Assembly: GCA_019561615.1 (NCBI GenBank)
Contig: JAHEQA010000036.1
Span: 1 to 64,000, forward strand
From: Methanothermococcus sp. SCGC AD-155-E23
Lineage (GTDB): Archaea > AGJL01 > Methanococci > Methanococcales > Methanococcaceae
DNA: 64,000 nt
Direction of reading: 5' to 3'
Position numbers and translations under genes: made by a program. The first letter of the stretch is position 1, and the number at the start of each line of letters is the position of its first letter. Positions 1-64,000 of this stretch are shown here, one piece after another. Below the pieces are notes generated by a model. The model made no database searches. It was not told the DNA's origin and was given only the letters and a program-made list of their open reading frames with translations.

Positions 1-22
1 TAGCCAGCTAGACCATGGGCCC
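1..22 (-). tRNA. 5' part of a tRNA gene, cut by the window edge
   Basis: Read on the minus strand from base 22, the sequence begins GGGCCCA, then T8 G9, a GTCT D-stem half, A14 G15 and a D-loop carrying GG and then CTA. This is the standard layout of tRNA positions 1-21. The anticodon lies outside the window, so the amino acid cannot be named. A box A (TTTATATA on this strand) lies about 28 bases upstream, at 47-55, the right distance for an archaeal tRNA promoter. Confidence 0.8.
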
Positions 23-46
23 AGTTAAAACAAATAACAAATCTTC

Positions 47-55
47 TATATAAAA
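47..55. promoter_or_regulatory. Box A (TATA) usable in both directions between the tRNA and the nucleotidyltransferase gene
   Basis: The sequence TATATAAAA is nearly self-complementary. On the minus strand it sits about 28 bases before the tRNA 5' end. On the plus strand it sits about 50 bases before the start codon at 102, leaving room for a short leader. Which gene it serves, or whether it serves both, is inferred from spacing only. Confidence 0.5.
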
Positions 56-101
56 ATTACGGTTTAATGAATACAAACGCACTACCATATTAAGGGAGAC
101 C

Positions 102-1169
102 ATGAAGGATAAGGCACTTAAAAACTTCCTCAGGGATAGGGAGGAGGTGGTGAGATACTCCTCAGAGAGGGATGAGAAAAGTATTGAAAAATTTAAAAGG
201 ATATTGATGGAGATTAAGGAGGAGAGAGACACAAAGATAGTGGCAGACTATACAGAGTACAACCCACTTCATCTGGGACATAAGTACTGCCTCAGGAGAG
301 GGAAGGAGGAGGGCCTCTTTATAAGTGTCCTCCCTGGACCTCTGGAGAGAAGTGGAAGAGGGGTACCCTATCTAGTAGATAGATACATAAGGGCTGAAAT
401 GGCTATTAGGGCAGGTGCAGATATAGTAGTTGAAGGACCCCCTCTAGGTATCATGGGTTCTGGACAGTACATGGAGTGTATAGTTAAGATGTTCCACACT
501 CTAGGTGTGGAGGTTATACCTAGGGGCTATATAAAAAACCCTAGTATGGAGAGGATAATAGAGCTTATAAATAAGGGATATCACATCAAGGTGAAGCCCT
601 ATAGAATATCCTGTATTGAAACTGGAGAGTTTATCTGTGAGAAACTTGAGATAGACAACTACATAATAGCCTCCCTGTCCTACACCATGTACAAACTTAA
701 CAGGAGATATGGACTAAACTTCCACCCAAGATTCCTCTTCGTAGAGCGGTTAGAGGGTATAAGTGGTAGTAAAATCAGGGAGTATATATACAGTGGTAGA
801 TTCCAGGAGATAAGGGATATGGTCCCTGAGACCACCTTGGAAGTTCTAGAGGAGTACTCTGGAGGAGATATAGAGGGGATTATCCTTAAGAGGTTTGAGG
901 ACAGAATACTGGAGACTGCCAACGAGTACCCCCTTGAGAGGTATGTTCCAAGGCATATAGCTGAAGTGTTAGAGAGGAATAGACCCTATAGAAGTCTTGA
1001 GGAGATTAGGGAGGCTATACCCCAGGGTTTCTCCAGACATCTCAGGGAGAGGATCCTCTCCAGGTTGGAGTGTAGAATAGAGAGTGATGTTATCTCCAAT
1101 TATATCAGGAACTACCCCTCTAAAATAAGGATACTGGCTATAAATAAAAGTATCAGGGATATACTTTAA
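102..1169 (+). CDS. HIGH-motif nucleotidyltransferase, TmcAL-like (COG1323)
   Basis: The protein has 355 residues. After a roughly 40-residue helical N-terminus comes EYNPLHLGH (about 52-60), a version of the nucleotide-binding HxGH motif. An ISGSKIR segment near residues 219-225 matches the ISxTKIR signature of the same superfamily. This pattern is typical of COG1323, whose bacterial member TmcAL makes N4-acetylcytidine in elongator tRNA-Met using acetate and ATP. That archaeal relatives do the same is not established, so the substrate is left open. The start is ATG at 102, after GGGAG. The next gene follows after 23 bases, suggesting a co-transcribed group with the RNase P gene and the aldolase. 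Confidence 0.75.
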   Translation: MKDKALKNFLRDREEVVRYSSERDEKSIEKFKRILMEIKEERDTKIVADYTEYNPLHLGHKYCLRRGKEEGLFISVLPGPLERSGRGVPYLVDRYIRAEMAIRAGADIVVEGPPLGIMGSGQYMECIVKMFHTLGVEVIPRGYIKNPSMERIIELINKGYHIKVKPYRISCIETGEFICEKLEIDNYIIASLSYTMYKLNRRYGLNFHPRFLFVERLEGISGSKIREYIYSGRFQEIRDMVPETTLEVLEEYSGGDIEGIILKRFEDRILETANEYPLERYVPRHIAEVLERNRPYRSLEEIREAIPQGFSRHLRERILSRLECRIESDVISNYIRNYPSKIRILAINKSIRDIL

Positions 1170-1192
1170 TAAAGGTTAGGAGGGGAAACACC

Positions 1193-1867
1193 TTGAAGAA
1201 ACAGAGGTTCTGCCTAGATACCACTGCCATCACAGATAGTGAAGTGAGAAAGTCTCTAAATGTCTCTACAATTACCGAGTGTGCAGAGAAGATACTGGAT
1301 CTCATTGCCCAATCTAGGATATACCTGGATATATCCTGTCACATACCCTATCCAAGTGTATACAACGAATTGATAGGTTTCCTTAAGAGGGAGGGATGTC
1401 CAGAGGAGATTATAATAAAGGTGGACACCTGGCTGGTAAAGAAGACCCCAAATAGATACGAGATAAAACTCCCTGCAGAGATACTCTACGAATATATAAA
1501 GGATTTGAGGGAGAGGATAAACAAGGGTATGAGGTTAAGTGAAAGTGCAATGTATGAAACTGCAGAGGAGATGTACAACCTTGCAAGGGAGGGGGAGGAA
1601 AAGAGGGAGTTAATCAACACAGTGCTTTCAAAAACTGTAAACACCTTTAGAAGTAAGTATAGAAATGCCCTTAGAACTGGAACCCTGGACAGCGCCCCTG
1701 ACTTAGATGTACTACTTCTTGCAAAGGAGCTAGATGCAGCAGTTGTAGCCAGTGATGAAGGTATTGAAAAGTGGGCTCAACGTCTAGGTCTAAGGTTTGT
1801 TAAGGCAAAGGACTTCCCATTTATCTTAAGGGAGTACCTCTCCTATGTGAAAAAAGAGTACAGGTAG
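1193..1867 (+). CDS. Protein-only RNase P (HARP), UPF0278 / RNA ligase partner family
   Basis: The protein has 224 residues and begins at TTG 1193 after an AGGAGGGG ribosome binding site. It matches the UPF0278 family, known as HARP (homologues of the Aquifex RNA-free RNase P). These are PIN-domain metallonucleases that remove 5' leaders from pre-tRNA. Visible features are the early acidic PIN motif FCLDTTAITD (6-15), a central helical insertion rich in Glu and Arg, and a C-terminal SAPDLDVLLLAKEL...ASDEG block with the remaining PIN aspartates. Older annotation calls the family 'RNA ligase partner'. In archaea HARP usually coexists with RNA-based RNase P, so it may be an auxiliary enzyme. 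The gene sits five bases before the aldolase gene. Confidence 0.88.
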   Translation: MKKQRFCLDTTAITDSEVRKSLNVSTITECAEKILDLIAQSRIYLDISCHIPYPSVYNELIGFLKREGCPEEIIIKVDTWLVKKTPNRYEIKLPAEILYEYIKDLRERINKGMRLSESAMYETAEEMYNLAREGEEKRELINTVLSKTVNTFRSKYRNALRTGTLDSAPDLDVLLLAKELDAAVVASDEGIEKWAQRLGLRFVKAKDFPFILREYLSYVKKEYR

Positions 1868-1872
1868 ACACT

Positions 1873-2427
1873 ATGGAGCTAGAGGAGTTTGTAAGAATAT
1901 GTCATCTCCTCTACGAGAGGAGGTACGTGGTAGGTAGTGGAGGTAACGTAAGTATACGACAGGGGGATAAGGTATACATCACCCCTACAGGTTCTATCCT
2001 GGGATGGCTAAGGGAGGAGGATATCGCTGTTGTAGATATGGAGGGTAATGTTATAAGAGGTAACCCCTCCTCAGAGTTGAAGATGCACCTAGCTATCTAC
2101 AGAAGTAGAGAAGATGTAAAAAGTGTAGTACATACCCACTCCCCCTATACCCTGGCCCTCTCAGTACTTGAGAGGGAGATCGAGTTAATAACTCCTGAAT
2201 CTAAAAACCTCATAAAAAAGATAGGCTACCTACCCTACCTAGAGGCAGGTAGTGAGGAGTTGGCAGGGGAGGTGTCCAGGAGGAAGGAGGATGTAATAGT
2301 CCTTAAAAACCATGGAGTTGTATGCCTGGGGAGGGATTTAAAGGAAGCCTATATAAAAATAGAGGTTGTTGAGGAGGTTGCAAAGTTAAACTTCCTTACT
2401 CGTCTTTTACAGTCTCCAGGGCACTGA
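1873..2427 (+). CDS. fucA: L-fuculose-1-phosphate aldolase (class II aldolase)
   Basis: The protein has 184 residues and is full length for the class II aldolase/adducin family. It shows SGGN (22-25), SSELKMH (66-72, with the catalytic Glu), the zinc-binding HTHSPYT (87-93) and a later NHGVV zinc-ligand segment. In Methanocaldococcus jannaschii the orthologue (MJ1418) has been linked to making lactaldehyde, the precursor of the lactate moiety of coenzyme F420. A sugar-salvage role is the alternative. The ATG at 1873 follows the HARP stop by five bases. Its last 32 bases overlap the 3' end of the convergent UPF0147 gene. Confidence 0.87.
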   Translation: MELEEFVRICHLLYERRYVVGSGGNVSIRQGDKVYITPTGSILGWLREEDIAVVDMEGNVIRGNPSSELKMHLAIYRSREDVKSVVHTHSPYTLALSVLEREIELITPESKNLIKKIGYLPYLEAGSEELAGEVSRRKEDVIVLKNHGVVCLGRDLKEAYIKIEVVEEVAKLNFLTRLLQSPGH

Positions 2428-2674
2428 CTATACTCCATATCTGGGTTCTTGTATGGAGGGGCATATTTGGATCGTCACTTATATCGTCCAGGTACTGTAT
2501 TGCAGTGGCACTTCTTACTATGTACTCCTCCTTCTCATTTAGAATAGCCTCCTTGGCATTCTGTGCTGCAGCCCTTATGTTTCTTGGAACTGTTGTGTCG
2601 TTTATAATGTTGTCCAACATCTGGGCAATCTGTTTTAACTTCTCCTCTGGAGTAAGTTTCTTAGGCTTAAACAC
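2396..2674 (-). CDS. UPF0147 family protein
   Basis: This is a 92-residue, soluble, all-helical protein of the archaeal UPF0147 family, recognised from LTPEEKLKQIAQMLD, the VPRNIRAAAQNA block and the QYLDDISDDPNMPLHTR block. The molecular function is unknown. The start is GTG at 2674, preceded by a GGGGGTGA ribosome binding site. The gene lies downstream of S6e and gatD on the same strand and may be read with them. Its 3' end overlaps the aldolase gene tail to tail by 32 bases. Confidence 0.85.
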   Translation of the reverse strand: MFKPKKLTPEEKLKQIAQMLDNIINDTTVPRNIRAAAQNAKEAILNEKEEYIVRSATAIQYLDDISDDPNMPLHTRTQIWSIVSALETVKDE

Positions 2675-2709
2675 CCTCTCACCCCCAAAGATTTTTTAAT
2701 ATTGGAGGA

Positions 2710-3081
2710 TTAACCCTGACCTATCAACTCTGCAATAGGTTTGTCCCCGTACTCCACAACCTTGGTATTTACCTGGACGATATCCTCAGAGATTGTATTG
2801 CCCCTTACACTCTTCCTCTTCCTTACACCCTTCTCCTTTGGTCTGTATCCAGGACCTTTACTTAGTAGTACCCTCTTAACACCTGTACCTGGAATATCAG
2901 GTCTCATAGGGAAACCACACTTGTCAGATCCTCCAGTTATCTTTAACTTGTATCCATCTAAACCAATAAGGGATCCATCTATAATATCCCCTATCTTCTT
3001 ACCTATCAGTGCAGAGGTCTCAACCTCCAACTGATAGGATTTCCCCTCATCATCAGATACAACTACCTTAAACTTAGGCAA
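2710..3081 (-). CDS. rps6e: Small subunit ribosomal protein S6e
   Basis: The protein has 123 residues, the normal length of archaeal S6e. The family signature GGSDKCGFPMRPDI lies near residues 50-63 and is followed by the basic GYRPKEKGVRKRKSVRG stretch that contacts rRNA. The start is TTG at 3081 after a GGTGAT ribosome binding site. Between gatD and this gene the minus strand carries a TTTTATATAT box (about 3160-3173) and then a T-rich stretch (about 3095-3125). The ribosomal gene therefore probably has its own promoter. Confidence 0.96.
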   Translation of the reverse strand: MPKFKVVVSDDEGKSYQLEVETSALIGKKIGDIIDGSLIGLDGYKLKITGGSDKCGFPMRPDIPGTGVKRVLLSKGPGYRPKEKGVRKRKSVRGNTISEDIVQVNTKVVEYGDKPIAELIGQG

Positions 3082-3084
3082 TCT

Positions 3085-3178
3085 ATCACCTAATTAATTT
3101 TTAAAAAAATAGAAAAAATAAAAAAGTCTATTCTTGCTATCCTCCTAATTGTAGTATTAAATATATAAAATTTTTGTC
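3085..3178 (-). promoter_or_regulatory. Promoter and T-rich leader upstream of S6e
   Basis: On the minus strand this gap holds a TTTTATATAT box A, then an AGGAGG-containing stretch with no usable start codon after it. It then has long T runs broken by single other bases, and finally the GGTGAT site of rps6e. The T runs could terminate gatD transcripts, but they lie downstream of the putative box A. They would therefore be transcribed in the S6e leader and might attenuate it. No hairpin was seen. Confidence 0.4.
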
Positions 3179-3184
3179 ACAGGC

Positions 3185-4447
3185 TTAGTAGCAGTCAAAC
3201 CTTGTAGAGGGTTTTATCTCTCCCCTGAGATTTACAGTTAGTAGTCTCTTGGCCTCCTCTAGGGGATAGTTTCCAAGGAGGTGCATCATCTTAACTAATG
3301 CCACCTCGGGGTGCATATCCTCACAGGGTACTACCCCTAACTTTAGAAGTTTCCTACCGTTGGAGTATACATTCATATTTACCCTCCCGTTTATACACTG
3401 GGAGGCCATAGCCACCAAGAGCCCACTGTCTATTGCATACTTTATGTTGTCAAAGATACTCTCTGGGGCATGTCCCAGACCTGTACCCTCCAGGAGGATA
3501 CCCCTATATCCCCTATCCACGTAGTAGTCTATTATCTCTCCCTCTATTCCAGGGTATACCTTTAACAGGGCTACCTTCTCCTCCAAGCTGGTGTTCACCT
3601 CGATTCTAGGATCCTCCTCCACCTTCTCCACATCCCTTAGATACTCTATCCTCCTTGAGGTTGGATATATCTTTGCAAGGGGTATGGTGTTTATAGATCT
3701 AAAGGCATCCCTTCTTGAGGTGTGGCACTTTCTAACCTTCACACCCTCGTGAAGGTAGGTAAAGGTATCTCCACTCTCTCCATGCATAACCACGTAGACC
3801 CCCTTTATAGGTTCAGTGGCAGCTAGTACCCCAGAGAGAAGGTTGAGAGGGGCGTCTGAGGAGGGTCTATCGCTACTTCTCTGGGCACCTACAAGTACAA
3901 CAGGTATATTGGTATCTAGCATAAAGGAGAGTGCAGCTGCAGTGTAGTGCATAGTGTCTGTACCATGGGTTATGACTATCCCCTTTGCCCCACCTTCCAC
4001 CTCTCTCTTTATCTCCTGCGCTATCCTCTTCCAGTGAAGGGGAAGGATATTCTCACTGAGTATATTCATAAGTGACCTAGCAGATATATTACCCATCTCC
4101 AACAACTCTGGATATGTAAGTATTAGATCCTCTGCTGTAAATGCAGGATGAACAGCTCCAGTGTTGTAATCCACCCTAGATGCAACAGTACCTCCAGTGG
4201 ACAGGATGGAGATATTCTTTAAACCCTCCCTCCTCTCCAAGGATAACTCTGGTCTTTTGTATGTGGGGGTTTTTCCACCCTCTATCCTCTCTATGGATAC
4301 TATACGTCTCTTTGAGATACCTACGTTATACCCATTCTTCATCTTGAGGACTAGAACCTCCTCATCTAGGGAGGGCATAACTATACCTGTGTACTGGGTA
4401 CCCTCTGTTTTTACAGACACTAGATCCCCAACTTTGTATTTCTCCAT
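3185..4447 (-). CDS. gatD: Glutamyl-tRNA(Gln) amidotransferase subunit D
   Basis: This is a 420-residue asparaginase-like subunit of the archaeal GatDE enzyme, which converts Glu-tRNA(Gln) to Gln-tRNA(Gln) by releasing ammonia from glutamine. A roughly 70-residue N-terminal beta-barrel extension distinguishes it from plain L-asparaginase. STGGTVASR (83-91) and HGTDTM (161-166) carry the two catalytic Thr clusters with the Asp and Lys partners. TGLGHAPE lies nearer the C-terminus. The partner gatE is not in the window. The start is ATG at 4447 after GGTGAA. Confidence 0.94.
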
Positions 4448-4516
4448 CTTTTCACCAATAATGATTTTAATAATTTGCTCTACAGTAAAAATTATAGTTA
4501 TGGGAGATGGGATAGG

Positions 4517-5536
4517 ATGGAGAGTTTAGAGTTTAAGATACTCACAAGGGTCTTTGTACTCTCTGTACTTCTATTGGTTCTCTACCTTATATACCCCTTC
4601 CTAGATGCCATAGCCCTCTCCTGCGCCTTTGCCTACATGGGCAAACCTATATACGATGGACTTAGAAGATACCTTGGGAAATCCACCTCTGCATTTATCT
4701 GCCTCCTTATCTTTATAGTTCCCACTGTTCTAGTAGGTGTTGTAGTGTTAAGGGATCTGGCAATGTTCATACTCCAGATGGATATCCAGGGTATTATCAA
4801 CTCCTTAAGTGCCCTCCTAAATGAGGTGTCCAACCAGCTAGGCTATAAGTTCCATATAGAGGAGGATAAACTGGTGCAGAATATACTTCAGATCTGGGGG
4901 TATCTTGAACCCCATATAAGGGGTATTGCACTTCAGATTATGACCCTCCCAGTGGTGTTCCTCAAGGTACTTGTAATTGTGTTTCTAACATACTACCTCC
5001 TCAAGGATGGGGAGGTTATAAAAAAGGTAATACTCTCCTACGTGCCAGAGGAGTACTATCAGACAACAGAGTTATTCCTGGATAGGTTAAATGAGTCCTA
5101 CAAGAACCTCTTTATAGGTAGTGCCCTTACCTCCATAGTTATCGGCATCATAGCTGCCATAGGGTTTTATTTGTTGGATATACCTAACCCCCTTATACTG
5201 GCGATTTTGACAGGTATATTTGCACTACTACCTGTTGTAGGGAGTTGGACTGTCTATCTACCCCTGACTCTCTACTACCTCCTAATTGGGGAGATGTGGA
5301 AGGGGGTGGAGGTATTTATCTTCGGTTTAATATTTCTCACCCTCCTACCTGACTTCATAGTAAGACCTTTTATCGTTAAAAATGAGAGTAGTATCCATCC
5401 AGCCCTAGTTTTAATAGCCTTTCTTATGGGTCCCATGACCTTTGGACTTGGAGGCTTTGCAATAGGTCCTCTGATTATTGGAGCCCTCCATGCCATATTT
5501 AGTATAAAGTTGGAGAGGTCCAGGGGTGATGGGTAA
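4517..5536 (+). CDS. AI-2E family transporter / UPF0118 permease
   Basis: This is a 339-residue integral membrane protein with about seven to eight hydrophobic segments. It belongs to the PerM/AI-2E exporter family. The typical features are the paired N-terminal helices, the amphipathic middle region (about 90-140), the [10 protein letters not shown] segment and the C-terminal LPVVGSW / [12 protein letters not shown] helices. The substrate in archaea is unknown; some relatives act as Na+/H+ antiporters. An upstream in-frame start at 4475 exists, but ATG 4517 begins at the conserved part of the protein and is preferred. It is followed by the convergent tRNA-Ser. Confidence 0.82.
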
Positions 5537-5583
5537 TTTAAATATTTAGAAGTATGGATATAGGGAATAATAAAAAAATAGTA

Positions 5584-5673
5584 TGGCGCGGAGGCCGAGA
5601 TTTGAACTCGGGAAGGGCATAACGCCCAACGGGATTAGCAGTCCCGCGCCGTACCAGGCTGGGCCACCTCCGC
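5584..5673 (-). tRNA. tRNA-Ser (anticodon GCT), CCA encoded
   Basis: On the minus strand the acceptor halves GCGGAGG (5673-5667) and CCTCCGC (5594-5588) pair perfectly, followed by discriminator G (5587) and an encoded CCA (5586-5584). The anticodon GCT lies at 5639-5637 in a seven-base loop closed by a GCGGGA/TCCCGT stem. A long variable arm (GGGCGTTATGCCC) makes it a class II tRNA, as expected for Ser. The T loop is TTCAAAT. The 90-base length includes CCA. It decodes AGC and AGU. A TTTATATA box A lies at 5716-5708. Confidence 0.97.
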
Positions 5674-5707
5674 ACCTGAGTCCAATATAGAAAAAATATA
5701 CTACTCC

Positions 5708-5716
5708 TATATAAAT
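5708..5716 (-). promoter_or_regulatory. Box A of tRNA-Ser
   Basis: The minus strand reads ATTTATATA about 35-43 bases before the mature 5' end. This leaves a short 5' leader for RNase P to remove. The site also lies just beyond the rqcH stop codon, so the tRNA can be read independently of that gene. Confidence 0.55.
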
Positions 5717-5724
5717 TTTTCGAT

Positions 5725-7764
5725 CTACTTCCTAACTATGTCACTCTCCCCTGGAGGAAGGACCCTGAGGATGTCCTCGTCATCCACCTCGTAATCCTTG
5801 AATATCTCCTTGAGCTCCTTTATAAGTTCTCCCTTCTTCCTCTTGGCAGGTTTTAACATTACATACTTCTCAAAGTTTTTAACAGTCTCTGGAGGTGCCG
5901 TAGTTAATTTCTTCTCCCCCTCGTACTCCAGGATACCTATTCCCAACCCTAGAGGCACACCTCTTATAAAGTTCCTCTTACCCCTTACCATAAAGGCCCC
6001 CTTCTTCAGATACTCCCCACTTTCAGCAGTCTTTGAGATCTGCTCAGGCCTTACCCAGTAGACATCTGTATTACCAAGACCTAGTTTCCAGGCCCTTGAG
6101 TGGGATGCTGCAAACCTTGCAGTCTCCATTAACAACCTCTCCCTTTTCTCCTCCTCCAACTCCTCTATATCTCTATCCATCTTGATCACTGTAAAGGGTG
6201 CACCCTCCATGAGGGTATGGAATACTATATCTTTGCTGTCGGTGTACTTCTTTATAAGTATCTCGTTTGTAGTTGCATCCTTTCCAGCCAGTATTAAATA
6301 ACCCTCTATAACTGTCCACTTGAACTTCTCGTACCACTTCCTCTTTTTCCTCTTCTTCTTTACAGGTGTTTTCTTCTCCAACTCCTTCATCAACTCCTGT
6401 TCCATCTCCTCCCTTCTCAGTCTCTCAAGTTTCTCCCTACTTATCTCTATGGCCTTCTTAACACCCTCCATCTTACTCCTGAATTTTTTAGACTTACTGT
6501 AGTACTCCTCTGCATTCTCAAAGGCACTTTTTCTTATGTCCAGGGGGATCTCCCTCTCCACAACTTCATCTCCATACTCTGCAGATAACCTAAGTATAAC
6601 CTCTCCACTTTTCTCCCTTATGGAAGAGATCTTACTTAGGAGGGGGTTGTCCCTGTTCTCTTTAATAACCCTCTTTATATCTGCCCAGTCCATCCTCTCC
6701 CTTGCCTCCCTGAGGGCCTTGAGAATCTCCTCCACTATGTTGTAGTTGGCGTAAATTAGATCTCCCTTTATCTGATTCTCCAGGGCCTTCTTCTCGTACT
6801 TCTTCAAGGTCTCCATCTGACTCTCAAGTATCCTCTCCTGCTTTTTTATCATCTTCTGTAGTTTACCCTCCACCTCCTCTACCATCTTCTTTGTTATATA
6901 CCTGGAGAAGTAGTCATCCACCGCGTTGATAAATCTCTCGTAGTACCTCTTCTCATAATCCCTGTACTTTACAAGTTCCACTGGAGATACATCGATATAG
7001 TCTCCATCCTCTAGTACGATATGAGGTTTCCTATCTTGGAACATCCTGTTGAAGAACTCCATACATCCCCTGTAAAGTTTCTCTATCTCCTCCTCAGAGG
7101 GATCCACAGTTTTTTTATCTACACCTGCAATATGACATATCTCCTCTGCGTATATACCTGCAAGACCGAAGATCCTGGAGATAACCCTTACACACTCCAC
7201 CCCCTTATTTCTATCCTCCCTAAACTTACCCTTAAAAATCTCATAGGAGTGTTCCAGGTTAAAGGGGGTTAGATCCCTCTGTGGTGGATACCTGTAGATC
7301 TCCTTAGGTAGGATCTCCCTACTACTCCATCGCTCCATCTTTAGAGGTAGTATTATCCTGTCCTCGCTATCTAGGAGTATTACATTTCCCTCGCCAAAGA
7401 GTTCCACTATAAGCTTATAGATACTATCCTTCCACTGGAAGGTTATCTTCACTATCCTGTCGAAGTTGTGCTGCTCCACATTTACTATCCTTGTATTTTT
7501 CAGATACTTTCTCAGTAGCATTGCAAAGGAGGGGGGATTTCTAGGTTTTTCCCTCTCGTACTCTGTCAAGGTGATGTACTTGTAGGTACCTATACCTATG
7601 GCTATCTCCTTTACACCCTCCTCTGGAACATGCACCTTCAGTATCAACTCCTTACCCCCCTGGGAATCCAGGAGAAATGCCTTGTCCAGTAATCCATTTA
7701 ACACCTCCCCCCGAAGTTCCTCTACTACGGCGTATATATCTACGTTAGTTAGATCCTTCTTCAT
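5725..7764 (-). CDS. rqcH: Ribosome-rescue protein RqcH (NFACT family, Fibronectin-binding A-like)
   Basis: The protein has 679 residues with the full NFACT layout. The NFACT-N domain (about 1-230) has the invariant Asp-Arg pair in HNFDRIVK (D102, R103). A helix-hairpin-helix part follows, then a long coiled coil (about 280-450), a basic KKKRKKRK stretch, and the NFACT-R domain (KWTVIEGYLILAGKDATTNE...VFHTLMEGAPF). Bacterial RqcH and eukaryotic Rqc2 bind stalled large subunits and add C-terminal tails; archaeal members are predicted to do the same. ATG 7764 has GGTGAT five bases upstream. The GTG three codons earlier lies inside that ribosome binding site and is less likely. Confidence 0.92.
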   Translation of the reverse strand: MKKDLTNVDIYAVVEELRGEVLNGLLDKAFLLDSQGGKELILKVHVPEEGVKEIAIGIGTYKYITLTEYEREKPRNPPSFAMLLRKYLKNTRIVNVEQHNFDRIVKITFQWKDSIYKLIVELFGEGNVILLDSEDRIILPLKMERWSSREILPKEIYRYPPQRDLTPFNLEHSYEIFKGKFREDRNKGVECVRVISRIFGLAGIYAEEICHIAGVDKKTVDPSEEEIEKLYRGCMEFFNRMFQDRKPHIVLEDGDYIDVSPVELVKYRDYEKRYYERFINAVDDYFSRYITKKMVEEVEGKLQKMIKKQERILESQMETLKKYEKKALENQIKGDLIYANYNIVEEILKALREARERMDWADIKRVIKENRDNPLLSKISSIREKSGEVILRLSAEYGDEVVEREIPLDIRKSAFENAEEYYSKSKKFRSKMEGVKKAIEISREKLERLRREEMEQELMKELEKKTPVKKKRKKRKWYEKFKWTVIEGYLILAGKDATTNEILIKKYTDSKDIVFHTLMEGAPFTVIKMDRDIEELEEEKRERLLMETARFAASHSRAWKLGLGNTDVYWVRPEQISKTAESGEYLKKGAFMVRGKRNFIRGVPLGLGIGILEYEGEKKLTTAPPETVKNFEKYVMLKPAKRKKGELIKELKEIFKDYEVDDEDILRVLPPGESDIVRK

Positions 7765-7777
7765 AAATATCACCGTA

Positions 7778-7834
7778 GGGTATATATAACCAGAGATTAA
7801 TCATTGAGAATCCCAATAATTATATTTATAATTT
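7778..7834. promoter_or_regulatory. Divergent promoter region between rqcH and the DUF2666-like gene
   Basis: Two AT-rich boxes lie between the divergent genes. GTTATATATACC (minus strand, about 7778-7790) lies close to the rqcH start. ATTATATTTATAATT (about 7818-7833) reads as a plausible box A on both strands. If the second box drives the plus-strand gene, its transcript would begin around 7850, at or just after the ribosome-binding-like GGGAGGTGAT. This makes the true start of that gene uncertain. Confidence 0.4.
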
Positions 7835-7839
7835 GGGAG

Positions 7840-8286
7840 GTGATAAGTATAACTGTAAAAAGGGAGGATGAGGGTATACAATTCAGGGCGAGAAAGGGGA
7901 ATTGGTTCGTTGTTAAGAAGATGGAGATCGATGAGAATACTGAAGATATAGATATTGCCAGACTCCTGATCTCCATAGATGAGACCCTAGATAGAAAGAT
8001 ACTGGAGTATCTTCCCTTTGATATGAAGAAACTTGAAGAGATTGCAGATGAGATATATAAGAAGAGGGGGAGGGTAAAGGAGGAGGATATCCTAGAGGCT
8101 ATCAAGAAGTTAAAATCTCCAAGGATAACTAGAAAGTTAAAGGAGATAACAGAGTCCAAGGAGGGTGTGGAGATACTTAGGGTTATCCTAAACAGGATGG
8201 TTTTGGAGAGACTAGGTATTAAGACCAGGATAGACACTAAGCTTATAGAGAGATTCATGGAGAAAGAGGTGTTAAATAAGGGGTAA
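7840..8286 (+). CDS. Conserved archaeal protein, DUF2666-like
   Basis: This is a protein of about 148 residues, acidic and Lys-rich. I recognise it tentatively as a DUF2666-type protein of Methanococcales from the RKGNWFVVKKM and DIARLLISIDETLDRKI blocks. No catalytic motif is visible and the function is unknown. The start is unclear. TTG 7804 is possible but has no binding site, GTG 7840 sits within GGGAGGTGAT, and ATG 7921 would remove conserved sequence. The gene ends two bases before the AMP phosphorylase gene, which suggests co-transcription. Confidence 0.6.
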   Translation: MISITVKREDEGIQFRARKGNWFVVKKMEIDENTEDIDIARLLISIDETLDRKILEYLPFDMKKLEEIADEIYKKRGRVKEEDILEAIKKLKSPRITRKLKEITESKEGVEILRVILNRMVLERLGIKTRIDTKLIERFMEKEVLNKG

Positions 8287-8288
8287 AT

Positions 8289-9806
8289 ATGTTGTTTCTC
8301 AGGGCAAAACTACTGGATATAGACCTGGGAAATAACGGGGTAGTTATAAATGAGAGGGAGATAGTGGGGACGGAGTACTACCCCCAGGATAGGGTGTTGG
8401 TAGAGTGTGCAAAGGGGTCCTTCATAGGGGTGTTGTACACCACAAAAAAGATGGTGAAGGAGGGGGAGTTAGGTATCAGTAGAGGTGTTATAGAGGGTAT
8501 AGAGGAGGGAGAGGAGGTTAGGTTAAGACATGCACCTAGGCCTAAATCCCTGAAGTATATAAAAAAGAAGATGGATGGACAGGTGCTGAAACCCCATGAG
8601 ATCCATACCATAGTAGATGAGATAGTTCAGGGCAAACTCTCCAATATAGAGTTAACAGGTTTTGTAGTCTCCACCTATATCCATGGTATGGAGATGGGAG
8701 AGATTGTAGAGATGACCAAGAGGATGGGGGAAACTGGTGAAAGACTTCAATGGGATAGACATCCAGTGGTAGATGTACACAGTATTGGAGGAGTGCCTGG
8801 AAACAAGTACGCCCTAATTACTGTACCTATTGTAGCTGCAGCTGGGATGATTATTCCCAAGACCTCCTCCAGGGCTATAACCTCTGCAGCTGGGACAGCT
8901 GATGTGATGGAGGTACTTACCAGGGTTGACCTAGATGCCCAGGAGATGAAGAGGGTGGTTGAGGCTACCAACGGATGTCTAGTTTGGGGAGGGAGTGTAA
9001 ATCTAGCCCCTGCAGATGATATAATAATAAACGTAGAGAGGCCACTCTCTATAGATCCTCAACCCCAACTACTTGCAAGTGTTATGGCCAAGAAGATTGC
9101 AGCAGGGATCAACTACACGGTAATCGATATCCCAGTTGGACCTGGAGCTAAGATAAAGAATGAGAGGGAGGGCTATGCCCTTGCAAGGAAGTTCATAGAA
9201 CTTGGTGACAGGGTTGGGATAGATGTGAAATGTGCCATCACCTACGGGGGGCAGCCTATAGGTAGGGCTGTTGGACCTGCCCTGGAGGCTAGGGAGGCAC
9301 TTATGGCCCTGGAAGATCCTAAGTCCGCCCCAAAGAGTTTAATCGAGAAGTCCCTCTCCCTCGCCGGTATACTTCTAGAGTTTGGAGGTGTGGCACAACA
9401 TGGATCTGGTACAAAGGTGGCCAAGGATATCCTCTACTCTGGAAAGGCCCTGGAGAAATTTAAGGAGATAGTAATTGAGCAGGGAGGGGGAGAGGGTATA
9501 ACTAAGTCTGAGGATGTGGAGTTGGGGAGATACTTCGAGGACGTCCCCTCTCCAAAGGATGGATACGTGATATCCCTATCTAACAGGGGGATAACAGAGA
9601 TAGCCAAGGAGGCTGGTGCCCCAAGGGATAAGAAGGCTGGAGTACTACTCTACGTGAAGAGGGGATGTAAGGTAAACAAGGGTGACATACTCTACAGGAT
9701 ATACTCCAGTTCAGAGGAGAGGTTAAAATCTGCACTTAAACTTGCCAGGAGGATACATCCAGTAAGGGTTGAGGGGATAGTTATTAGGAGGGTTAGTAAG
9801 TTCTAA
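8289..9806 (+). CDS. deoA: AMP phosphorylase
   Basis: The protein has 505 residues, the archaeal AMPpase length. An N-terminal extension of about 85 residues, involved in assembly in the characterised enzyme, precedes the thymidine-phosphorylase-like core. The core includes KKKMDGQVLKPHEI (92-105) and the glycine-rich phosphate site VDVHSIGGVPGNK (161-173). The enzyme turns AMP plus phosphate into ribose-1,5-bisphosphate and adenine. It is the first step of the archaeal AMP pathway, which feeds ribose-bisphosphate isomerase and type III RuBisCO. Neither of those genes is in the window. Confidence 0.93.
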   Translation: MLFLRAKLLDIDLGNNGVVINEREIVGTEYYPQDRVLVECAKGSFIGVLYTTKKMVKEGELGISRGVIEGIEEGEEVRLRHAPRPKSLKYIKKKMDGQVLKPHEIHTIVDEIVQGKLSNIELTGFVVSTYIHGMEMGEIVEMTKRMGETGERLQWDRHPVVDVHSIGGVPGNKYALITVPIVAAAGMIIPKTSSRAITSAAGTADVMEVLTRVDLDAQEMKRVVEATNGCLVWGGSVNLAPADDIIINVERPLSIDPQPQLLASVMAKKIAAGINYTVIDIPVGPGAKIKNEREGYALARKFIELGDRVGIDVKCAITYGGQPIGRAVGPALEAREALMALEDPKSAPKSLIEKSLSLAGILLEFGGVAQHGSGTKVAKDILYSGKALEKFKEIVIEQGGGEGITKSEDVELGRYFEDVPSPKDGYVISLSNRGITEIAKEAGAPRDKKAGVLLYVKRGCKVNKGDILYRIYSSSEERLKSALKLARRIHPVRVEGIVIRRVSKF

Positions 9807-9816
9807 AGGTGATAGG

Positions 9817-11034
9817 TTGTATCTAACAAAGGAGGAGGAGAGGATATACAACGGAGAGTATGGGGAGGTTCTTGAGATGGCTATGAACCTCCTAGTATCC
9901 CTTGGAGAGATATACGGGGCAGAGAGACTTATAGAGATATCCTCAGCCCAGGTCTCTGGGGTATCCTATAAAACCATAGGGGAGGAGGGTTTAAACTTCT
10001 TAAAAGATATCTCCAGGGGTAATGTTAGGGTGTCTGTACCTACAACCTTAAACCCTGCAGGTATGGATCTCTCCAGGTATGAGGAACTTAATTTTCCCAG
10101 GGATTTTGTGGAGAAACAACTGGAGATAATAGAGTGCTTCAAGAGGATAGGTGTTGAGATAGGATGTACCTGTACCCCCTATCTCACTGGTAACCTTCCC
10201 TCCTGTGGGGATCACATAGCCTGGGCAGAGTCCTCTGCAGTCTCCTATGCAAATTCTGTTATTGGTGCCAGGACAAACAGGGAAGGAGGACCCTCCGCCT
10301 TAGCCTCTGCACTAATTGGAAAAACCCCCCTCTATGGATACCACCTAGATGAGAACAGGATACCTAGTTATACCTTTGAGGTGGAGGGAGAGTTAGAAGA
10401 TCTCTCTCACTACGGGGCCTTAGGTTCCTTGGTGGGAAGGATTGTAAAGAACGAAGTCCCCTACTTTATATTTAAAAACCCTATCTCCAGAGATAGGTAC
10501 ACTAAGTTGAAGGCACTTGGAGCCTCCCTAGCTGCCAGTGGAGGTGTGGCACTCTACCATGTAGAGGGAATAACACCTGAGTGTAGGATGGGTAAGATAG
10601 AGGTAGATACCCCTGAGAGGATAACTATCGATAGGGGGGATATAGAGGAGGAGTTTCACAGGTTAAATACCTCAGAGGAGAGACCTGACCTTATATGTAT
10701 AGGATGCCCACACTGTAGTTTAGGAGAGATAAAAGAGGTTGTAGACTTCATAGTAAAGAACAACCTTGGAAGATCTGGATTTAAATGTGATCTCTGGGTG
10801 TGCACCTCTATACATATTAAGGCTATTGCAGATAGGATGGGATATACAGAGGTTATTGAGAGGGCTGGAGGTAAGGTAATATGTGACACCTGTACAGTTG
10901 TGGCTCCAGTTGAGGAGATGGGTTATAAAAATATTGCAACAAATTCGGGAAAGGCTGCCATATACCTCCCTAGCTTCTGTGGTAGTAAGGTTATATACGG
11001 GAGTACCTGGGATGTGTTAAGGAGGGGTTTATAG
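9817..11034 (+). CDS. Phosphomevalonate dehydratase large subunit (aconitase X family)
   Basis: This is a 405-residue protein of the aconitase X catalytic family (former DUF521). Iron-sulfur and substrate motifs visible are GCTCTPY (116-122), C130, [23 protein letters not shown] and a C-terminal CDTCTVVAP. In archaea this subunit and a small DUF126 subunit dehydrate 5-phosphomevalonate in the modified mevalonate pathway. The small subunit is not here, but HMG-CoA reductase of the same pathway is nearby (18820). The bacterial relative is hydroxyproline dehydratase, which is less likely in a methanogen. The start is TTG at 9817 after GGTGAT. The gene lies ten bases after AMP phosphorylase and two before aroD. 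Confidence 0.87.
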
Positions 11035-11036
11035 AT

Positions 11037-11693
11037 ATGATATGTGTTCCCATAGTGGAGGATAATATTAGGGATGCCCTTAGATCTGCAGAGAGGGCCT
11101 TGGAGGTTGCAGATATTGTAGAGTTTAGGGTGGATTACTTTAGAGATATCAGAGAGGAGGATATTGTAGAGATGGCCAACTACCCCTCTATTGTTACAAT
11201 AAGGGCTCACTGGGAAGGGGGTAAATATAGAGGTAGTTACGATAGAAGGATAGGGTTATTTAAAGTGGCTATTGAGAATAATGTAAAGTATATAGATGTG
11301 GAGTTAAGGGAGAAGAGAAATAGGGAACTTGTGGATTTTAGAGATGATACAGGTTCAAAAACTGAGGTTATCATATCCTATCACGATTTTGAGGAGACAC
11401 CTCCCTACAACACACTGAGAGATATGGTAAACAGGGAACTTGAGATAGGAGATATTGGCAAATTTGCCACCATGGTAAAGAGCAAAAAAGATATCTTAAA
11501 TATTCTAGGAGTTACACAGGAGTTTGAGGGGAGGGTAATAGGTATAGGGATGGGAGAGATGGGAAAGTTAACAAGGATACTGGGAACCTACTTTGGAAGT
11601 ATACTGACCTTTGCCTCCATGGAGGGTAAATCCTCTGCACCTGGACAGATAGATGTGAAAAGGTTAAGGGAGATATACAGTCTTATCTTTTAA
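11037..11693 (+). CDS. aroD: 3-Dehydroquinate dehydratase, type I
   Basis: This is a 218-residue TIM-barrel enzyme that turns 3-dehydroquinate into 3-dehydroshikimate in aromatic amino acid synthesis. Key residues are Glu29 in the EFRVDYF segment, His116 in SYHDF and the Schiff-base Lys142 in [10 protein letters not shown]. The C-terminal [12 protein letters not shown] loop closes the site. The ATG lies two bases after the preceding stop. The 3' end overlaps the convergent TraB-like gene by four bases. Confidence 0.94.
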
Positions 11694-12862
11694 AGTCCTA
11701 GGAACCTAGGTAGGAAGTAAAAGGTACCTATGGCACTTCCCAGGCTTGAGAGGGCTGCCACCATCAACACCCTCATAACGTTGTTATCCATCAAATCCCT
11801 TAACTCCTCACATCTAAGTAGATGTTGGATATCCTCCAGGGTTATACCCCTACACTTTAACTCCACCAATCCCACTATATAACCTGCCCCAATAACAGGT
11901 ATTAGGGAGGTTATAGGGGCTACAAGGAATGCAGTAATAACAGAGGGTAACTTCCCCCTTGCAAGGACCACCCCCAGTGCAGAGAGGGTGCCATTTACCA
12001 GTATCCACTCTAGGGTAAATCTCTTTAACACCTCAGGGTTGGAGGAGAGTGTATATATCCCATAGAGTATAATCCCAATTAAAATCACTGAAAACACTAT
12101 TTTCCAGTAACTCCTCCCCTTCTTTACCTCCATAAGTTCATTTAGATCGATCTCTATCTCCCCCCTCTCAAGTTTTTTCAGATAGTCCACTATCCCCTTG
12201 ACATGACCTGCCCCCACTACAACAAGTATCTTCTCCCTTCCAATACTTGTATCAAAGATGTTCTTTGCCATGTATCTGTCCCTCTCATCAACAAAGACCT
12301 TATAGAGGGTAGGGGATAGATGTTTCAGTATCTCAACTAACTCCTGGGCGTTATCCACCATCTCCCTTATGGTTTTCCTGTCCAATTTGGCAATCTCCTC
12401 CTCTTCAAATAGGTTGAATATTAACTTCAACTTCTCCTTTAGGGGCATACTGTTCAACGCACGCCTAAGTGTAACACCTACAGGCCTATCTATGAGATAG
12501 AGAGGTTTCTTATAGAACTTGGCCAACTCTATAGCCCTCTTCATCTCACTACCTGGTTTAACGTTGAACCTCTCTCCTATCTCTCTCTGAAAACCTGCTA
12601 GAACTGTGTGAAGTAGAAACAATCCAATATCTCCACTTTTCAATACCTCCAGTATATTTATACTCTTTAGGTCTTTATCCCTCCCCTCCCCATTTACAAG
12701 GGCCAGGAACCTCTCACTATCTAACTCCACTGCTATTAGATCAGGATCTATCTCCTTTATAGCCTCCTCTACCTCTCTTATACTATCCTCTGAAACATGG
12801 GCTGTACCTAGGATGTAAATATCACAGGTGTTATGTCCATTGTTTATTCTCACATGATGCAT
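11690..12862 (-). CDS. TraB family membrane protein (MJ1365-like)
   Basis: This is a 390-residue TraB/PrgY/GumN-type protein. The N-terminal domain carries the two GxxH motifs, [12 protein letters not shown] (about residues 17-28) and [13 protein letters not shown] conserved [12 protein letters not shown] segment is also present. About four hydrophobic helices occupy the C-terminal third. In bacteria relatives affect pheromone export or act as putative metalloproteases (Tiki-like); the archaeal role is unknown. A 30-residue upstream extension is open, but ATG 12862 follows GGTGAAAG and begins at the conserved region. Using it avoids overlap with the divergent arcS gene. Confidence 0.83.
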
Positions 12863-12934
12863 TCTTTCACCGGGATATAGGTACTCATAATAATAATAAA
12901 GATTTGAATATTTATAATGATAAGAAGGGATAGC

Positions 12935-14608
12935 ATGTTGGAACCTCTTCACTACGATATAGGTAGGATGTGTAAGGAGAGTTACGTGGGGAAGGATGGA
13001 TACACCCCAAAGATATTAGACAGTGATATACTGGAGGGTATTAAACCTCCCCTCTTAAAGATACCCTTTGACTCTCCAAGGGAGTTGGCAGAGTATCTAC
13101 TAGAGGTAAACAGGGGGAAACTCCAGGGTACCCTTGAATTGGAGGACTGTACCCTTAAGTATCTTATAGTTAATCTGGGAAAACACCTGGACCTACTTGA
13201 CACCCTATTAAGGGATAAACCTGACTTGGTGATAATTGGAGATGGTAGGAGGCTTATAAAGAGGAGGGAACTAGTAGAATTGATAGGGAGGATAAGGGCT
13301 TCTATATCTCCAAACAGTGCCATATACTTCCCAACAGCACTACCCTGGGAGATCCCCCTACTGGTATACCTAGGTGTGGATTACTTCGACTACTCCTCTG
13401 CCTACTACTACGGTTCCCTAGGATACTACTTTACAAAGAACAGGATGATATTGAAAGAGGGGAATAGGGAAGAGATAGTAAACCACAATATAGAGGTTAT
13501 CTCCCAGGTACTCATGGAGACAAGGTACTGTATAAGGGAGGGAATGCTAAGGAACCTGGTGGAGGAGACTACAGTATCAGATCCCTATCTCCGGGCAAAC
13601 TACAGGAGGTATGAACCAGACCTGAGAAATATTCCACTGTCCAAGGGAAGGAAGATAATCGTTACCATAGATGAGACCCAGATACCTGAGGTAAAGAAGT
13701 ACATAGAGAGGGCGAGAAACTACGAGTTGTTTACAGATACCCTGGTCCTGCTACCCTGTTCTTCCAAGAAACCCTACTCAAGGTCTAAATCCCACAGATA
13801 CTTTATAAGTGCCATAAACTCCAGTGGTCTCCCAGTTGAGGAGATCGTTATCACCTCTCCCTACGCCATAGTTCCAAGGGCCCTTGAAGGTGTGGTAAAC
13901 TACGACATCCCAGTTACAGGTAGGTGGTCTCTGGAGGAGGTGGAGTTTATAAACAGGGAGTTGGACTACCTGTTAAAGAGGGGTAGGGAGAAGTTCCAAC
14001 ATCTAAAGATAGTGGCCCACCTACCTGACCACTACCTGGAGATAGTGAGGGACACCTGTGAGAAGTACGGGGATCTTATAGTAACCTCCAGGGGTAACCC
14101 CCTATCCCCAGAGTCTCTAAAGACTTTAAGGGATACACTTAGGGAGTTAAAGGAGAGCTGTGGTATAGAGGAAAGGGATTTAAAAAAGCTAAGGAGGATG
14201 CAGATCCTTCACAACTACAGGGAGCTTTCTAAATTCCAATTTGGAAAGAACTTCATCCCAGAGGATGTGATAGTTAAGGGGGAGGTTAAAAAGTTCTTTA
14301 TAAAAAGAGATGGAAGACTGATCCAGATATGCTCCATAAGTCCAGAGACTGGCCTCTACGTCCTAACTTACCAGGGTGGTAAGTTACTTGGGAGGGTTAA
14401 CTGGGTGGAGGTCAATTTTAAAGTTAAAAAGGGATCCCTATTCCCTCCAGGTTTTGTGGACTGTGATGAAAATATCTCTGTAAGGGATGAGGTTGTAATC
14501 TTCTATGAAGATGAAGTAGTTGGAGTGGGAAGAGCCATACTAAATGGCTCCGAGATGAAAAAAGCGGAAAAGGGGAAGTTGGTAAATGTGAGGCATGTAG
14601 CTAATTAA
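12935..14608 (+). CDS. arcS: Archaeosine synthase ArcS
   Basis: This is a protein of about 557 residues of the ArcS type, which acts on preQ0 at tRNA position 15 on the way to archaeosine. The N-terminal half resembles TGT. The diagnostic PCSSKKPYSRSKSH motif lies at about residues 274-287, and a PUA domain occupies the last 75 or so residues (VIVKGEVKKF...VGVGRAI). TgtA, the base-exchange enzyme that acts before it, is encoded at 33976. ATG 12935 has AAGGGA upstream; ATG 12917, six codons earlier, is possible. A TATTTATAAT box is centred near 12910. Confidence 0.9.
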   Translation: MLEPLHYDIGRMCKESYVGKDGYTPKILDSDILEGIKPPLLKIPFDSPRELAEYLLEVNRGKLQGTLELEDCTLKYLIVNLGKHLDLLDTLLRDKPDLVIIGDGRRLIKRRELVELIGRIRASISPNSAIYFPTALPWEIPLLVYLGVDYFDYSSAYYYGSLGYYFTKNRMILKEGNREEIVNHNIEVISQVLMETRYCIREGMLRNLVEETTVSDPYLRANYRRYEPDLRNIPLSKGRKIIVTIDETQIPEVKKYIERARNYELFTDTLVLLPCSSKKPYSRSKSHRYFISAINSSGLPVEEIVITSPYAIVPRALEGVVNYDIPVTGRWSLEEVEFINRELDYLLKRGREKFQHLKIVAHLPDHYLEIVRDTCEKYGDLIVTSRGNPLSPESLKTLRDTLRELKESCGIEERDLKKLRRMQILHNYRELSKFQFGKNFIPEDVIVKGEVKKFFIKRDGRLIQICSISPETGLYVLTYQGGKLLGRVNWVEVNFKVKKGSLFPPGFVDCDENISVRDEVVIFYEDEVVGVGRAILNGSEMKKAEKGKLVNVRHVAN

Positions 14609-14621
14609 AAAAAGAAGGGAT

Positions 14622-16139
14622 TTAGGATTCTGCCATCTCCATTATCTTGACAACATCCATGTAGTCGATTATTCCGTTGTTGTCCATGTCCAGTCTCTTC
14701 TCGTCACTGTTCAGTGCAGTCTTACCTACGTAGTAGTTAAGGGTTATGTATGCATCGTCCAGGTCTATTCTGCAGTCACCATCTGCATCTCCCTTTATAA
14801 CTCCTATACCGTTGACATTTACATTTCTCTCTCCACCGAATAGCATTACATCTGCAATCTCCTTACTTGTATCTACATGGTGTCTAAATCCTCTGAAGAA
14901 CTCCTGTCCAGGACCGTATGCCATTATAGGTACTGGATTACCTGTGTGTTTGTGGGATATAAATCTTACCCCTACCCTCTCACTGAGTATCTCTCCTATG
15001 GCATTTCCAAGGGCGTACTTGTTGTCAGAGTTCATAGCCTCCTTAATCTTTTTAACCTCTTCATCTGTTAGATCCAACCCTGTGTACTTCTTTATAACCT
15101 CTCTTGGATCTCCACCCTTCTTTATCTCCTTAGCCATTTTAGAAACAGAGGCCTTTATACTGAGAATTCTATGCTCATCTATTGGATCTCCATAGTCTGT
15201 TCCAATTCCCAATCCAGCAGTTTCATGGTCTGCAAGGATTACTACAAGGGTATTCTTGTTTCTCCTTGCGTAATCGAGACAGTAACCTACAACGTCGTCA
15301 AACTCCTTGGTCTCTGCCACAACAGATGCCACGTCGTTGGCGTGACATGCATGATCTATCCTTCCACCTTCAACCATGAGGAAGAACCCATCTGGATCCT
15401 TCTCCAACAACTCTATAGCCTTCTTTGTCATGTCCAGGAGTCCTACGGTATTGTTATCCCTGTCAAGTACATAGGGCATGTGGCTCTCTGCAAAGAGACC
15501 TAGTACATAATCTCCATCTACACTTTTCAACTCATCCTTGGTGTATATTATCTTGTATCCATTTCTCCTTGCCAGGTCTAAGGTCTCGGTGTCAAACACC
15601 CTCTTACCTCCTCCAAATAACACGTTAACCTTGTGCTCTATTAGTTGTCTTGCAATCTCCTTCTCCATATCCCTGTGCTTTACATGGGATGCAAACACTG
15701 CTGGAGTTGCATGGGTAATTCTAGTGGTGGTTACCAGTCCTGTAGCCTTACCACTGTACTTTGCCAACTCTAAGAGGGTAGTTACATTTACAATCCTATT
15801 TCCTACCTTGATAGTAGAGATCATTCTGTTGTAGGTTTTAAAACCTGTGGCTATGGCAGTTCCTGCAGCTGCAGAATCTGTAACTGGACCACTTAAGGAA
15901 TGTGTAAGTTCAAATCCTGTAGAGGGCAAGTCCTCCATGTGGAGATGTCCATAACAGAGTCTTGTTATCTCCATCTGACCAACACCCATCCCATCTCCAA
16001 TAAGTACTATAACGTTCTTTACCCCTCTAGCCTTGATAGAAGGACTCTCTGTACTGTAGCCCTTTGCCACACTTGCCTGGAAGGCAAGGAGAAGGGAGAT
16101 GACAAAGAGGACACCTAGTATCCCTATCTTCTTATTCAT
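14622..16139 (-). CDS. Secreted alkaline phosphatase with C-terminal dockerin domain
   Basis: The protein has 505 residues. A signal peptide (MNKK followed by a hydrophobic stretch ending near ASVAKG) is followed by the alkaline phosphatase core. Core motifs are LIGDGMGVGQ (metal site), TDSAAAGTA (Ser nucleophile) and ILADHETAGLG (metal-binding DHE). The last 56 residues hold two calcium-loop repeats, GDADGDCRIDLDDAYITL and LDMDNNGIIDYMDVVKIM, spaced as in a type I dockerin. Dockerins normally bind cohesins; none was seen in the window. The likely role is extracellular phosphate scavenging. ATG 16139 follows GGTGAT. Two overlapping palindromes lie upstream of its TATA box. Confidence 0.9.
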   Translation of the reverse strand: MNKKIGILGVLFVISLLLAFQASVAKGYSTESPSIKARGVKNVIVLIGDGMGVGQMEITRLCYGHLHMEDLPSTGFELTHSLSGPVTDSAAAGTAIATGFKTYNRMISTIKVGNRIVNVTTLLELAKYSGKATGLVTTTRITHATPAVFASHVKHRDMEKEIARQLIEHKVNVLFGGGKRVFDTETLDLARRNGYKIIYTKDELKSVDGDYVLGLFAESHMPYVLDRDNNTVGLLDMTKKAIELLEKDPDGFFLMVEGGRIDHACHANDVASVVAETKEFDDVVGYCLDYARRNKNTLVVILADHETAGLGIGTDYGDPIDEHRILSIKASVSKMAKEIKKGGDPREVIKKYTGLDLTDEEVKKIKEAMNSDNKYALGNAIGEILSERVGVRFISHKHTGNPVPIMAYGPGQEFFRGFRHHVDTSKEIADVMLFGGERNVNVNGIGVIKGDADGDCRIDLDDAYITLNYYVGKTALNSDEKRLDMDNNGIIDYMDVVKIMEMAES

Positions 16140-16183
16140 TTTATCACCTCAGGGATCTTGACATTAAGATTTCAAGTACTAAA

Positions 16184-16196
16184 TTTTATATAAAGT
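16184..16196 (-). promoter_or_regulatory. Box A of the alkaline phosphatase gene
   Basis: The minus strand reads CTTTATATAAAAT, preceded by a purine-rich GAAAA that could be a BRE. The distance to the ATG (about 45-57 bases) fits transcription starting near 16166 with a leader of about 27 bases. Confidence 0.6.
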
Positions 16197-16204
16197 TTTC
16201 CATA

Positions 16205-16231
16205 TGTGAACAAAAGTTCACAAAATGTGAA
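16205..16231. promoter_or_regulatory. Two overlapping palindromic operators upstream of the phosphatase TATA box
   Basis: TGTGAAC-AAAA-GTTCACA (16205-16222) is a perfect 7-4-7 inverted repeat. TTCACA-AAA-TGTGAA (16217-16231) is a perfect 6-3-6 repeat that shares the middle half-site. Together they give three TGTGAA half-sites in alternating orientation. They lie immediately upstream of the box A at 16184-16196 and just past the ndk stop. This geometry (palindromes with an AT spacer upstream of BRE/TATA) is like the upstream activating sites of the archaeal Lrp-type activator Ptr2. The regulator here is unknown. Confidence 0.65.
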
Positions 16232-16235
16232 TAAA

Positions 16236-16640
16236 TTATTTTCCAAAGAACAGTTCTATCTCCCTCCTGGCACTTTCCCTGGAGTCTGAGGCATGGACTA
16301 GGTTATCTGGTGTGGAGTATCCAAAGTCCCCCCTTATAGTTCCCATATCTGCCTCTAAGGGGTTGGTCTTTCCCACCATCTTTCTAACTACAGATATAGC
16401 CTCCTCCCCCTCAATTACCATTGCAACAACCCTATCTGAGGTGATAAAGTTAATTAATTTTTCAAAAAAGTCCTTACCCCTATGCTCCTCGTAGAGCTTC
16501 TCTGCCAACTCCCTGGACATCTTCAACATCTTCATCTCTACTATCTCCAGACCCTTATCTTCAAAGCGCTGGATAATCCTTCCCATTAACTTTCTCTTTA
16601 CAGCATCTGGTTTCAACATTACAAAGGTTCTCTCCCTCAA
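16236..16640 (-). CDS. ndk: Nucleoside diphosphate kinase
   Basis: The protein has 134 residues, slightly short of the usual 140-150 but complete. It has the N-terminal [13 protein letters not shown], the GTIRGDFG loop and the active-site histidine H116 in NLVHASDS. It transfers the gamma-phosphate between nucleoside triphosphates and diphosphates. The start is TTG at 16640 with AGGGAT upstream. The gene is divergent from purE and ends next to the phosphatase operator. Confidence 0.95.
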
Positions 16641-16718
16641 GGTTATCCCTTCTTTTTTAAAAAGTTATAAAAATAAGATTTACTATAAATAACTTCAGAA
16701 AAAGATGGGAGTGGGAGC

Positions 16719-17195
16719 ATGATATGTATAATCATGGGTAGTGAAAGTGACTTAAAAATAGCTGAGAAGGCAGTATCTATTTTAAAGGACTTTGGAGTAG
16801 AGTTTGAGGTTAGAGTTGCCTCTGCCCATAGAACCCCAGATCTCGTTGAGGAGATAGTAAAGAACAGTAAGGCCAAGGTATTTATAGCAATTGCAGGACT
16901 TGCAGCACATCTCCCAGGTGTTGTAGCCTCCCTAACAACAAGACCTGTAATAGCAGTACCTGTAGAGAGTAAGTTAGATGGAATGGATGCCCTCCTAAGC
17001 TGTGTCCAGATGCCTCCAGGTGTACCAACTGCAACTGTAGGGATAGACAGAGGGGACAACGCAGCACTTTTAGCCCTTGAGATCTTGGCACTCTCCGACG
17101 AGGAGTTAAATAAGAAGTTGGAGGAATTTAGAAAAAAGCAGAGAGAAAAGGTTATGAATGCAGATAAAAGAGTTAGAGAGCTTTATAAAAGTTAA
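16719..17195 (+). CDS. purE: Phosphoribosylaminoimidazole carboxylase / N5-CAIR mutase PurE
   Basis: The protein has 158 residues with the PurE motifs [12 protein letters not shown] (8-19), ASAHRTPD (34-41) and [13 protein letters not shown]. It forms CAIR in purine synthesis. Whether it uses N5-CAIR from PurK or AIR plus CO2 directly cannot be decided, because no purK lies in the window. The start is ATG at 16719 after GGGAG. The last four bases overlap the convergent radA gene. Other purine genes (purC, purS) are at 25.7-26.7 kb. Confidence 0.94.
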
Positions 17196-18160
17196 TCGTG
17201 AACTCCCCTCTCAGTTATTCTGAATATAGCTTCAGAATCTGGGAGATGTGGGGAGTCGTATAACTTGGCTATTCTCTTATCTCCCTTACCTTTTCTAAGG
17301 AAGATTCTGAAGGTTGCGGCGTGACCTACTATATGTCCACCTATAGGTTGCTCCGCAGGTCCAAAGAAGGTATCTAACTTCGCTGCAACCTGGTTAGTTA
17401 CAAGCACTACACAGTTGTAGAGATCAGCTAACTTGTTCAATGTTGCCATGTGTTTTGCAAGTTTCTGCTGTCTCTCTGCAAGTCTTCCCATCCCTGCATA
17501 TTCACTTCTAAAGGTACTTGTTAGGGAGTCCACAACTACCAACTTTATATTGTGACCAGCCCTTATAAGCTCCTCTACCTTCTCTGCGTAGAGCATCTGC
17601 ATATCTGAGTTGTAGGCCCTTGCTACAAAGATGTTGTCAAGGACCTTCTGACCATCTATTCCTAGGGCTTCAGCCATCTGCATGATCCTCTCAGGTCTAA
17701 AGGTACCCTCGGTATCTATGTACACCGCCTTTCTATTTTCCAACTCCTCCTCACCTAGTACCTCCTCATCTGCAATAATCATATCGTCACATTGGAGGTT
17801 TACACAGGCCTGATGTACAATCTGGGTTTTACCACTTCCAAACATACCTGCAAACTCTGTGGTTGACTGGCTCTCCAAACCTCCGTTAAGTATCTTGTCC
17901 AACTCTTTACTACCTGTAGAGAGCTTCCATACAGTTCTTCTCTGTTTTAGGAGATCCATTCCACTTTTAAACCCTAGGTCACATAACTCCCTTGCATGGG
18001 CTATTATCCTAATGGCAGCCTTCTCACTTATACCGTCGATCTCTGTAAGTTCCTCAATTGAGGCAGTTGCTATCTTCATAAAATCAGTGTATCCAGCCTC
18101 AATAAGCTTCTCTGCAATTGAGGGGCCAACACCAGGTAGATCAGTTAATTTATCTGCCAT
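17192..18160 (-). CDS. radA: DNA repair and recombination protein RadA
   Basis: This is the 322-residue archaeal RecA/Rad51-family recombinase. An N-terminal helix-hairpin-helix domain ([20 protein letters not shown] and a second copy near 35-55) precedes the ATPase core. The core has Walker A GMFGSGKT (105-112), the [14 protein letters not shown] Walker B region, an LVTNQV segment and the L2-type [15 protein letters not shown] loop. No intein interrupts it. It is divergent from cbiT, with about 100 bases of shared regulatory DNA between them. Confidence 0.97.
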
Positions 18161-18263
18161 TTAAGGATCACCTTGATAATCATGATAATAGGTAGGATGG
18201 TAGGACTACTATGGGGAAACTCACTATTTATAATTTTTGCAGTATATATAGTGAGGTGGAGGG

Positions 18264-18827
18264 ATGATTAGAGACGAGGATTTCTTTAGAATGGAGGGAG
18301 TTCCACTAACTAAGGAGGAGATAAGGGCTATAAGTATAGGTAAATTACAGCTGGAACCTGGGGATGTGGTGGTGGATATTGGATGTGGTAGTGGAGGGAT
18401 GACTGTGGAGATTGCCAGGAGGTGTAAATTCGTCTACGCCATAGACTACTCCCAGGATGCAATAGTAACTACAAGGAAGAATTTGGAACTTTTCAACATT
18501 AAAAACTGTAAGTTGATAAAGGGGAGGGGAGAGGAGGTTCTAGAGTCCCTAGAGTTCAACAAGGCCTTTGTAGGAGGTACAAAGAATATAAATAAAATTT
18601 TGGATATACTCACCGAGAAAAATACAGAGGTTATAGTGATAAATACCATAGTCCTTGAAAACACTGCCAAGATACTGGATTACTTCCAGGATGTGGAAAA
18701 ATACGAGACAGAGGTTGTAAACGTTGTAGTAAGTTATGGAAAGAGGATAGGAAGTGGTCATATGATGCTCTCTAGGAACCCGGTAAATATAATCACCTGT
18801 AGGTTAAAAGGGGATAGCCATGGATAA
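18264..18827 (+). CDS. cbiT: Cobalt-precorrin C15-methyltransferase (decarboxylating) CbiT
   Basis: This is a 187-residue class I methyltransferase with the SAM loop VVDIGCGSGGMT (36-47), an AIDYSQDAI acidic motif and GGTKNINKIL. The start MIRDEDFFRMEGVPLTKEEIRA is the usual CbiT N-terminus. It methylates C15 and removes the C12 acetate carboxyl in anaerobic cobalamin synthesis, which methanogens need for corrinoid methyl transfer. The ATG follows GGTGGAGGG. The final eight bases overlap the start of hmgA, an unusual functional pairing that probably reflects operon packing only. Confidence 0.92.
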   Translation: MIRDEDFFRMEGVPLTKEEIRAISIGKLQLEPGDVVVDIGCGSGGMTVEIARRCKFVYAIDYSQDAIVTTRKNLELFNIKNCKLIKGRGEEVLESLEFNKAFVGGTKNINKILDILTEKNTEVIVINTIVLENTAKILDYFQDVEKYETEVVNVVVSYGKRIGSGHMMLSRNPVNIITCRLKGDSHG

Positions 18828-20043
18828 AAAAAAGATGGAGGAGATCCTGGAGAAGTTAAAGAGGGGGGAGATCAAACCCTATCAACTGGAGGATATATTA
18901 GATCCTAGGGATGCGGTAGAGGTTAGAAGGAGGTATATAGAGGAGGTAACTGGGGTGAAGTTGGAACATGTTGGAAGGTACTCCATAGATGAGAGGGGGG
19001 CTATAGACAAGAACATAGAGAATATGATAGGTGCCATCCAGATACCCCTAGGTTTTGCAGGGCCTTTGAAGATAAAGGGTGAGTACGCCAGGGGGGAGTT
19101 CTACATACCTCTCTCTACAACAGAGGGTGCCCTTGTGGCCTCAGTTAACAGGGGCTGTAGTGTCATAAACAGATGTGGTGGATGTACTGTCAGGGTAGTT
19201 GAGGACAAGATGACAAGGGCTCCAGTATTTAAAACCTCCTCTGTGGTGGAGGCTATAAAGTTGAAGCACTGGATACTGGAGAACTTCCAGAGGATAAAGG
19301 AGGTTGCAGAGAGTACAACGAGACATGGAAAGTTAATATCTATCCACCCAATAGTTGTAGTTGGGAGGTACGTCTATCCAAGGTTTGCCTACAGTACTGG
19401 AGATGCCATGGGCATGAACATGGTGACAATTGCAACGGAGAAGGCCTGTAAATTTATAGAGGAGGAGGTGGCCAAGGAGGGGATAAGGGCAAGTACAGTG
19501 GCCTTAAGTGGTAACCTATGTGTTGACAAGAAACCTAGTGGAGTAAACATGATAGAGGGGAGGGGTAAGTCTATAGTTGCAGAGGTGTTCCTGGAGGAGG
19601 AGGTTGTAAGGAAGTATCTAAAAACCACTTCAAAGGCTATAGAGCAGGTAAACCTCTATAAGAACCTCATAGGTTCAGCAGCTGCCAACTCTATGGGATT
19701 TAACGCCCACTACGCCAATATAATTGGTGCCATATTTTTAGCAACTGGACAGGACGAGGCCCACATTGTAGAGGGTAGTATAGGTATAACAGTTGCAGAG
19801 GCTGAGGAGGATGGGCTGTACTTCTCAGTTACACTGCCAGATGTACCTCTAGGTACAGTGGGGGGAGGTACAAGGGTGGAGACCCAGAGGGAGTGTCTTG
19901 AGATGTTAGGGTGTAGGGGTAGTGGTAAGGCCCTTAAATTTGCAGAGATCGTTGGAGGAGCTGTTTTAGCTGGGGAGTTATCCCTCCTTGGAGCCCTGGC
20001 CTCTGGGGATTTAGCCAGAGCCCATGCCCAGTTAGGAAGATAA
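18820..20043 (+). CDS. hmgA: HMG-CoA reductase (class I)
   Basis: This is a 407-residue enzyme that reduces HMG-CoA to mevalonate for archaeal isoprenoid lipids. The substrate-binding ENMIGAIQIPLGFAGPL (67-83) and the catalytic Glu of TTEGALVASV (E102) are present. So are DAMGMNMV (D195), a GTVGGGT NADPH loop and the C-terminal catalytic His in ARAHAQLG (H402). The start overlaps the cbiT stop. The archaeal phosphomevalonate dehydratase large subunit of the same pathway is at 9817. Confidence 0.97.
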   Translation: MDKKKMEEILEKLKRGEIKPYQLEDILDPRDAVEVRRRYIEEVTGVKLEHVGRYSIDERGAIDKNIENMIGAIQIPLGFAGPLKIKGEYARGEFYIPLSTTEGALVASVNRGCSVINRCGGCTVRVVEDKMTRAPVFKTSSVVEAIKLKHWILENFQRIKEVAESTTRHGKLISIHPIVVVGRYVYPRFAYSTGDAMGMNMVTIATEKACKFIEEEVAKEGIRASTVALSGNLCVDKKPSGVNMIEGRGKSIVAEVFLEEEVVRKYLKTTSKAIEQVNLYKNLIGSAAANSMGFNAHYANIIGAIFLATGQDEAHIVEGSIGITVAEAEEDGLYFSVTLPDVPLGTVGGGTRVETQRECLEMLGCRGSGKALKFAEIVGGAVLAGELSLLGALASGDLARAHAQLGR

Positions 20044-20067
20044 TTTACACTTTTTTAGGTGAGTTCC

Positions 20068-22272
20068 ATGTATGTAAGTCACCCCCTTATAAAACCTAAC
20101 ACCCTAGAATCTAGGACCTATCAGGAGTTAATTGTGGCAAAGGCTCTGGAGAAGAATACCCTCTGTGTCCTAGGTACAGGTCTTGGAAAGACAGTAATAG
20201 CCACCTTGACAATTGCAGGGATACTTTCCAAGAGGGATGGGAAGGTTCTAATTATAGCCCCCTCCCGTCCCCTTGTGGAGCAGCACTACAACAGTTTAAA
20301 GAATTTTCTAAATATCCCGGAAAAGGATATTGTAGTTTTAACAGGGAAGATACCCCCGGAAAAGAGGAAGAAACTCTGGAAGACAGGGAAGGTATTTGTT
20401 GCAACCCCCCAGATAGTTGAAAATGACATTGTGGCGGGGAGGGTACCAGTTGATGACTTCGTCCTCCTCATAGTAGACGAGGCACACCATACTACAGGTA
20501 ATCACTCCTACACCTTTGTAGCCTCCACCTTTAAGGGTAAGGTGAGGGTCCTTGGACTAACGGCATCCCCAGGATCTGATATAGATAGGGTGCTTGAAGT
20601 ATGTGAGAACCTTGGAATTGAACATGTGGAGATAAGAACTCCAGAGGATCCAGATGTAAGGAAGTACGTTAAAACTGTGAAGATAAGAACTGTAAAGGTA
20701 AAACTACCTAGGGAGTACCAGGAGTGTATAGAGTTAATTAGAAGTGCCCTTAAGGAGAGGTTGAAGATACTTAGGGACTGTAAGTTAATACACTCTATCG
20801 TAGTAAATAGATCTGAACTTCTAGCTTTACAGAGAAGGGTTATGGAGATAGAGGGTGAATCTAAGTACCAGTTGATGAGGGTAGTATCTGAGGCCATAAA
20901 GTTGGACTATGCAGTGGAGATACTGGAATGTCAGGGGAGGGATGCATTCCTAAATTACTTCGAGAGACTAGGTAGTCAGAATACAAGATCTGCCAGAGAA
21001 ATTGTAAGAGATCCCAAGGTACTAAAGGCGGTGTACAAGTTAAGGACACTGGATGTAGACCATCCAAAGTTGGACAAACTCCTTGAGATAGTGAAGGATA
21101 TTCTAAGTAAAAATAGGAAGGAGAAGATTATAGTTTTTGCTCAATATAGGGATACTGTAGAGAAGATCGTCAATATCCTCAGGGAGAACAAGATAGGGGC
21201 ACTCCCCTTCATGGGTCAGTCTAACAGGGGAGGTAAGGGGATGTCCCAGAAGGAGCAGATAAAAACCTTGGAGAGGTTTAAGGGAGATGATAGTATAAAC
21301 GTCCTGGTTTCAACTAGTGTATCTGAGGAGGGTATAGACATCACAAGTGTTAACTATGTAATATTCTACGAGCCAGTGCCCTCTGAGATCAGGTTCATCC
21401 AGAGGAAGGGTAGGGCCTCCAGAGGTGAAGGAGGAGAGTGTATAATCCTTATAACTGAGAATACCAGGGATGAGGCTTACTACTGGTCTGCCATACAGAA
21501 AGAGAGGAATATGAAGAGGATACTTAAGGAGATGGTGAAGACGTTAAATAAGAAGTTAAGGGAGAAAAAGGAGGAGTACAGGGGGCCACTAGATGCCTAT
21601 CTAGAGGAGGAAGCTCCTTCTAAGGTTGAGGAGGAGAAAAAACCTAAGATAGTAATAGATCACAGGGAGAAAAATATAGGGAAACTTCTATTTGGGAGGG
21701 CGGAGTTGGAGTTTAGAAATTTAGAGTTTGGAGACTACATACTCAGTGACAGGGTTATTGTAGAGAGGAAGACCTCCGAGGACTTTGAAAACTCCATAAT
21801 AGATAAGAGACTCTTTAAGCAGTTGAAGGAGTTAAAGAATTACGAGAGACCTATCCTGATCATTGAGGGGGATAGATTCGAGAGACTTGAGGAGAAGGTG
21901 ATAAAGGGTGCAATACTCTCCATAGTGTTGGATTATCACATCCCTATAATATTTTCCAAGTCCCCAGAGGAGACTGCAGATATCTTGCTAAAGTTGGCGG
22001 AGAGGGAACAGCTTAAAAATAAGAGGCCTGTGGAGATTAGAACTGGAAAGAAACCTATGTCCCTAAGGGAGAGGCAGAGGTTTATAGTTGAGAGCTTCCC
22101 AGATGTTGGTCCTGTAACTGCAGAGAATCTACTTCTCAGTTTTGGAACTATAGAGAATATAGTCAATGCATCTGAGGAGGAACTTATGAAGGTGGAGGGT
22201 GTAGGTAAGGCAACTGCAAGGAAGATAAAGGAGGTACTTACTGAGAGATATACAAAGTCCCCTACTCCTTGA
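20068..22272 (+). CDS. hef: Hef: fork-structure helicase/nuclease (FANCM/XPF family)
   Basis: This is a protein of about 734 residues acting on stalled replication forks. The SF2 helicase half has GTGLGKT (Walker A), VDEAHH (motif II), LTASPG (motif III) and QRKGRASR (motif VI). It is followed by a charged linker and an active XPF-type nuclease core, [19 protein letters not shown]. The C-terminus has tandem helix-hairpin-helix ([13 protein letters not shown]...[12 protein letters not shown]). ATG 20068 with GGTGAG upstream is preferred over GTG 20059, which lies in the ribosome binding site. Its last 11 bases overlap the convergent marker-15 gene. Confidence 0.95.
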
Positions 22273-23497
22273 AGTACTTGTACCCGGAGGATAGAAGTGC
22301 TGCACCTACTGCACCTATATGCTGGGAGTAAGGTGGAACTATTATTTTCCTACCAAGTATCTCCTCCAGTGCCAACACCATACCCTTCAAGAGGCTACTA
22401 CCCCCTACAAGTATAACAGGATCCCTTACATCCACCTCCTGGAGTTGCTGTTCATATATCTGCTCTGCAACTGAGTGGGCTGCTGCAGCTGCCACGTCCC
22501 TTGGATCTGCACCCTCTGCCAAGGCGGTAACTAGGTCCTGAATACCGAAAACTATACAGTAACTGTTCATCTTGATCTTCCTCCAATCCCCCTCTGCAGC
22601 CATCTCTCCCAACTCCTGGATGGATACCCCTAACCTCCTTGCAGTGATCTCGAAGAATCTTCCACTGGCACCTGCACAGATACCTCCCATGGTGAAACTA
22701 TCTGGTATGGCGTTGTTAAGGGAGATAGCCTTGTTATCCATACCCCCAATATCTATAACTGTTGCCTCCCCCTCCTGCTTATCTGCCAGGAAGGCAGCTC
22801 CCTTGGAGTTCACAGTTAACTCCTCCTGTATAAGATCTGCCTTAAAGTACTCTCCCACTATATGTCTTCCATACCCTGTAGTCCCTATAGTCTCAATATC
22901 CTCCATCTTTAATCCAGCCTCTTTCAGGGCCTCATCTACAGCCTCCTTTGCAGACTCTATAACATCTCTGGTATAGACCCATCCCTTTCCAACGATCTCG
23001 TTATCCACCATAACTACAGCCTTTGTAGTTGTAGACCCACTGTCTATTCCTAGACTTATACCCTCCTGCCTCTTTCTAACTAGGAGTGCCTTCCTCTCTA
23101 CAATAGTTACCAGGGCCTCCATTCTAGTTAACAACTCAGAGGCCTTGGTCCTCTCTGTAAAGGAGTACATAACAACAGGTAGATCTGTATGCTCCTGGAT
23201 AAGTTTCCTAACCTCGTTTCTAACAAGGGCACCCTCTGCACATCTGAAACATGTGGCTATAAATACTGCATCTGCATCTGTGTTTCCCTCTATAATAGAC
23301 ATAGCCCTTGCAAGCATAAGCCTTAAATTTGAAGAGGCTACATCAAAACCTAGCTCCCGGTTAACCCTCTCTATATAGTCCAGATCTACCTCGGGAAATA
23401 TTATCTCCCCTCCAACCTCCCTTGCAGCCTTTTCAATTTCACCTTGCACTCCACTGTACTCAGGACCACAGGTTAACTCCGCAATCTTTACAACCAC
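22262..23497 (-). CDS. Methanogenesis marker protein 15 (BcrAD/BadFG ATPase family)
   Basis: This is a 411-residue protein with an N-terminal CFRC-containing domain (about 1-140) followed by an ASKHA ATPase fold. Motifs are [11 protein letters not shown] (150-160), [11 protein letters not shown] and [10 protein letters not shown] (C274). A second Cys in NSYCIVFG would complete the inter-subunit 4Fe-4S site seen in activators of hydroxyacyl-CoA dehydratases. The family is restricted to methanogens. It is thought to use ATP to reduce or activate a partner enzyme, and links to methyl-CoM reductase activation have been proposed. The GTG start at 23497 follows GGTGAT. Confidence 0.9.
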
Positions 23498-23520
23498 GGT
23501 ATCACCGTAGATAATAAATA

Positions 23521-23527
23521 TTTATAA
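23521..23527 (+). promoter_or_regulatory. Box A of the C/D box RNA
   Basis: TTTATAA lies about 26-30 bases before the 5' stem of the C/D RNA. This places a transcript start right at the RNA. It indicates that the RNA has its own promoter, divergent from the marker-15 gene. Confidence 0.6.
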
Positions 23528-23552
23528 GTGTGAAACAATAGAAAAATGTCCC

Positions 23553-23612
23553 ACTGCGATGATGAGTGCCGACTTCACTGATCTGTGATGACATCGGGGA
23601 CAGCTGAGCAGT
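23553..23612 (+). ncRNA. C/D box guide RNA (sRNA) for 2'-O-methylation
   Basis: All four boxes are present in order and close to consensus. C box ATGATGA is at 23559-23565, D' box CTGA at 23578-23581, C' box GTGATGA at 23585-23591 and D box CTGA at 23604-23607. The two guide spacers (23566-23577 and 23592-23603) are each exactly 12 bases, the archaeal norm. D' and C' are three bases apart. ACTGC (23553-23557) pairs with GCAGT (23608-23612) to form the terminal stem. A TATA box lies upstream and a T-rich stop downstream. By the D+5 rule the target nucleotides pair with C23573 (D' guide) and G23599 (D guide). The target RNAs were not identified. Confidence 0.93.
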
Positions 23613-23636
23613 TATATTTTTACTCTTTTATAAAAA
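23613..23636 (+). terminator. T-rich terminator after the C/D RNA
   Basis: Immediately after the terminal stem come TATATTTTT and CTCTTTTA tracts, typical of archaeal T-run termination. The minus strand of the same stretch lies beyond the UPF0179 stop. Confidence 0.5.
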
Positions 23637-23640
23637 TCTT

Positions 23641-24078
23641 TCAATCCACTGGAGACACTATTACCTTTCTCAAAGAGTACCCTTTGGGACAGGATATCTT
23701 CTCTTTAAATACCTTCACTATCCTATACTTCTCAGGTAACCCCTCTGGGTTACAGAGGGAGTAGTTTTCACAGACTATATTGTTACAGTTTATACTGTCA
23801 GAGAGGGTTAGACCCTCTAGGGCCTTCCTTGACTCTATCAACATAGTTATCTCCTGACATTCCTCTATCTCTACAACCTTAACCCCACCCTCGTGTATCT
23901 TACAGGGATGATCTGCAGATCTTACACCTAGTATCTTGTACCTCCTCCCCACTACCATACCCTCATGACAGATCTTTTTAAACCTACAACTTTCACACTC
24001 CTTCAACATCCCGTAGTAGATAAATTCATTTCCAGTCTTCGCCAGTCTACTTCCAATTAATGTAATCTTCTTCTCCAT
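23641..24078 (-). CDS. UPF0179 family cysteine-rich protein
   Basis: This is a 145-residue protein of the archaeal UPF0179 family with unknown function. It contains nine cysteines, including [10 protein letters not shown] (28-37), [19 protein letters not shown] and ISCPKGY. This arrangement is suggestive of a zinc or iron-sulfur site, but no ligand has been shown. It lies one base after the UPF0058 stop on the same strand, so the two are probably co-transcribed. Confidence 0.85.
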
Positions 24079-24079
24079 A

Positions 24080-24397
24080 TCAATCCCTATTTTTAATTCT
24101 GTTATTTCTCCTCTGCCTAATAAGTTCCCTCTCTATCTTCTCTCCAGAACTTTTTAACCTACTGGATACACTCCTTGGAACATTTCCATACTCTGACAAC
24201 ACCTTTGCTATAGCACTTGCCAGTAGAAATATGGCATAAGTATGTTCAGACTTGGTCCTATGTATGTGATGGGGGTATATTTTTAACTTGTCGTAAGATG
24301 TGAAGTACTCATCTATAGAGTCGCCATACCTCTTCTTCAGTAACTTCCTCATATACACTAAAAGTTGATGCAACTGTATAAGTTCATCTTTATGCAT
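24080..24397 (-). CDS. UPF0058 family protein
   Basis: This is a 105-residue helical protein recognised from the opening [20 protein letters not shown] and the histidine-rich [20 protein letters not shown] block (about 56-75). The clustered His residues suggest metal binding, and the C-terminal tail is strongly basic. The function is unknown. A second UPF0058 gene begins at 63918. It is co-directional with UPF0179. Confidence 0.85.
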
Positions 24398-24457
24398 ACA
24401 ACCACCTTAAAAGAAGGAGAATATTTTAAAAACAAAAACAGGAGAAACACTGTAATC

Positions 24458-25648
24458 TTAGACCACATCCTCATACCTTAGGATCTTTAAATTAGATGGC
24501 TTCTTGGTTATGTATACCTCCCTACCAATGATAGTAAGGTTGGAGTTGACACCGTTGAAAAATCTGTCTATTACTTTCTGGGTTATGGGGGCATCTGAGA
24601 TAAGAAAGGAGACATCTGAAAGTAAATCCTCTGATAACTCCTCCAGAGATAGCACCTTCTCAAAGTCTGGAGATATCAACTTTACCTTGTTGGTCCCCTC
24701 CATCTCCTTAACAGAGAACCTTATATACCTTAACTGTGACTCCTGGTCTCCACTCTTAAATACCTCGTAGGTTAGTAACTCCTTCTCGGAGACACCGTTG
24801 TTATCCTCCTCCCTCTGGAGATTTATATTCATCTGTTGCAGGTACTGTTCCACAGGCACCCTCAACCTTAGGCATTTAAGTACCTCTTTCTTGGAGAGCT
24901 CCTCCACCTCCCTACCCTTGGGAGCCCTTGCGATGTAATCTATGTCACACCTCTGGAGGGACTCCTTAAGTATAAGTTCTCCCCCTCTATCTCCATCGAT
25001 AAATATGGTGGTGACCTTCTTCTTGGACAACTCCACTATGGTCTTAGGTATGGAGGCACCTCCAACTGCAATTACATTCTTGATTCCACATCTCAGTAGG
25101 TTTAGAACATCTGCCCTCCCCTCCACCACAATTATACTATCTGAGTTATCTATGTTGGGACCTGCAGGCAACTTCTCCTCACCATACTCTATTATCTCCC
25201 TGGTTCTAATATACTCCCTTATCTCCTCAGCCATATCCTGAATATCTGTCATACTGGCCATAAGGGTCTTCAAAAGTTCCTTGGCCCTGTTGGTAATATA
25301 CTGACGCTTCTCAGCCCGAATATCCCTTATCTCCTTTACCTCTATCCTGGCGGAACAGGGGCCCACCCTATCCACAGTCTCCAAGGTCGCGGCAATGATG
25401 GCAGTCTCCACCCTGTCTAAACTGGAGGGTAGTACTATCTTTGCATAGGATTTTCCATCCTCACCGTTAACAACCTCTACATCTATTCTTCCAATTCTCC
25501 CACTCTTCTGAAGATCTCTCAGGTCTAAATCACCACCTAATAACCCCTCAGTCTGTCCAAATATTGCACCGATGATGTCATTTTTCTCTACGTATCCATC
25601 TGCAACAAGTTCAGCGTATATAATATACTTTGTAGTGCCAAAATCCAT
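24458..25648 (-). CDS. dnaG: Archaeal DnaG-type primase / exosome subunit
   Basis: The protein has about 396 residues. A central TOPRIM domain has VVEGRAD (about 174-180) and the FIDGDRGG acidic motif (about 216-223). It is flanked by the archaeal N-terminal region MDFGTTKYIIYAEL and a C-terminal domain. Archaeal DnaG lacks the bacterial zinc and helicase-binding domains. It is mainly found with the RNA exosome, where it helps bind poly(A); primase activity has also been reported. The reading frame is open 30 codons upstream, but ATG 25648 with GGAGGGATG upstream starts at the conserved sequence. It is divergent from purC. Confidence 0.92.
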   Translation of the reverse strand: MDFGTTKYIIYAELVADGYVEKNDIIGAIFGQTEGLLGGDLDLRDLQKSGRIGRIDVEVVNGEDGKSYAKIVLPSSLDRVETAIIAATLETVDRVGPCSARIEVKEIRDIRAEKRQYITNRAKELLKTLMASMTDIQDMAEEIREYIRTREIIEYGEEKLPAGPNIDNSDSIIVVEGRADVLNLLRCGIKNVIAVGGASIPKTIVELSKKKVTTIFIDGDRGGELILKESLQRCDIDYIARAPKGREVEELSKKEVLKCLRLRVPVEQYLQQMNINLQREEDNNGVSEKELLTYEVFKSGDQESQLRYIRFSVKEMEGTNKVKLISPDFEKVLSLEELSEDLLSDVSFLISDAPITQKVIDRFFNGVNSNLTIIGREVYITKKPSNLKILRYEDVV

Positions 25649-25681
25649 ATAACATCCCTCCTTAATGCCCACACATCTCGC

Positions 25682-25735
25682 TTTATAAGTTTTATATACT
25701 AAAAGTCTATTTATATTTTTATTAGGAGGTGAGAG
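25682..25735. promoter_or_regulatory. Divergent dnaG/purC promoter region
   Basis: On the plus strand TTTATAA and TTTATATA boxes (about 25682-25698) lie about 40-55 bases before the purC ATG. A second TATTTATATTTTT follows nearer, and AGGAGGTGAG is the ribosome binding site. The minus strand has matching AT-rich boxes for dnaG. No palindromic operator was seen. Confidence 0.4.
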
Positions 25736-25736
25736 C

Positions 25737-26465
25737 ATGGAGATCGATGTAAAGGAGATAATTAAGAAGGGACCTATCTACAGTGGTAAGGCCAAGTCCA
25801 TATACGAGATAGATGAAGACAGGGTACTTATCGAGTTTAGAGATGATATAACTGCAGGAGATGGAAAAAAGAGGGATGTTAAAAAGGGAAAGGGGCATCT
25901 TAACGCCCTAATATCCTCAAGGTTGTTTGAGGTGTTGGAGGAGAATGGCATACCTACCCACTACCTGGGATACATAGAGCCTGTATACATGGTTGCCAAG
26001 AGGGTGGATATTATACCTATAGAGGTGATAGTGAGGAACATTGCAGCGGGGAGTCTATGTAAGAGGTATCCCTTCAAAGAGGGGGAAATACTAAAGAGAC
26101 CTATTGTACAGTTCGACTACAAGAGTGACGAGTATGGAGATCCCATGTTAAACGAGGACATTGCCATTGCCCTAGGTTTAGCTACAGAGGAGGAGTTGAA
26201 GAAGATGAGGGAGTTGGCCCTGAGGGTAAATGACGTACTTAGGAGATTCTTCGATGAGAGGGGGATAGTACTTGTAGACTTTAAGATAGAGATAGGGAGG
26301 ACAAAGGATGGGGAACTTGTAGTTGCCGACGAGATAAGTCCAGATACCATGAGACTCTGGGATAAGGAGACCATGGATGTCTTAGATAAGGATGTATTCA
26401 GGAAGGATCTGGGAGATGTGGTAAGTAAGTATGAGATTGTGGCAAGGAGAATAGGGTGTATATAA
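25737..26465 (+). CDS. purC: SAICAR synthetase PurC
   Basis: The protein has 242 residues with the ATP-binding YSGKAKSIYEIDED near the N-terminus, FRDDITAGDGKKRD, the VIVRNIAAGSLCKRY segment and a DFKIEIGRT / DEISPDTMRLWD C-terminal active-site block. It joins aspartate to CAIR in purine synthesis. The start is ATG 25737 after AGGAGGTGAG. It is followed after 16 bases by purS. Confidence 0.96.
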   Translation: MEIDVKEIIKKGPIYSGKAKSIYEIDEDRVLIEFRDDITAGDGKKRDVKKGKGHLNALISSRLFEVLEENGIPTHYLGYIEPVYMVAKRVDIIPIEVIVRNIAAGSLCKRYPFKEGEILKRPIVQFDYKSDEYGDPMLNEDIAIALGLATEEELKKMRELALRVNDVLRRFFDERGIVLVDFKIEIGRTKDGELVVADEISPDTMRLWDKETMDVLDKDVFRKDLGDVVSKYEIVARRIGCI

Positions 26466-26481
26466 AATAGGGGTAGTTAGG

Positions 26482-26739
26482 ATGTACAGGGCTCTAGTAA
26501 CTATTAGATTGAAAAAAGGTGTTTTAAATCCAGAGGGGAGGACCATCCTGAGGGCCTTGAACTTTCTAGGATACAGGGAGGTAAAGGACGTTGACACCTT
26601 CAAGTGTATAGAACTTCTTATAGAGGGTGAGGATAGGGAGAAGGTTAGGGAGAGGGTTGAGGAGATGTGTAAAAAATTACTTGCAAATCCTGTTATTCAC
26701 AACTACGAGATTAAAGTGGAGGAGGTGAAAAAAGATTAA
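26482..26739 (+). CDS. purS: FGAM synthase subunit PurS
   Basis: This is an 85-residue PurS, the small bridging subunit that joins PurL and PurQ in the multi-subunit FGAM synthase of archaea and Gram-positive bacteria. It matches the family in length and in the LKKGVLNPEGRTILRALNFLGY and VKDVDTFKCIEL segments. purQ and purL are not in the window. The last four bases overlap the convergent DUF505 gene. Confidence 0.94.
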   Translation: MYRALVTIRLKKGVLNPEGRTILRALNFLGYREVKDVDTFKCIELLIEGEDREKVRERVEEMCKKLLANPVIHNYEIKVEEVKKD

Positions 26740-28463
26740 GTGTTTATTCCCTTCCAGAGGGTGAGGTAGGACTCTACTAGTTTAATGGCAGCATCTGTAA
26801 GACCCTTCTTACCAAGTAATCCAACATTTCTCAGTATAACTAAACTCTTTTTTATCTCATCTACAGTTAGAGGTAGTAGTTTGGCTAGGAGTATTATCTC
26901 GTTCTCCTTATGGGCTCCAATCTCGCTCTTTTCCCTCCATACTCTGTCAAAGTCCTCCTTGTTGTTGTATATTGCCAGGAGTATGTTGAAGGTTGTTGGG
27001 GTTATTGCAAACTTTGTAGAGAGGAGTTCCTGTACCTTTGCCATTTCAACAGCCTTTTTAACCCCCTCTCCAAGCTCTGTTAAGATAATCATCTTGTTCT
27101 GCAACTCCCTTATAAGACCCTTGGACTCTGCCTCATTTAGGGCCTTAATAATGGCCTCCTCCTCACCACCAACATGCTCCTGTATCAACTTCACAAGATC
27201 ATCCCTGTGGATATACCTCTTTACAGGTAGGTTTATCAGGGCAGATATATCATACTTAGTTAGATAAGGTTTCCTCTTAATGGATCTTGTGAACTTCAGG
27301 AGGAAACTACCCTTATCTGTAATACCCCTGTCTACCACATTCTCCTCCTTACCCTTTACCACCCACTCTGCAATAGGTGTATCGTTGTGTTCTGGGTAGG
27401 TAATTGCCTTCATCCCATCTGTAGTTACTACCCCAAGGTCCTTAACCTTCTCTCCAAACTCTGTCATCCAGTAGGTATCCTTGTTCTTTATAACCTCCCT
27501 CCTTATAAGCTCCTTGAACTCCAAGGTGTGGAGGATCTCTCCAAGATCTTCAATACCACTTCTCTTCCTTATCTCCTTGTATGTAGGGAGTACCTCTGGG
27601 TTGGTTTCATACTTCTCCTTGATGATCTCTATGGTTTTTAAAACTGTGATCTCCTCCTCCAAGACGTAGATAGGTGTTATCTCTGCATAGGTCTTACCTA
27701 TCTCACTGTAGGTGGTTAACATGGACTGTCCCAACTCTGTAATTTCCCCCTCTTTACAGAAACCACTGTCCACCATCTCCTCACTGAACTCCCCTCTCTT
27801 CATGGCGTCGAAATCCTCCTTCCTCAGGATCAAGGCCCTACTTAGTTTAGGTACCATGGAGGCTATCTTCAATACCTCCTTCAGTGCAACCGTAGTGGCA
27901 AAGGCCTTACCAGCCTCAGTTGTAGGGGATATACTAAGTAACCTCATGGCCTGGAGGGCATTTAGTATATTGTCCCCCTGCTTCTTGGTATTCTTGTAGG
28001 TTACCAACTCATCGTAGAGGCCTATCTTTGGCATACCCCTTACAAAGTCCAGTATATCTGGGGTTAGATACACAACTGGGTGGGATTCCCTGTAGATCTT
28101 AAGTATCTCCTTACCTACTTCAGTTAACCCCTGGGAATCTGCCAGATGTCTCTCCACCAGTAAACTGTTCCATCTCTCTGGGACGTAACCTGTTTTATCC
28201 AGTAACTCCATGATCTTGATTATCTCGGAGTTGATATACACATCAGGTATGTCCTCTAGGGGTATCTTGTCTATTATCTCCAACATCCTCCTTCCAACAT
28301 CTGTAAAGGTTATGTCCCCTCCAGATATCTCTACAAACCCTAGGATAAACAGTTCTGCTATCCTTACCTCGAACTCTTCAGGTAGTTTGTCTTTTAACTC
28401 CTCCCTTTTACTGGTGTCCTTCATAAGTTTTAAAATCTCCAGATGCCTCTTCTTTAGGAACAT
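26736..28463 (-). CDS. DUF505 family protein with repeated winged-helix-like units
   Basis: This is a 575-residue soluble protein that I assign to DUF505, a methanogen family of unknown function. Several segments share a pattern of two helices followed by a phrase such as VDSGFCKEGEITELGQSML, TEAGKAFA, TDVGRRML or TELGEGVKKA. This is the look of tandem winged-helix modules ending in '(T)(D/E)xG'. A nucleic-acid or protein-interaction role is an inference. The gene stands alone between purS (convergent) and a TATA-containing gap. Confidence 0.72.
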   Translation of the reverse strand: MFLKKRHLEILKLMKDTSKREELKDKLPEEFEVRIAELFILGFVEISGGDITFTDVGRRMLEIIDKIPLEDIPDVYINSEIIKIMELLDKTGYVPERWNSLLVERHLADSQGLTEVGKEILKIYRESHPVVYLTPDILDFVRGMPKIGLYDELVTYKNTKKQGDNILNALQAMRLLSISPTTEAGKAFATTVALKEVLKIASMVPKLSRALILRKEDFDAMKRGEFSEEMVDSGFCKEGEITELGQSMLTTYSEIGKTYAEITPIYVLEEEITVLKTIEIIKEKYETNPEVLPTYKEIRKRSGIEDLGEILHTLEFKELIRREVIKNKDTYWMTEFGEKVKDLGVVTTDGMKAITYPEHNDTPIAEWVVKGKEENVVDRGITDKGSFLLKFTRSIKRKPYLTKYDISALINLPVKRYIHRDDLVKLIQEHVGGEEEAIIKALNEAESKGLIRELQNKMIILTELGEGVKKAVEMAKVQELLSTKFAITPTTFNILLAIYNNKEDFDRVWREKSEIGAHKENEIILLAKLLPLTVDEIKKSLVILRNVGLLGKKGLTDAAIKLVESYLTLWKGINT

Positions 28464-28547
28464 TTCACCACCTTTTAGATTTTTTAGAGTGCAAAAATGA
28501 TTATTTGTTCACTTAAGGGTCTATAAATAACTTTACCCTTCTAATCC

Positions 28548-29438
28548 TCAGGGTTTATAGGGGAACTTGGCAACAATGTCCATAAATTCCTCCTCACTGA
28601 GGTACTCCCTATTACCCACCCTAAGTACCTTCTTCTCAATAACCCTTCCAAAGGGGATAACTGGACATCTCTTCTCCACACATATCTCTAAGATATCCCT
28701 TAAATTCTCCTCCCTCGTACTTATAATGTAGGTGCCCAGGTATCTGGTAGAGCGGGGATAGGGTAGGGCAGTTATCTCCATACCTACCTTGGCCTTCACC
28801 ATCATCTCAAGTACGTTACACAACCACCCTCCCCTGGAGGCATCCTTACAGGCGTTAACCTCAATTCCCCTCTCCACTATACTTAAAAAGGTGTCGTATT
28901 TATTTTTAGCCCTCTGAATCCTCTCCCCAATGTCACCCTCTACAGGATGACCAAGCATAAGTACAATATCTCCAACCTGGGCACCTCCATCAGTTATTAC
29001 CCTATCTCCTATCAACTCCCCAAACACCACCACAGATATACAGGGAGATAACCCCTCTTCACTCTGGGTGTTCCCTCCAACTATGGGGATGTTTAAACCT
29101 AGGGACTGTCTCCTTAATCCCTCTACAGCCATCTTTAACTCTTCCTCACTCTGGGCCTGGATTGCATTCAGGGCGTAGAGGGGTCTCGCCCCCATGGCCA
29201 CAACATCACAGGAGGTATGTATAAGGGCAGTTTTTGAACCTAGCTTTAGAGGATATGGGCCCTCCATGTTTATTACATTCCTCCCTATTACTACGCTGTC
29301 ATCCCCTGCCCTAATACCCCTTAAAAGATCCTTTACCTTGAGATCCATGTCCCACAGCCTCTTCCTTGGGTAGTGTGTCTCCATCATGTGTTTTATAGCA
29401 TGTTTTATCTCGTACTCCAAACGTTCCATATTATCCAT
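28548..29438 (-). CDS. AIR-synthase-related protein (PurM/SelD/HypE/ThiL fold)
   Basis: This is a 296-residue protein of the PurM-like ATP-binding superfamily. GIRAGDDSVVIG (ATP/metal Asp), the HTSCDVVAMGARPLYAL dimer motif and VGGNTQSEEG are visible, with DASRGGWLCNVLEMM in the second domain. It overlaps the hypF stop by eight bases, which might suggest HypE. However, it lacks the C-terminal PRIC cysteine tail that defines HypE and ends in FPYKP. It is a separate AIR-synthase-like family whose substrate is unknown. Confidence 0.78.
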   Translation of the reverse strand: MDNMERLEYEIKHAIKHMMETHYPRKRLWDMDLKVKDLLRGIRAGDDSVVIGRNVINMEGPYPLKLGSKTALIHTSCDVVAMGARPLYALNAIQAQSEEELKMAVEGLRRQSLGLNIPIVGGNTQSEEGLSPCISVVVFGELIGDRVITDGGAQVGDIVLMLGHPVEGDIGERIQRAKNKYDTFLSIVERGIEVNACKDASRGGWLCNVLEMMVKAKVGMEITALPYPRSTRYLGTYIISTREENLRDILEICVEKRCPVIPFGRVIEKKVLRVGNREYLSEEEFMDIVAKFPYKP

Positions 29439-31773
29439 GCTCCAATCTTTTATTGAGGATATAGCCTATACCCTGGCCGAAGCTTATACCTCCATCTCCA
29501 TTTGGCACCCTACTGTGATAGAGGAATTTAAAGCCCTCCTCCTCAACCCTCCTCCTTATTAACTGAGAGATGATAGTGTTGTAGGATACCCCTCCAGTAA
29601 GACCTATGTACTCTACCCCCTCCCTCTCCCCAAACTTTAGAGCCATGGTGGAGAGCCCCTCCCCTATAGCCAGGTGTATATAGAGCCCTATAAACTCCCT
29701 CTCATAACCCTCCAACAACATGTTGTAGGCCCTGTAGACCAGATCACTTGTAATAAGTCTATTACCCTTTATCCTAATATCCTCCCTGGCCATCTCTAGG
29801 CATCTCCTATACTCCCTCTCACTATAACCCCTAGACCTTACAAACCCCTCCAATCTTATGGCAGGTTCTCCATCGTAGGTTTTCCTATGGCAGATGGAGA
29901 GCATGGCAGATAGGGCATCTAGCACCCTTCCACAGGATGTGGTCTCCTGGAGGTTTATCCCCCTCTCTAACTGGAAGAGTATAAGTTCCAAGGTTCTATC
30001 GTCGAAGACGTTATAGCCCCTTATAAACTCCAGTAACTCCTCCCTCTCCAACCTCTTGTAAAGTATAGCCATCAACATCCTAAGGGGATACTCTGTACAT
30101 ATATCCCCTCCAGGCATGTACTGTTCCTCAAGATGTCCCATCCTCTCCATCCTCTTATCCCTATACCTCAGGATCTCGCCACCCCATATCTTACCGTCTT
30201 CTCCATAGCCTAGACCGTCAATGGCGACGATTATTGAATCCTGGAATATGTCCTCATCCCCAAGGAGGGCGTAGGCGTGGGCCTTGTGATGTTGAATACT
30301 GTAGAGTTCTGCGTCAAACCTCTCTGCCAACTCCCTGGCCAGTCTAGTGGAGTTGTATCCTGGATGTAGGTCACATACCACCCCCTGGATATCCCTGGTG
30401 TTGGTGATCCTCAGCAACCTCTCTATCCCCTCACTTAAATATTTAAATGTCTCATACTTTGAGGTGTTCCCAATATGTTGGGAGAGGTAGAATCTATTAC
30501 CCTTTATTAAACATGCCGTTGAATTTATCTCAGGACCTACTGCAATAATATTCTCCCTGTTTTCCCTAATATCCCTGTGATTTACTACAACAACAGGCTC
30601 TGGAACATACCCCCTGGACCTTCTAAGAAACACCACCCTCTTGTCAACCCTCTTTACTACACTGTCATCACATCTGTTGACGATCTCCCTGTTGTGGATT
30701 AAAAAGTAGTCTGCAATACCCCTTAACTTATGGAGTATCTCATCGTTCTCTATAACCATGGGGTGCCCAGGAAGGTTTCCAGAGGTCATAACATAGGCCA
30801 GTGCCTCTGAACCCTCCAAGAGGAGGTAGTGTAACCCAGAGTAAGGTAGCATAACCCCTATTGTATCTAAGTTGGAGATGTACTCCGAGAAGTAACTGTT
30901 GTAATCCCTACCCTTCTTCAACACTACTATAGGTCTCCTTGGAGACTTTAAAAGGGCCCACTCCTCCTCCCCCACCTCTGCAAAGAGTTCAAGGTTATCC
31001 TCCTTAGACATAACTGCAAAGGGCTGAGTAGGTCTACCTAGACGCTCCCTAAGTTCTAGAACAACATGGTCCATGTCACACCTACATGCAAGATGGGTGC
31101 CTCCAATACCCTTCACAGCCAGAATAGAACCCTCATTTAGAAGTTTTACACCTTCAAGTATGGCCTTGTCACCTTCACCTAACACCTTACCTTCACTATC
31201 CACAAGGTAGACCTGTGGGCCACACCTTGGACAGCAGGTTGCCTGGGCGTGGAATCTCCTATCCCTGGGATCCCTATACTCCCTTAGACACTCCTCACAT
31301 AGGGGGAAATCAGCCATGGAGGTATTCTCCCTGTCGTAAGGTAGTCTCTTAACTATGGTAAATCTTGGACCGCAGTTTGTACATGCTATAAAGGGGTATC
31401 TGTATCTCCTGTTCCTCCTATCCCACATCTCCCTTAGACACTCCTCACAGATGGACACATCTGGAGGTACTGTACCTCCATCTTCCTCTACCCTACCACC
31501 ACTACCCTCTATAACGAAGTCCCTGTAGAGTAGTGGGAGACTGTAATCTAGCACCTCCATCTTCTCTATCTGAGCCAGAGGTGGCTTCTTATCCCTTATA
31601 TCCCTTAGAAAGTTTCTTATATCTTCCTCCTCCCCAGATACCACTATTTCAACGTAGTTCCCCATATTTTTTACATAACCCTTTAAGTTGTTCTCCCTAC
31701 CTATCCTGTAGATAAAGGGTCGAAATCCAACCCCCTGGACCACTCCCTTTACAATTATCTTCTTTGTCTCCAT
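29431..31773 (-). CDS. hypF: Carbamoyltransferase HypF (NiFe-hydrogenase maturation)
   Basis: The protein has 780 residues with all HypF domains: acylphosphatase (VQGVGFRPF, 12-20), then two zinc fingers with C109/C112/C131/C134 and the second set from C159. A YrdC-like domain (about 200-390, including DDSVVKRVDKRVVFLRRSRGY) and a Kae1-like domain with HHKAHAYALL follow. It uses carbamoyl phosphate and ATP to form the thiocarbamate on HypE that becomes the cyanide ligands of the hydrogenase NiFe centre. HypE itself is not in the window. The ATG at 31773 follows AGGGGATAGG. Confidence 0.97.
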   Translation of the reverse strand: METKKIIVKGVVQGVGFRPFIYRIGRENNLKGYVKNMGNYVEIVVSGEEEDIRNFLRDIRDKKPPLAQIEKMEVLDYSLPLLYRDFVIEGSGGRVEEDGGTVPPDVSICEECLREMWDRRNRRYRYPFIACTNCGPRFTIVKRLPYDRENTSMADFPLCEECLREYRDPRDRRFHAQATCCPRCGPQVYLVDSEGKVLGEGDKAILEGVKLLNEGSILAVKGIGGTHLACRCDMDHVVLELRERLGRPTQPFAVMSKEDNLELFAEVGEEEWALLKSPRRPIVVLKKGRDYNSYFSEYISNLDTIGVMLPYSGLHYLLLEGSEALAYVMTSGNLPGHPMVIENDEILHKLRGIADYFLIHNREIVNRCDDSVVKRVDKRVVFLRRSRGYVPEPVVVVNHRDIRENRENIIAVGPEINSTACLIKGNRFYLSQHIGNTSKYETFKYLSEGIERLLRITNTRDIQGVVCDLHPGYNSTRLARELAERFDAELYSIQHHKAHAYALLGDEDIFQDSIIVAIDGLGYGEDGKIWGGEILRYRDKRMERMGHLEEQYMPGGDICTEYPLRMLMAILYKRLEREELLEFIRGYNVFDDRTLELILFQLERGINLQETTSCGRVLDALSAMLSICHRKTYDGEPAIRLEGFVRSRGYSEREYRRCLEMAREDIRIKGNRLITSDLVYRAYNMLLEGYEREFIGLYIHLAIGEGLSTMALKFGEREGVEYIGLTGGVSYNTIISQLIRRRVEEEGFKFLYHSRVPNGDGGISFGQGIGYILNKRLEHG

Positions 31774-31871
31774 ACCTATCCCCTTATAGGTTAAAAGAAA
31801 AGTATAAAAATAATTATTACTAAAGTCTTAATTCTTTTTTACCCTTTACACCAGAAGTTGGGGAAATTTAT

Positions 31872-32624
31872 ATGGAGGAGCTTATAGTAATCATTCCAAC
31901 CTACAACGAGGAGAAGAATATTTTGAAGGTTTTAAAGGATTTGAACAACATTCCTGTAGATGTGCTCATTGTAGACGATGGAAGTACAGATAACACTAAA
32001 GAGGTTATCCAGGAGTACCTAGATAGAGGGGAGCATAGAAACAGGATATACACCATATTTAAGGAGAGAAATGAGGGTAAATCAAAGGCCCTTCAAAGTG
32101 GAACAGAGTTGGCCTTGAAGTTAGGATATAGGTACATTGTATTCATGGATGGTGACTACCAGCATAAACCTAAGGACATCCCAAAGATGTTTAAAAAGTT
32201 AAAGAAGTGTAAGGGAGATGCCGTCTTCGGTATAAGGAGGTACTCCTCCATCCCACTCCATAGACAGATATCCAACTTCCTAGCCAGTGTCTCCATGTCT
32301 CTCCTTATATCCCTATACCTAGGTAGGGTATACATCTTCAGGGATATACAATGTGGATTCAGGATCATCAGGGGTGATCTCCTGAGGGATATATACTTTG
32401 GTGAGGGGTACAGTGTGGAACATTTAGTCGCTATACAGCTGGCTAAAAAGGGGGCAAAGATAGTGGAGGAGTATATAGATGTGGAGTACCATCCAGAGGC
32501 CCACTCCCACATCACAACTAGAAAGATACTTGACGTTATGATGGAAGTTGCAAGGTATGTAATATCTGATATTAAGTCATCCCTTAGAGGAAGTAAGGGT
32601 CTTGTAAACCTCTATAGAAAGTGA
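31872..32624 (+). CDS. Family 2 glycosyltransferase, dolichol-phosphate mannose synthase-like
   Basis: The protein has 250 residues with the GT-A fold motifs VIIPTYNEEKNI, VDDGSTDNT (UDP/GDP-sugar binding) and the metal-binding FMDGDYQHKPKDI. It also has a QCGFRIIRGDLL segment and a short C-terminal tail without the long membrane anchor of full DPM1. It probably transfers a sugar to a dolichol-type lipid for N-glycans or surface polysaccharide. The ATG lies close behind GGGGAAAT. It heads a tight run of three genes (31872-33939). Confidence 0.85.
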   Translation: MEELIVIIPTYNEEKNILKVLKDLNNIPVDVLIVDDGSTDNTKEVIQEYLDRGEHRNRIYTIFKERNEGKSKALQSGTELALKLGYRYIVFMDGDYQHKPKDIPKMFKKLKKCKGDAVFGIRRYSSIPLHRQISNFLASVSMSLLISLYLGRVYIFRDIQCGFRIIRGDLLRDIYFGEGYSVEHLVAIQLAKKGAKIVEEYIDVEYHPEAHSHITTRKILDVMMEVARYVISDIKSSLRGSKGLVNLYRK

Positions 32625-32629
32625 GGGAA

Positions 32630-33130
32630 ATGAAATACAGGGCGTTAAATAGAGAGGAGATAGAGAGTATAAAAAACATACTAAGTTACTACCTCAGTAA
32701 GGAGGACATAGAAAATTTTAAATTTAAGAATCTTTACCTCCTATACGACAGGGATAGATACGACGTTATCTACGCCACTGAGGAGGTTCTAAAAAATCTA
32801 AGGCTCTTTAAGAACATCTATGGAGCAGGTTTAATATTTGGAAATTTTAAGAAGAAGAAGGATAAGATTAAATTTACACTGTCTCTAGAGGGGATGGATC
32901 TCATCTCTAAGGATATAGTCAAGAACTACGCCGTGGTAAATAGAAAGGGGGAGGTTCTCTTTCTATACGGGAGGGATATATTTCTCTCCTCTGTTTTGGA
33001 GTTAAAGGGTGGGGGGAGATTGGCTATCTTCAACAGGGACAGGGAGTTTCTAGGTATCGGTAGCTATGGAGGGGGGGATATCATAAAGAACGTTATAGAT
33101 AAGGGATGGTACCTAAGGGAAGGGGGATGA
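32630..33130 (+). CDS. Nip7-like protein with C-terminal PUA domain
   Basis: This is a 166-residue protein. The N-terminal half (about 1-90) has no motif I recognise. The C-terminal half matches the PUA arrangement found in archaeal Nip7 relatives: VVNRKGEVLFLYGRDIFLSS, then LAIFNRDREFLGIGSY. It is likely an RNA-binding protein linked to ribosome or tRNA maturation. ATG 32630 is close behind GAGG. GTG 32621 overlapping the previous stop is the alternative start. Confidence 0.62.
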   Translation: MKYRALNREEIESIKNILSYYLSKEDIENFKFKNLYLLYDRDRYDVIYATEEVLKNLRLFKNIYGAGLIFGNFKKKKDKIKFTLSLEGMDLISKDIVKNYAVVNRKGEVLFLYGRDIFLSSVLELKGGGRLAIFNRDREFLGIGSYGGGDIIKNVIDKGWYLREGG

Positions 33131-33939
33131 CTATGGAATCCAAGACACTTATAAGACGTATACTGAAGGACATCTATAGAAATTTAGACGAGTACTCCAA
33201 GGATCTTATAAGGGCCTGTAATTACAAGGTAAAGTTCCAAGGCCTATTTTTAGTGGAGAGAGATACTGGAAAGAGGAGAAATATAAGGTCCCTGGAGGAG
33301 TGTGAATCTCTACCATCCTTTAAGGTGGAGGATAGGGAGTACACCCTCAAAGGTGTCAATCTAGAGGATGTCCACAGGGACACCTTGGAGATACTTCTAT
33401 CTTCAAAGACCTCTAAGGGTTACTCCTTCAAGGTGGACAAGGACTACAGGGTCGTTGGACCTAAAAGGGATATCACCTATGAGCATAGGGAGAGGATACT
33501 AAGGTGGAATGAACTCTCCGAGGAGGAGTTGGATAAAAAACTTGACAGGTTCTACGATATTGTTGAGAGAGTATGTGAGGACCTAAGGAAGGTAGAGGGT
33601 ATGGAGAAGTACAACTTCATGGTATACACAGATATATTCATGGATCTGGAGGTTGTAGAAAACATCGTTGAGAGAGAGGAAGATATAACTATCATCTGGA
33701 TCCATCCCCTCTACCTCTTCTCCAGTGAGAGGGTCTTAAAGGGTGTTGTAGCCTACGAGTTGTCCACCTACAACAGAAGGATTCTGGAGGAGTTCTACAG
33801 GGATATCCTAGAGTACTGTAGGGAGTACAAGAAACTCTTTGGCAAGAACTTGAAGGTACTCAAGGAGATAAAGGACATTGCCATAAAGAGAAAGGATAAA
33901 GAGGTTATGGATATTATTAGGGAGATAGAGGAGATCTAA
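33127..33939 (+). CDS. Conserved hypothetical protein, possibly a degenerate gluzincin-like fold
   Basis: This is a protein of about 270 residues, highly charged and without signal peptide or membrane segments. I do not recognise a family. The stretch HPLYLFSSERVLKGVVAYELST (split about 3' of residue 195) has the spacing of a metallopeptidase HExxH helix. In typical members the text is NPxYL...LKxVLAHELxH, but here Y replaces the first His and T the second, so zinc catalysis is unlikely. ATG 33127 overlaps the upstream stop as ATGA; ATG 33133 has better spacing from GGGGG. It is the last gene of the glycosyltransferase cluster. Confidence 0.6.
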   Translation: MTMESKTLIRRILKDIYRNLDEYSKDLIRACNYKVKFQGLFLVERDTGKRRNIRSLEECESLPSFKVEDREYTLKGVNLEDVHRDTLEILLSSKTSKGYSFKVDKDYRVVGPKRDITYEHRERILRWNELSEEELDKKLDRFYDIVERVCEDLRKVEGMEKYNFMVYTDIFMDLEVVENIVEREEDITIIWIHPLYLFSSERVLKGVVAYELSTYNRRILEEFYRDILEYCREYKKLFGKNLKVLKEIKDIAIKRKDKEVMDIIREIEEI

Positions 33940-33975
33940 TTTTTTTAATATTTAGAGGGTAGAGAGGGTGACTCC

Positions 33976-35931
33976 ATGTTCCAGATAAAGGCGAGAGATG
34001 GAATGGGAAGGATTGGAAAGTTGGAGATAAAGGGCAAGGTAATTGAAACACCAACGATAATGCCTGTTATACATCCCAATCCAGAGAAGCAACTTGTCCC
34101 CATGGAGAAGGTTAAGAAACTTGCAGATGTGGTGATTACAAATGCCTATATTATATACTCCAATCCTGAGCTTAGAAAAATTGCAGAGGAGGAGGGTGTC
34201 CACAAGCTTATAGGGTTTGACAAGGTGGTAGTTACAGACAGTGGCTCCTTCCAACTAAGTGTATATGGGGACATAGACGTGGAGCCCCTGGAGATAGTAG
34301 AGTTCCAGGAAAAGATAGGGGTAGACGTAGGTACTATACTTGACATCCCCACACCACCCTATGCAGATAGGGAGGTTGCAGAGAGGGATATGGAGGAGAC
34401 TATAAGGAGGGGTAGGGAGGCTCTAGAATTGAAGAGGAGTAAGAACTTCAGTATGCTCCTCAATGGGACTATACAGGGGTCAACTTACATGGATCTCAGG
34501 AGAAGGTGTGCAGAGATTATGGGCAGTATGGATTTTGACATATACCCCATAGGTGCAGTGGTACCTCTCCTGGAGAAGTACCACTATAAAACCCTTGTAG
34601 ATGTTATCATCAACTCAAAGATGGGCCTACCTACTAACAAACCTGTCCATCTCTTTGGATGTGGACATCCCACCCTCTTTGCCCTTGCAGTTCTCCTTGG
34701 ATGTGATCTATTTGACAGTGCCGCCTACGCCCTCTATGCCAAGGATGACAGGTATCTAACAGAGTATGGAACCTACTATCTCGAGGATTTAAAGGATCTT
34801 AAACAGTTTCCATGCTCCTGCCCTGTATGTAGTGAGTACTCTCCAAAAGAGGTATACAACATGGAGAAGAGGGAGAGGGAGAGGTTACTGGCGGAGCATA
34901 ACCTCTATGTTACCTTCGAGGAGATAAGTAGGGTGAAGGAGGCGATTAGGGAGGGTGCCCTCTGGGAGTTGGTGGAGCTAAGGTGTAGATGTCATCCAAG
35001 GTTGTTAGAGGCCTACAGGCAGGCTTTGAAGTATGTGGAGTTTATAGAGAGGTTTGACCCAGTTACTAAGAAGTCAGGGTTCTTCTATGGAGGATACGAG
35101 AGCCTCTTTAGACCTGAGGTGATAAGGCATAAGGAGAGACTACACAGGATAAGGTATGAGAAGATATTTATTACCACTGTATCCAAGGATGTGGAGAAAC
35201 CCTACAGTGAGAACCTTAACATCCCTCCAACTGATGTAGATATCCTTGTAAAAGATGATGTATTTGGACTGATACCCCTAAATATAGACCTTATCTATCC
35301 ACTGCTCCAAAGTGAGATACCTGAACTCTACGACGTTGAGAAGGAGCACAACAAACAATTTGTAAAGGAGTTTATGGAGAGATACAAGGACAAGATAATG
35401 GATATCGTTACCTACAACTACTATCTCAGCTATTACAGCTCCAAGAAAAAGAAGATCAACAGGGACGTTATAAGGATAGACAGGATGCTCCAGTACCAGT
35501 ACGGATTCAAGATACTAGATGAGGAGATCATGGAGAGAATAATAGTAAGGAGGAGTAAGAGGACAGGTTGGATAAGGAATGTATTTTTAGTTGAGGGGGA
35601 TGAGAAGAAACTCCTATTTACCTTAAGATCCTATGACAACTTCCTTATCCCTACAGAGGAGGGGGCAAAGTTACTACATAGGAAGATACCCTATCCAAAG
35701 TACAGGGTTGTTGTAGATAAGTCTGTTGAGAGGTTTGCAAGGGAGGGGAGATCAGTATACGCCAAGTTTGTTGTAGACTGTGACAGGGATCTAAGACCCT
35801 ACGAGGAGGTACTTGTTGTAAACGAGGATGATGAACTCCTAGGGTATGGAACCACCATACTTAACGGTAGGGAGTTGATGGAGTTTAACTACGGTGTTGC
35901 TGTAGATATGAGAAAGGGTATTAGGGATTAG
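33976..35931 (+). CDS. tgtA: Archaeal tRNA-guanine(15) transglycosylase
   Basis: This is a 651-residue enzyme that exchanges G15 of tRNA for preQ0, the first tRNA-level step to archaeosine. The catalytic TIM barrel shows VTDSGSFQLS (86-95, with the nucleophile/base-binding Asp), DIPTPPYADREVA and the zinc site CSCPVC followed by a later His. The C-terminal part contains the archaeal C1-C2 domains and a PUA domain (about 575-650: VYAKFVVDCDRDLRPYEEVLVVN...LLGYGTTIL). ArcS, which acts afterwards, is at 12935. The start is ATG 33976 after GGGTGAC. It overlaps the convergent livM by 11 bases. Confidence 0.97.
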   Translation: MFQIKARDGMGRIGKLEIKGKVIETPTIMPVIHPNPEKQLVPMEKVKKLADVVITNAYIIYSNPELRKIAEEEGVHKLIGFDKVVVTDSGSFQLSVYGDIDVEPLEIVEFQEKIGVDVGTILDIPTPPYADREVAERDMEETIRRGREALELKRSKNFSMLLNGTIQGSTYMDLRRRCAEIMGSMDFDIYPIGAVVPLLEKYHYKTLVDVIINSKMGLPTNKPVHLFGCGHPTLFALAVLLGCDLFDSAAYALYAKDDRYLTEYGTYYLEDLKDLKQFPCSCPVCSEYSPKEVYNMEKRERERLLAEHNLYVTFEEISRVKEAIREGALWELVELRCRCHPRLLEAYRQALKYVEFIERFDPVTKKSGFFYGGYESLFRPEVIRHKERLHRIRYEKIFITTVSKDVEKPYSENLNIPPTDVDILVKDDVFGLIPLNIDLIYPLLQSEIPELYDVEKEHNKQFVKEFMERYKDKIMDIVTYNYYLSYYSSKKKKINRDVIRIDRMLQYQYGFKILDEEIMERIIVRRSKRTGWIRNVFLVEGDEKKLLFTLRSYDNFLIPTEEGAKLLHRKIPYPKYRVVVDKSVERFAREGRSVYAKFVVDCDRDLRPYEEVLVVNEDDELLGYGTTILNGRELMEFNYGVAVDMRKGIRD

Positions 35932-36949
35932 TCTTTAACCTAGACTTGATAGGTGGTGTGTAGATAGGTTCCTCCTTAAGTATACCCTCTGGTTTGTAGC
36001 AGAGTATGAGAAGTGCCAAGATCCCAAAGACTATATACTGTAGCCAGACTGCCTCAAAGGGTAGGTGAAGTAGATACTTGATATCGAACTTGTAGAAGTC
36101 TATCAGCATCTTAAGTAGCACAAATATAAAGGCACCTAGAACTACCCCCTTGTTGTTCCCCTTACCTCCCAGAAGTACTATAAGGAAGGGGTAGAACGTC
36201 CATTCAACCCTGTTAAATGCATTTACTACAACACTTGAGGAGTAGAATACAAAGATCACCCCTGCAATGGCAGCGATTGCAGAACCTAGGGCCATGGTTT
36301 TAACCCTTAACTTCATCACATCCCTACCAAAGGCCTTTATTAGATCCTCGTTCTCCCTGTGACCCCTAAGTATCCTACCGTAGGGACTGTTCAACAACCT
36401 CTCCAGGAAGAGGTAAACAAGTAGTGCAGATATCAAAGCCAGTACTGTATAGGCGTAAACCCTGTACTCCCCAGGTACAAAGGCCAGTATATCAGGTACT
36501 GATACCCCGTAGTATCCTCCTACTATCTCTGTGTTGTAAAATAAGATGAGATAAACCACCTCACTTATGGCCAAGAGGGTAACACCTAGGTAGTCCCCCT
36601 TAAGTTTTGCACTTGGGAGTATAGAGAGTGCCCCTGCTATAGCCCCTGCAACTACAGCCATTGTTACACAGAATAGAAAGATGCCCAATCCTATCAGTGG
36701 ATTTTGACTTATTATCTCTGTCATCTTATAGGCTGCAAGGCTACTTGCAGAGATAAAGTCTCCCTCAATTCCAAAGTACCAGATTAAAAGTCTATTTAAA
36801 ATCCCCCCAACTACAAGGGCACCTGTCAATACAGAGAGGGCCTTACCAAAGTTAGGTATCCCTCCATATCCAAACTCCAGGTTTAAACTAAGAGATACTA
36901 TGGTGTAGAGAGCGAAGAAAAAGAGTATTAGGGTTATAAGTTCAACCAT
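35921..36949 (-). CDS. livM: Branched-chain amino acid ABC transporter permease LivM
   Basis: This is a 342-residue permease with about nine hydrophobic helices. The EAA-like cytoplasmic loop GRILRGHRENEDLIKAFGRDVMKLRVKTMALGSA is split over two helices as in LivM, with the family segment KGDYLGVTLLAISEVVYL. ATG 36949 has GGAGGGTGG upstream and overlaps the livH stop by 16 bases. The upstream in-frame ATG at 36967 would overlap livH more and lacks a binding site. It is the last gene of the liv operon. Confidence 0.9.
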   Translation of the reverse strand: MVELITLILFFFALYTIVSLSLNLEFGYGGIPNFGKALSVLTGALVVGGILNRLLIWYFGIEGDFISASSLAAYKMTEIISQNPLIGLGIFLFCVTMAVVAGAIAGALSILPSAKLKGDYLGVTLLAISEVVYLILFYNTEIVGGYYGVSVPDILAFVPGEYRVYAYTVLALISALLVYLFLERLLNSPYGRILRGHRENEDLIKAFGRDVMKLRVKTMALGSAIAAIAGVIFVFYSSSVVVNAFNRVEWTFYPFLIVLLGGKGNNKGVVLGAFIFVLLKMLIDFYKFDIKYLLHLPFEAVWLQYIVFGILALLILCYKPEGILKEEPIYTPPIKSRLKTNP

Positions 36950-37854
36950 CTTTCCACCCTCCTCCACATCTCAGTACCAGTTATACCCCTTGGATGTAGG
37001 AGTATGGTAACTATCATCATAAGTAGGGAGATCACCTTGCTGTAAACCAGGACACCAGGTCCTAGGAGTATGGAGAGTATATATGTAAACAGGGACTCGG
37101 AGACCCCTATGATATAACCCCCTACCAGGGCACCTACTATATGGTAGAGTCCTCCCACTATACTAGCAGCAAATATGGAGACTACAATGAAGTATCCAGT
37201 TTGAGGGATTATCTCCTGAAGGTAGGGGAGTACAGAACCAGCCATACATGCAAGAGCTCCAGAGAGGAACCAGGAGAAGAGTCTAGTATTCTCCACATTT
37301 ATACCCATAGCCTCTGCCAGGGAGGGGTTCTCCATAGAGGCCCTAAGTGCAATACCAAATTTAGTTTTATAGAGTAACAGGTAAAGACCTAGGATAGTTA
37401 AAAGTACTAGAAGAGAGGATACTACAAGTCTTCCAGGTATACCGTAGATATTGAAGTCCAGGGAGGTAAATACGAAAAGTGTCTCGGTTTTCTTTGTTAT
37501 GGCACTTAACACCTCAGAGTAGGCCCCTATTATACCGAAGAGAATAAGATCCCAGGCCAAGGTAGCTATCATCAACATCTCTATAGAGGCCTTCCTCTTG
37601 ATAAGTGGCTTCAAGGCTATGTAGTAGGTGGAGATTCCCAGGATACCTCCTAGGATAAAGGTAACAGGTATGGAGAGATAGGGGTTTAAACCTATTAACC
37701 TCAACAGTGTTAACGCTATATAGGATCCCACTATGGCGAAGGAGGCCTGGGCAAAGTTTGGCACCCCAGTGGTAATATAGGTCATGGTAAGTCCAAGGGC
37801 CAAAAGTACTAGAAGATTTGACCACACTATAGCACCTATAAGTACATCTATCAT
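36934..37854 (-). CDS. livH: Branched-chain amino acid ABC transporter permease LivH
   Basis: This is a 306-residue permease with about eight membrane helices. The typical LivH opening LLALGLTMTYITTGVPNFAQASFAIVGSY and the loop FGIALRASMENPSLAEAMGINVENTRLFSWFLSGALA are present. ATG 37854 lies after GGTGATAGGG; the GTG three codons earlier is within that site. It follows livF by about 30 bases and overlaps livM. Confidence 0.91.
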   Translation of the reverse strand: MIDVLIGAIVWSNLLVLLALGLTMTYITTGVPNFAQASFAIVGSYIALTLLRLIGLNPYLSIPVTFILGGILGISTYYIALKPLIKRKASIEMLMIATLAWDLILFGIIGAYSEVLSAITKKTETLFVFTSLDFNIYGIPGRLVVSSLLVLLTILGLYLLLYKTKFGIALRASMENPSLAEAMGINVENTRLFSWFLSGALACMAGSVLPYLQEIIPQTGYFIVVSIFAASIVGGLYHIVGALVGGYIIGVSESLFTYILSILLGPGVLVYSKVISLLMMIVTILLHPRGITGTEMWRRVERWLNL

Positions 37855-37884
37855 CCCTATCACCGTTAAAAAAATAAAAAATTT

Positions 37885-38607
37885 TTAACATTCCTCGATA
37901 CCTACTACACCTAGGAAGTAACTTTGGAATTTCTCATGGTTTAGAAGAGACTTAGCTGAGCCTCCATAGGCCACCCTACCACTGACGAACATATAACCTA
38001 CATCACTTATCTCCAGTGCCCTCTTTGCATTCTGTTCCACTAATATAGGGGTGATATCGTAGTTATCCCTCAACTCCACTATCTTGTCAAATATAACCTG
38101 GGCAAGTTTTGGAGACAGTTGTGCAGTAGGTTCATCTAACATCAGTATCCTAGTCTTCCTTACAAGGGCTGTTGCCATTGCAAGCATCTGTCTCTGTCCT
38201 CCACTAAGGGATCCAGCCTTCCTATCCAGTATACCCCTAAGTTCTGGGAACACCTCTAAGGCAAAGTTTATCCTCTCCTCTAACTCATCCCCGTTAAGTA
38301 TATAGCCAGCTATCCTCAGGTTCTCCCTTACAGTGAGGTTTGTAAATACGTTGTTTGTCTGAGGTAGATAGGAGATACCCATCTTAGTCTTCTCATGAGG
38401 TGGTGTATAGGTTATATCCCTTCCCTCATAGGTTACCCTACCTGAGTAGATATCTGTAAGTCCAAAGAGGGATTTGAGGAAGGTGGATTTACCACTACCA
38501 TTTGGACCTACTATGGTGGTTATCTCTCCCTTGGGTACCTCTAGATCTATGTCAAAGAGGATCTGTAACTTTCCATATCCTGAGTTAAGTTTTTCCACCT
38601 TAATCAC
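37885..38607 (-). CDS. livF: Branched-chain amino acid ABC transporter ATPase LivF
   Basis: This is a 240-residue ABC ATPase with Walker [10 protein letters not shown], the signature [12 protein letters not shown], Walker [14 protein letters not shown] and a [11 protein letters not shown] switch region. The short length and the [17 protein letters not shown] opening are those of LivF rather than LivG. The start is GTG 38607, overlapping the livG stop by eight bases; GTG 38598 is an alternative with better ribosome-binding spacing. Confidence 0.92.
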
Positions 38608-39361
38608 CTATATACACCTCCGTAACTTTTGGATCCTTTAATACCTTTTCAATCTCATCTCTACCCTTTCCATGGGCTATGACAGAACCGTTGAACATAA
38701 CGTAGAGGTTGTCCACGTACTTTAATACAATATCTAAACGGTGTTCCACTATTAAAAAGGATATACCCCTATTCTTCAGCTCAACAACATGGGAGAAGAT
38801 GTTATGGGCGAGACCGGGAGCTACCCCGGCGATAGGTTCATCCATTATGATAAGTTTTGGATCTGTTATAAGTGCCCTCCCTATCTCCAACAACTTCATC
38901 TGACCACCACTTAGAGATTTGGAGGGATGGTCCCATCTGTGATCCAACTTTAAAAACTCCAGTATCTTAAAGGCCCTCTCCACCAACTCCTCCTCTTCCT
39001 TCATCCATCTACTGGGAAAGAGGGCATTTGTAATTTCCTCACCACTGTGCTTTCTACCTATGAGGACGTTCTCAAGAACTGTCATGGACTTTAAAGGTTC
39101 AGGGTTCTGAAAGGTTCTCACTATACCGTAGTTGTAAATCTCGTGAGGTTCCCTGTTTGTTATATCCCTGTTTTCAAATAACACCCTACCAGAGTCTACC
39201 TTTATAAATCCAGATATGGCGTTGATAAGTGTAGACTTACCACTTCCATTAGGTCCCATAACCAGTGTTAGTTTATTCCTCTCCACCTCGATACTTACGT
39301 TGTCAAGGGCCTTTACCCCATCGAAGGATTTACATAGGTTCTTAGTCTCCAAAAGAATCAT
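38600..39361 (-). CDS. livG: Branched-chain amino acid ABC transporter ATPase LivG
   Basis: This is a 253-residue ABC ATPase with Walker [10 protein letters not shown], the LivG-typical [21 protein letters not shown], the signature [15 protein letters not shown], Walker [15 protein letters not shown] and the [13 protein letters not shown] switch. ATG 39361 follows GGTGG. The 15-codon open extension upstream is not used. About 93 bases separate it from livK and contain a perfect palindrome and a possible internal box A. Confidence 0.92.
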
Positions 39362-39400
39362 GATATCCACCTGAGAAAATAAGTACTGAAAAAATAGAAC

Positions 39401-39420
39401 TATCATAATTTTTTATGATA
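39401..39420. promoter_or_regulatory. Perfect 8-4-8 palindrome between livK and livG
   Basis: TATCATAA and TTATGATA are exact inverted repeats separated by TTTT. On the minus strand a TTTATACA box (about 39424-39432) lies just upstream, so the palindrome would sit at the start point of an internal livGFHM transcript. It may be an operator, or an RNA hairpin ending or stabilising the livK message. With an AT-only loop and mostly A-T pairs it is weak as an RNA stem, which favours a protein-binding site. Confidence 0.5.
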
Positions 39421-39454
39421 ATTGTTGTATAAATAATTAATTAAAAAAAGAGGG

Positions 39455-40720
39455 TTATTTCAGCCACTCCACCCTCTTGGTCTCATACCTCCAGATACCT
39501 GCCTTTACCCATCCATCCTCTGTTACCATGTATATTGCATAATCTCCACTGGCCCTGTCGTTGAATTCGTTAAGCACTATCTTTCCAGAGAGTGGCTTTA
39601 CACCGTACTCTCCATTGTTGTACTTTTGGATTACCTCCCTTATCTTCTCTGTCATAACATCTGCGTCGTACTTACCCTCTGACTCCAGGGTCTCTACGTA
39701 GCCCATGGTTAATACCCAGAGGGCGTCGTAGGATATAAGACCGTAGGATGTTGGTGTACCTCCAAACCTCTCCCTGTACCTGTTGATGTACTCCTCAGGA
39801 CCCTCTGATTCAAAGATGGTACTGTACATTCCAACCTTTGAGGTCTTCTCCTTCAACTCCAGGAGTTTGTCACTTTTCACTATACCATCTGATCCTATCC
39901 ATACAACCTTCAATAGTATGGAGTCCTCTGGGATCTGGGAGAAGAGGGTCGCCCCCTCCTCAAACCCTATGTATATAACCCCTACCTTATCCTTACCCTT
40001 GGAGTTAACAGCCTTCTTCACATCCTCCTCCACCTTGGTTATGTAGGGTGACCAGTCTGCAGGTGAGGGGTTACTTGGGTAGGCTATGTAATCTATAACA
40101 TTTACTCCGTACTTTGGAAGGTTCTTTCTGGTCTCCTGTGAAAGTCCCTTACCCCAGGCATCGTCCCTGTAGAGTATTACCACGTCCTCTATACCTAAAT
40201 CTGCCACTAAACTTGCTATGGCCTCACCTTGGAGGTCGTCACTGGCAACGAACCTGTAGAGGTACTTCTTCTGCTCAGGACTTGTTGCACCTATCAGTGC
40301 AGGTAGCGCCGTAGAGGAAGGGGAGATGACAATTATCTTGTTGGAGAGTGTGTAGGGCAGTATGGTTTTAACCTCACTACTGGACAGTGGACCTATGAAG
40401 AGGTCTACACCTCTTCCCCTTAAAAGTTGAACCTTCTGAAGTGCCAAGTTAGGATCTAACCTTGTATCTTCTGGCAGGATCTCCACCCTATAGGGCATGT
40501 TGTGCTCCTTAAAGTACCTCTCTATGTCCTCCTTGGCCAACTCCAGGTTATTTTTAGTATCTATACCATGGGTGGACAGAGGACCTGAGAAGTCTACGAG
40601 GGCTCCTACCTTTATCACCTTCTCCGATGTGGCACCTCCCTGTCCTGTACCGGTGCCAATACACCCTGCCATTAAAAGGGCTAGTATTACCACCCCTATT
40701 CCAAGTACTTTCTTCCACAT
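39455..40720 (-). CDS. livK: Branched-chain amino acid-type ABC transporter substrate-binding lipoprotein
   Basis: The protein has about 421 residues. The N-terminus MWKKVLGIGVVILALLMAGC has the lipobox (AGC) for lipid anchoring outside the membrane. It is followed by a Gly/Thr-rich linker and a type I periplasmic-binding fold (KVGALVDFSGPLSTHGIDTKNN..., FIGPLSSSEVKTILPY, KVGVIYIGFEEGA). The ligand may be leucine/isoleucine/valine or another amide or urea-like solute; the sequence does not decide. ATG 40720 follows GGGGTGG. It is the first gene of livKGFHM. Confidence 0.9.
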   Translation of the reverse strand: MWKKVLGIGVVILALLMAGCIGTGTGQGGATSEKVIKVGALVDFSGPLSTHGIDTKNNLELAKEDIERYFKEHNMPYRVEILPEDTRLDPNLALQKVQLLRGRGVDLFIGPLSSSEVKTILPYTLSNKIIVISPSSTALPALIGATSPEQKKYLYRFVASDDLQGEAIASLVADLGIEDVVILYRDDAWGKGLSQETRKNLPKYGVNVIDYIAYPSNPSPADWSPYITKVEEDVKKAVNSKGKDKVGVIYIGFEEGATLFSQIPEDSILLKVVWIGSDGIVKSDKLLELKEKTSKVGMYSTIFESEGPEEYINRYRERFGGTPTSYGLISYDALWVLTMGYVETLESEGKYDADVMTEKIREVIQKYNNGEYGVKPLSGKIVLNEFNDRASGDYAIYMVTEDGWVKAGIWRYETKRVEWLK

Positions 40721-40795
40721 TTCAACCACCCCGGAAATCATTTTCCTACTAAGATATATTAGAGGGGTATTGCAAATATAAAAATATTACGACAA

Positions 40796-41089
40796 CTACT
40801 CGTACAACTCACATTTCAGAGAGTAAACAATGGTATCCTTGGGAAATAGATTTTTGATTTTCTCCCTTATCTCCCTAAGTTCCTCCTCTTCAGGTCTGTA
40901 TTTTACCTCCTTGTCCAGTGTAAATCCACATCTGTAGTAGTAGGTGTCACCAACAACCATTCCAATCTCTGGGAACTCTAGAGATCTTACCACTACATCT
41001 TCCCCAAGGATCTCCAGTATCCCCTCAAGTATCCTCTTAAAGTCTATTTTTTCCCTGGTGTAGAACACCCCATCTATCATTATCTTCAT
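40796..41089 (-). CDS. Small conserved hypothetical protein
   Basis: This is a 97-residue, acidic, soluble protein that I cannot assign. It begins MKIMIDGVFYTREKIDFKRI and has an alternating beta/alpha pattern with two cysteines (YYYRCGF and LKCELY). ATG 41089 follows GGTGGTAGAG, a strong ribosome binding site, which supports it as a real gene. It is divergent from the fae-hps gene and about 75 bases upstream of livK on the same strand. Confidence 0.65.
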   Translation of the reverse strand: MKIMIDGVFYTREKIDFKRILEGILEILGEDVVVRSLEFPEIGMVVGDTYYYRCGFTLDKEVKYRPEEEELREIREKIKNLFPKDTIVYSLKCELYE

Positions 41090-41118
41090 CTCTACCACCT
41101 CAAATAGTAATAAAAAGA

Positions 41119-42309
41119 ATGAGTCACAAGGTAAATATTAAAGCATTTAAGGGGACCTCTATGTTGAAATTTGGTGAGGCAGTACTTGGAAGGGATATTG
41201 TTGCCACTGTTAACCTAATAATAGGTAGGGGAGAGAGGATAGACACTGCATTCACCAATGCATTAACAAGGGTACCTACTCCTATACTGGCAAATCTAAG
41301 GGATAACCTTATAGTGAAACCCTTAACCTTGGTAGTGCCTAGGAACACCTTAACAAGTGATATCCAGTGTAACCTTCTCCACGGTCCTATACAGTACGGA
41401 GTGGCAAAGGCTGTTGCAGACTTGGAGCTAGAGGAGGATCTAAAGTTGATAGTTACAGTCTCTGTACCAGATATACCCTATACCCAACTTAACAAGAGGA
41501 AGCTCTTCCACTACTACTACGGTGCTACAAGGTTGGCTATAAAGAGGGCCCTAAATGACTACCCCTCAAGGGAGAAGGTTAAGGAGGAGAAGTACAGGGC
41601 TATTCATCCCCTTGTTGGCTTTAGGGATATTAGGTTGGAGAGGCCCCCCTATCTCCAGGTTGCATTGGATATACCCTCTATGGAAAATGTGGAGTACGTG
41701 CTAGAGTCCCTCCCACCAAGTGACAGGATAATAGTTGAGGCAGGTACCCCTCTTATTAAGAAGTACGGTATCAATGTTGTGGAGCGTATAAGGGAGATAT
41801 ACGACGGTTTCATCGTTGCAGATCTTAAGACCTTGGATACAGGGAGGGTGGAGGTGAGGATGGCCTTTGAATCCACGGCAAATGCAGTGATTTTAAGTGG
41901 TACAGCACCTAGGGAGACTATACTAAAAGGTATCCACGAGTGTGAGAGGTGTGGTATAATAAGTTACCTGGACACTATAAACGTAAGTGATCCCTTTGGC
42001 CTCTACGACTCCCTGGAGTTGAAACCTGACGTCCTACTTCTACACAGGGCCATAGATGAGGAGGGTAAGGTACCAATGAGGGAGTACAGGGAGGTTAAGG
42101 GAGAGAAGGGGCCCCTCCTAGGTATAGCAGGAGGTGTTACCCTGGATAAAATAGAGGAGTTAAAGGAGAAATACCACATAATCGTTGTAGGTAGGGGGAT
42201 TACAAGATCCAGGGATCCTGGCAGAGTTGCAAGGGCCATAGTGGATAAGTTGGGAGAGGATATAGACCAGTACAGGTTAGAGGAGGATGAAGATGTCCCC
42301 CTCAGATGA
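41119..42309 (+). CDS. fae-hps: Bifunctional formaldehyde-activating enzyme / 3-hexulose-6-phosphate synthase (Fae-Hps)
   Basis: This is a 396-residue fusion. Residues 1-165 are Fae (FGEAVLGRDIVATVNLIIGRG, then HGPIQYGVAKAVAD), which joins formaldehyde to tetrahydromethanopterin. Residues about 175-390 are Hps, a TIM-barrel decarboxylase-fold enzyme (LQVALDIPSMENV, IVADLKTLDTG, GIAGGVTLDKI). In methanogens the Hps half runs backwards to make ribulose-5-phosphate for nucleotides, and the Fae half captures the formaldehyde released. The 3' end overlaps the CobT-like gene by 17 bases. The start is ATG 41119 with only a weak binding site. Confidence 0.96.
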   Translation: MSHKVNIKAFKGTSMLKFGEAVLGRDIVATVNLIIGRGERIDTAFTNALTRVPTPILANLRDNLIVKPLTLVVPRNTLTSDIQCNLLHGPIQYGVAKAVADLELEEDLKLIVTVSVPDIPYTQLNKRKLFHYYYGATRLAIKRALNDYPSREKVKEEKYRAIHPLVGFRDIRLERPPYLQVALDIPSMENVEYVLESLPPSDRIIVEAGTPLIKKYGINVVERIREIYDGFIVADLKTLDTGRVEVRMAFESTANAVILSGTAPRETILKGIHECERCGIISYLDTINVSDPFGLYDSLELKPDVLLLHRAIDEEGKVPMREYREVKGEKGPLLGIAGGVTLDKIEELKEKYHIIVVGRGITRSRDPGRVARAIVDKLGEDIDQYRLEEDEDVPLR

Positions 42310-43393
42310 TATCATCTCCGTAAGTGATAGCAACTTCTTGGAATGTATTAGAGGTAAAAAACCCCTATTTATCTCTGTTATCTCCAGTATAGAGACTACC
42401 AGGTATCTCCCTATCTCCGGGGTTAACAGGGAGGTGATAGAGTATACCCCTGCTGCAGATATGGAGTTGGTAATAAGGGGGAGGAGCCTCTCCCTTCCCT
42501 CCCCTCCAGTAGATGCCACCATGTCCCCAAGTCCTGCAACTATCACCAGGGCAAATGTCCATCTAAAGAATGTCCCTGTTTTAACAGTAGATGCTGGAGC
42601 CCTGGTAAAGCCTAAGATACCCCCCTCTACCTACATCCCTGTAGATAGAAAGCCTACTGGAGATATCTCCAAGGGTCTTGCAATGGAGAACTCTAGAAAA
42701 CTCTTTGAAATTGGCAGGGAGATTGGAAGGAGGTTAGGGGTTAAGGAGGATTTCCAGGTAGTAGTTATTGGAGAGTGTGTACCAGGAGGTACAACCTCTG
42801 CCCTAGGGGTGCTCCTGGGATTGGGTTACGATGCAGAGGATAAGGTAAGCTCCGGCTCCCTTAAGAACCCCAGGGAGTTAAAGTTAAAAGTTGTTAGAGA
42901 GGGTTTAAAGAGGGTAAAATCCAGGGATGTATTTGATATACTCAACGCCGTTGGAGACAAGATGATGCCTGTTGTTGCAGGGATGGTATTTTCACTGGTT
43001 AAATGTAAAAAGTATGTTATCCTAGGTGGAGGTACCCAGATGGCCTCAGTACTTGCAGTTATAAAGGAGATAGAGGGGAAGTTAAAAGAGAGTATTTTAG
43101 ACTCAGGTTACATCTCCCTAGGTACCACAGAGTTCCTCCTTAGGGATAGACACTCAGATATAAGGGGTTTAGTGGAGGAGATAGGGGAGGATATACCACT
43201 GTACGCCGCAAGGTTTCACTACGAGAGATCTAGGATAGAGGGGTTGAGGGCCTACTGCAGGGGTGCTGTAAAGGAGGGGGTAGGTGCCGGAGGAATCTCC
43301 ATATACTCCTATATCAATGGACTCTCCTCGGAAGATATAAGGGGTTATGTGGAGGGTAACTATCATCAATGGTATGGAGATAGGAAACTATAA
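42293..43393 (+). CDS. CobT-like protein (UPF0284, nicotinate-nucleotide phosphoribosyltransferase family)
   Basis: The protein has about 366 residues and matches the archaeal CobT-like family. It contains VPVLTVDAGALVKPKIP, the VVVIGECVPGGTTSALGVLLGLG glycine-rich block and GVGAGGISIYSYINGLS near the end. It probably activates the lower-ligand base of the corrinoid by forming an alpha-ribazole phosphate, although archaeal activity is less documented. ATG 42293 is six bases from AGGAGG. ATG 42287 directly abuts that site and is less likely. It overlaps the fae-hps 3' end. Confidence 0.87.
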   Translation: MSPSDDIISVSDSNFLECIRGKKPLFISVISSIETTRYLPISGVNREVIEYTPAADMELVIRGRSLSLPSPPVDATMSPSPATITRANVHLKNVPVLTVDAGALVKPKIPPSTYIPVDRKPTGDISKGLAMENSRKLFEIGREIGRRLGVKEDFQVVVIGECVPGGTTSALGVLLGLGYDAEDKVSSGSLKNPRELKLKVVREGLKRVKSRDVFDILNAVGDKMMPVVAGMVFSLVKCKKYVILGGGTQMASVLAVIKEIEGKLKESILDSGYISLGTTEFLLRDRHSDIRGLVEEIGEDIPLYAARFHYERSRIEGLRAYCRGAVKEGVGAGGISIYSYINGLSSEDIRGYVEGNYHQWYGDRKL

Positions 43394-43446
43394 AAACATT
43401 AACATAACTTACTATTTTTATCTTTAATTAAAAATAGAGGGAAAAG

Positions 43447-44082
43447 ATGGACATAAAAGATCTAATTCTAAATCCAGATAAATTTTTTAGAGAGCTCTCC
43501 ACTAGAGAACCCTCCCTTCTACCCCCTTTCCTAATTGTTCTAACCCTCTCAGTACTTAGTGCCATCCATGCATATTACAAATTTTCTGTAATAGCCAACA
43601 TCTTTCCCCCAGATATGCAAGAACTTCTATCTATGTTTCTAGTATTTACCCTGTTGACCTCCTTCCTAGGTGGGTTTATAGAATGGGTGCTGGTGGCAGG
43701 GATAATGCACCTGATTTCTGCACTGTTTAAGGGGGAAGGTCCTTTTAAGAGGACCTTGGAGTTTATAGGTTACGGTTTCTTTCCAAACATTGTAGGAGTG
43801 TTGCTCACCATATTCATAAGTTACTACTTCCTCTCAGGTGTAGAGTTACCTACACTAACAATGGAGCAGTTGAAGAACCCTGAAGTTGCAAGGGAGATCC
43901 TCGCCTCTATACTTCCAAAGACTATGAAATACACCATGGCCTTAATTGAAATTGCAGTTCTCCTCTGGAACTTAGTTCTATGGACCTATGGAATAAAGTA
44001 TGCCAGAAATTTGGATCTAAACAGGGCATTTATCGTTGCACTAATACCCACAGTGTTATACCTTATCCACAGATTATTATAG
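43447..44082 (+). CDS. YIP1 family membrane protein
   Basis: This is a 211-residue protein with the YIP1 opening ILNPDKFFRELSTREPSLLPP followed by five hydrophobic helices (about 28-45, 62-90, 110-135, 160-180, 190-208). The function of archaeal YIP1 proteins is unknown; eukaryotic members act in membrane traffic. It is the first gene ahead of a secreted COG1361 protein and a MacB-like ABC pair, with 28 bases to the next gene, and may be part of that export unit. The gap upstream of it contains a T/A-rich promoter. Confidence 0.82.
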   Translation: MDIKDLILNPDKFFRELSTREPSLLPPFLIVLTLSVLSAIHAYYKFSVIANIFPPDMQELLSMFLVFTLLTSFLGGFIEWVLVAGIMHLISALFKGEGPFKRTLEFIGYGFFPNIVGVLLTIFISYYFLSGVELPTLTMEQLKNPEVAREILASILPKTMKYTMALIEIAVLLWNLVLWTYGIKYARNLDLNRAFIVALIPTVLYLIHRLL

Positions 44083-44110
44083 GGCATGACGTCTACCCTA
44101 AGGTGAAGTT

Positions 44111-45598
44111 ATGAGAGGGTTCTTTTTTCTATTTTTATTTCTTATTTTCAGTATTCCTGTATACGGGGTGGAATTTGTAAACTTTGACTATAAAAATGAG
44201 TACCTGGAGCCTGGAAAGACCTACGACCTGTGGGTTGTAATCCAGGCGGAGGAGGAGATGAACAACAGTGTTGTTGGTATTTACCCTTACGGAGTAGGTA
44301 GCCAGTATATTGAGATTCTCAAGGGGAAGGATTACATTGGATATCTACCTGAGGGTGTAATAGATGTAGGGCACTTTTTCATACATATTAAGGAGGGCAC
44401 CCCTTCAGGAGACTACAAGGTGGTAGTCTACTGTAACTATACAAGGGATGGGAAAAAGTACTCAAACAATAGAGTATTTGAGATTCCAGTGAGGGGAAAA
44501 CCAGCTTTGACACTGGAGTACACACCTCTAATTGAGGAGGGGATGAATAGAATCTATATAGTGATAAAGAATGAGGGTACAGGGACAGCTCAGGATGTAA
44601 AGATAAGGTTTGAAGAGGGAGAGAATATATACGCCCTTTCCGAGGGGTACATCCCCTATATAAAACCTGGTGAGGGGAAGGCAATAGAGGTAAAGGTCTA
44701 TGGGGTAGGTACTGGGATGGCAAAACTACCCTACATACTTCAATACAGCACTCCCTACAACAACCTCCAACTGGTGGAGAAAAGTGAAAGTGAAAGTATA
44801 CATTCAAAGACTGTAACCTATACCTATAAAAATCAGAGAAAGGTGGAGGAGAGGGGAAATTTAGTATTCAAGATCATTCCAAGTGATGCCGTGGAGATAG
44901 AGGTGAAGAATCCCCTTCTTCCCCTTGGAGAGATAACTAACTTTACACTTACCCTTAAAAACAACTACAGAGACACCAGATTCACTGTAATGGTGGGGAG
45001 GTACTACATAGGAAACAACAAGAAAAGTCTATTCCTTAGAAAGGGGGAGGTTAGGAATATAACATTTACCCTAAAGATGGAGGAGGGGGGTATTAAGGAG
45101 ATCCCTGTGAAGGTGATCTTTGAGGGAAAGGAGATAGAGAGAAATATAGCTGTGGATGTAATTGGAAAGGCAGAGTTGGTGTTAACAGGTGTAAATGTAG
45201 AGGGAACAGGTGACCTAATTATAACTGGGGACCTATCCAACCTGGGAACAGGGAGGGCTAGAGGTGTGTTGATATCCCTTAAGAAAACAGAATATGTAAT
45301 CCCAATGAAACCCTATGAGAATTACTTTATAGGTACCTTGGAACCTAACGACTACGGAAGTTTTGAACTTCACGCCAAGGTGATAAATGAGACAGATGTT
45401 ATACCAGTGGTTATACAGTACCGTGAGGAGAACAACAGAGTGGTTAAGGTGGAGAGGAATATAAGTGTCAGGGGTATGGATATCTACATCTCTGGGAAGA
45501 GGGAGGGTGAATACATCCCCCTTATATTTGGGGGGCTATTCCTCCTTGGAGTTCTTTTTTTACTCTACAGGGTATTTTTAGGAAAGGGGTCTAAATGA
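44111..45598 (+). CDS. Secreted, membrane-anchored COG1361 (S-layer-like) protein
   Basis: This is a 495-residue protein with a signal peptide (about 1-20), a long extracellular beta-rich region with NEW3/CARDB-like immunoglobulin-type repeats, and a single C-terminal helix (about 468-488) followed by a short basic tail. The repeats contain phrases such as IYIVIKNEGTGTAQDVKIRF and LIITGDLSNLGTGRARGVLI. It overlaps the ABC ATPase gene by four bases. In archaea this protein type regularly precedes MacB-like ABC genes and is probably the extracellular part of the transporter complex. Confidence 0.85.
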   Translation: MRGFFFLFLFLIFSIPVYGVEFVNFDYKNEYLEPGKTYDLWVVIQAEEEMNNSVVGIYPYGVGSQYIEILKGKDYIGYLPEGVIDVGHFFIHIKEGTPSGDYKVVVYCNYTRDGKKYSNNRVFEIPVRGKPALTLEYTPLIEEGMNRIYIVIKNEGTGTAQDVKIRFEEGENIYALSEGYIPYIKPGEGKAIEVKVYGVGTGMAKLPYILQYSTPYNNLQLVEKSESESIHSKTVTYTYKNQRKVEERGNLVFKIIPSDAVEIEVKNPLLPLGEITNFTLTLKNNYRDTRFTVMVGRYYIGNNKKSLFLRKGEVRNITFTLKMEEGGIKEIPVKVIFEGKEIERNIAVDVIGKAELVLTGVNVEGTGDLIITGDLSNLGTGRARGVLISLKKTEYVIPMKPYENYFIGTLEPNDYGSFELHAKVINETDVIPVVIQYREENNRVVKVERNISVRGMDIYISGKREGEYIPLIFGGLFLLGVLFLLYRVFLGKGSK

Positions 45599-46272
45599 TA
45601 GAGCTTAGGGATGTGACAAAGACCTACAGGGTAGGAGGTGAGGTAATCTACGCCCTGAGGAGTATAAACTTAAAGATAGGGAGTGGGGAATTTGTGGCAG
45701 TTATGGGGCCTAGTGGAAGTGGGAAGTCTACACTGTTAAATATTATGGGATGTCTAGATAGGCCTGACAGTGGAGAGGTGTATATAGATGGTATAAAGAC
45801 CAGCCATCTAGAGGAGGATAAGTTAACAGAGATTAGAAGGGATAAGATTGGATTTGTATTTCAACAGTTCAACCTTATACCCCTTTTAACTGCACTGGAG
45901 AACGTTGAACTCCCCCTGATATTCAAGTATAGAAACAGGCTATCTGAGAGGGAGAGGAGGGAGAGGGCCCTGAGATGTTTAAGGATGGCGGAGTTAGATG
46001 AGAGATTTGCAAACCACTATCCCAATCAGTTAAGTGGAGGACAGCAGCAGAGGGTTGCCATAGCAAGGGCACTGGCAAACAACCCTCCAATTCTACTATG
46101 TGACGAACCTACAGGGAGTCTAGACTCAAAAACTGGAGAGAAGATATTGAAGTTGTTAAAGAGGTTGAACAGGGAGGGAAAAACTGTTGTAGTAGTTACC
46201 CACGACAGATCTGTGGCGGAGCACGCCCACAGGATTATCTATCTGCGGGATGGGAGGATAGTGAGACAGTGA
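45595..46272 (+). CDS. MacB/LolD-type ABC transporter ATPase
   Basis: This is a 225-residue ATPase with Walker [10 protein letters not shown], the Q-loop [20 protein letters not shown], the signature [15 protein letters not shown] and Walker [13 protein letters not shown]. These are the hallmarks of the LolD/MacB group, which works as a mechanotransmission exporter rather than a classic importer. The ATG overlaps the upstream stop (ATGA). The permease follows four bases later. Confidence 0.93.
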
Positions 46273-46276
46273 AACC

Positions 46277-47380
46277 ATGTACCTCAAGATGGCAGAGAGG
46301 AATCTAAGGAGACATATCTTAAGAAGTACCTTGGCCTTACTAGGTATTATTATAGGTGTTATGACCATCTCCTCCCTGGGCATTCTAGGAAGTGCCCTGA
46401 AGCATATAGTACTTGAGAACTTTGAAGGTTTGGCAGATTTTGTCCTGGTCTACCCCAACCCTGAAGAGGGATACCTGTACTTCACAAAGAGGGACGTGGA
46501 CAAATTAAAGAAACTAAGGTATACTGTAATCCCCATATCTTTAAAAACTGATTTAGTGTATATCAGGGGAGAAAATAAAAAGAGCTATACAAAGATATAC
46601 GGTGTAAGGAAGGACCAGATAAGGTACTTGAATCTGGAAACCCAGGGCAAGTTGGGAGATACAAAGGTATACGTAGATAGTATCTTCGCCAGGAACCACC
46701 ATCTAGAAGTTGGGGACAGGATAATCCTAAGGAACACCTCCTTTAGAATAGCTGGTATTTACAACAGCTCCTTTTTTATAATATCCTCTAACTCCATCAT
46801 CCTATCTCAGAAGACCCACAGGAGGTTCTACGGCGACAATTACTCCTTCCTTGTAATCTATGTGAAAGATAGAGGAGAGATAGAGAAAGTAAAAAGGGAA
46901 ATAGAGAGGATAATGAATAAGAAGGAGAGAAAAGTCATAGTCCACTCTATGGATAAGATCCTTAAGTCTATGGAGAATATTATAGATAAACTCTCCCTCT
47001 TTTTAATGGGTATAGGAGGGATATCCCTTTTAGTTGCAGGGGTTGGAATTGGTAACATAATGTTAATGAGTACAGTTGAGAGGACCAGGGAGATTGGAAT
47101 TATGAAAAGTATAGGGGCGTCTAAAAGGGATATTCTAATGCTCTTTCTATGTGAATCCCTGATCCTAGGTGTTATTGGCAGTGTTCTAGGGGTTTTATTA
47201 AGCTTAATATTAGGCTATCTAGTGGTTCACTACCTGCTAAACTCCTATATAACTTTGGAGGGTTTAGTCTATTCACTACTAGGGTTTTTATTTGGAGTTG
47301 GAATCTCTGTAGTTGCATCCCTATACCCTGCCTACAAGGCTGCAAATTTAGACCCAGTCAAGGCCCTGAAAAGTGAGTAA
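46277..47380 (+). CDS. MacB/FtsX-type ABC transporter permease
   Basis: This is a 367-residue permease. One N-terminal helix (about 14-35) is followed by a large extracellular MacB_PCD domain (about 40-235) and then three C-terminal helices carrying the FtsX signature (TVERTREIGIMKSIGASKRDIL, VASLYPAYKAANLDPVKALKSE). With the ATPase and the COG1361 protein it forms a complete export or signal-transmission unit. The cargo is unknown. Confidence 0.92.
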   Translation: MYLKMAERNLRRHILRSTLALLGIIIGVMTISSLGILGSALKHIVLENFEGLADFVLVYPNPEEGYLYFTKRDVDKLKKLRYTVIPISLKTDLVYIRGENKKSYTKIYGVRKDQIRYLNLETQGKLGDTKVYVDSIFARNHHLEVGDRIILRNTSFRIAGIYNSSFFIISSNSIILSQKTHRRFYGDNYSFLVIYVKDRGEIEKVKREIERIMNKKERKVIVHSMDKILKSMENIIDKLSLFLMGIGGISLLVAGVGIGNIMLMSTVERTREIGIMKSIGASKRDILMLFLCESLILGVIGSVLGVLLSLILGYLVVHYLLNSYITLEGLVYSLLGFLFGVGISVVASLYPAYKAANLDPVKALKSE

Positions 47381-47394
47381 GAATCTGGGATAGG

Positions 47395-48612
47395 ATGAAG
47401 GTACTACTTATAGATCCTAAGATATCAGGCATCTCTGGGGATATGCTACTCTCTGCACTTATAGATCTCACTGGAGATCTTGAGACGGTGTATAAAATAG
47501 CCCAGGTTATAGAGGAGTTGGACAACTGTGAAAGGTTTAAGGTGGAAATTAGGGAGGAGAGGATAAAGGGAATTAGGGCTAAAAGACTTTATATGGAGAT
47601 AGTAGAGGATAGGTTGAAAAATCCCCAGGATCTGAAAGGGGCCATGGAGAAGGTGATAAATAGGTTGGAACTCTCAGGGAGGGTAAGGGATCTATCCCTG
47701 AACATCCTGGAGGATCTTATATCTGCAGAGATGAAGGTACATGGGAGTCATAATATTCATCTCCACGAGATCTCCTCCCTTGACACTATCTTCGATATTC
47801 TTGGATGTGTCACACTACTTGAGAGACATGGATACCTAGATGGAAAGGTATACTCTACACCTCCAGTACTGGGAGGGGGGTATATTCAGGGGGAGCATGG
47901 TATACTCCCTGTACCAGCCCCAAGTACTCTGGAGATACTCTGTAAATATAGAATTAAGTACACCAATACTCCTTACACCTCTAACTTTGAGCATACAACA
48001 CCTACAGGTATAGCAATACTGGCCAACATCGTAGATAAAATATTTGACAGCTACCCAGAGATGGTACCTTTAAAGGTGGGATATGGAGGGGGCTCTAAGA
48101 GTTTGGAGGATATTCCCAACATCCTCAGAGTAGTTGAGGGGGAGGTGGATGAGAAGGGGGAGGGAATTGTAGTCCTTGAAACAAATGTAGATGATATACC
48201 AGGTGAGGTTGTTGGACACCTATACGAGACACTGTTTAAGAGGGGTGCCAGGGAGGTCTTCGTTGTAAACGGTATAGGGAAGAAGAATAGACCTACCTAT
48301 GTTATCACCGTGATTACAGACTATGGAAATCTAGAAAAGATGGTGGAAACACTTATGGAGGAAACTGGAACCTTGGGGGTGAGGATAAAAGAGGTGGAGA
48401 GGATAAAGGCGGAGCGTAGAATTGAGGTATGGAACATCAGTATAGAGGGTAGATCCTACAGGTGTAGAGTCAAGGTATCCTACTATAAGGATAGATTAAT
48501 AAATGTAAAGCCTGAGTACGAGGATGTGAAGAGGATAGCAGAGGATCTTAACATGCCCCTTAGATTGGTCTTAAAAAAGATTGAGTGGGAGATATCTAAA
48601 AGATTGTCTTAA
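47395..48612 (+). CDS. larC: LarC-like nickel insertion protein
   Basis: The protein has 405 residues and matches the UPF0272/LarC family. It has DPKISGISGDMLLSALIDL at the N-terminus, VHGSHNIHLHEISSLDTI with the metal-binding histidines, and a C-terminal domain beginning VLETNVDDIPGE. LarC inserts nickel, using CTP, into the pincer cofactor of lactate racemase. In methanogens that cofactor could serve LarA-like racemases; no larA or larE lies here. In some bacteria larC is split by a frameshift, but here it is one frame. It overlaps the convergent radical SAM gene by four bases. Confidence 0.9.
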   Translation: MKVLLIDPKISGISGDMLLSALIDLTGDLETVYKIAQVIEELDNCERFKVEIREERIKGIRAKRLYMEIVEDRLKNPQDLKGAMEKVINRLELSGRVRDLSLNILEDLISAEMKVHGSHNIHLHEISSLDTIFDILGCVTLLERHGYLDGKVYSTPPVLGGGYIQGEHGILPVPAPSTLEILCKYRIKYTNTPYTSNFEHTTPTGIAILANIVDKIFDSYPEMVPLKVGYGGGSKSLEDIPNILRVVEGEVDEKGEGIVVLETNVDDIPGEVVGHLYETLFKRGAREVFVVNGIGKKNRPTYVITVITDYGNLEKMVETLMEETGTLGVRIKEVERIKAERRIEVWNISIEGRSYRCRVKVSYYKDRLINVKPEYEDVKRIAEDLNMPLRLVLKKIEWEISKRLS

Positions 48613-50147
48613 CTTACCACTACACCAGTTATGGACCTTCTACCGTAATCTACCACCTTCACATCTACGAAGGTTCTAAGGTTTAGACCCTCCCCTTTTA
48701 TACCTACCAGTATAGGGTAGGTGCCAAGTTGTCTGCCAAAGTATAGGTTTTTCTCCCTCACCTCTAACAGTACATCCCTTAAGATAGTACCCCTGGGAAT
48801 TACCCTCTTCAACATAGGTTTATCTATCTCCTCCCTCACCTTCTCCTTAAAACTTAGAAATAGCTTCTTCCTCTTCATCGCCTTTTTAATATCTTTCATA
48901 TCTATGTTGGTGCCGTAGTAGGGTACCACCTGTCTTATATTTATCCTTCGTAACATCAAACCCCTGTCGTATATCTCCTTCAGATACTGGTAGTTTATCT
49001 TGAAGGTCCTCTTGGACTCTCCCTTTAACCCAAAGAGTAGATTTATACCTGGAAGTAGATAGGGGAGGCCACTTGGACCCCTCCTACCTCCAATCTCGTT
49101 AAGTATCTCCACAGCCTTAAGGACATCCTCTGGGGTTGTTAAGAGGTTGTTCATCCTGATTACCTTCTCGTCGAAGCTTTCAACACCAAAGGCAGCCACA
49201 TTTCCACTGGTACAGTACCTTACCAGTATCTTGGCAACCTCCCTACTCTTCTCTTCATGTCTTGCTATTACTGCGGGATTGGCGTTGTCTATATGGAGTA
49301 CCTTTGGCCTAGTCCTACTCCAGATCCCCTTGAATAATCTCTCTATAGCCTCAACGTTAGGTTTTGGCACCTCCTCCCTCTCACTCTCCAGGGACTTGTA
49401 GGAGAATATACAGGGTTGTCTACCTAGTCTGAAGTATCTAACACCTTGATTGTACAACGCCTCAATCTCCTCCACTATGTCCCTCTCCTCCCTGAACTTG
49501 GGAGCACCAAAACGTCTAGGCTCTGTACAGAAGGAACATCCTCCACTTAAATACCTTGAACATCCCCTGTAGGTCTCTATCTCTGCAACAACATAGGGAT
49601 AATAGGGGTGCTCCCTCACTATCCTGGCCCCCTTTACTGCAAACTCCCTTATATCTCTGTAATCCCTAAGTTTACGGTACTCCCTGTCTACCTTCTCAAG
49701 GTTGAATCTGTTCTCTATAAGGTCAGAGAGGAGCATCTCAAGGTCCCCTTCTGCAACGAGATGGAAAAATGATTTATACTTCTCCTCATCCTTTAAGGTA
49801 CCCCCTTCCATGGAGGAACCAAATCTCGTCCCTGCAGGACCTCCCAGGATCTTAATACCCTGATAGTTGTAGAGTATGGAGACAATCTCCTTCAAGGTGG
49901 CAGGTGTGGCATTTAGATACTTTCCAGGTGTATGGGAGCCACATATAACTATTACAACATCGAACTTGTTTAAATTATATCCCTTTTTTAACTCCTCCCT
50001 TAACTTGTCTATTGTAATGTAGTGAACATCCCTGTATCCGTAGTGGTAGAGCACTCCGGCAGCGTATCTAGGGTATGTGCCTATATAGGGTGGCACCCCT
50101 AACCCTGCAGGTTCATCTGTGTATCCATCTAGAATTAGAAATCTCAT
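48609..50147 (-). CDS. Radical SAM protein with atypical Cys motif (COG1031-like)
   Basis: The protein has 512 residues. An N-terminal B12-binding-like alpha/beta region (about 1-190, with VIVICGSHTPGKY and ILGGPAGTRFG) leads to the radical SAM core. Its cluster motif is RGCSRYLSGGCSFC, spaced C-x7-C-x2-C instead of C-x3-C-x2-C. FGVESFD and the GINLLFGLKGE segment follow. The C-terminus has a TRAM-like beta stretch (LRTFVDVKVVDYGRRSITG). I place it tentatively with the archaeal COG1031 Fe-S oxidoreductases; the substrate is unknown. It is divergent from glnA. Confidence 0.75.
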   Translation of the reverse strand: MRFLILDGYTDEPAGLGVPPYIGTYPRYAAGVLYHYGYRDVHYITIDKLREELKKGYNLNKFDVVIVICGSHTPGKYLNATPATLKEIVSILYNYQGIKILGGPAGTRFGSSMEGGTLKDEEKYKSFFHLVAEGDLEMLLSDLIENRFNLEKVDREYRKLRDYRDIREFAVKGARIVREHPYYPYVVAEIETYRGCSRYLSGGCSFCTEPRRFGAPKFREERDIVEEIEALYNQGVRYFRLGRQPCIFSYKSLESEREEVPKPNVEAIERLFKGIWSRTRPKVLHIDNANPAVIARHEEKSREVAKILVRYCTSGNVAAFGVESFDEKVIRMNNLLTTPEDVLKAVEILNEIGGRRGPSGLPYLLPGINLLFGLKGESKRTFKINYQYLKEIYDRGLMLRRINIRQVVPYYGTNIDMKDIKKAMKRKKLFLSFKEKVREEIDKPMLKRVIPRGTILRDVLLEVREKNLYFGRQLGTYPILVGIKGEGLNLRTFVDVKVVDYGRRSITGVVVS

Positions 50148-50169
50148 AATCCCACCTTACCGTAAATTA

Positions 50170-50175
50170 TTTATA
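50170..50175 (+). promoter_or_regulatory. Box A of glnA
   Basis: TTTATA inside ATTATTTATAGA lies about 50 bases before the glnA ATG. It predicts transcription starting near 50196, which falls within the NrpR operator. Confidence 0.65.
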
Positions 50176-50185
50176 GACATAGGGG

Positions 50186-50199
50186 GGAAAGATATTTCC
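50186..50199. promoter_or_regulatory. NrpR operator of glnA
   Basis: GGAA-AGATAT-TTCC is an exact match to the NrpR consensus GGAA-N6-TTCC described in Methanococcus maripaludis. It lies just downstream of box A and over the predicted transcription start, the position where NrpR blocks glnA and nif transcription when nitrogen is plentiful and 2-oxoglutarate is low. The match, spacing and target gene all agree. Confidence 0.92.
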
Positions 50200-50222
50200 G
50201 ACAAAGAGGAGGGGTGTAGATA

Positions 50223-51572
50223 ATGGATCTACTTGAAAAGGCCCTTGAATACATAAAAACTAACGACGTTAAGTTTATAAGGTTCCAGTTTGTGGACATC
50301 CTAGGTGCCCCCAAGAACGTGGCCTATCCTGTAAAGGCTGGGGAGAAGGGTCTTGAGGAGTTAAGGGAGATATTTACAGAGGGTGTATACTTCGACGGTT
50401 CCTCAATTAAAGGTTTCGTTCCAATAGAGCACTCAGATATGCTGTTAAAACCTGATCTATCTACACTCTCTGTTCTACCCTGGAGACCTACAGAGAAGTC
50501 TGTTGCAAGGGTTATCTGTGACGTCTATACACCAGAGGGGAAACCCTTTGAGGGAGATCCAAGGGGTTGCCTCAAGAGGATATTGAACCAGTTGAAGGAG
50601 GATCTAAATGGGGAGTACTTCGTAGGTCCTGAACCAGAGTTCTTCCTGGTAAAACCTGATCCCCACAACCCACATAGGATGATCCCTGCAGACATTGGAG
50701 GATACTTCGATATGGAGCCCCTGGACGAGGCCCCAGATATTAGAAGGGATATAGTACTAGCCCTTGAGAACCTAGGCTTCCACGTAGAGGCCTCCCACCA
50801 CGAGGTAGCCCCTGGACAACATGAGGTAGATTTCAAGTTTGACAACGCCCTGAAAACTGCAGACAGTGTAATTACCTTTAAAACCACTGTAAAGATGATT
50901 GCAAAGAAACATGGGTTGATAGCAACCTTCATGCCAAAACCCTTCTACGGTATGAACGGTAACGGTATGCACTGCCACCAGAGTCTATGGTTAGATGGGA
51001 AGCCCTCCTTCTACGATGAAAATGGGCCATATCAGTTAAGTGAAACCTGTTTAAGTTATATAGCAGGTATCCTGGAGCATGCCAGGGCCATAGTTGCAGT
51101 AACAAACCCAACAGTTAACTCCTACAAGAGGTTGGTCCCAGGTTACGAGGCCCCTGTAAACATAGCCTGGGCAAACAAGAACAGAAGTGCCATAATAAGG
51201 GTACCTGCCATAAGGGGTAAAGGTACAAGGATCGAGTTCAGGGCACCAGATCCATCCTGTAACCCATACCTGGCATTTACAGTGATGCTGGCAGCTGGTC
51301 TAGATGGAATAAAGAAGAAGTTAACACCACCAGAGCCTGTGGAGAGGAATATATTCAAGATGAGTGAGAAGGAGAAGAAGGAGTTAGGTATTGAGGCTGT
51401 ACCCTCTAACTTAAAGGAGGCACTTGACGAGCTGGAAAATGATACAGTGCTGAAGAAGGCACTGGGAGACCACATATACGAGAACTTCATGGAGATTAAA
51501 ACTGCCGAGTGGGACAGTTTCAGAACTGCAGTTACAGACTGGGAGACAAAGATGTACCTTGGAATACTCTAA
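50223..51572 (+). CDS. glnA: Glutamine synthetase, type I
   Basis: The protein has 449 residues. The motifs are YFDGSSIKGFVPIEHSDM, GPEPEFFLV (metal ligands), NGNGMHCHQS, NRSAIIRVPA and GTRIEFRAPDPSCNPYLAF. The short length and the lack of the adenylylation loop place it in the GSI-alpha group, so it is not controlled by adenylylation. It makes glutamine from glutamate and ammonia. Transcription is predicted to be controlled by NrpR at 50186-50199. The ATG follows GAGGAGGGGTG. A strong T-rich terminator follows. Confidence 0.98.
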   Translation: MDLLEKALEYIKTNDVKFIRFQFVDILGAPKNVAYPVKAGEKGLEELREIFTEGVYFDGSSIKGFVPIEHSDMLLKPDLSTLSVLPWRPTEKSVARVICDVYTPEGKPFEGDPRGCLKRILNQLKEDLNGEYFVGPEPEFFLVKPDPHNPHRMIPADIGGYFDMEPLDEAPDIRRDIVLALENLGFHVEASHHEVAPGQHEVDFKFDNALKTADSVITFKTTVKMIAKKHGLIATFMPKPFYGMNGNGMHCHQSLWLDGKPSFYDENGPYQLSETCLSYIAGILEHARAIVAVTNPTVNSYKRLVPGYEAPVNIAWANKNRSAIIRVPAIRGKGTRIEFRAPDPSCNPYLAFTVMLAAGLDGIKKKLTPPEPVERNIFKMSEKEKKELGIEAVPSNLKEALDELENDTVLKKALGDHIYENFMEIKTAEWDSFRTAVTDWETKMYLGIL

Positions 51573-51575
51573 TTA

Positions 51576-51617
51576 CTTTTTTATTTTTTTAATTTTAATT
51601 TTCACACTTTTTTACTA
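51576..51617 (+). terminator. T-rich terminator after glnA
   Basis: Directly after the glnA stop comes a series of T runs (six to seven T each, broken by A or AA), ending with CACACTTTTTTACT. This is the strongest T-tract of the window. It separates glnA from the accessory nuclease/helicase gene that begins at 51635. Confidence 0.65.
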
Positions 51618-51634
51618 ATTTTTAAGGTGGAAAG

Positions 51635-52162
51635 TTGAGGGGGTATATCGTTGACAACTTAGCTGGTATATTCCCCCGTGAGAAAAGTGTTTTAGACCTT
51701 TTCAAGGAGAGGATCAACAGGGCTATTGAGAAAGATCAGGAGATCTCCTTTAAAATCGCTGTTGGATTTTTCTTTTTTGAGGGTTTTCAGAAGTTATATC
51801 CAGAACTTAAAAAGTTATATGAGAGAGGACTTCTTAAGGAGTTTAAACTTGTAATGGGGCCAGAAACTAGAAGGACTACCAAGGAAGTTTTGGAGGCCTT
51901 GAAAAGTGATGGAGCAGTGCTTAACAGTGAGGCCTTTAACTTTCTAAGGGAGTTGTACAACAGTGGGAGGTTTGACTTCAGAGTGTTCCTAGATAGAAAC
52001 TTCCATATAAAATTATACCTCTTTGAGATTGGAGATGAAATAGAGATATGGGCAGGTTCTGCAAATTTAACTAGAGGTGGGTTGGAGAGAAATATCGAGT
52101 TGATAGTCCCTGTATCTGCATTAACCTTTGAGGATAGGGATCTCTATAGGGAGTTTTTTTGA
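51635..52162 (+). CDS. PLD-family nuclease domain; N-terminal part of a frameshifted PLD-helicase gene
   Basis: This is a 175-residue open frame from TTG 51635 (AAGGTGG upstream). It is a single phospholipase-D-type domain. IAVGFFFFEGFQKL opens the fold, and the HKD motif is FHIKLYLFE followed by WAGSANLTRGGLERNIEL, with H, K, the GSxN and the Asn/Glu ends intact. Such domains act as metal-independent nucleases in BfiI and sit at the N-terminus of many SF2 helicases. The frame ends at TGA (52160-52162) inside a run of seven T. Skipping one base joins it to the helicase frame as YREFFEEIWKRS, giving a 1002-residue protein. Confidence 0.85.
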   Translation: MRGYIVDNLAGIFPREKSVLDLFKERINRAIEKDQEISFKIAVGFFFFEGFQKLYPELKKLYERGLLKEFKLVMGPETRRTTKEVLEALKSDGAVLNSEAFNFLRELYNSGRFDFRVFLDRNFHIKLYLFEIGDEIEIWAGSANLTRGGLERNIELIVPVSALTFEDRDLYREFF

Positions 52163-54644
52163 GGAGATATGGAAGAGATCCACAGATAGAGTGGAGGATT
52201 TAGAGGTAATAGATGTAATTGGAAAGGCCTCCACCTCTGAGGCTATCTACCTACATCCAAGGGATTTTATAGCAAACCTAATAAGGATCCTCAATAAAGG
52301 CTACCTTGTTAAGAATATAAGTGCAGACCTCTCCTATCTGGCAGAGTTTCAGTATATGAGTTACTACCTCTGTATAGACAAGTTAAATAGATACGGTGGA
52401 TGTATCCTGGCCAACTCCTTTGGCTTAGGTAAAACTGACGTTGGGTGTATGGTAGCAAAGTACTACAAGGAGTTGGGTAAGAGGGTTTTGATTATCCATC
52501 CTCCAGTATTAAGGGAGCACTGGAAGAAAACCCTGGAGAAGGTTGGACTAAAAGAGGGGGATGTTGAACTACTGTCAAGGGGTAAACTTCAGAAGGGGGA
52601 TTTCGACTACGAGAGATATACAGGTGTTGATCTAATTGTGGTAGATGAGGCCCACCACTTCAGGGTTTCAAGACCAAAGTCCAATAGAAGGGGGAACTTA
52701 GAAAACATAGTAAAGGTCAACCCAGAGTCCCATGTACTTCTCATCACCGCCACACCGATAAATATCTCCCTTCTCGATTTCATAGATCTAGTAAAACTTT
52801 TTGTTAAGGGGAGATACAAGGAGAGGTTTGAATCGGAAGGTATCCTTGCCAAAATGAAGGAGGTGGAAAGGGATATTAAAAAAGGAAGTATAACCCAGGA
52901 GACCATTAAGAAGTTAAATGAATTGATAAAGGTGTTTTCCGTAAGGATAGAGTGGCCAGACCTCCCACTTTACTTCAAGGAGGATCTTAAAAAAATTGCA
53001 GGTGTCGAGGATATAGAGGAGCCAGATGTAGTCCCTGTTAACTACAGGTACGACGAGGAAATTGCAAGTAAGATCTTCGATGAAGTTATACCCTTTCTAA
53101 GCCAGGTTAACTATGAGTATACGAAGCTGTGGGAGGGAGTATATAGGGAGGACAAGAACCTGATATGGTGGTATAAGTGGAGACTTTACAAGAGGCTTGA
53201 AAGTAGTATAATGGCATTTAAGGTAAGCTTGGAAAATTTTTACAGGAGAAATAGATTCCTTCTGGCATTCCTCAGGAAGGTTGCTGTTAATCCGGGATAC
53301 TGGGAAGACACCACATTATTCAGCAAGAGTAGGCTGGAGAATATAAAAAATACATTTCTCTCCCTTCCAGATTCAAAGAGGGAAGAAGTCCTGAAGAGGA
53401 TTGAGGAGGATATAGATACCAGTAGGAGGATGTTAGACAGTATTGAGGGTATTGAAAATCTTGAGGAGAGAGATGAGAAGATAAATAAACTCCTTGAGAT
53501 CCTTGAAAGGGAGAAGAAGCCAACGATTGTATTCTCTGAGTCAAAGGATACAGTGATCTACATAGGGAAGAGACTTGAAAGGCATGGGAAGTTTAAGTTC
53601 AAAGTTATCTACGGTGGAGAGGATTCCTCCAATAAGAAAGAAAGGGTAGAGAGGGAGTTTAACGAGGGTAAATTTGACATCCTCGTTACTACAGACGTGT
53701 TAAGTGAAGGTGTCAATCTACCTAGGGCCGATGTAGTTATAAATTTCGACCTCCCTTACAACCCTGTCCGACTTATCCAAAGGGCTGGAAGGGCTATAAG
53801 GATAAACAACCCTAAGAAGATTACAATATACAACTTTGTACCTGATGAAAGGATTGATAAGGAGTTGGAACTCTGTGAGAGACTTGCCGAAAGGATAGAG
53901 ATTATAATCTCAACTATTGGTCTGGACTTCCTTATCTGGGCTATGGAGAGAGGTAAGTTAGAAGAGATATCTGAAAAGAATAGAAGGAGAACTGTGGAGC
54001 TGATAAGGGAGTACAAGTGTATGCTGGCAAGTAAGGACCCTCTAGAACTTGGTATGAGATTACCTCCTACACTCTCAAAGGAGGACAGGGCACTGAGAGA
54101 TTTTATAAAGTTCTGGAACATCTCGGAGGAAACTGTTGAATCCCGGGCCAGGACATATGGAAAACCCATATTCACCTCCCTGAAGAGGGTGGGGAGGGAG
54201 AGATACTTTGTTGTTTTTAAGTATAGAGGATCCATCTATACCCTGGGTGATTTGACCTTTTCTGATAAGGTGGCGGAGGGGAAAATAAGTAGGGAGGAGT
54301 TGGAGGAGATAAAGAGTTTAGTAGCGGAAAAGTGTTTAGAGATGGACAGGGAGTTTCTGAAGATAAGTTATAGAGATAGGGACAGGATCACCAGGGAGAT
54401 AGAGAGGATACTAGAGGGAATGGAGAGGTTGAAGAAGATATTTAGAGATGTTGATATATCCACCCTCCCAAGGAGGGAGAAGGAGGACATTTTAAAAGCC
54501 CTGAAAAAGATTGAGAAAACTCCACCTTGGAGGAGGGAGGGGGAGATAAGGAAGTTAGAGAGTAAAGTAGAGCAGTTAAAGAGTAGAGGACATCAAAGAG
54601 TTCTAGATGAACCTGAGATTTTGGCCATACTGAAATACACATAA
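52128..54644 (+). CDS. SF2 (SNF2-like) helicase/translocase, C-terminal part of the PLD-helicase gene
   Basis: The open frame has 838 codons, but homology-like content begins only after 52160, and no good ribosome binding site precedes the nominal TTG at 52128. Helicase motifs are SFGLGKT (97-103), VVDEAHHF (172-179), TATPI (207-211), the second-lobe TTDVLSEGVNLP and QRAGRAIR (about 555). A charged C-terminal region follows with LKSRGHQRV near the end. It is a double-stranded DNA translocase of the type found in type I, type ISP and DISARM-like systems. Ten bases separate it from the methylase gene. Confidence 0.85.
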   Translation: MRIGISIGSFFEEIWKRSTDRVEDLEVIDVIGKASTSEAIYLHPRDFIANLIRILNKGYLVKNISADLSYLAEFQYMSYYLCIDKLNRYGGCILANSFGLGKTDVGCMVAKYYKELGKRVLIIHPPVLREHWKKTLEKVGLKEGDVELLSRGKLQKGDFDYERYTGVDLIVVDEAHHFRVSRPKSNRRGNLENIVKVNPESHVLLITATPINISLLDFIDLVKLFVKGRYKERFESEGILAKMKEVERDIKKGSITQETIKKLNELIKVFSVRIEWPDLPLYFKEDLKKIAGVEDIEEPDVVPVNYRYDEEIASKIFDEVIPFLSQVNYEYTKLWEGVYREDKNLIWWYKWRLYKRLESSIMAFKVSLENFYRRNRFLLAFLRKVAVNPGYWEDTTLFSKSRLENIKNTFLSLPDSKREEVLKRIEEDIDTSRRMLDSIEGIENLEERDEKINKLLEILEREKKPTIVFSESKDTVIYIGKRLERHGKFKFKVIYGGEDSSNKKERVEREFNEGKFDILVTTDVLSEGVNLPRADVVINFDLPYNPVRLIQRAGRAIRINNPKKITIYNFVPDERIDKELELCERLAERIEIIISTIGLDFLIWAMERGKLEEISEKNRRRTVELIREYKCMLASKDPLELGMRLPPTLSKEDRALRDFIKFWNISEETVESRARTYGKPIFTSLKRVGRERYFVVFKYRGSIYTLGDLTFSDKVAEGKISREELEEIKSLVAEKCLEMDREFLKISYRDRDRITREIERILEGMERLKKIFRDVDISTLPRREKEDILKALKKIEKTPPWRREGEIRKLESKVEQLKSRGHQRVLDEPEILAILKYT
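52151..52162 (+). other. Frameshift site: GGGAG then T7 and in-frame TGA
   Basis: The local sequence is AGGGAG-TTT-TTT-TGA-G. In zero frame it stops at TGA; moving one base forward reads GAG and enters the helicase frame. The GGAG-like element lies three bases before the TTT codon next to TGA. This is the same spacing as in the programmed +1 site of bacterial prfB (AGGGGG-TAT-CTT-TGA). A real one-base insertion, or an error in a T homopolymer, would look the same. Confidence 0.7.
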
Positions 54645-54654
54645 GGGTGATAAT

Positions 54655-57600
54655 TTGGTAAAGTATAACCTGGATTATTTGAAGAGAAAGGGATTCTTTA
54701 AAAGGGCCATCCCGCTGGAGGATGTTGAGGGGGTGCTAGTTGACCAGGAGAATATGCTGGCCTATGTGGAGGTTTCCTCCAGGGAGGAGGTTGAGAGGAT
54801 AAGGAAGAAGTTACTACCCTTAAAGGTTAACTATATCTGGTTTTACTTTCCATCTACAGGGAAGTTAAAAGTCTTTAGAAGGATAGGTGAGATTAAGTGG
54901 TTCTACTACTCGCCCAACATGAGGAAAGACTACAGGAAAAGTAGAGAGGATAAGCTAAGGAAATTCTCCCCTGACAACATGAATATCCTCTTTGATATCA
55001 GGGATATTGTAGAGAAGTTCTACTGGGAGTTGTGGGAGCATAGGATCCTAATGGCCAAAAGTATAAGGGAGTTGAAGGAGGATAGAAACAAACTTCTCGT
55101 TGTTCAACGTTTTATCGACAGACTTATCTTCTTCTACTTCCTGGCCCAGTTGAAGCTTATAAAGATAAAGAGCGGGGGGATGGAGTGGGTCCTAGACAGG
55201 AGGAATACAAGGGAGTTCTTCCAGTGGATCTGTAATCAACTTAATGATAAGGAGCTACAGGATTTTCTCAACAGGATATTTTTCGACGTTCTAGGAAAGA
55301 CTAACGAGAGGGGTTTTATCTCAGAGGAGTTTGAGGTTGGAGGGGAGAGGTTCTCCATCCTTTCACCCTGTTTAAATGGAGGGTTGTTCATCGAGGAGAA
55401 GTTTGAAGGTATCCCAGAGAGAAAGATCAGAATCTCTGGGATAAAAGAGTTGATCCTCAATGTCCTTAACAACTACAACTGGATAATTGGAGAGGAGCTT
55501 CCAGAGGAGGAGGATGTTGTTGGAGATTTAACACCTGAGGTTATTGGACATATCTACGAGAAGTTTGTAGTCTCCCTGGAACAGATAGGACTGGGAAAGA
55601 TAAAGTTGGAGGATATTCAGACTGTGAGGAGAGAGCTAAGATATGGTAGGAAGAAAATAGGCGCCTACTACACCCCTGAGGAGATCACCAACTACATCTC
55701 CATGAATACCATCTACCCCTATATCAGAGACAAATTAGGGGAGAGGTTTGGTAGTAAAGGGGAGGCCCTATTTGACAACCTCTTTAATAAGGAGGATTTT
55801 AGCAGGGAGGAACTGGAGATATTAAAGTACCTCTACTTTGAAGTGTTAACAAAGTTAAGGATCTGTGATAACGCCTGTGGTTCAGGGAGTTTTTTAATCG
55901 CCGCCGGAGATATCCTACTTGGGCTGTACACTAGGGTTTTGAAAATTTTGGAGGAGCATCTAGGTGAAGATAGAGATGTTAAAAAGATTCTAGAAGAGAT
56001 GGAAAAATCTCCAACAAGGAATTACTACATAGTTAGGCAGATAATTATAAACAACCTCTACGGAGTAGACTTAATGGAGGGGGCAGTTGAGATCGCCAAG
56101 TTAAGGTTTTGGCTCTGGCTGATATCCCAGGTTGACCCTAAAAGTATTGAGGGTAAAAGGATTGAAACACTGCCAAATCTAGACTACAACTTAATGGTAG
56201 GTAACAGCCTCATTGGATATGTGGACATTGAGGATGTGGATTTGGACTTTATAGCTCATAAAACTTTAGACTCCTGGTTGGGAATTAGTAAGGTGGAATG
56301 GCTTAAAAACCTGGCTAAAAAGATAAGGGAGTTTAAGACCCTACCATCTCACGAGGCTGTAAAATTAAAGGAGAAATTAAATAGAGAGTTGGAGAAAGGG
56401 AGGGAGTTCTTAAATGAGAAGTTCTACAATATGTTGAAGGCTAAGGGGGTTAAGATCTCCAAGGAGGAGTTTTTAAATTTGAAACCCTTCCACTGGGGCT
56501 TTGAGTTCTATGAAGTTTTTGATTTGGAAAAACCTAAGGAGGAAAGGGGTTTTGATATTATAATAGGGAATCCACCTTATGTAAGACAGGAGAAAATCAA
56601 AGAGATTAAGCCAATTCTGTCATGTCTTTATGAAACTTTTGAAGGTAGAGCAGATATTTTTGTCTATTTCATCGAGAGATCTATTCAAACACTTCATAAC
56701 AACGGGTATTTTAGTTATATAGTATCCAACAAATGGTTAAGAGCCAAATATGCAAAGAAATTAAGAAAATTCTTAATAAACAATACCGTTATTAACCAAA
56801 TAGTTGATTTTAGAGGAGTGAAGGTATTTTCCGATCCGACGGTTGATGTATGTATTTTAGTCTGTAAGAAGTCTCCAGTAGCTGATAATTACAAGATATT
56901 TGTTGCCCAGCCTCATTCTGTAGAGGATCTGATAAATAACATAAAAAAGATTGGATTCTATTTGGATGTGAACACCCTAAAAGATGCTGAGATATGGAGT
57001 CTTTATAGGCCAGAAATTTTGGAAATAAAAGAGTGGATAGAGGATGTTGGAGTGCCTTTAAAGGATTTAGATGTTAAAATATACCGTGGTATAACTACTG
57101 GTTTTAATAAAGCGTTTATTATTGATGAAGAAACAAGGAAAAAATTAATTGAAGAAGACCCAAAAAGTGAGGAATTAATTAAACCTGTCCTTAGAGGAAG
57201 GGACATTGGAAGGTATTATGTGAAGTGGGACAGAAAATGGATAATTTGTACCTTTCCAGCATTAAAAATAGATATAGAAAAATACCCTGCTATTAAAGAA
57301 TATTTAAGTAGCTTTGGAGAGAGGTTACTTCAAGATGGAAAACCTGGTCATAGAAAAAAAACATCTAATAAGTGGTTTGAAACCCAAGACCAGATAGCCT
57401 ATTATCCAGAATTTAAAAAACCTAAAATAATATGGCAGGAAATTGTTAGAAAGCCAGGTTTTTATTTTGATAATGGGTATTTCTACCAAGAGGCTACATG
57501 CTTTTTAATGACAGGAAAAGATGTAAATAAAAATTTATTGCTACTATTGAATTCTAAACCTTTGGGGTTTATATTTAAAGCTTTTTATAGTGGAGGAGGT

Positions 57601-58107
57601 CTAGGAGATAAAACCTATAGGTACAAGAAGTATTATTTAGAAAAATTGCCTATCCGACTCCCACCAACCCAACAACCCTTCATCACCCTAGCCAATTACA
57701 TGCTCTTCCTAAATGCAACAGAGGAGAGAAGAAAGAAAGAGAGGGAACTTATAGAGTTTATAGATAGGGAAATAATCGACTCCCTAGTCTATGAGCTATA
57801 CTTCAAAGAAAAATTCCATGAGGATAAATTATATCCAGAACCAAAGGAGTACCTTCTATATTCCATCTCCAAATACTTAAAACCCATTGACTACGATCTC
57901 TGGGCTGAGCTCTACTGGAAAAAGGAGTTAGAAGGAGAATTAGATAAAGAGGAAGAAAATAAGATGAAAGAACTGGAAGAGAAGAATCTAGAGACAATCA
58001 GGGAAGTTGTTGAAAATATCAAAAAAGACAGGGAGATCTTAAGGCAGATAGATAGGATAAAATCCCACCCCTGGGTTAAAACTGTTGAGGAAGAGGATTC
58101 CAGTTAA
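54655..58107 (+). CDS. Eco57I-class adenine-N6 DNA methylase with fused specificity domain
   Basis: The protein has 1150 residues and starts at TTG 54655 after AGGGTGAT. The N-terminal region (1-330) has no motif I recognise. Then come GAYYTPEEI (about 335-343, motif X), NACGSGSF (406-413, motif I for SAM) and IIIGNPPYVRQ (motif IV, NPPY at 639-642). A target-recognition domain follows (about 660-1010, with FYSGGGLGDKTYRYKKYYLEKLPI). A coiled, Glu/Lys-rich tail ends the protein. It methylates adenine; no nuclease motif is visible. Bases from about 56570 to 57650 are clearly more AT-rich than the rest. It resembles PglX, DrmMI and type IIG/ISP methylases. Confidence 0.92.
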   Translation: MVKYNLDYLKRKGFFKRAIPLEDVEGVLVDQENMLAYVEVSSREEVERIRKKLLPLKVNYIWFYFPSTGKLKVFRRIGEIKWFYYSPNMRKDYRKSREDKLRKFSPDNMNILFDIRDIVEKFYWELWEHRILMAKSIRELKEDRNKLLVVQRFIDRLIFFYFLAQLKLIKIKSGGMEWVLDRRNTREFFQWICNQLNDKELQDFLNRIFFDVLGKTNERGFISEEFEVGGERFSILSPCLNGGLFIEEKFEGIPERKIRISGIKELILNVLNNYNWIIGEELPEEEDVVGDLTPEVIGHIYEKFVVSLEQIGLGKIKLEDIQTVRRELRYGRKKIGAYYTPEEITNYISMNTIYPYIRDKLGERFGSKGEALFDNLFNKEDFSREELEILKYLYFEVLTKLRICDNACGSGSFLIAAGDILLGLYTRVLKILEEHLGEDRDVKKILEEMEKSPTRNYYIVRQIIINNLYGVDLMEGAVEIAKLRFWLWLISQVDPKSIEGKRIETLPNLDYNLMVGNSLIGYVDIEDVDLDFIAHKTLDSWLGISKVEWLKNLAKKIREFKTLPSHEAVKLKEKLNRELEKGREFLNEKFYNMLKAKGVKISKEEFLNLKPFHWGFEFYEVFDLEKPKEERGFDIIIGNPPYVRQEKIKEIKPILSCLYETFEGRADIFVYFIERSIQTLHNNGYFSYIVSNKWLRAKYAKKLRKFLINNTVINQIVDFRGVKVFSDPTVDVCILVCKKSPVADNYKIFVAQPHSVEDLINNIKKIGFYLDVNTLKDAEIWSLYRPEILEIKEWIEDVGVPLKDLDVKIYRGITTGFNKAFIIDEETRKKLIEEDPKSEELIKPVLRGRDIGRYYVKWDRKWIICTFPALKIDIEKYPAIKEYLSSFGERLLQDGKPGHRKKTSNKWFETQDQIAYYPEFKKPKIIWQEIVRKPGFYFDNGYFYQEATCFLMTGKDVNKNLLLLLNSKPLGFIFKAFYSGGGLGDKTYRYKKYYLEKLPIRLPPTQQPFITLANYMLFLNATEERRKKERELIEFIDREIIDSLVYELYFKEKFHEDKLYPEPKEYLLYSISKYLKPIDYDLWAELYWKKELEGELDKEEENKMKELEEKNLETIREVVENIKKDREILRQIDRIKSHPWVKTVEEEDSS
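56570..57650 (+). other. AT-rich segment in the methylase gene (specificity region)
   Basis: Sampled 60-base lines here have about 28-30% GC (57121-57180 and 57421-57480). This compares with about 42% at 55921-55980 and 50% at 57661-57720. Glu and Lys codons switch from GAG/AAG-rich to GAA/AAA-rich. The segment starts right after the NPPY motif and ends at the LPIRLPPTQQPF segment, matching the target-recognition domain. Domain replacement by recombination is the simplest explanation. Confidence 0.65.
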
Positions 58108-58442
58108 ATATTAAATTTTTTAAGTAACTCCTCTGCAATGTCTCCAAAGATTGGGAACTTATATCTCTCACCCTGATACGCTTTACAGATACCTAGTATC
58201 CACAGGGCTATTTCTATAAGGGTTATCATTAAAGTTATTGGGCCCCCAATAAATGGTATATGTACCGTTACTACTTTTACTATCCTTAAAGTTAGGAAGG
58301 TCACAATAGATTGCATTGCATGAAATTTAATAAAGTCATTTTCCCTCTCCAACACTAGAAACAAGATACCAGTAATCTCTTCTAGTAAATAGCAGAGTAC
58401 ACCTTCAATATTTTCTTCTAGGCCAAGTCTAGTTTTTGACAT
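58104..58442 (-). CDS. Small Tic20/DUF4870-like membrane protein
   Basis: This is a 112-residue protein with three hydrophobic segments and the family signature ENDFIKFHAMQSIVTF followed by a helix, then a final IALWILGICKAYQGERYKFPIFGDIAEELL. It is typical of the DUF4870/Tic20-like small membrane proteins of archaea and bacteria, whose function is unknown. ATG 58442 lies after GAGGTG. It is convergent with the methylase gene, overlapping by four bases, and marks the edge of the accessory block. Confidence 0.8.
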   Translation of the reverse strand: MSKTRLGLEENIEGVLCYLLEEITGILFLVLERENDFIKFHAMQSIVTFLTLRIVKVVTVHIPFIGGPITLMITLIEIALWILGICKAYQGERYKFPIFGDIAEELLKKFNI

Positions 58443-58511
58443 TAAAGACACCTCTATTTTTTAATTTTAAATATCATTAAGGTAATAGTTCTATAAAAAA
58501 CCTCGATCCCT

Positions 58512-60368
<1,857 letters not shown>

Positions 60369-60371
60369 AAC

Positions 60372-61400
60372 TTACTCCCCTCCAAAGAATTGATCCTTCC
60401 TAGATCTCAGGAGATATATAAGGTAGGGTGTTCCCAGGAGGGAGGTTACAATACCCAGTGGGATCTCTCCAGTGGTGAGAGTCCTTGCAATGGTGTCACA
60501 GAGTATGAGAAAGATACCACCCATAATTGCAGAGAGGGGGATGAGGAACCTGTGATCAGGACCTATAATAAGACGGGCTGCATGGGGAATCATCAAACCT
60601 ACCCAGCCTATAATCCCTGCAACTGAAACGGAGATAGAGGTTATAAAGGTGGCCACTGTAATCAGTAAAATCTTAAGTCTTTCAGTATTTATTCCAAGGG
60701 ACCTGGCCTCCTCCTCTCCCAGGGAGAGTATATTCAACTTCCAGGAGTAGGCCATAAGTAGAAGAATTCCCAGGGGTATGGAGAAGGCAAGGATCTGGAG
60801 ATGGGACCAGTCAATATGGTACAATCCTCCCATCAACCAAAATACTATGGCCTTTAACTGGGCCTCGGTAGCTATATACTGAAATATTGAGACTAGGGCG
60901 TCAAAGAAGGATCCCAGGACTACCCCTGCCAGCAGTAGGGTTACAAGAGGTGTTTTACCCCTTATCTTGGCTATGGAGTAGGCACAGAAAACTGCCACCA
61001 TTCCAAATATAAAGGCTGATAACTGTGCCGAGTAAGGGATTGGAAATACAATAGACAGGGCAGCTCCAAAGGCAGCTCCTGAGGAGACCCCCAGTATAAA
61101 GGGACTTACAAGGGGATTTCTAAATACACCTTGATAGGCAGCTCCAGAAGTGGCCAGAGCCATACCTATAAGCATCCCTGCCAACACCCTAGGAATCCTT
61201 ATATCCCATACTATGGCGTTGTAGATCTCGGGAGGTACTTCCCCACCTAAGAGGTGATATCTTATAACGTTAAATACTTCAAAAAATGGGATCTCATAAA
61301 CCCCTACAGAGATGGAAAAGATTACAGTAGAAAATAGGAGGATCCCCGCAAAGATCACAGTGAAAATTTTATTCCTGTAGTTAAAATCCACTCTTTCCAT
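60372..61400 (-). CDS. FecCD/BtuC-type ABC transporter permease
   Basis: This is a 342-residue permease with about ten membrane helices. The FecCD motifs are IRIPRVLAGMLIGMALATSGAAYQG (split over 60-85), NPLVSPFILGVSSGAAFGAA, LGEEEARSLGINTERLK (coupling helix region) and GWVGLMIPHAARLIIGPDHR. The substrate class is iron siderophore, haem or cobalamin. ATG 61400 follows GGTGATATCT. Confidence 0.93.
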   Translation of the reverse strand: MERVDFNYRNKIFTVIFAGILLFSTVIFSISVGVYEIPFFEVFNVIRYHLLGGEVPPEIYNAIVWDIRIPRVLAGMLIGMALATSGAAYQGVFRNPLVSPFILGVSSGAAFGAALSIVFPIPYSAQLSAFIFGMVAVFCAYSIAKIRGKTPLVTLLLAGVVLGSFFDALVSIFQYIATEAQLKAIVFWLMGGLYHIDWSHLQILAFSIPLGILLLMAYSWKLNILSLGEEEARSLGINTERLKILLITVATFITSISVSVAGIIGWVGLMIPHAARLIIGPDHRFLIPLSAIMGGIFLILCDTIARTLTTGEIPLGIVTSLLGTPYLIYLLRSRKDQFFGGE

Positions 61401-61421
61401 AGATATCACCAAAAAAAGAAA

Positions 61422-62570
61422 TTAATGGGTTTCCCCCCTATACCTCTGGGCCTTCACCGCCTCCTTAACACCTTCCTCATCCAACCTATACAACTCCCTG
61501 TAAAGTTTAACCTCCTCCTTATCAGGATCTATATCTGTAAATTTCTCGGGATAGAGAGTCTTGGCCTCCCTAAGTAACCCTATTGGAAACTCCACTGTAG
61601 CCCTCCACTCTGTTATTCCCAAACTTCCAACCTTCCTCTCCTTTATAGCTTTAACATTCTGTAACAACTTCCAATTTAGGAAGATATTCTTTCCAGCGTA
61701 TATCTCCTCTGGACTTATATACCCCTCATGTCCAAGTGCTATTATGGCATCTGGATTCAACCTTAAGATCTCCTCTGGAGAGGTTTTAATCCACCTACCA
61801 CTTTCAAGGACGTTCTTCCCATGGACTATATCCTCTAAGAAGTAGGACTGGATGGTCTGGGCACCTAACATATAGTCAGGAGTTGCATAGAGTAGAACCC
61901 TAGGTCTCTTATCCTCTGGAATATCTTTTGTCCTATTTCTGATCAACTCTACATACCTGTTGAGATAGTTTATTAGATCCTCTGCCTCCTTCTCCCTGTT
62001 AAATATCTTTCCCAGTATCTCTATCTCCTGCCATACAGTCTTTACATTGGGCTTGTCGTAGGATGTTGGGTGCAAAAGTACCACCACTGGAATGCCCATC
62101 TCACTTAACCTATCTACTATCTCCCCATATCTCTGCTCCCTCTCCCTGTTAGTTGAAAAGGCTCTTATTATTACAACATCTGGCTTCATTGCCATGATGG
62201 CCTCGTAGTTCAAGCCCTTGGATGTACTTCCAACATCTGGTATACTCTCTATCCTTGGACATACAACCTTTAGAAATACATTCTTCTTTTGGGAGTTGTC
62301 CACTCCAACTACCTTGTCATCTATGCCCCAGATTCTCATTACCTTCAAATAGGTTCCAGTGAAGTCAAGTAAGACAACTTTGTTAATAACATCTCTTCTG
62401 ATTTTAACATCCCTGCCCCACATGTCTTTAACAGTGATGTACTCCTCCTTCTCACCACTTGATGGGAGGGTATTTTTACCAGACGTCTGTTCTGAGAGGC
62501 AGCCACTGAGGGTTATCGTAAGTACTAACATAGTGGAGAGTAATAATATTCCCAGCTTTTTTAAATCCAA
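61422..62570 (-). CDS. Iron/cobalamin-type ABC transporter substrate-binding lipoprotein
   Basis: The protein has about 382 residues and begins at TTG 62570 after AAGGTGAT. A lipobox LSGC follows a hydrophobic signal. It has a type III binding-protein fold: VKDMWGRDVKIRR, the NYEAIMAMKPDVVII segment, LLHPTSYDKPNVKTVWQEIEILG, and TSPEEILRLNPDAIIALG. The ligand cannot be fixed. Cobalamin is attractive because cbiT and cobT-like genes are nearby on the chromosome, but iron chelates are equally possible. Upstream lie two 8-base direct repeats near a TATA-like box. Confidence 0.87.
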   Translation of the reverse strand: MDLKKLGILLLSTMLVLTITLSGCLSEQTSGKNTLPSSGEKEEYITVKDMWGRDVKIRRDVINKVVLLDFTGTYLKVMRIWGIDDKVVGVDNSQKKNVFLKVVCPRIESIPDVGSTSKGLNYEAIMAMKPDVVIIRAFSTNREREQRYGEIVDRLSEMGIPVVVLLHPTSYDKPNVKTVWQEIEILGKIFNREKEAEDLINYLNRYVELIRNRTKDIPEDKRPRVLLYATPDYMLGAQTIQSYFLEDIVHGKNVLESGRWIKTSPEEILRLNPDAIIALGHEGYISPEEIYAGKNIFLNWKLLQNVKAIKERKVGSLGITEWRATVEFPIGLLREAKTLYPEKFTDIDPDKEEVKLYRELYRLDEEGVKEAVKAQRYRGETH

Positions 62571-62604
62571 AGTATCACCTTTTACCAATTTTTTATGCTT
62601 TTTT

Positions 62605-62633
62605 TAATACTAATGGAGAAATTTGTAATACTA
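62605..62633. promoter_or_regulatory. Direct repeats upstream of the metal-importer operon
   Basis: TAATACTA occurs at 62605-62612 and again at 62626-62633, exactly 21 bases apart, i.e. two DNA turns. On the minus strand a TTTATATTTTT box lies just upstream (about 62645-62657), so the repeats would cover the start region of the importer transcript. This could be a repressor site for metal or cobalamin control. No known motif was recognised. Confidence 0.35.
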
Positions 62634-62693
62634 TACAAAAATATAAACTTTTCTACTTTTAATAAGAAATGGAAAAATTAAAAAAGGGATCCT

Positions 62694-63389
62694 ATGGAAC
62701 CAGTGGTAATTCTGGTAAACCCCAAGTACAGTGGGAACGTTGGAGCAATTGCCAGATGTATGAAGAACTTCGAAGTAAGGGAGTTAAGAATAGTGGGGGA
62801 CAAAAGTATATTGGATAAGGAGGCCTATATAAGGGCGGTACATGCCAAGGATATACTGGACAGGGCACTGTTCTACAACTCCCTGGAGGAGGCTATTGAG
62901 GATATAGACCTGGTGGTAGGTACCTCGGGGGTTGTGTCTGGAGATAGAAATCTAAAAAGAGTCCCTATTACACCTAGGGAGTTGGCAGAGAAACACCTAG
63001 ATCTAAGGGGTAAGATGGGGTTGGTATTTGGGAGGGAGGACGATGGATTAAGTAACAGGGAACTTGACCTCTGCGATATCTTCCTCTCCATCCCCACCTC
63101 TCCAGAGTACCCTGTAATGAACCTCTCCCATGCAGTGGCCATAATACTCTACGAGTTGTACCTCTCAAAACTTGAAAAACCCTTCCCTGTAAAGATGAGG
63201 GAGGCCTCAAAACTTGAGAAGGATATACTTATAAAGTTATTTGAAGAGTTTGTAGACGCCAATAAAAATATCCCAGAGTATAGAAAAGAGCTCTGTAAAA
63301 TAGTCTTTAGGAGGATTGTAAGTAGGGCCTTTATCAGTGGTAAGGAGGCAAATACCCTCATGTGCGCCTTTAGAGTTAAAAAAGAATAA
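62694..63389 (+). CDS. trmJ: TrmJ-type RNA 2'-O-methyltransferase (SPOUT family)
   Basis: This is a 231-residue SPOUT methyltransferase with the SpoU motifs LVNPKYSGNVGAIARCMKNF, GLVFGREDDGLSNREL and IPTSPEYPVMNLSHAVAIILYEL. A C-terminal helical extension resembles TrmJ. Archaeal and bacterial TrmJ methylate the ribose of tRNA nucleotide 32. The ATG follows GGGATCCT. It is convergent with the aIF5A gene, three bases apart. Confidence 0.9.
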   Translation: MEPVVILVNPKYSGNVGAIARCMKNFEVRELRIVGDKSILDKEAYIRAVHAKDILDRALFYNSLEEAIEDIDLVVGTSGVVSGDRNLKRVPITPRELAEKHLDLRGKMGLVFGREDDGLSNRELDLCDIFLSIPTSPEYPVMNLSHAVAIILYELYLSKLEKPFPVKMREASKLEKDILIKLFEEFVDANKNIPEYRKELCKIVFRRIVSRAFISGKEANTLMCAFRVKKE

Positions 63390-63392
63390 AAA

Positions 63393-63788
63393 TTACTTAC
63401 CAATAACCCTAGTTATCTTGTATCTCCCAACTGCCTCTATGTACTCCACCTCTACACCACTCTCAAGTCCCTCTACATCCTCAGGAATTGGGAGTTCCAA
63501 GGTTTCATAGGTCTCCAGATCCATTATCTGTACTGTATCTCCCATTACCGCCAGAACCTGTCCCTTCCTCCTGTCTATAATAGGTACCTCTACCTTTGAA
63601 GATGTTGGACCTACCAACTCCTTCTTAATGGGCTCGAAGATACCTATTGCAGTGACCCTTGCCTTGGCCCCTCCATGTTTCCCTGGTTTTGACTTTGTAA
63701 TACTTACTATCTTACAGGGAACGTCGTCTATCATTATGTACTGCCCCTCCTTTAGAGAACCTAACTCCACAGGTTTTGTCCCTGGCAC
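63393..63788 (-). CDS. eif5a: Translation factor aIF5A (hypusine-containing)
   Basis: This is a 131-residue protein with the hypusine loop SKPGKHGGAKARV. The Lys modified by deoxyhypusine synthase is K37. An SH3-like N-terminal and an OB-fold C-terminal domain follow. It helps stalled ribosomes at proline-rich stretches. The start is GTG 63788 after AGGTGAG. The deoxyhypusine synthase gene is not in the window. Confidence 0.96.
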   Translation of the reverse strand: MPGTKPVELGSLKEGQYIMIDDVPCKIVSITKSKPGKHGGAKARVTAIGIFEPIKKELVGPTSSKVEVPIIDRRKGQVLAVMGDTVQIMDLETYETLELPIPEDVEGLESGVEVEYIEAVGRYKITRVIGK

Positions 63789-63917
63789 TCTCTCACCTTT
63801 TTTACTTGGTAATAAATACTCATAGTTAAAAGGGGTGTAGTATAAAAACCTTTGCCCATATTAGATTTATAGGAGTATTGCTAATTCCAGTCTTAAAGTA
63901 ATTATAGATGGGATAGG
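63789..63917. promoter_or_regulatory. Divergent promoter region between aIF5A and a UPF0058 gene
   Basis: This 129-base gap has AT-rich boxes: AGTATAAAAACC near 63839 and GATTTATAGG near 63866 on the plus strand, and on the minus strand AATATGGGC- and TTTATACTAC-like stretches. It separates two divergent genes. No palindrome or guide RNA was found in it. Confidence 0.35.
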
Positions 63918-64000
63918 ATGAATAAGGAGCAACTTATGGAACTTCACCAGTTCTTTGTTCACGTCTATAAGGAGTTAGTACCTGAGGATTACAACTGTCC
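63918..64000 (+). CDS. UPF0058 family protein, second copy (cut by the window end)
   Basis: From ATG 63918 the first 27 codons read MNKEQLMELHQFFVHVYKEL and then VPEDYNC. This closely parallels the start of the UPF0058 protein at 24080-24397 ([20 protein letters not shown]). The gene runs off the end of the window. The presence of two paralogues suggests the family has diverged within this genome. Confidence 0.7.
   Translation, partial: MNKEQLMELHQFFVHVYKELVPEDYNC

Follow-up and report, generated by a model that had tools for sequence, protein, structure and literature searches.

The locus and its surroundings

The window, a 64-kb stretch of DNA that was analysed as a whole, carries a compact element on the plus strand at 23553-23612. 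It sits between two minus-strand genes, which encode a BadF/BadG-type ATPase and a UPF0179 protein. Boxes C, D', C' and D are all perfect, and a 5-bp terminal stem closes the element (Table 1). When the sequence was re-read, the boxes, both guides and the stem fell where the original prediction had placed them. The strict four-box pattern matches once in the window and in none of 100 dinucleotide shuffles (mean 0.00). A looser three-box pattern also gives one match, versus 0.21 expected, and 19 of the 100 shuffles contain at least one. Among 29 aligned orthologues, box C (RUGAUGA), box D (CUGA) and the internal C' and D' boxes characteristic of archaeal box C/D RNAs are all present. Judged from its sequence, the element is a canonical archaeal box C/D guide RNA, here in a methanogenic archaeon, and of a kind that is already well known.

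Table 1. Features of the RNA and its flanks in the window
Feature	Position	Strand	Basis and remarks
TATA-like box TTTATAAG	23521..23528		some 28 nt before the RNA; may just as well belong to the divergent gene starting at 23497
5' strand of terminal stem, ACTGC	23553..23557	+	read from sequence; covariation
Box C, ATGATGA	23559..23565	+	sequence, orthologue alignment, pattern scan
D' guide GTGCCGACTTCA	23566..23577	+	position -5 is C23573; predicted to target the 23S G matching E. coli 1670
Box D', CTGA	23578..23581	+	sequence, orthologue alignment
D'-C' spacer TCT (3 nt), k-loop	23582..23584	+	sequence, orthologue alignment
Box C', GTGATGA	23585..23591	+	sequence, orthologue alignment, pattern scan
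D guide CATCGGGGACAG	23592..23603	+	position -5 is G23599; predicted to target the 23S C matching E. coli 1994
Box D, CTGA	23604..23607	+	sequence, orthologue alignment, pattern scan
3' strand of terminal stem, GCAGT	23608..23612	+	sequence; covariation
T-rich stretch, possible terminator	23613..23631	+	sequence

The RNA was also predicted to have its own promoter, which is plausible. The upstream TATA box stands, but its ownership is less clear. Its sequence is close to a palindrome, and the start codon of the divergent ORF 22262-23497 (minus strand) is only 24-31 nt away, so the box may serve that ORF. A same-strand ORF also abuts the RNA in part of the relatives: at 9 of 30 orthologous loci, all in family f2 or genus g4, an ORF of at least 167 aa ends close to the 5' end of the RNA, from 22 nt upstream to 10 nt downstream of it. 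Only ORFs of 62 and 64 aa end near the 5' end at two further loci, and in G023 a mechanically called same-strand ORF crosses the RNA. The mean TATA-likeness of the upstream regions was 6.7 for the 30 loci (the present one counted and the loci being related) versus 6.17 after shuffling, and none of 200 shuffles reached the observed value. Downstream of the stem, at least 12 T occur within 25 bases at 27 of the 30 loci and a run of at least four T at 26, in genomes that are AT-rich.

Independence from the neighbouring genes holds for this lineage, where both flanking genes lie on the opposite strand. Across lineages the neighbours vary and the RNA persists. Within flanks of about 1.5 kb or less, the ATPase gene was found at 9 of the 30 loci and the UPF0179 gene at 6.

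Conservation within the order

Orthologues were detected at the DNA level in 33 of 61 genomes searched, all within one order (Methanococcales, by the named records). They occur in all 22 genomes of family f1 (the window's genome counted) and in 11 of the 14 genomes of family f2, and the DNA search found none in 25 more distant archaeal genomes. Both guides are present in 33 of the 36 phylum genomes examined, with nearly unchanged sequences in these Methanococcales. Loci were retrieved for 30 of the 33 matching genomes, and most tabulated counts rest on these 30. A covariance model built on 29 orthologues, from an alignment without G012 (59-nt spacer), G017, G020 and G021, gave matches at E ≤0.001 in 35 of the 36 genomes of the phylum; a few of the matches listed are other C/D sRNAs. 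Two of the 35 genomes, G025 and G034, keep the D guide and have a different D' guide. G035, which is 81% complete, has no orthologue at the model threshold, and its weaker matches are other C/D-like RNAs.

The lineages that carry this sRNA include hyperthermophiles and mesophiles. We take G028 to be M. jannaschii, G015 to be M. maripaludis C5, G025 to be probably M. infernus, and genus g3 to be the Methanococcus type. A pattern scan of named genomes returned 16 matches. Ten of them are titled Methanothermococcus, Methanocaldococcus or Methanococci, the two genera both belonging to Methanococcales, and the six bacterial records were taken as chance matches. Outside the order, the covariance model gave five weak matches in 4 of 25 archaeal genomes. 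The four-box pattern could be read in four of these, with different guides, and could not be fitted to the fifth (L189).

The guide sequences of archaeal C/D sRNAs are described in PMC7994747 as evolving at an accelerated pace. The nearly unchanged guides in 33 of 36 Methanococcales genomes contrast with this description. Conservation in nearly all relatives, combined with a natural change at a predicted target, makes this RNA a good test case.

The terminal stem is predicted to bring boxes C and D together into a k-turn. Its sequence differs among orthologues and includes ACTGC/GCAGT, TGTGC/GCACA, AACGC/GCGTT and TATGC/GCATA. Of 120 cells, 97.5% are paired and 25 are changed on both sides, and the covariation score is 0.564; none of 500 shuffles reached any of these three values, for sequences that are related to each other. 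The number of stem pairs with change on both sides was not above that of the shuffles (375 of 500 reach it), nor was the number of further pair types (431 of 500).

The D'-C' spacer varies in some orthologues. In genus g3 (L144, L145, L146, L054, L055, L057 and L058), the k-loop is 11-13 nt long and could form a small stem in most cases. Such stems were predicted by folding in L055, L057 and L058, and GAGC/GCTC and GAGT/ACTC were seen by eye in L144-L146; the L054 spacer folded alone gave no stem. Box D' reads CGGA in three genomes of the same genus. The G012 orthologue (L059, 1499-1614) has a 59-nt spacer with two predicted hairpins, and both of its guides are retained.

None of the Rfam C/D families attains its gathering score at 23553-23612. 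At a relaxed threshold, 28 of the 30 matches listed are C/D-box families, snoPyro_CD being the best by score. The boxes and layout align with snoPyro_CD (RF00095) along the whole model, but the guides differ, and the score of 37.6 bits is below the gathering value of 45. The same is seen for sR1 (RF01152), which scored 33.3 bits against 45, again with different guides.

Predicted targets in 23S rRNA

The similarity of the genome's own 23S gene to that of G005 ends at about position 1754, before both predicted sites, and this gene is the only 23S match in the assembly. Because the own 23S breaks off before them, the target sites were sought in 24 relatives with complete 23S, and the D' counts are based on the 23 of these with an intact D' guide. 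A family search had scored the own 23S as covering the whole model. The last 272 bases of its contig (L001, G000 C32:1-272) are unrelated to the 23S of relatives and contain neither target site. Chance matches in these bases are spaced 140 bases apart, a pattern that hints at either a repeat or an artefact of the assembly.

The original prediction offered the two 12-base complements as target sequences. Exact copies of these complements are absent from the own 16S locus, the partial 23S and 27 tRNA loci. When the 27 tRNA loci were scanned with their flanks, none of the near-matches listed (8 for D' and 10 for D) lay on a tRNA sense strand. The guide length of 12 nt was right, but the conserved pairing with rRNA is shorter, being 10 nt for D' (-2 to -11) and about 9 nt for D.

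The D' guide pairs over 10 bp with 23S GGAA[G]TCGGCA, in which the bracketed base aligns with E. coli 1670. Positions -2 to -11 pair with GAAGTCGGCA in all 23 genomes, with a G-U pair at -8 in five of them, and position -1 is unpaired in 22 and forms G-U in one. The D guide is complementary to CTGT[C]CCCG or CTGT[C]CCGG over about 9 bp, the bracketed base aligning with E. coli 1994. Its positions -3 to -7 form Watson-Crick pairs in 24 of 24 genomes, and position -1 is unpaired in 9 of the 24. Position -8 of the D guide tracks the rRNA (G:C in 15 genomes, U:G in 7 and C:G in 2), which amounts essentially to one event between the two families plus small later changes. The pair at -5 is Watson-Crick in every genome that has the guide (D' 23/23, D 24/24; 23S of relatives).

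Chance matches were estimated in G005. Of 4000 shuffled guides, 1.6% had a D' run of at least 10 in 16S or 23S. A D run of at least 9 in 16S or 23S was found for 6.1% of shuffled guides, and runs of at least 9 in 23S for both guides together in 10 of 3000. The matches in a single genome are thus only moderately unlikely by chance, and it is the comparative pattern, which is unusually clean, that carries the argument for the targets. The original prediction of a C/D box guide RNA at this position is borne out by orthologues across the order, the covarying stem and the complementary rRNA sites.

The two target sites lie 293 nt apart, at positions 1793 and 2086 of the G005 23S, and the rRNA strands there pair with each other in a helix. 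In all 23 parsed genomes the 12 counted positions are paired, with G-U in one cell; G025 was left out of this count, being unparsed owing to its changed target. The helix covaries at four positions in the 23 genomes. The D site is within the 3' strand, and the D' site lies partly on the end of the 5' strand and partly beyond it. We take this helix to be helix 61, which closes domain IV.

Helix 61 is named as a methylation hotspot by Dennis et al. 2015 (PMC4644070). At 293 nt, the two sites fall outside the definition of a 'double guide' in that paper (sites within 100 nt) and within its definition of distant targets (chaperone type), being distant in sequence and close in secondary structure. 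In its Table 3 and text, that paper proposes a chaperone role for such distant-target sRNAs. I. hospitalis sR114, T. tenax sR51 and N. equitans sR15 and sR17 likewise have two guides for rRNA sites that are far apart in sequence and near in secondary structure (Dennis et al. 2015). The sites of sR114 and sR51 are near the same 23S region as those described here, by interpolation of the numbering in that paper, an estimate that implies no claim of orthology.

The most likely role of the RNA is to guide methylation of the large rRNA at two places, each in or next to a different strand of one helix. The product of the locus is very probably a box C/D sRNA about 60 nt long, whose D' guide would direct methylation of 23S G1670 and whose D guide would direct that of C1994, with a possible chaperone role. 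As in the known family, the sRNA would assemble with L7Ae, Nop5 and fibrillarin into a two-armed methyltransferase particle. The D' guide would pair with 23S, and fibrillarin would add a methyl group to the ribose at the G that corresponds to E. coli 1670. The D guide would likewise direct ribose methylation of the C equivalent to E. coli 1994. Since the sites are in, or next to, the two strands of one long-range helix, a single particle could grip both sides before the helix closes. By bridging about 290 nt, the particle might also act as a folding chaperone.

Loss of the D' guide and alternative readings

G025 has no recognisable D' guide at its orthologous RNA, and a scan of its genome for the C-box/D'-guide/D'-box pattern with up to two mismatches gave no match. 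Both of its 23S copies read GGAACTCGGC, with C instead of G where position -5 of the guide would pair. The target G is kept in the other 23 of the 24 genomes, and G025 alone is altered in the core of the D' site. Its 16S helix 44 site is the same as in the other f2 genomes seen. Loss of the D' guide together with a changed target base in 23S argues that the D' guide has a target in 23S, not only in 16S. G025 is a single case, in which the order of cause and effect cannot be set. It is conceivable, at somewhat less than even confidence, that this C/D sRNA has been passed down vertically and retained in nearly the entire order while co-evolving with the two strands of helix 61, and that loss of the D' guide freed the methylated ribonucleotide to change. 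If so, G025 would be direct evolutionary evidence for what guided methylation constrains.

In G034 (L147:1501-1560), the D' guide is replaced by AAGGGTTATAGG. Ten nucleotides of this sequence, position -5 among them, match CTATAACCCT near position 2020 of the G025 23S, a stretch that is also present in the 23S of G028, G024 and G005. The replacement is an apparent guide switch to another site in domain IV. G034 neither supports nor contradicts the pattern seen in G025, because its fragmentary 23S pieces end before the D' site.

Methylation of 16S G1494 was predicted for M. maripaludis by Dennis et al. 2015 (PMC4644070), and the orthologous D' guide of G015 fits this site. The real or an additional target of the D' guide might then be G1494 (E. 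coli numbering) in 16S helix 44, and the RNA would modify both subunits. We consider this rather unlikely. Contiguous pairing of 8-9 bases with helix 44, the first base of box D' counted, was found in 7 of 11 genomes, all of family f1 (G009 with G-U at -8). In contrast, positions -9 and -10 mismatch 16S in all 11 genomes, yet all 33 guides have C and G there, and both positions pair with 23S. Position -1 mismatches 16S in 4 of the 11. In G025, where the D' guide is gone, it is the 23S site that has changed, not the 16S site. The evidence therefore favours 23S G1670, as the predicted D' target, over the published 16S prediction for M. maripaludis. The RNA could act chiefly as a chaperone of 23S folding by bridging the two strands of the helix, with methylation secondary, given that the distant sites lie in or flank one covarying helix and that a chaperone role has been proposed for distant-target sRNAs (Dennis et al. 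2015, PMC4644070). This is unlikely, since the -5 pair is Watson-Crick in every counted genome with the guide, as methylation requires, and since only the D guide is left in G025 and G034, which ends the bridge across the helix there. A chance or decayed C/D-like element without function would agree with the lack of an Rfam C/D family at gathering score, but order-wide conservation, the covarying stem and the retained guides make this highly improbable.

Seven C/D sRNAs are catalogued for M. maripaludis C5 by Dennis et al. 2015 (PMC4644070). They agree with the RNA described here in box sequences, size and spacing, in the terminal stem and the two guides, and in the N-plus-five rule. The orthologue in M. 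maripaludis (G015) is probably one of these seven. In that paper 16S G1494 is given for M. maripaludis and the species is absent from the distant targets of Table 3, whereas the D' guide is assigned here to 23S 1670 and the two targets together span one helix; the full M. maripaludis sRNA list of the paper may hold the same 23S prediction. Among the paper listings and main-text passages covered by a literature search, none describes this sRNA by name or sequence. With the assignment proposed here, the published D' target prediction for M. maripaludis would move from 16S to 23S, or gain a 23S target. Two named nucleotides in culturable species, along with a natural loss in one relative, offer a clean and cheap test.

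Other C/D-like RNAs were also seen. The window's genome has at least two more, L155 (G000 C27:26737-26799) and L151 (G000 C12:4884-4941). The D' guide of L155, GTTACCCCCA, recurs in L150 and L153 of other genomes. L149 (G035) and L154 (G025) represent another C/D-like RNA, shared by these two genomes; in both, exactly or nearly, D' is preceded by GGATTGGCTTT and D by CCGTATGAGCT.
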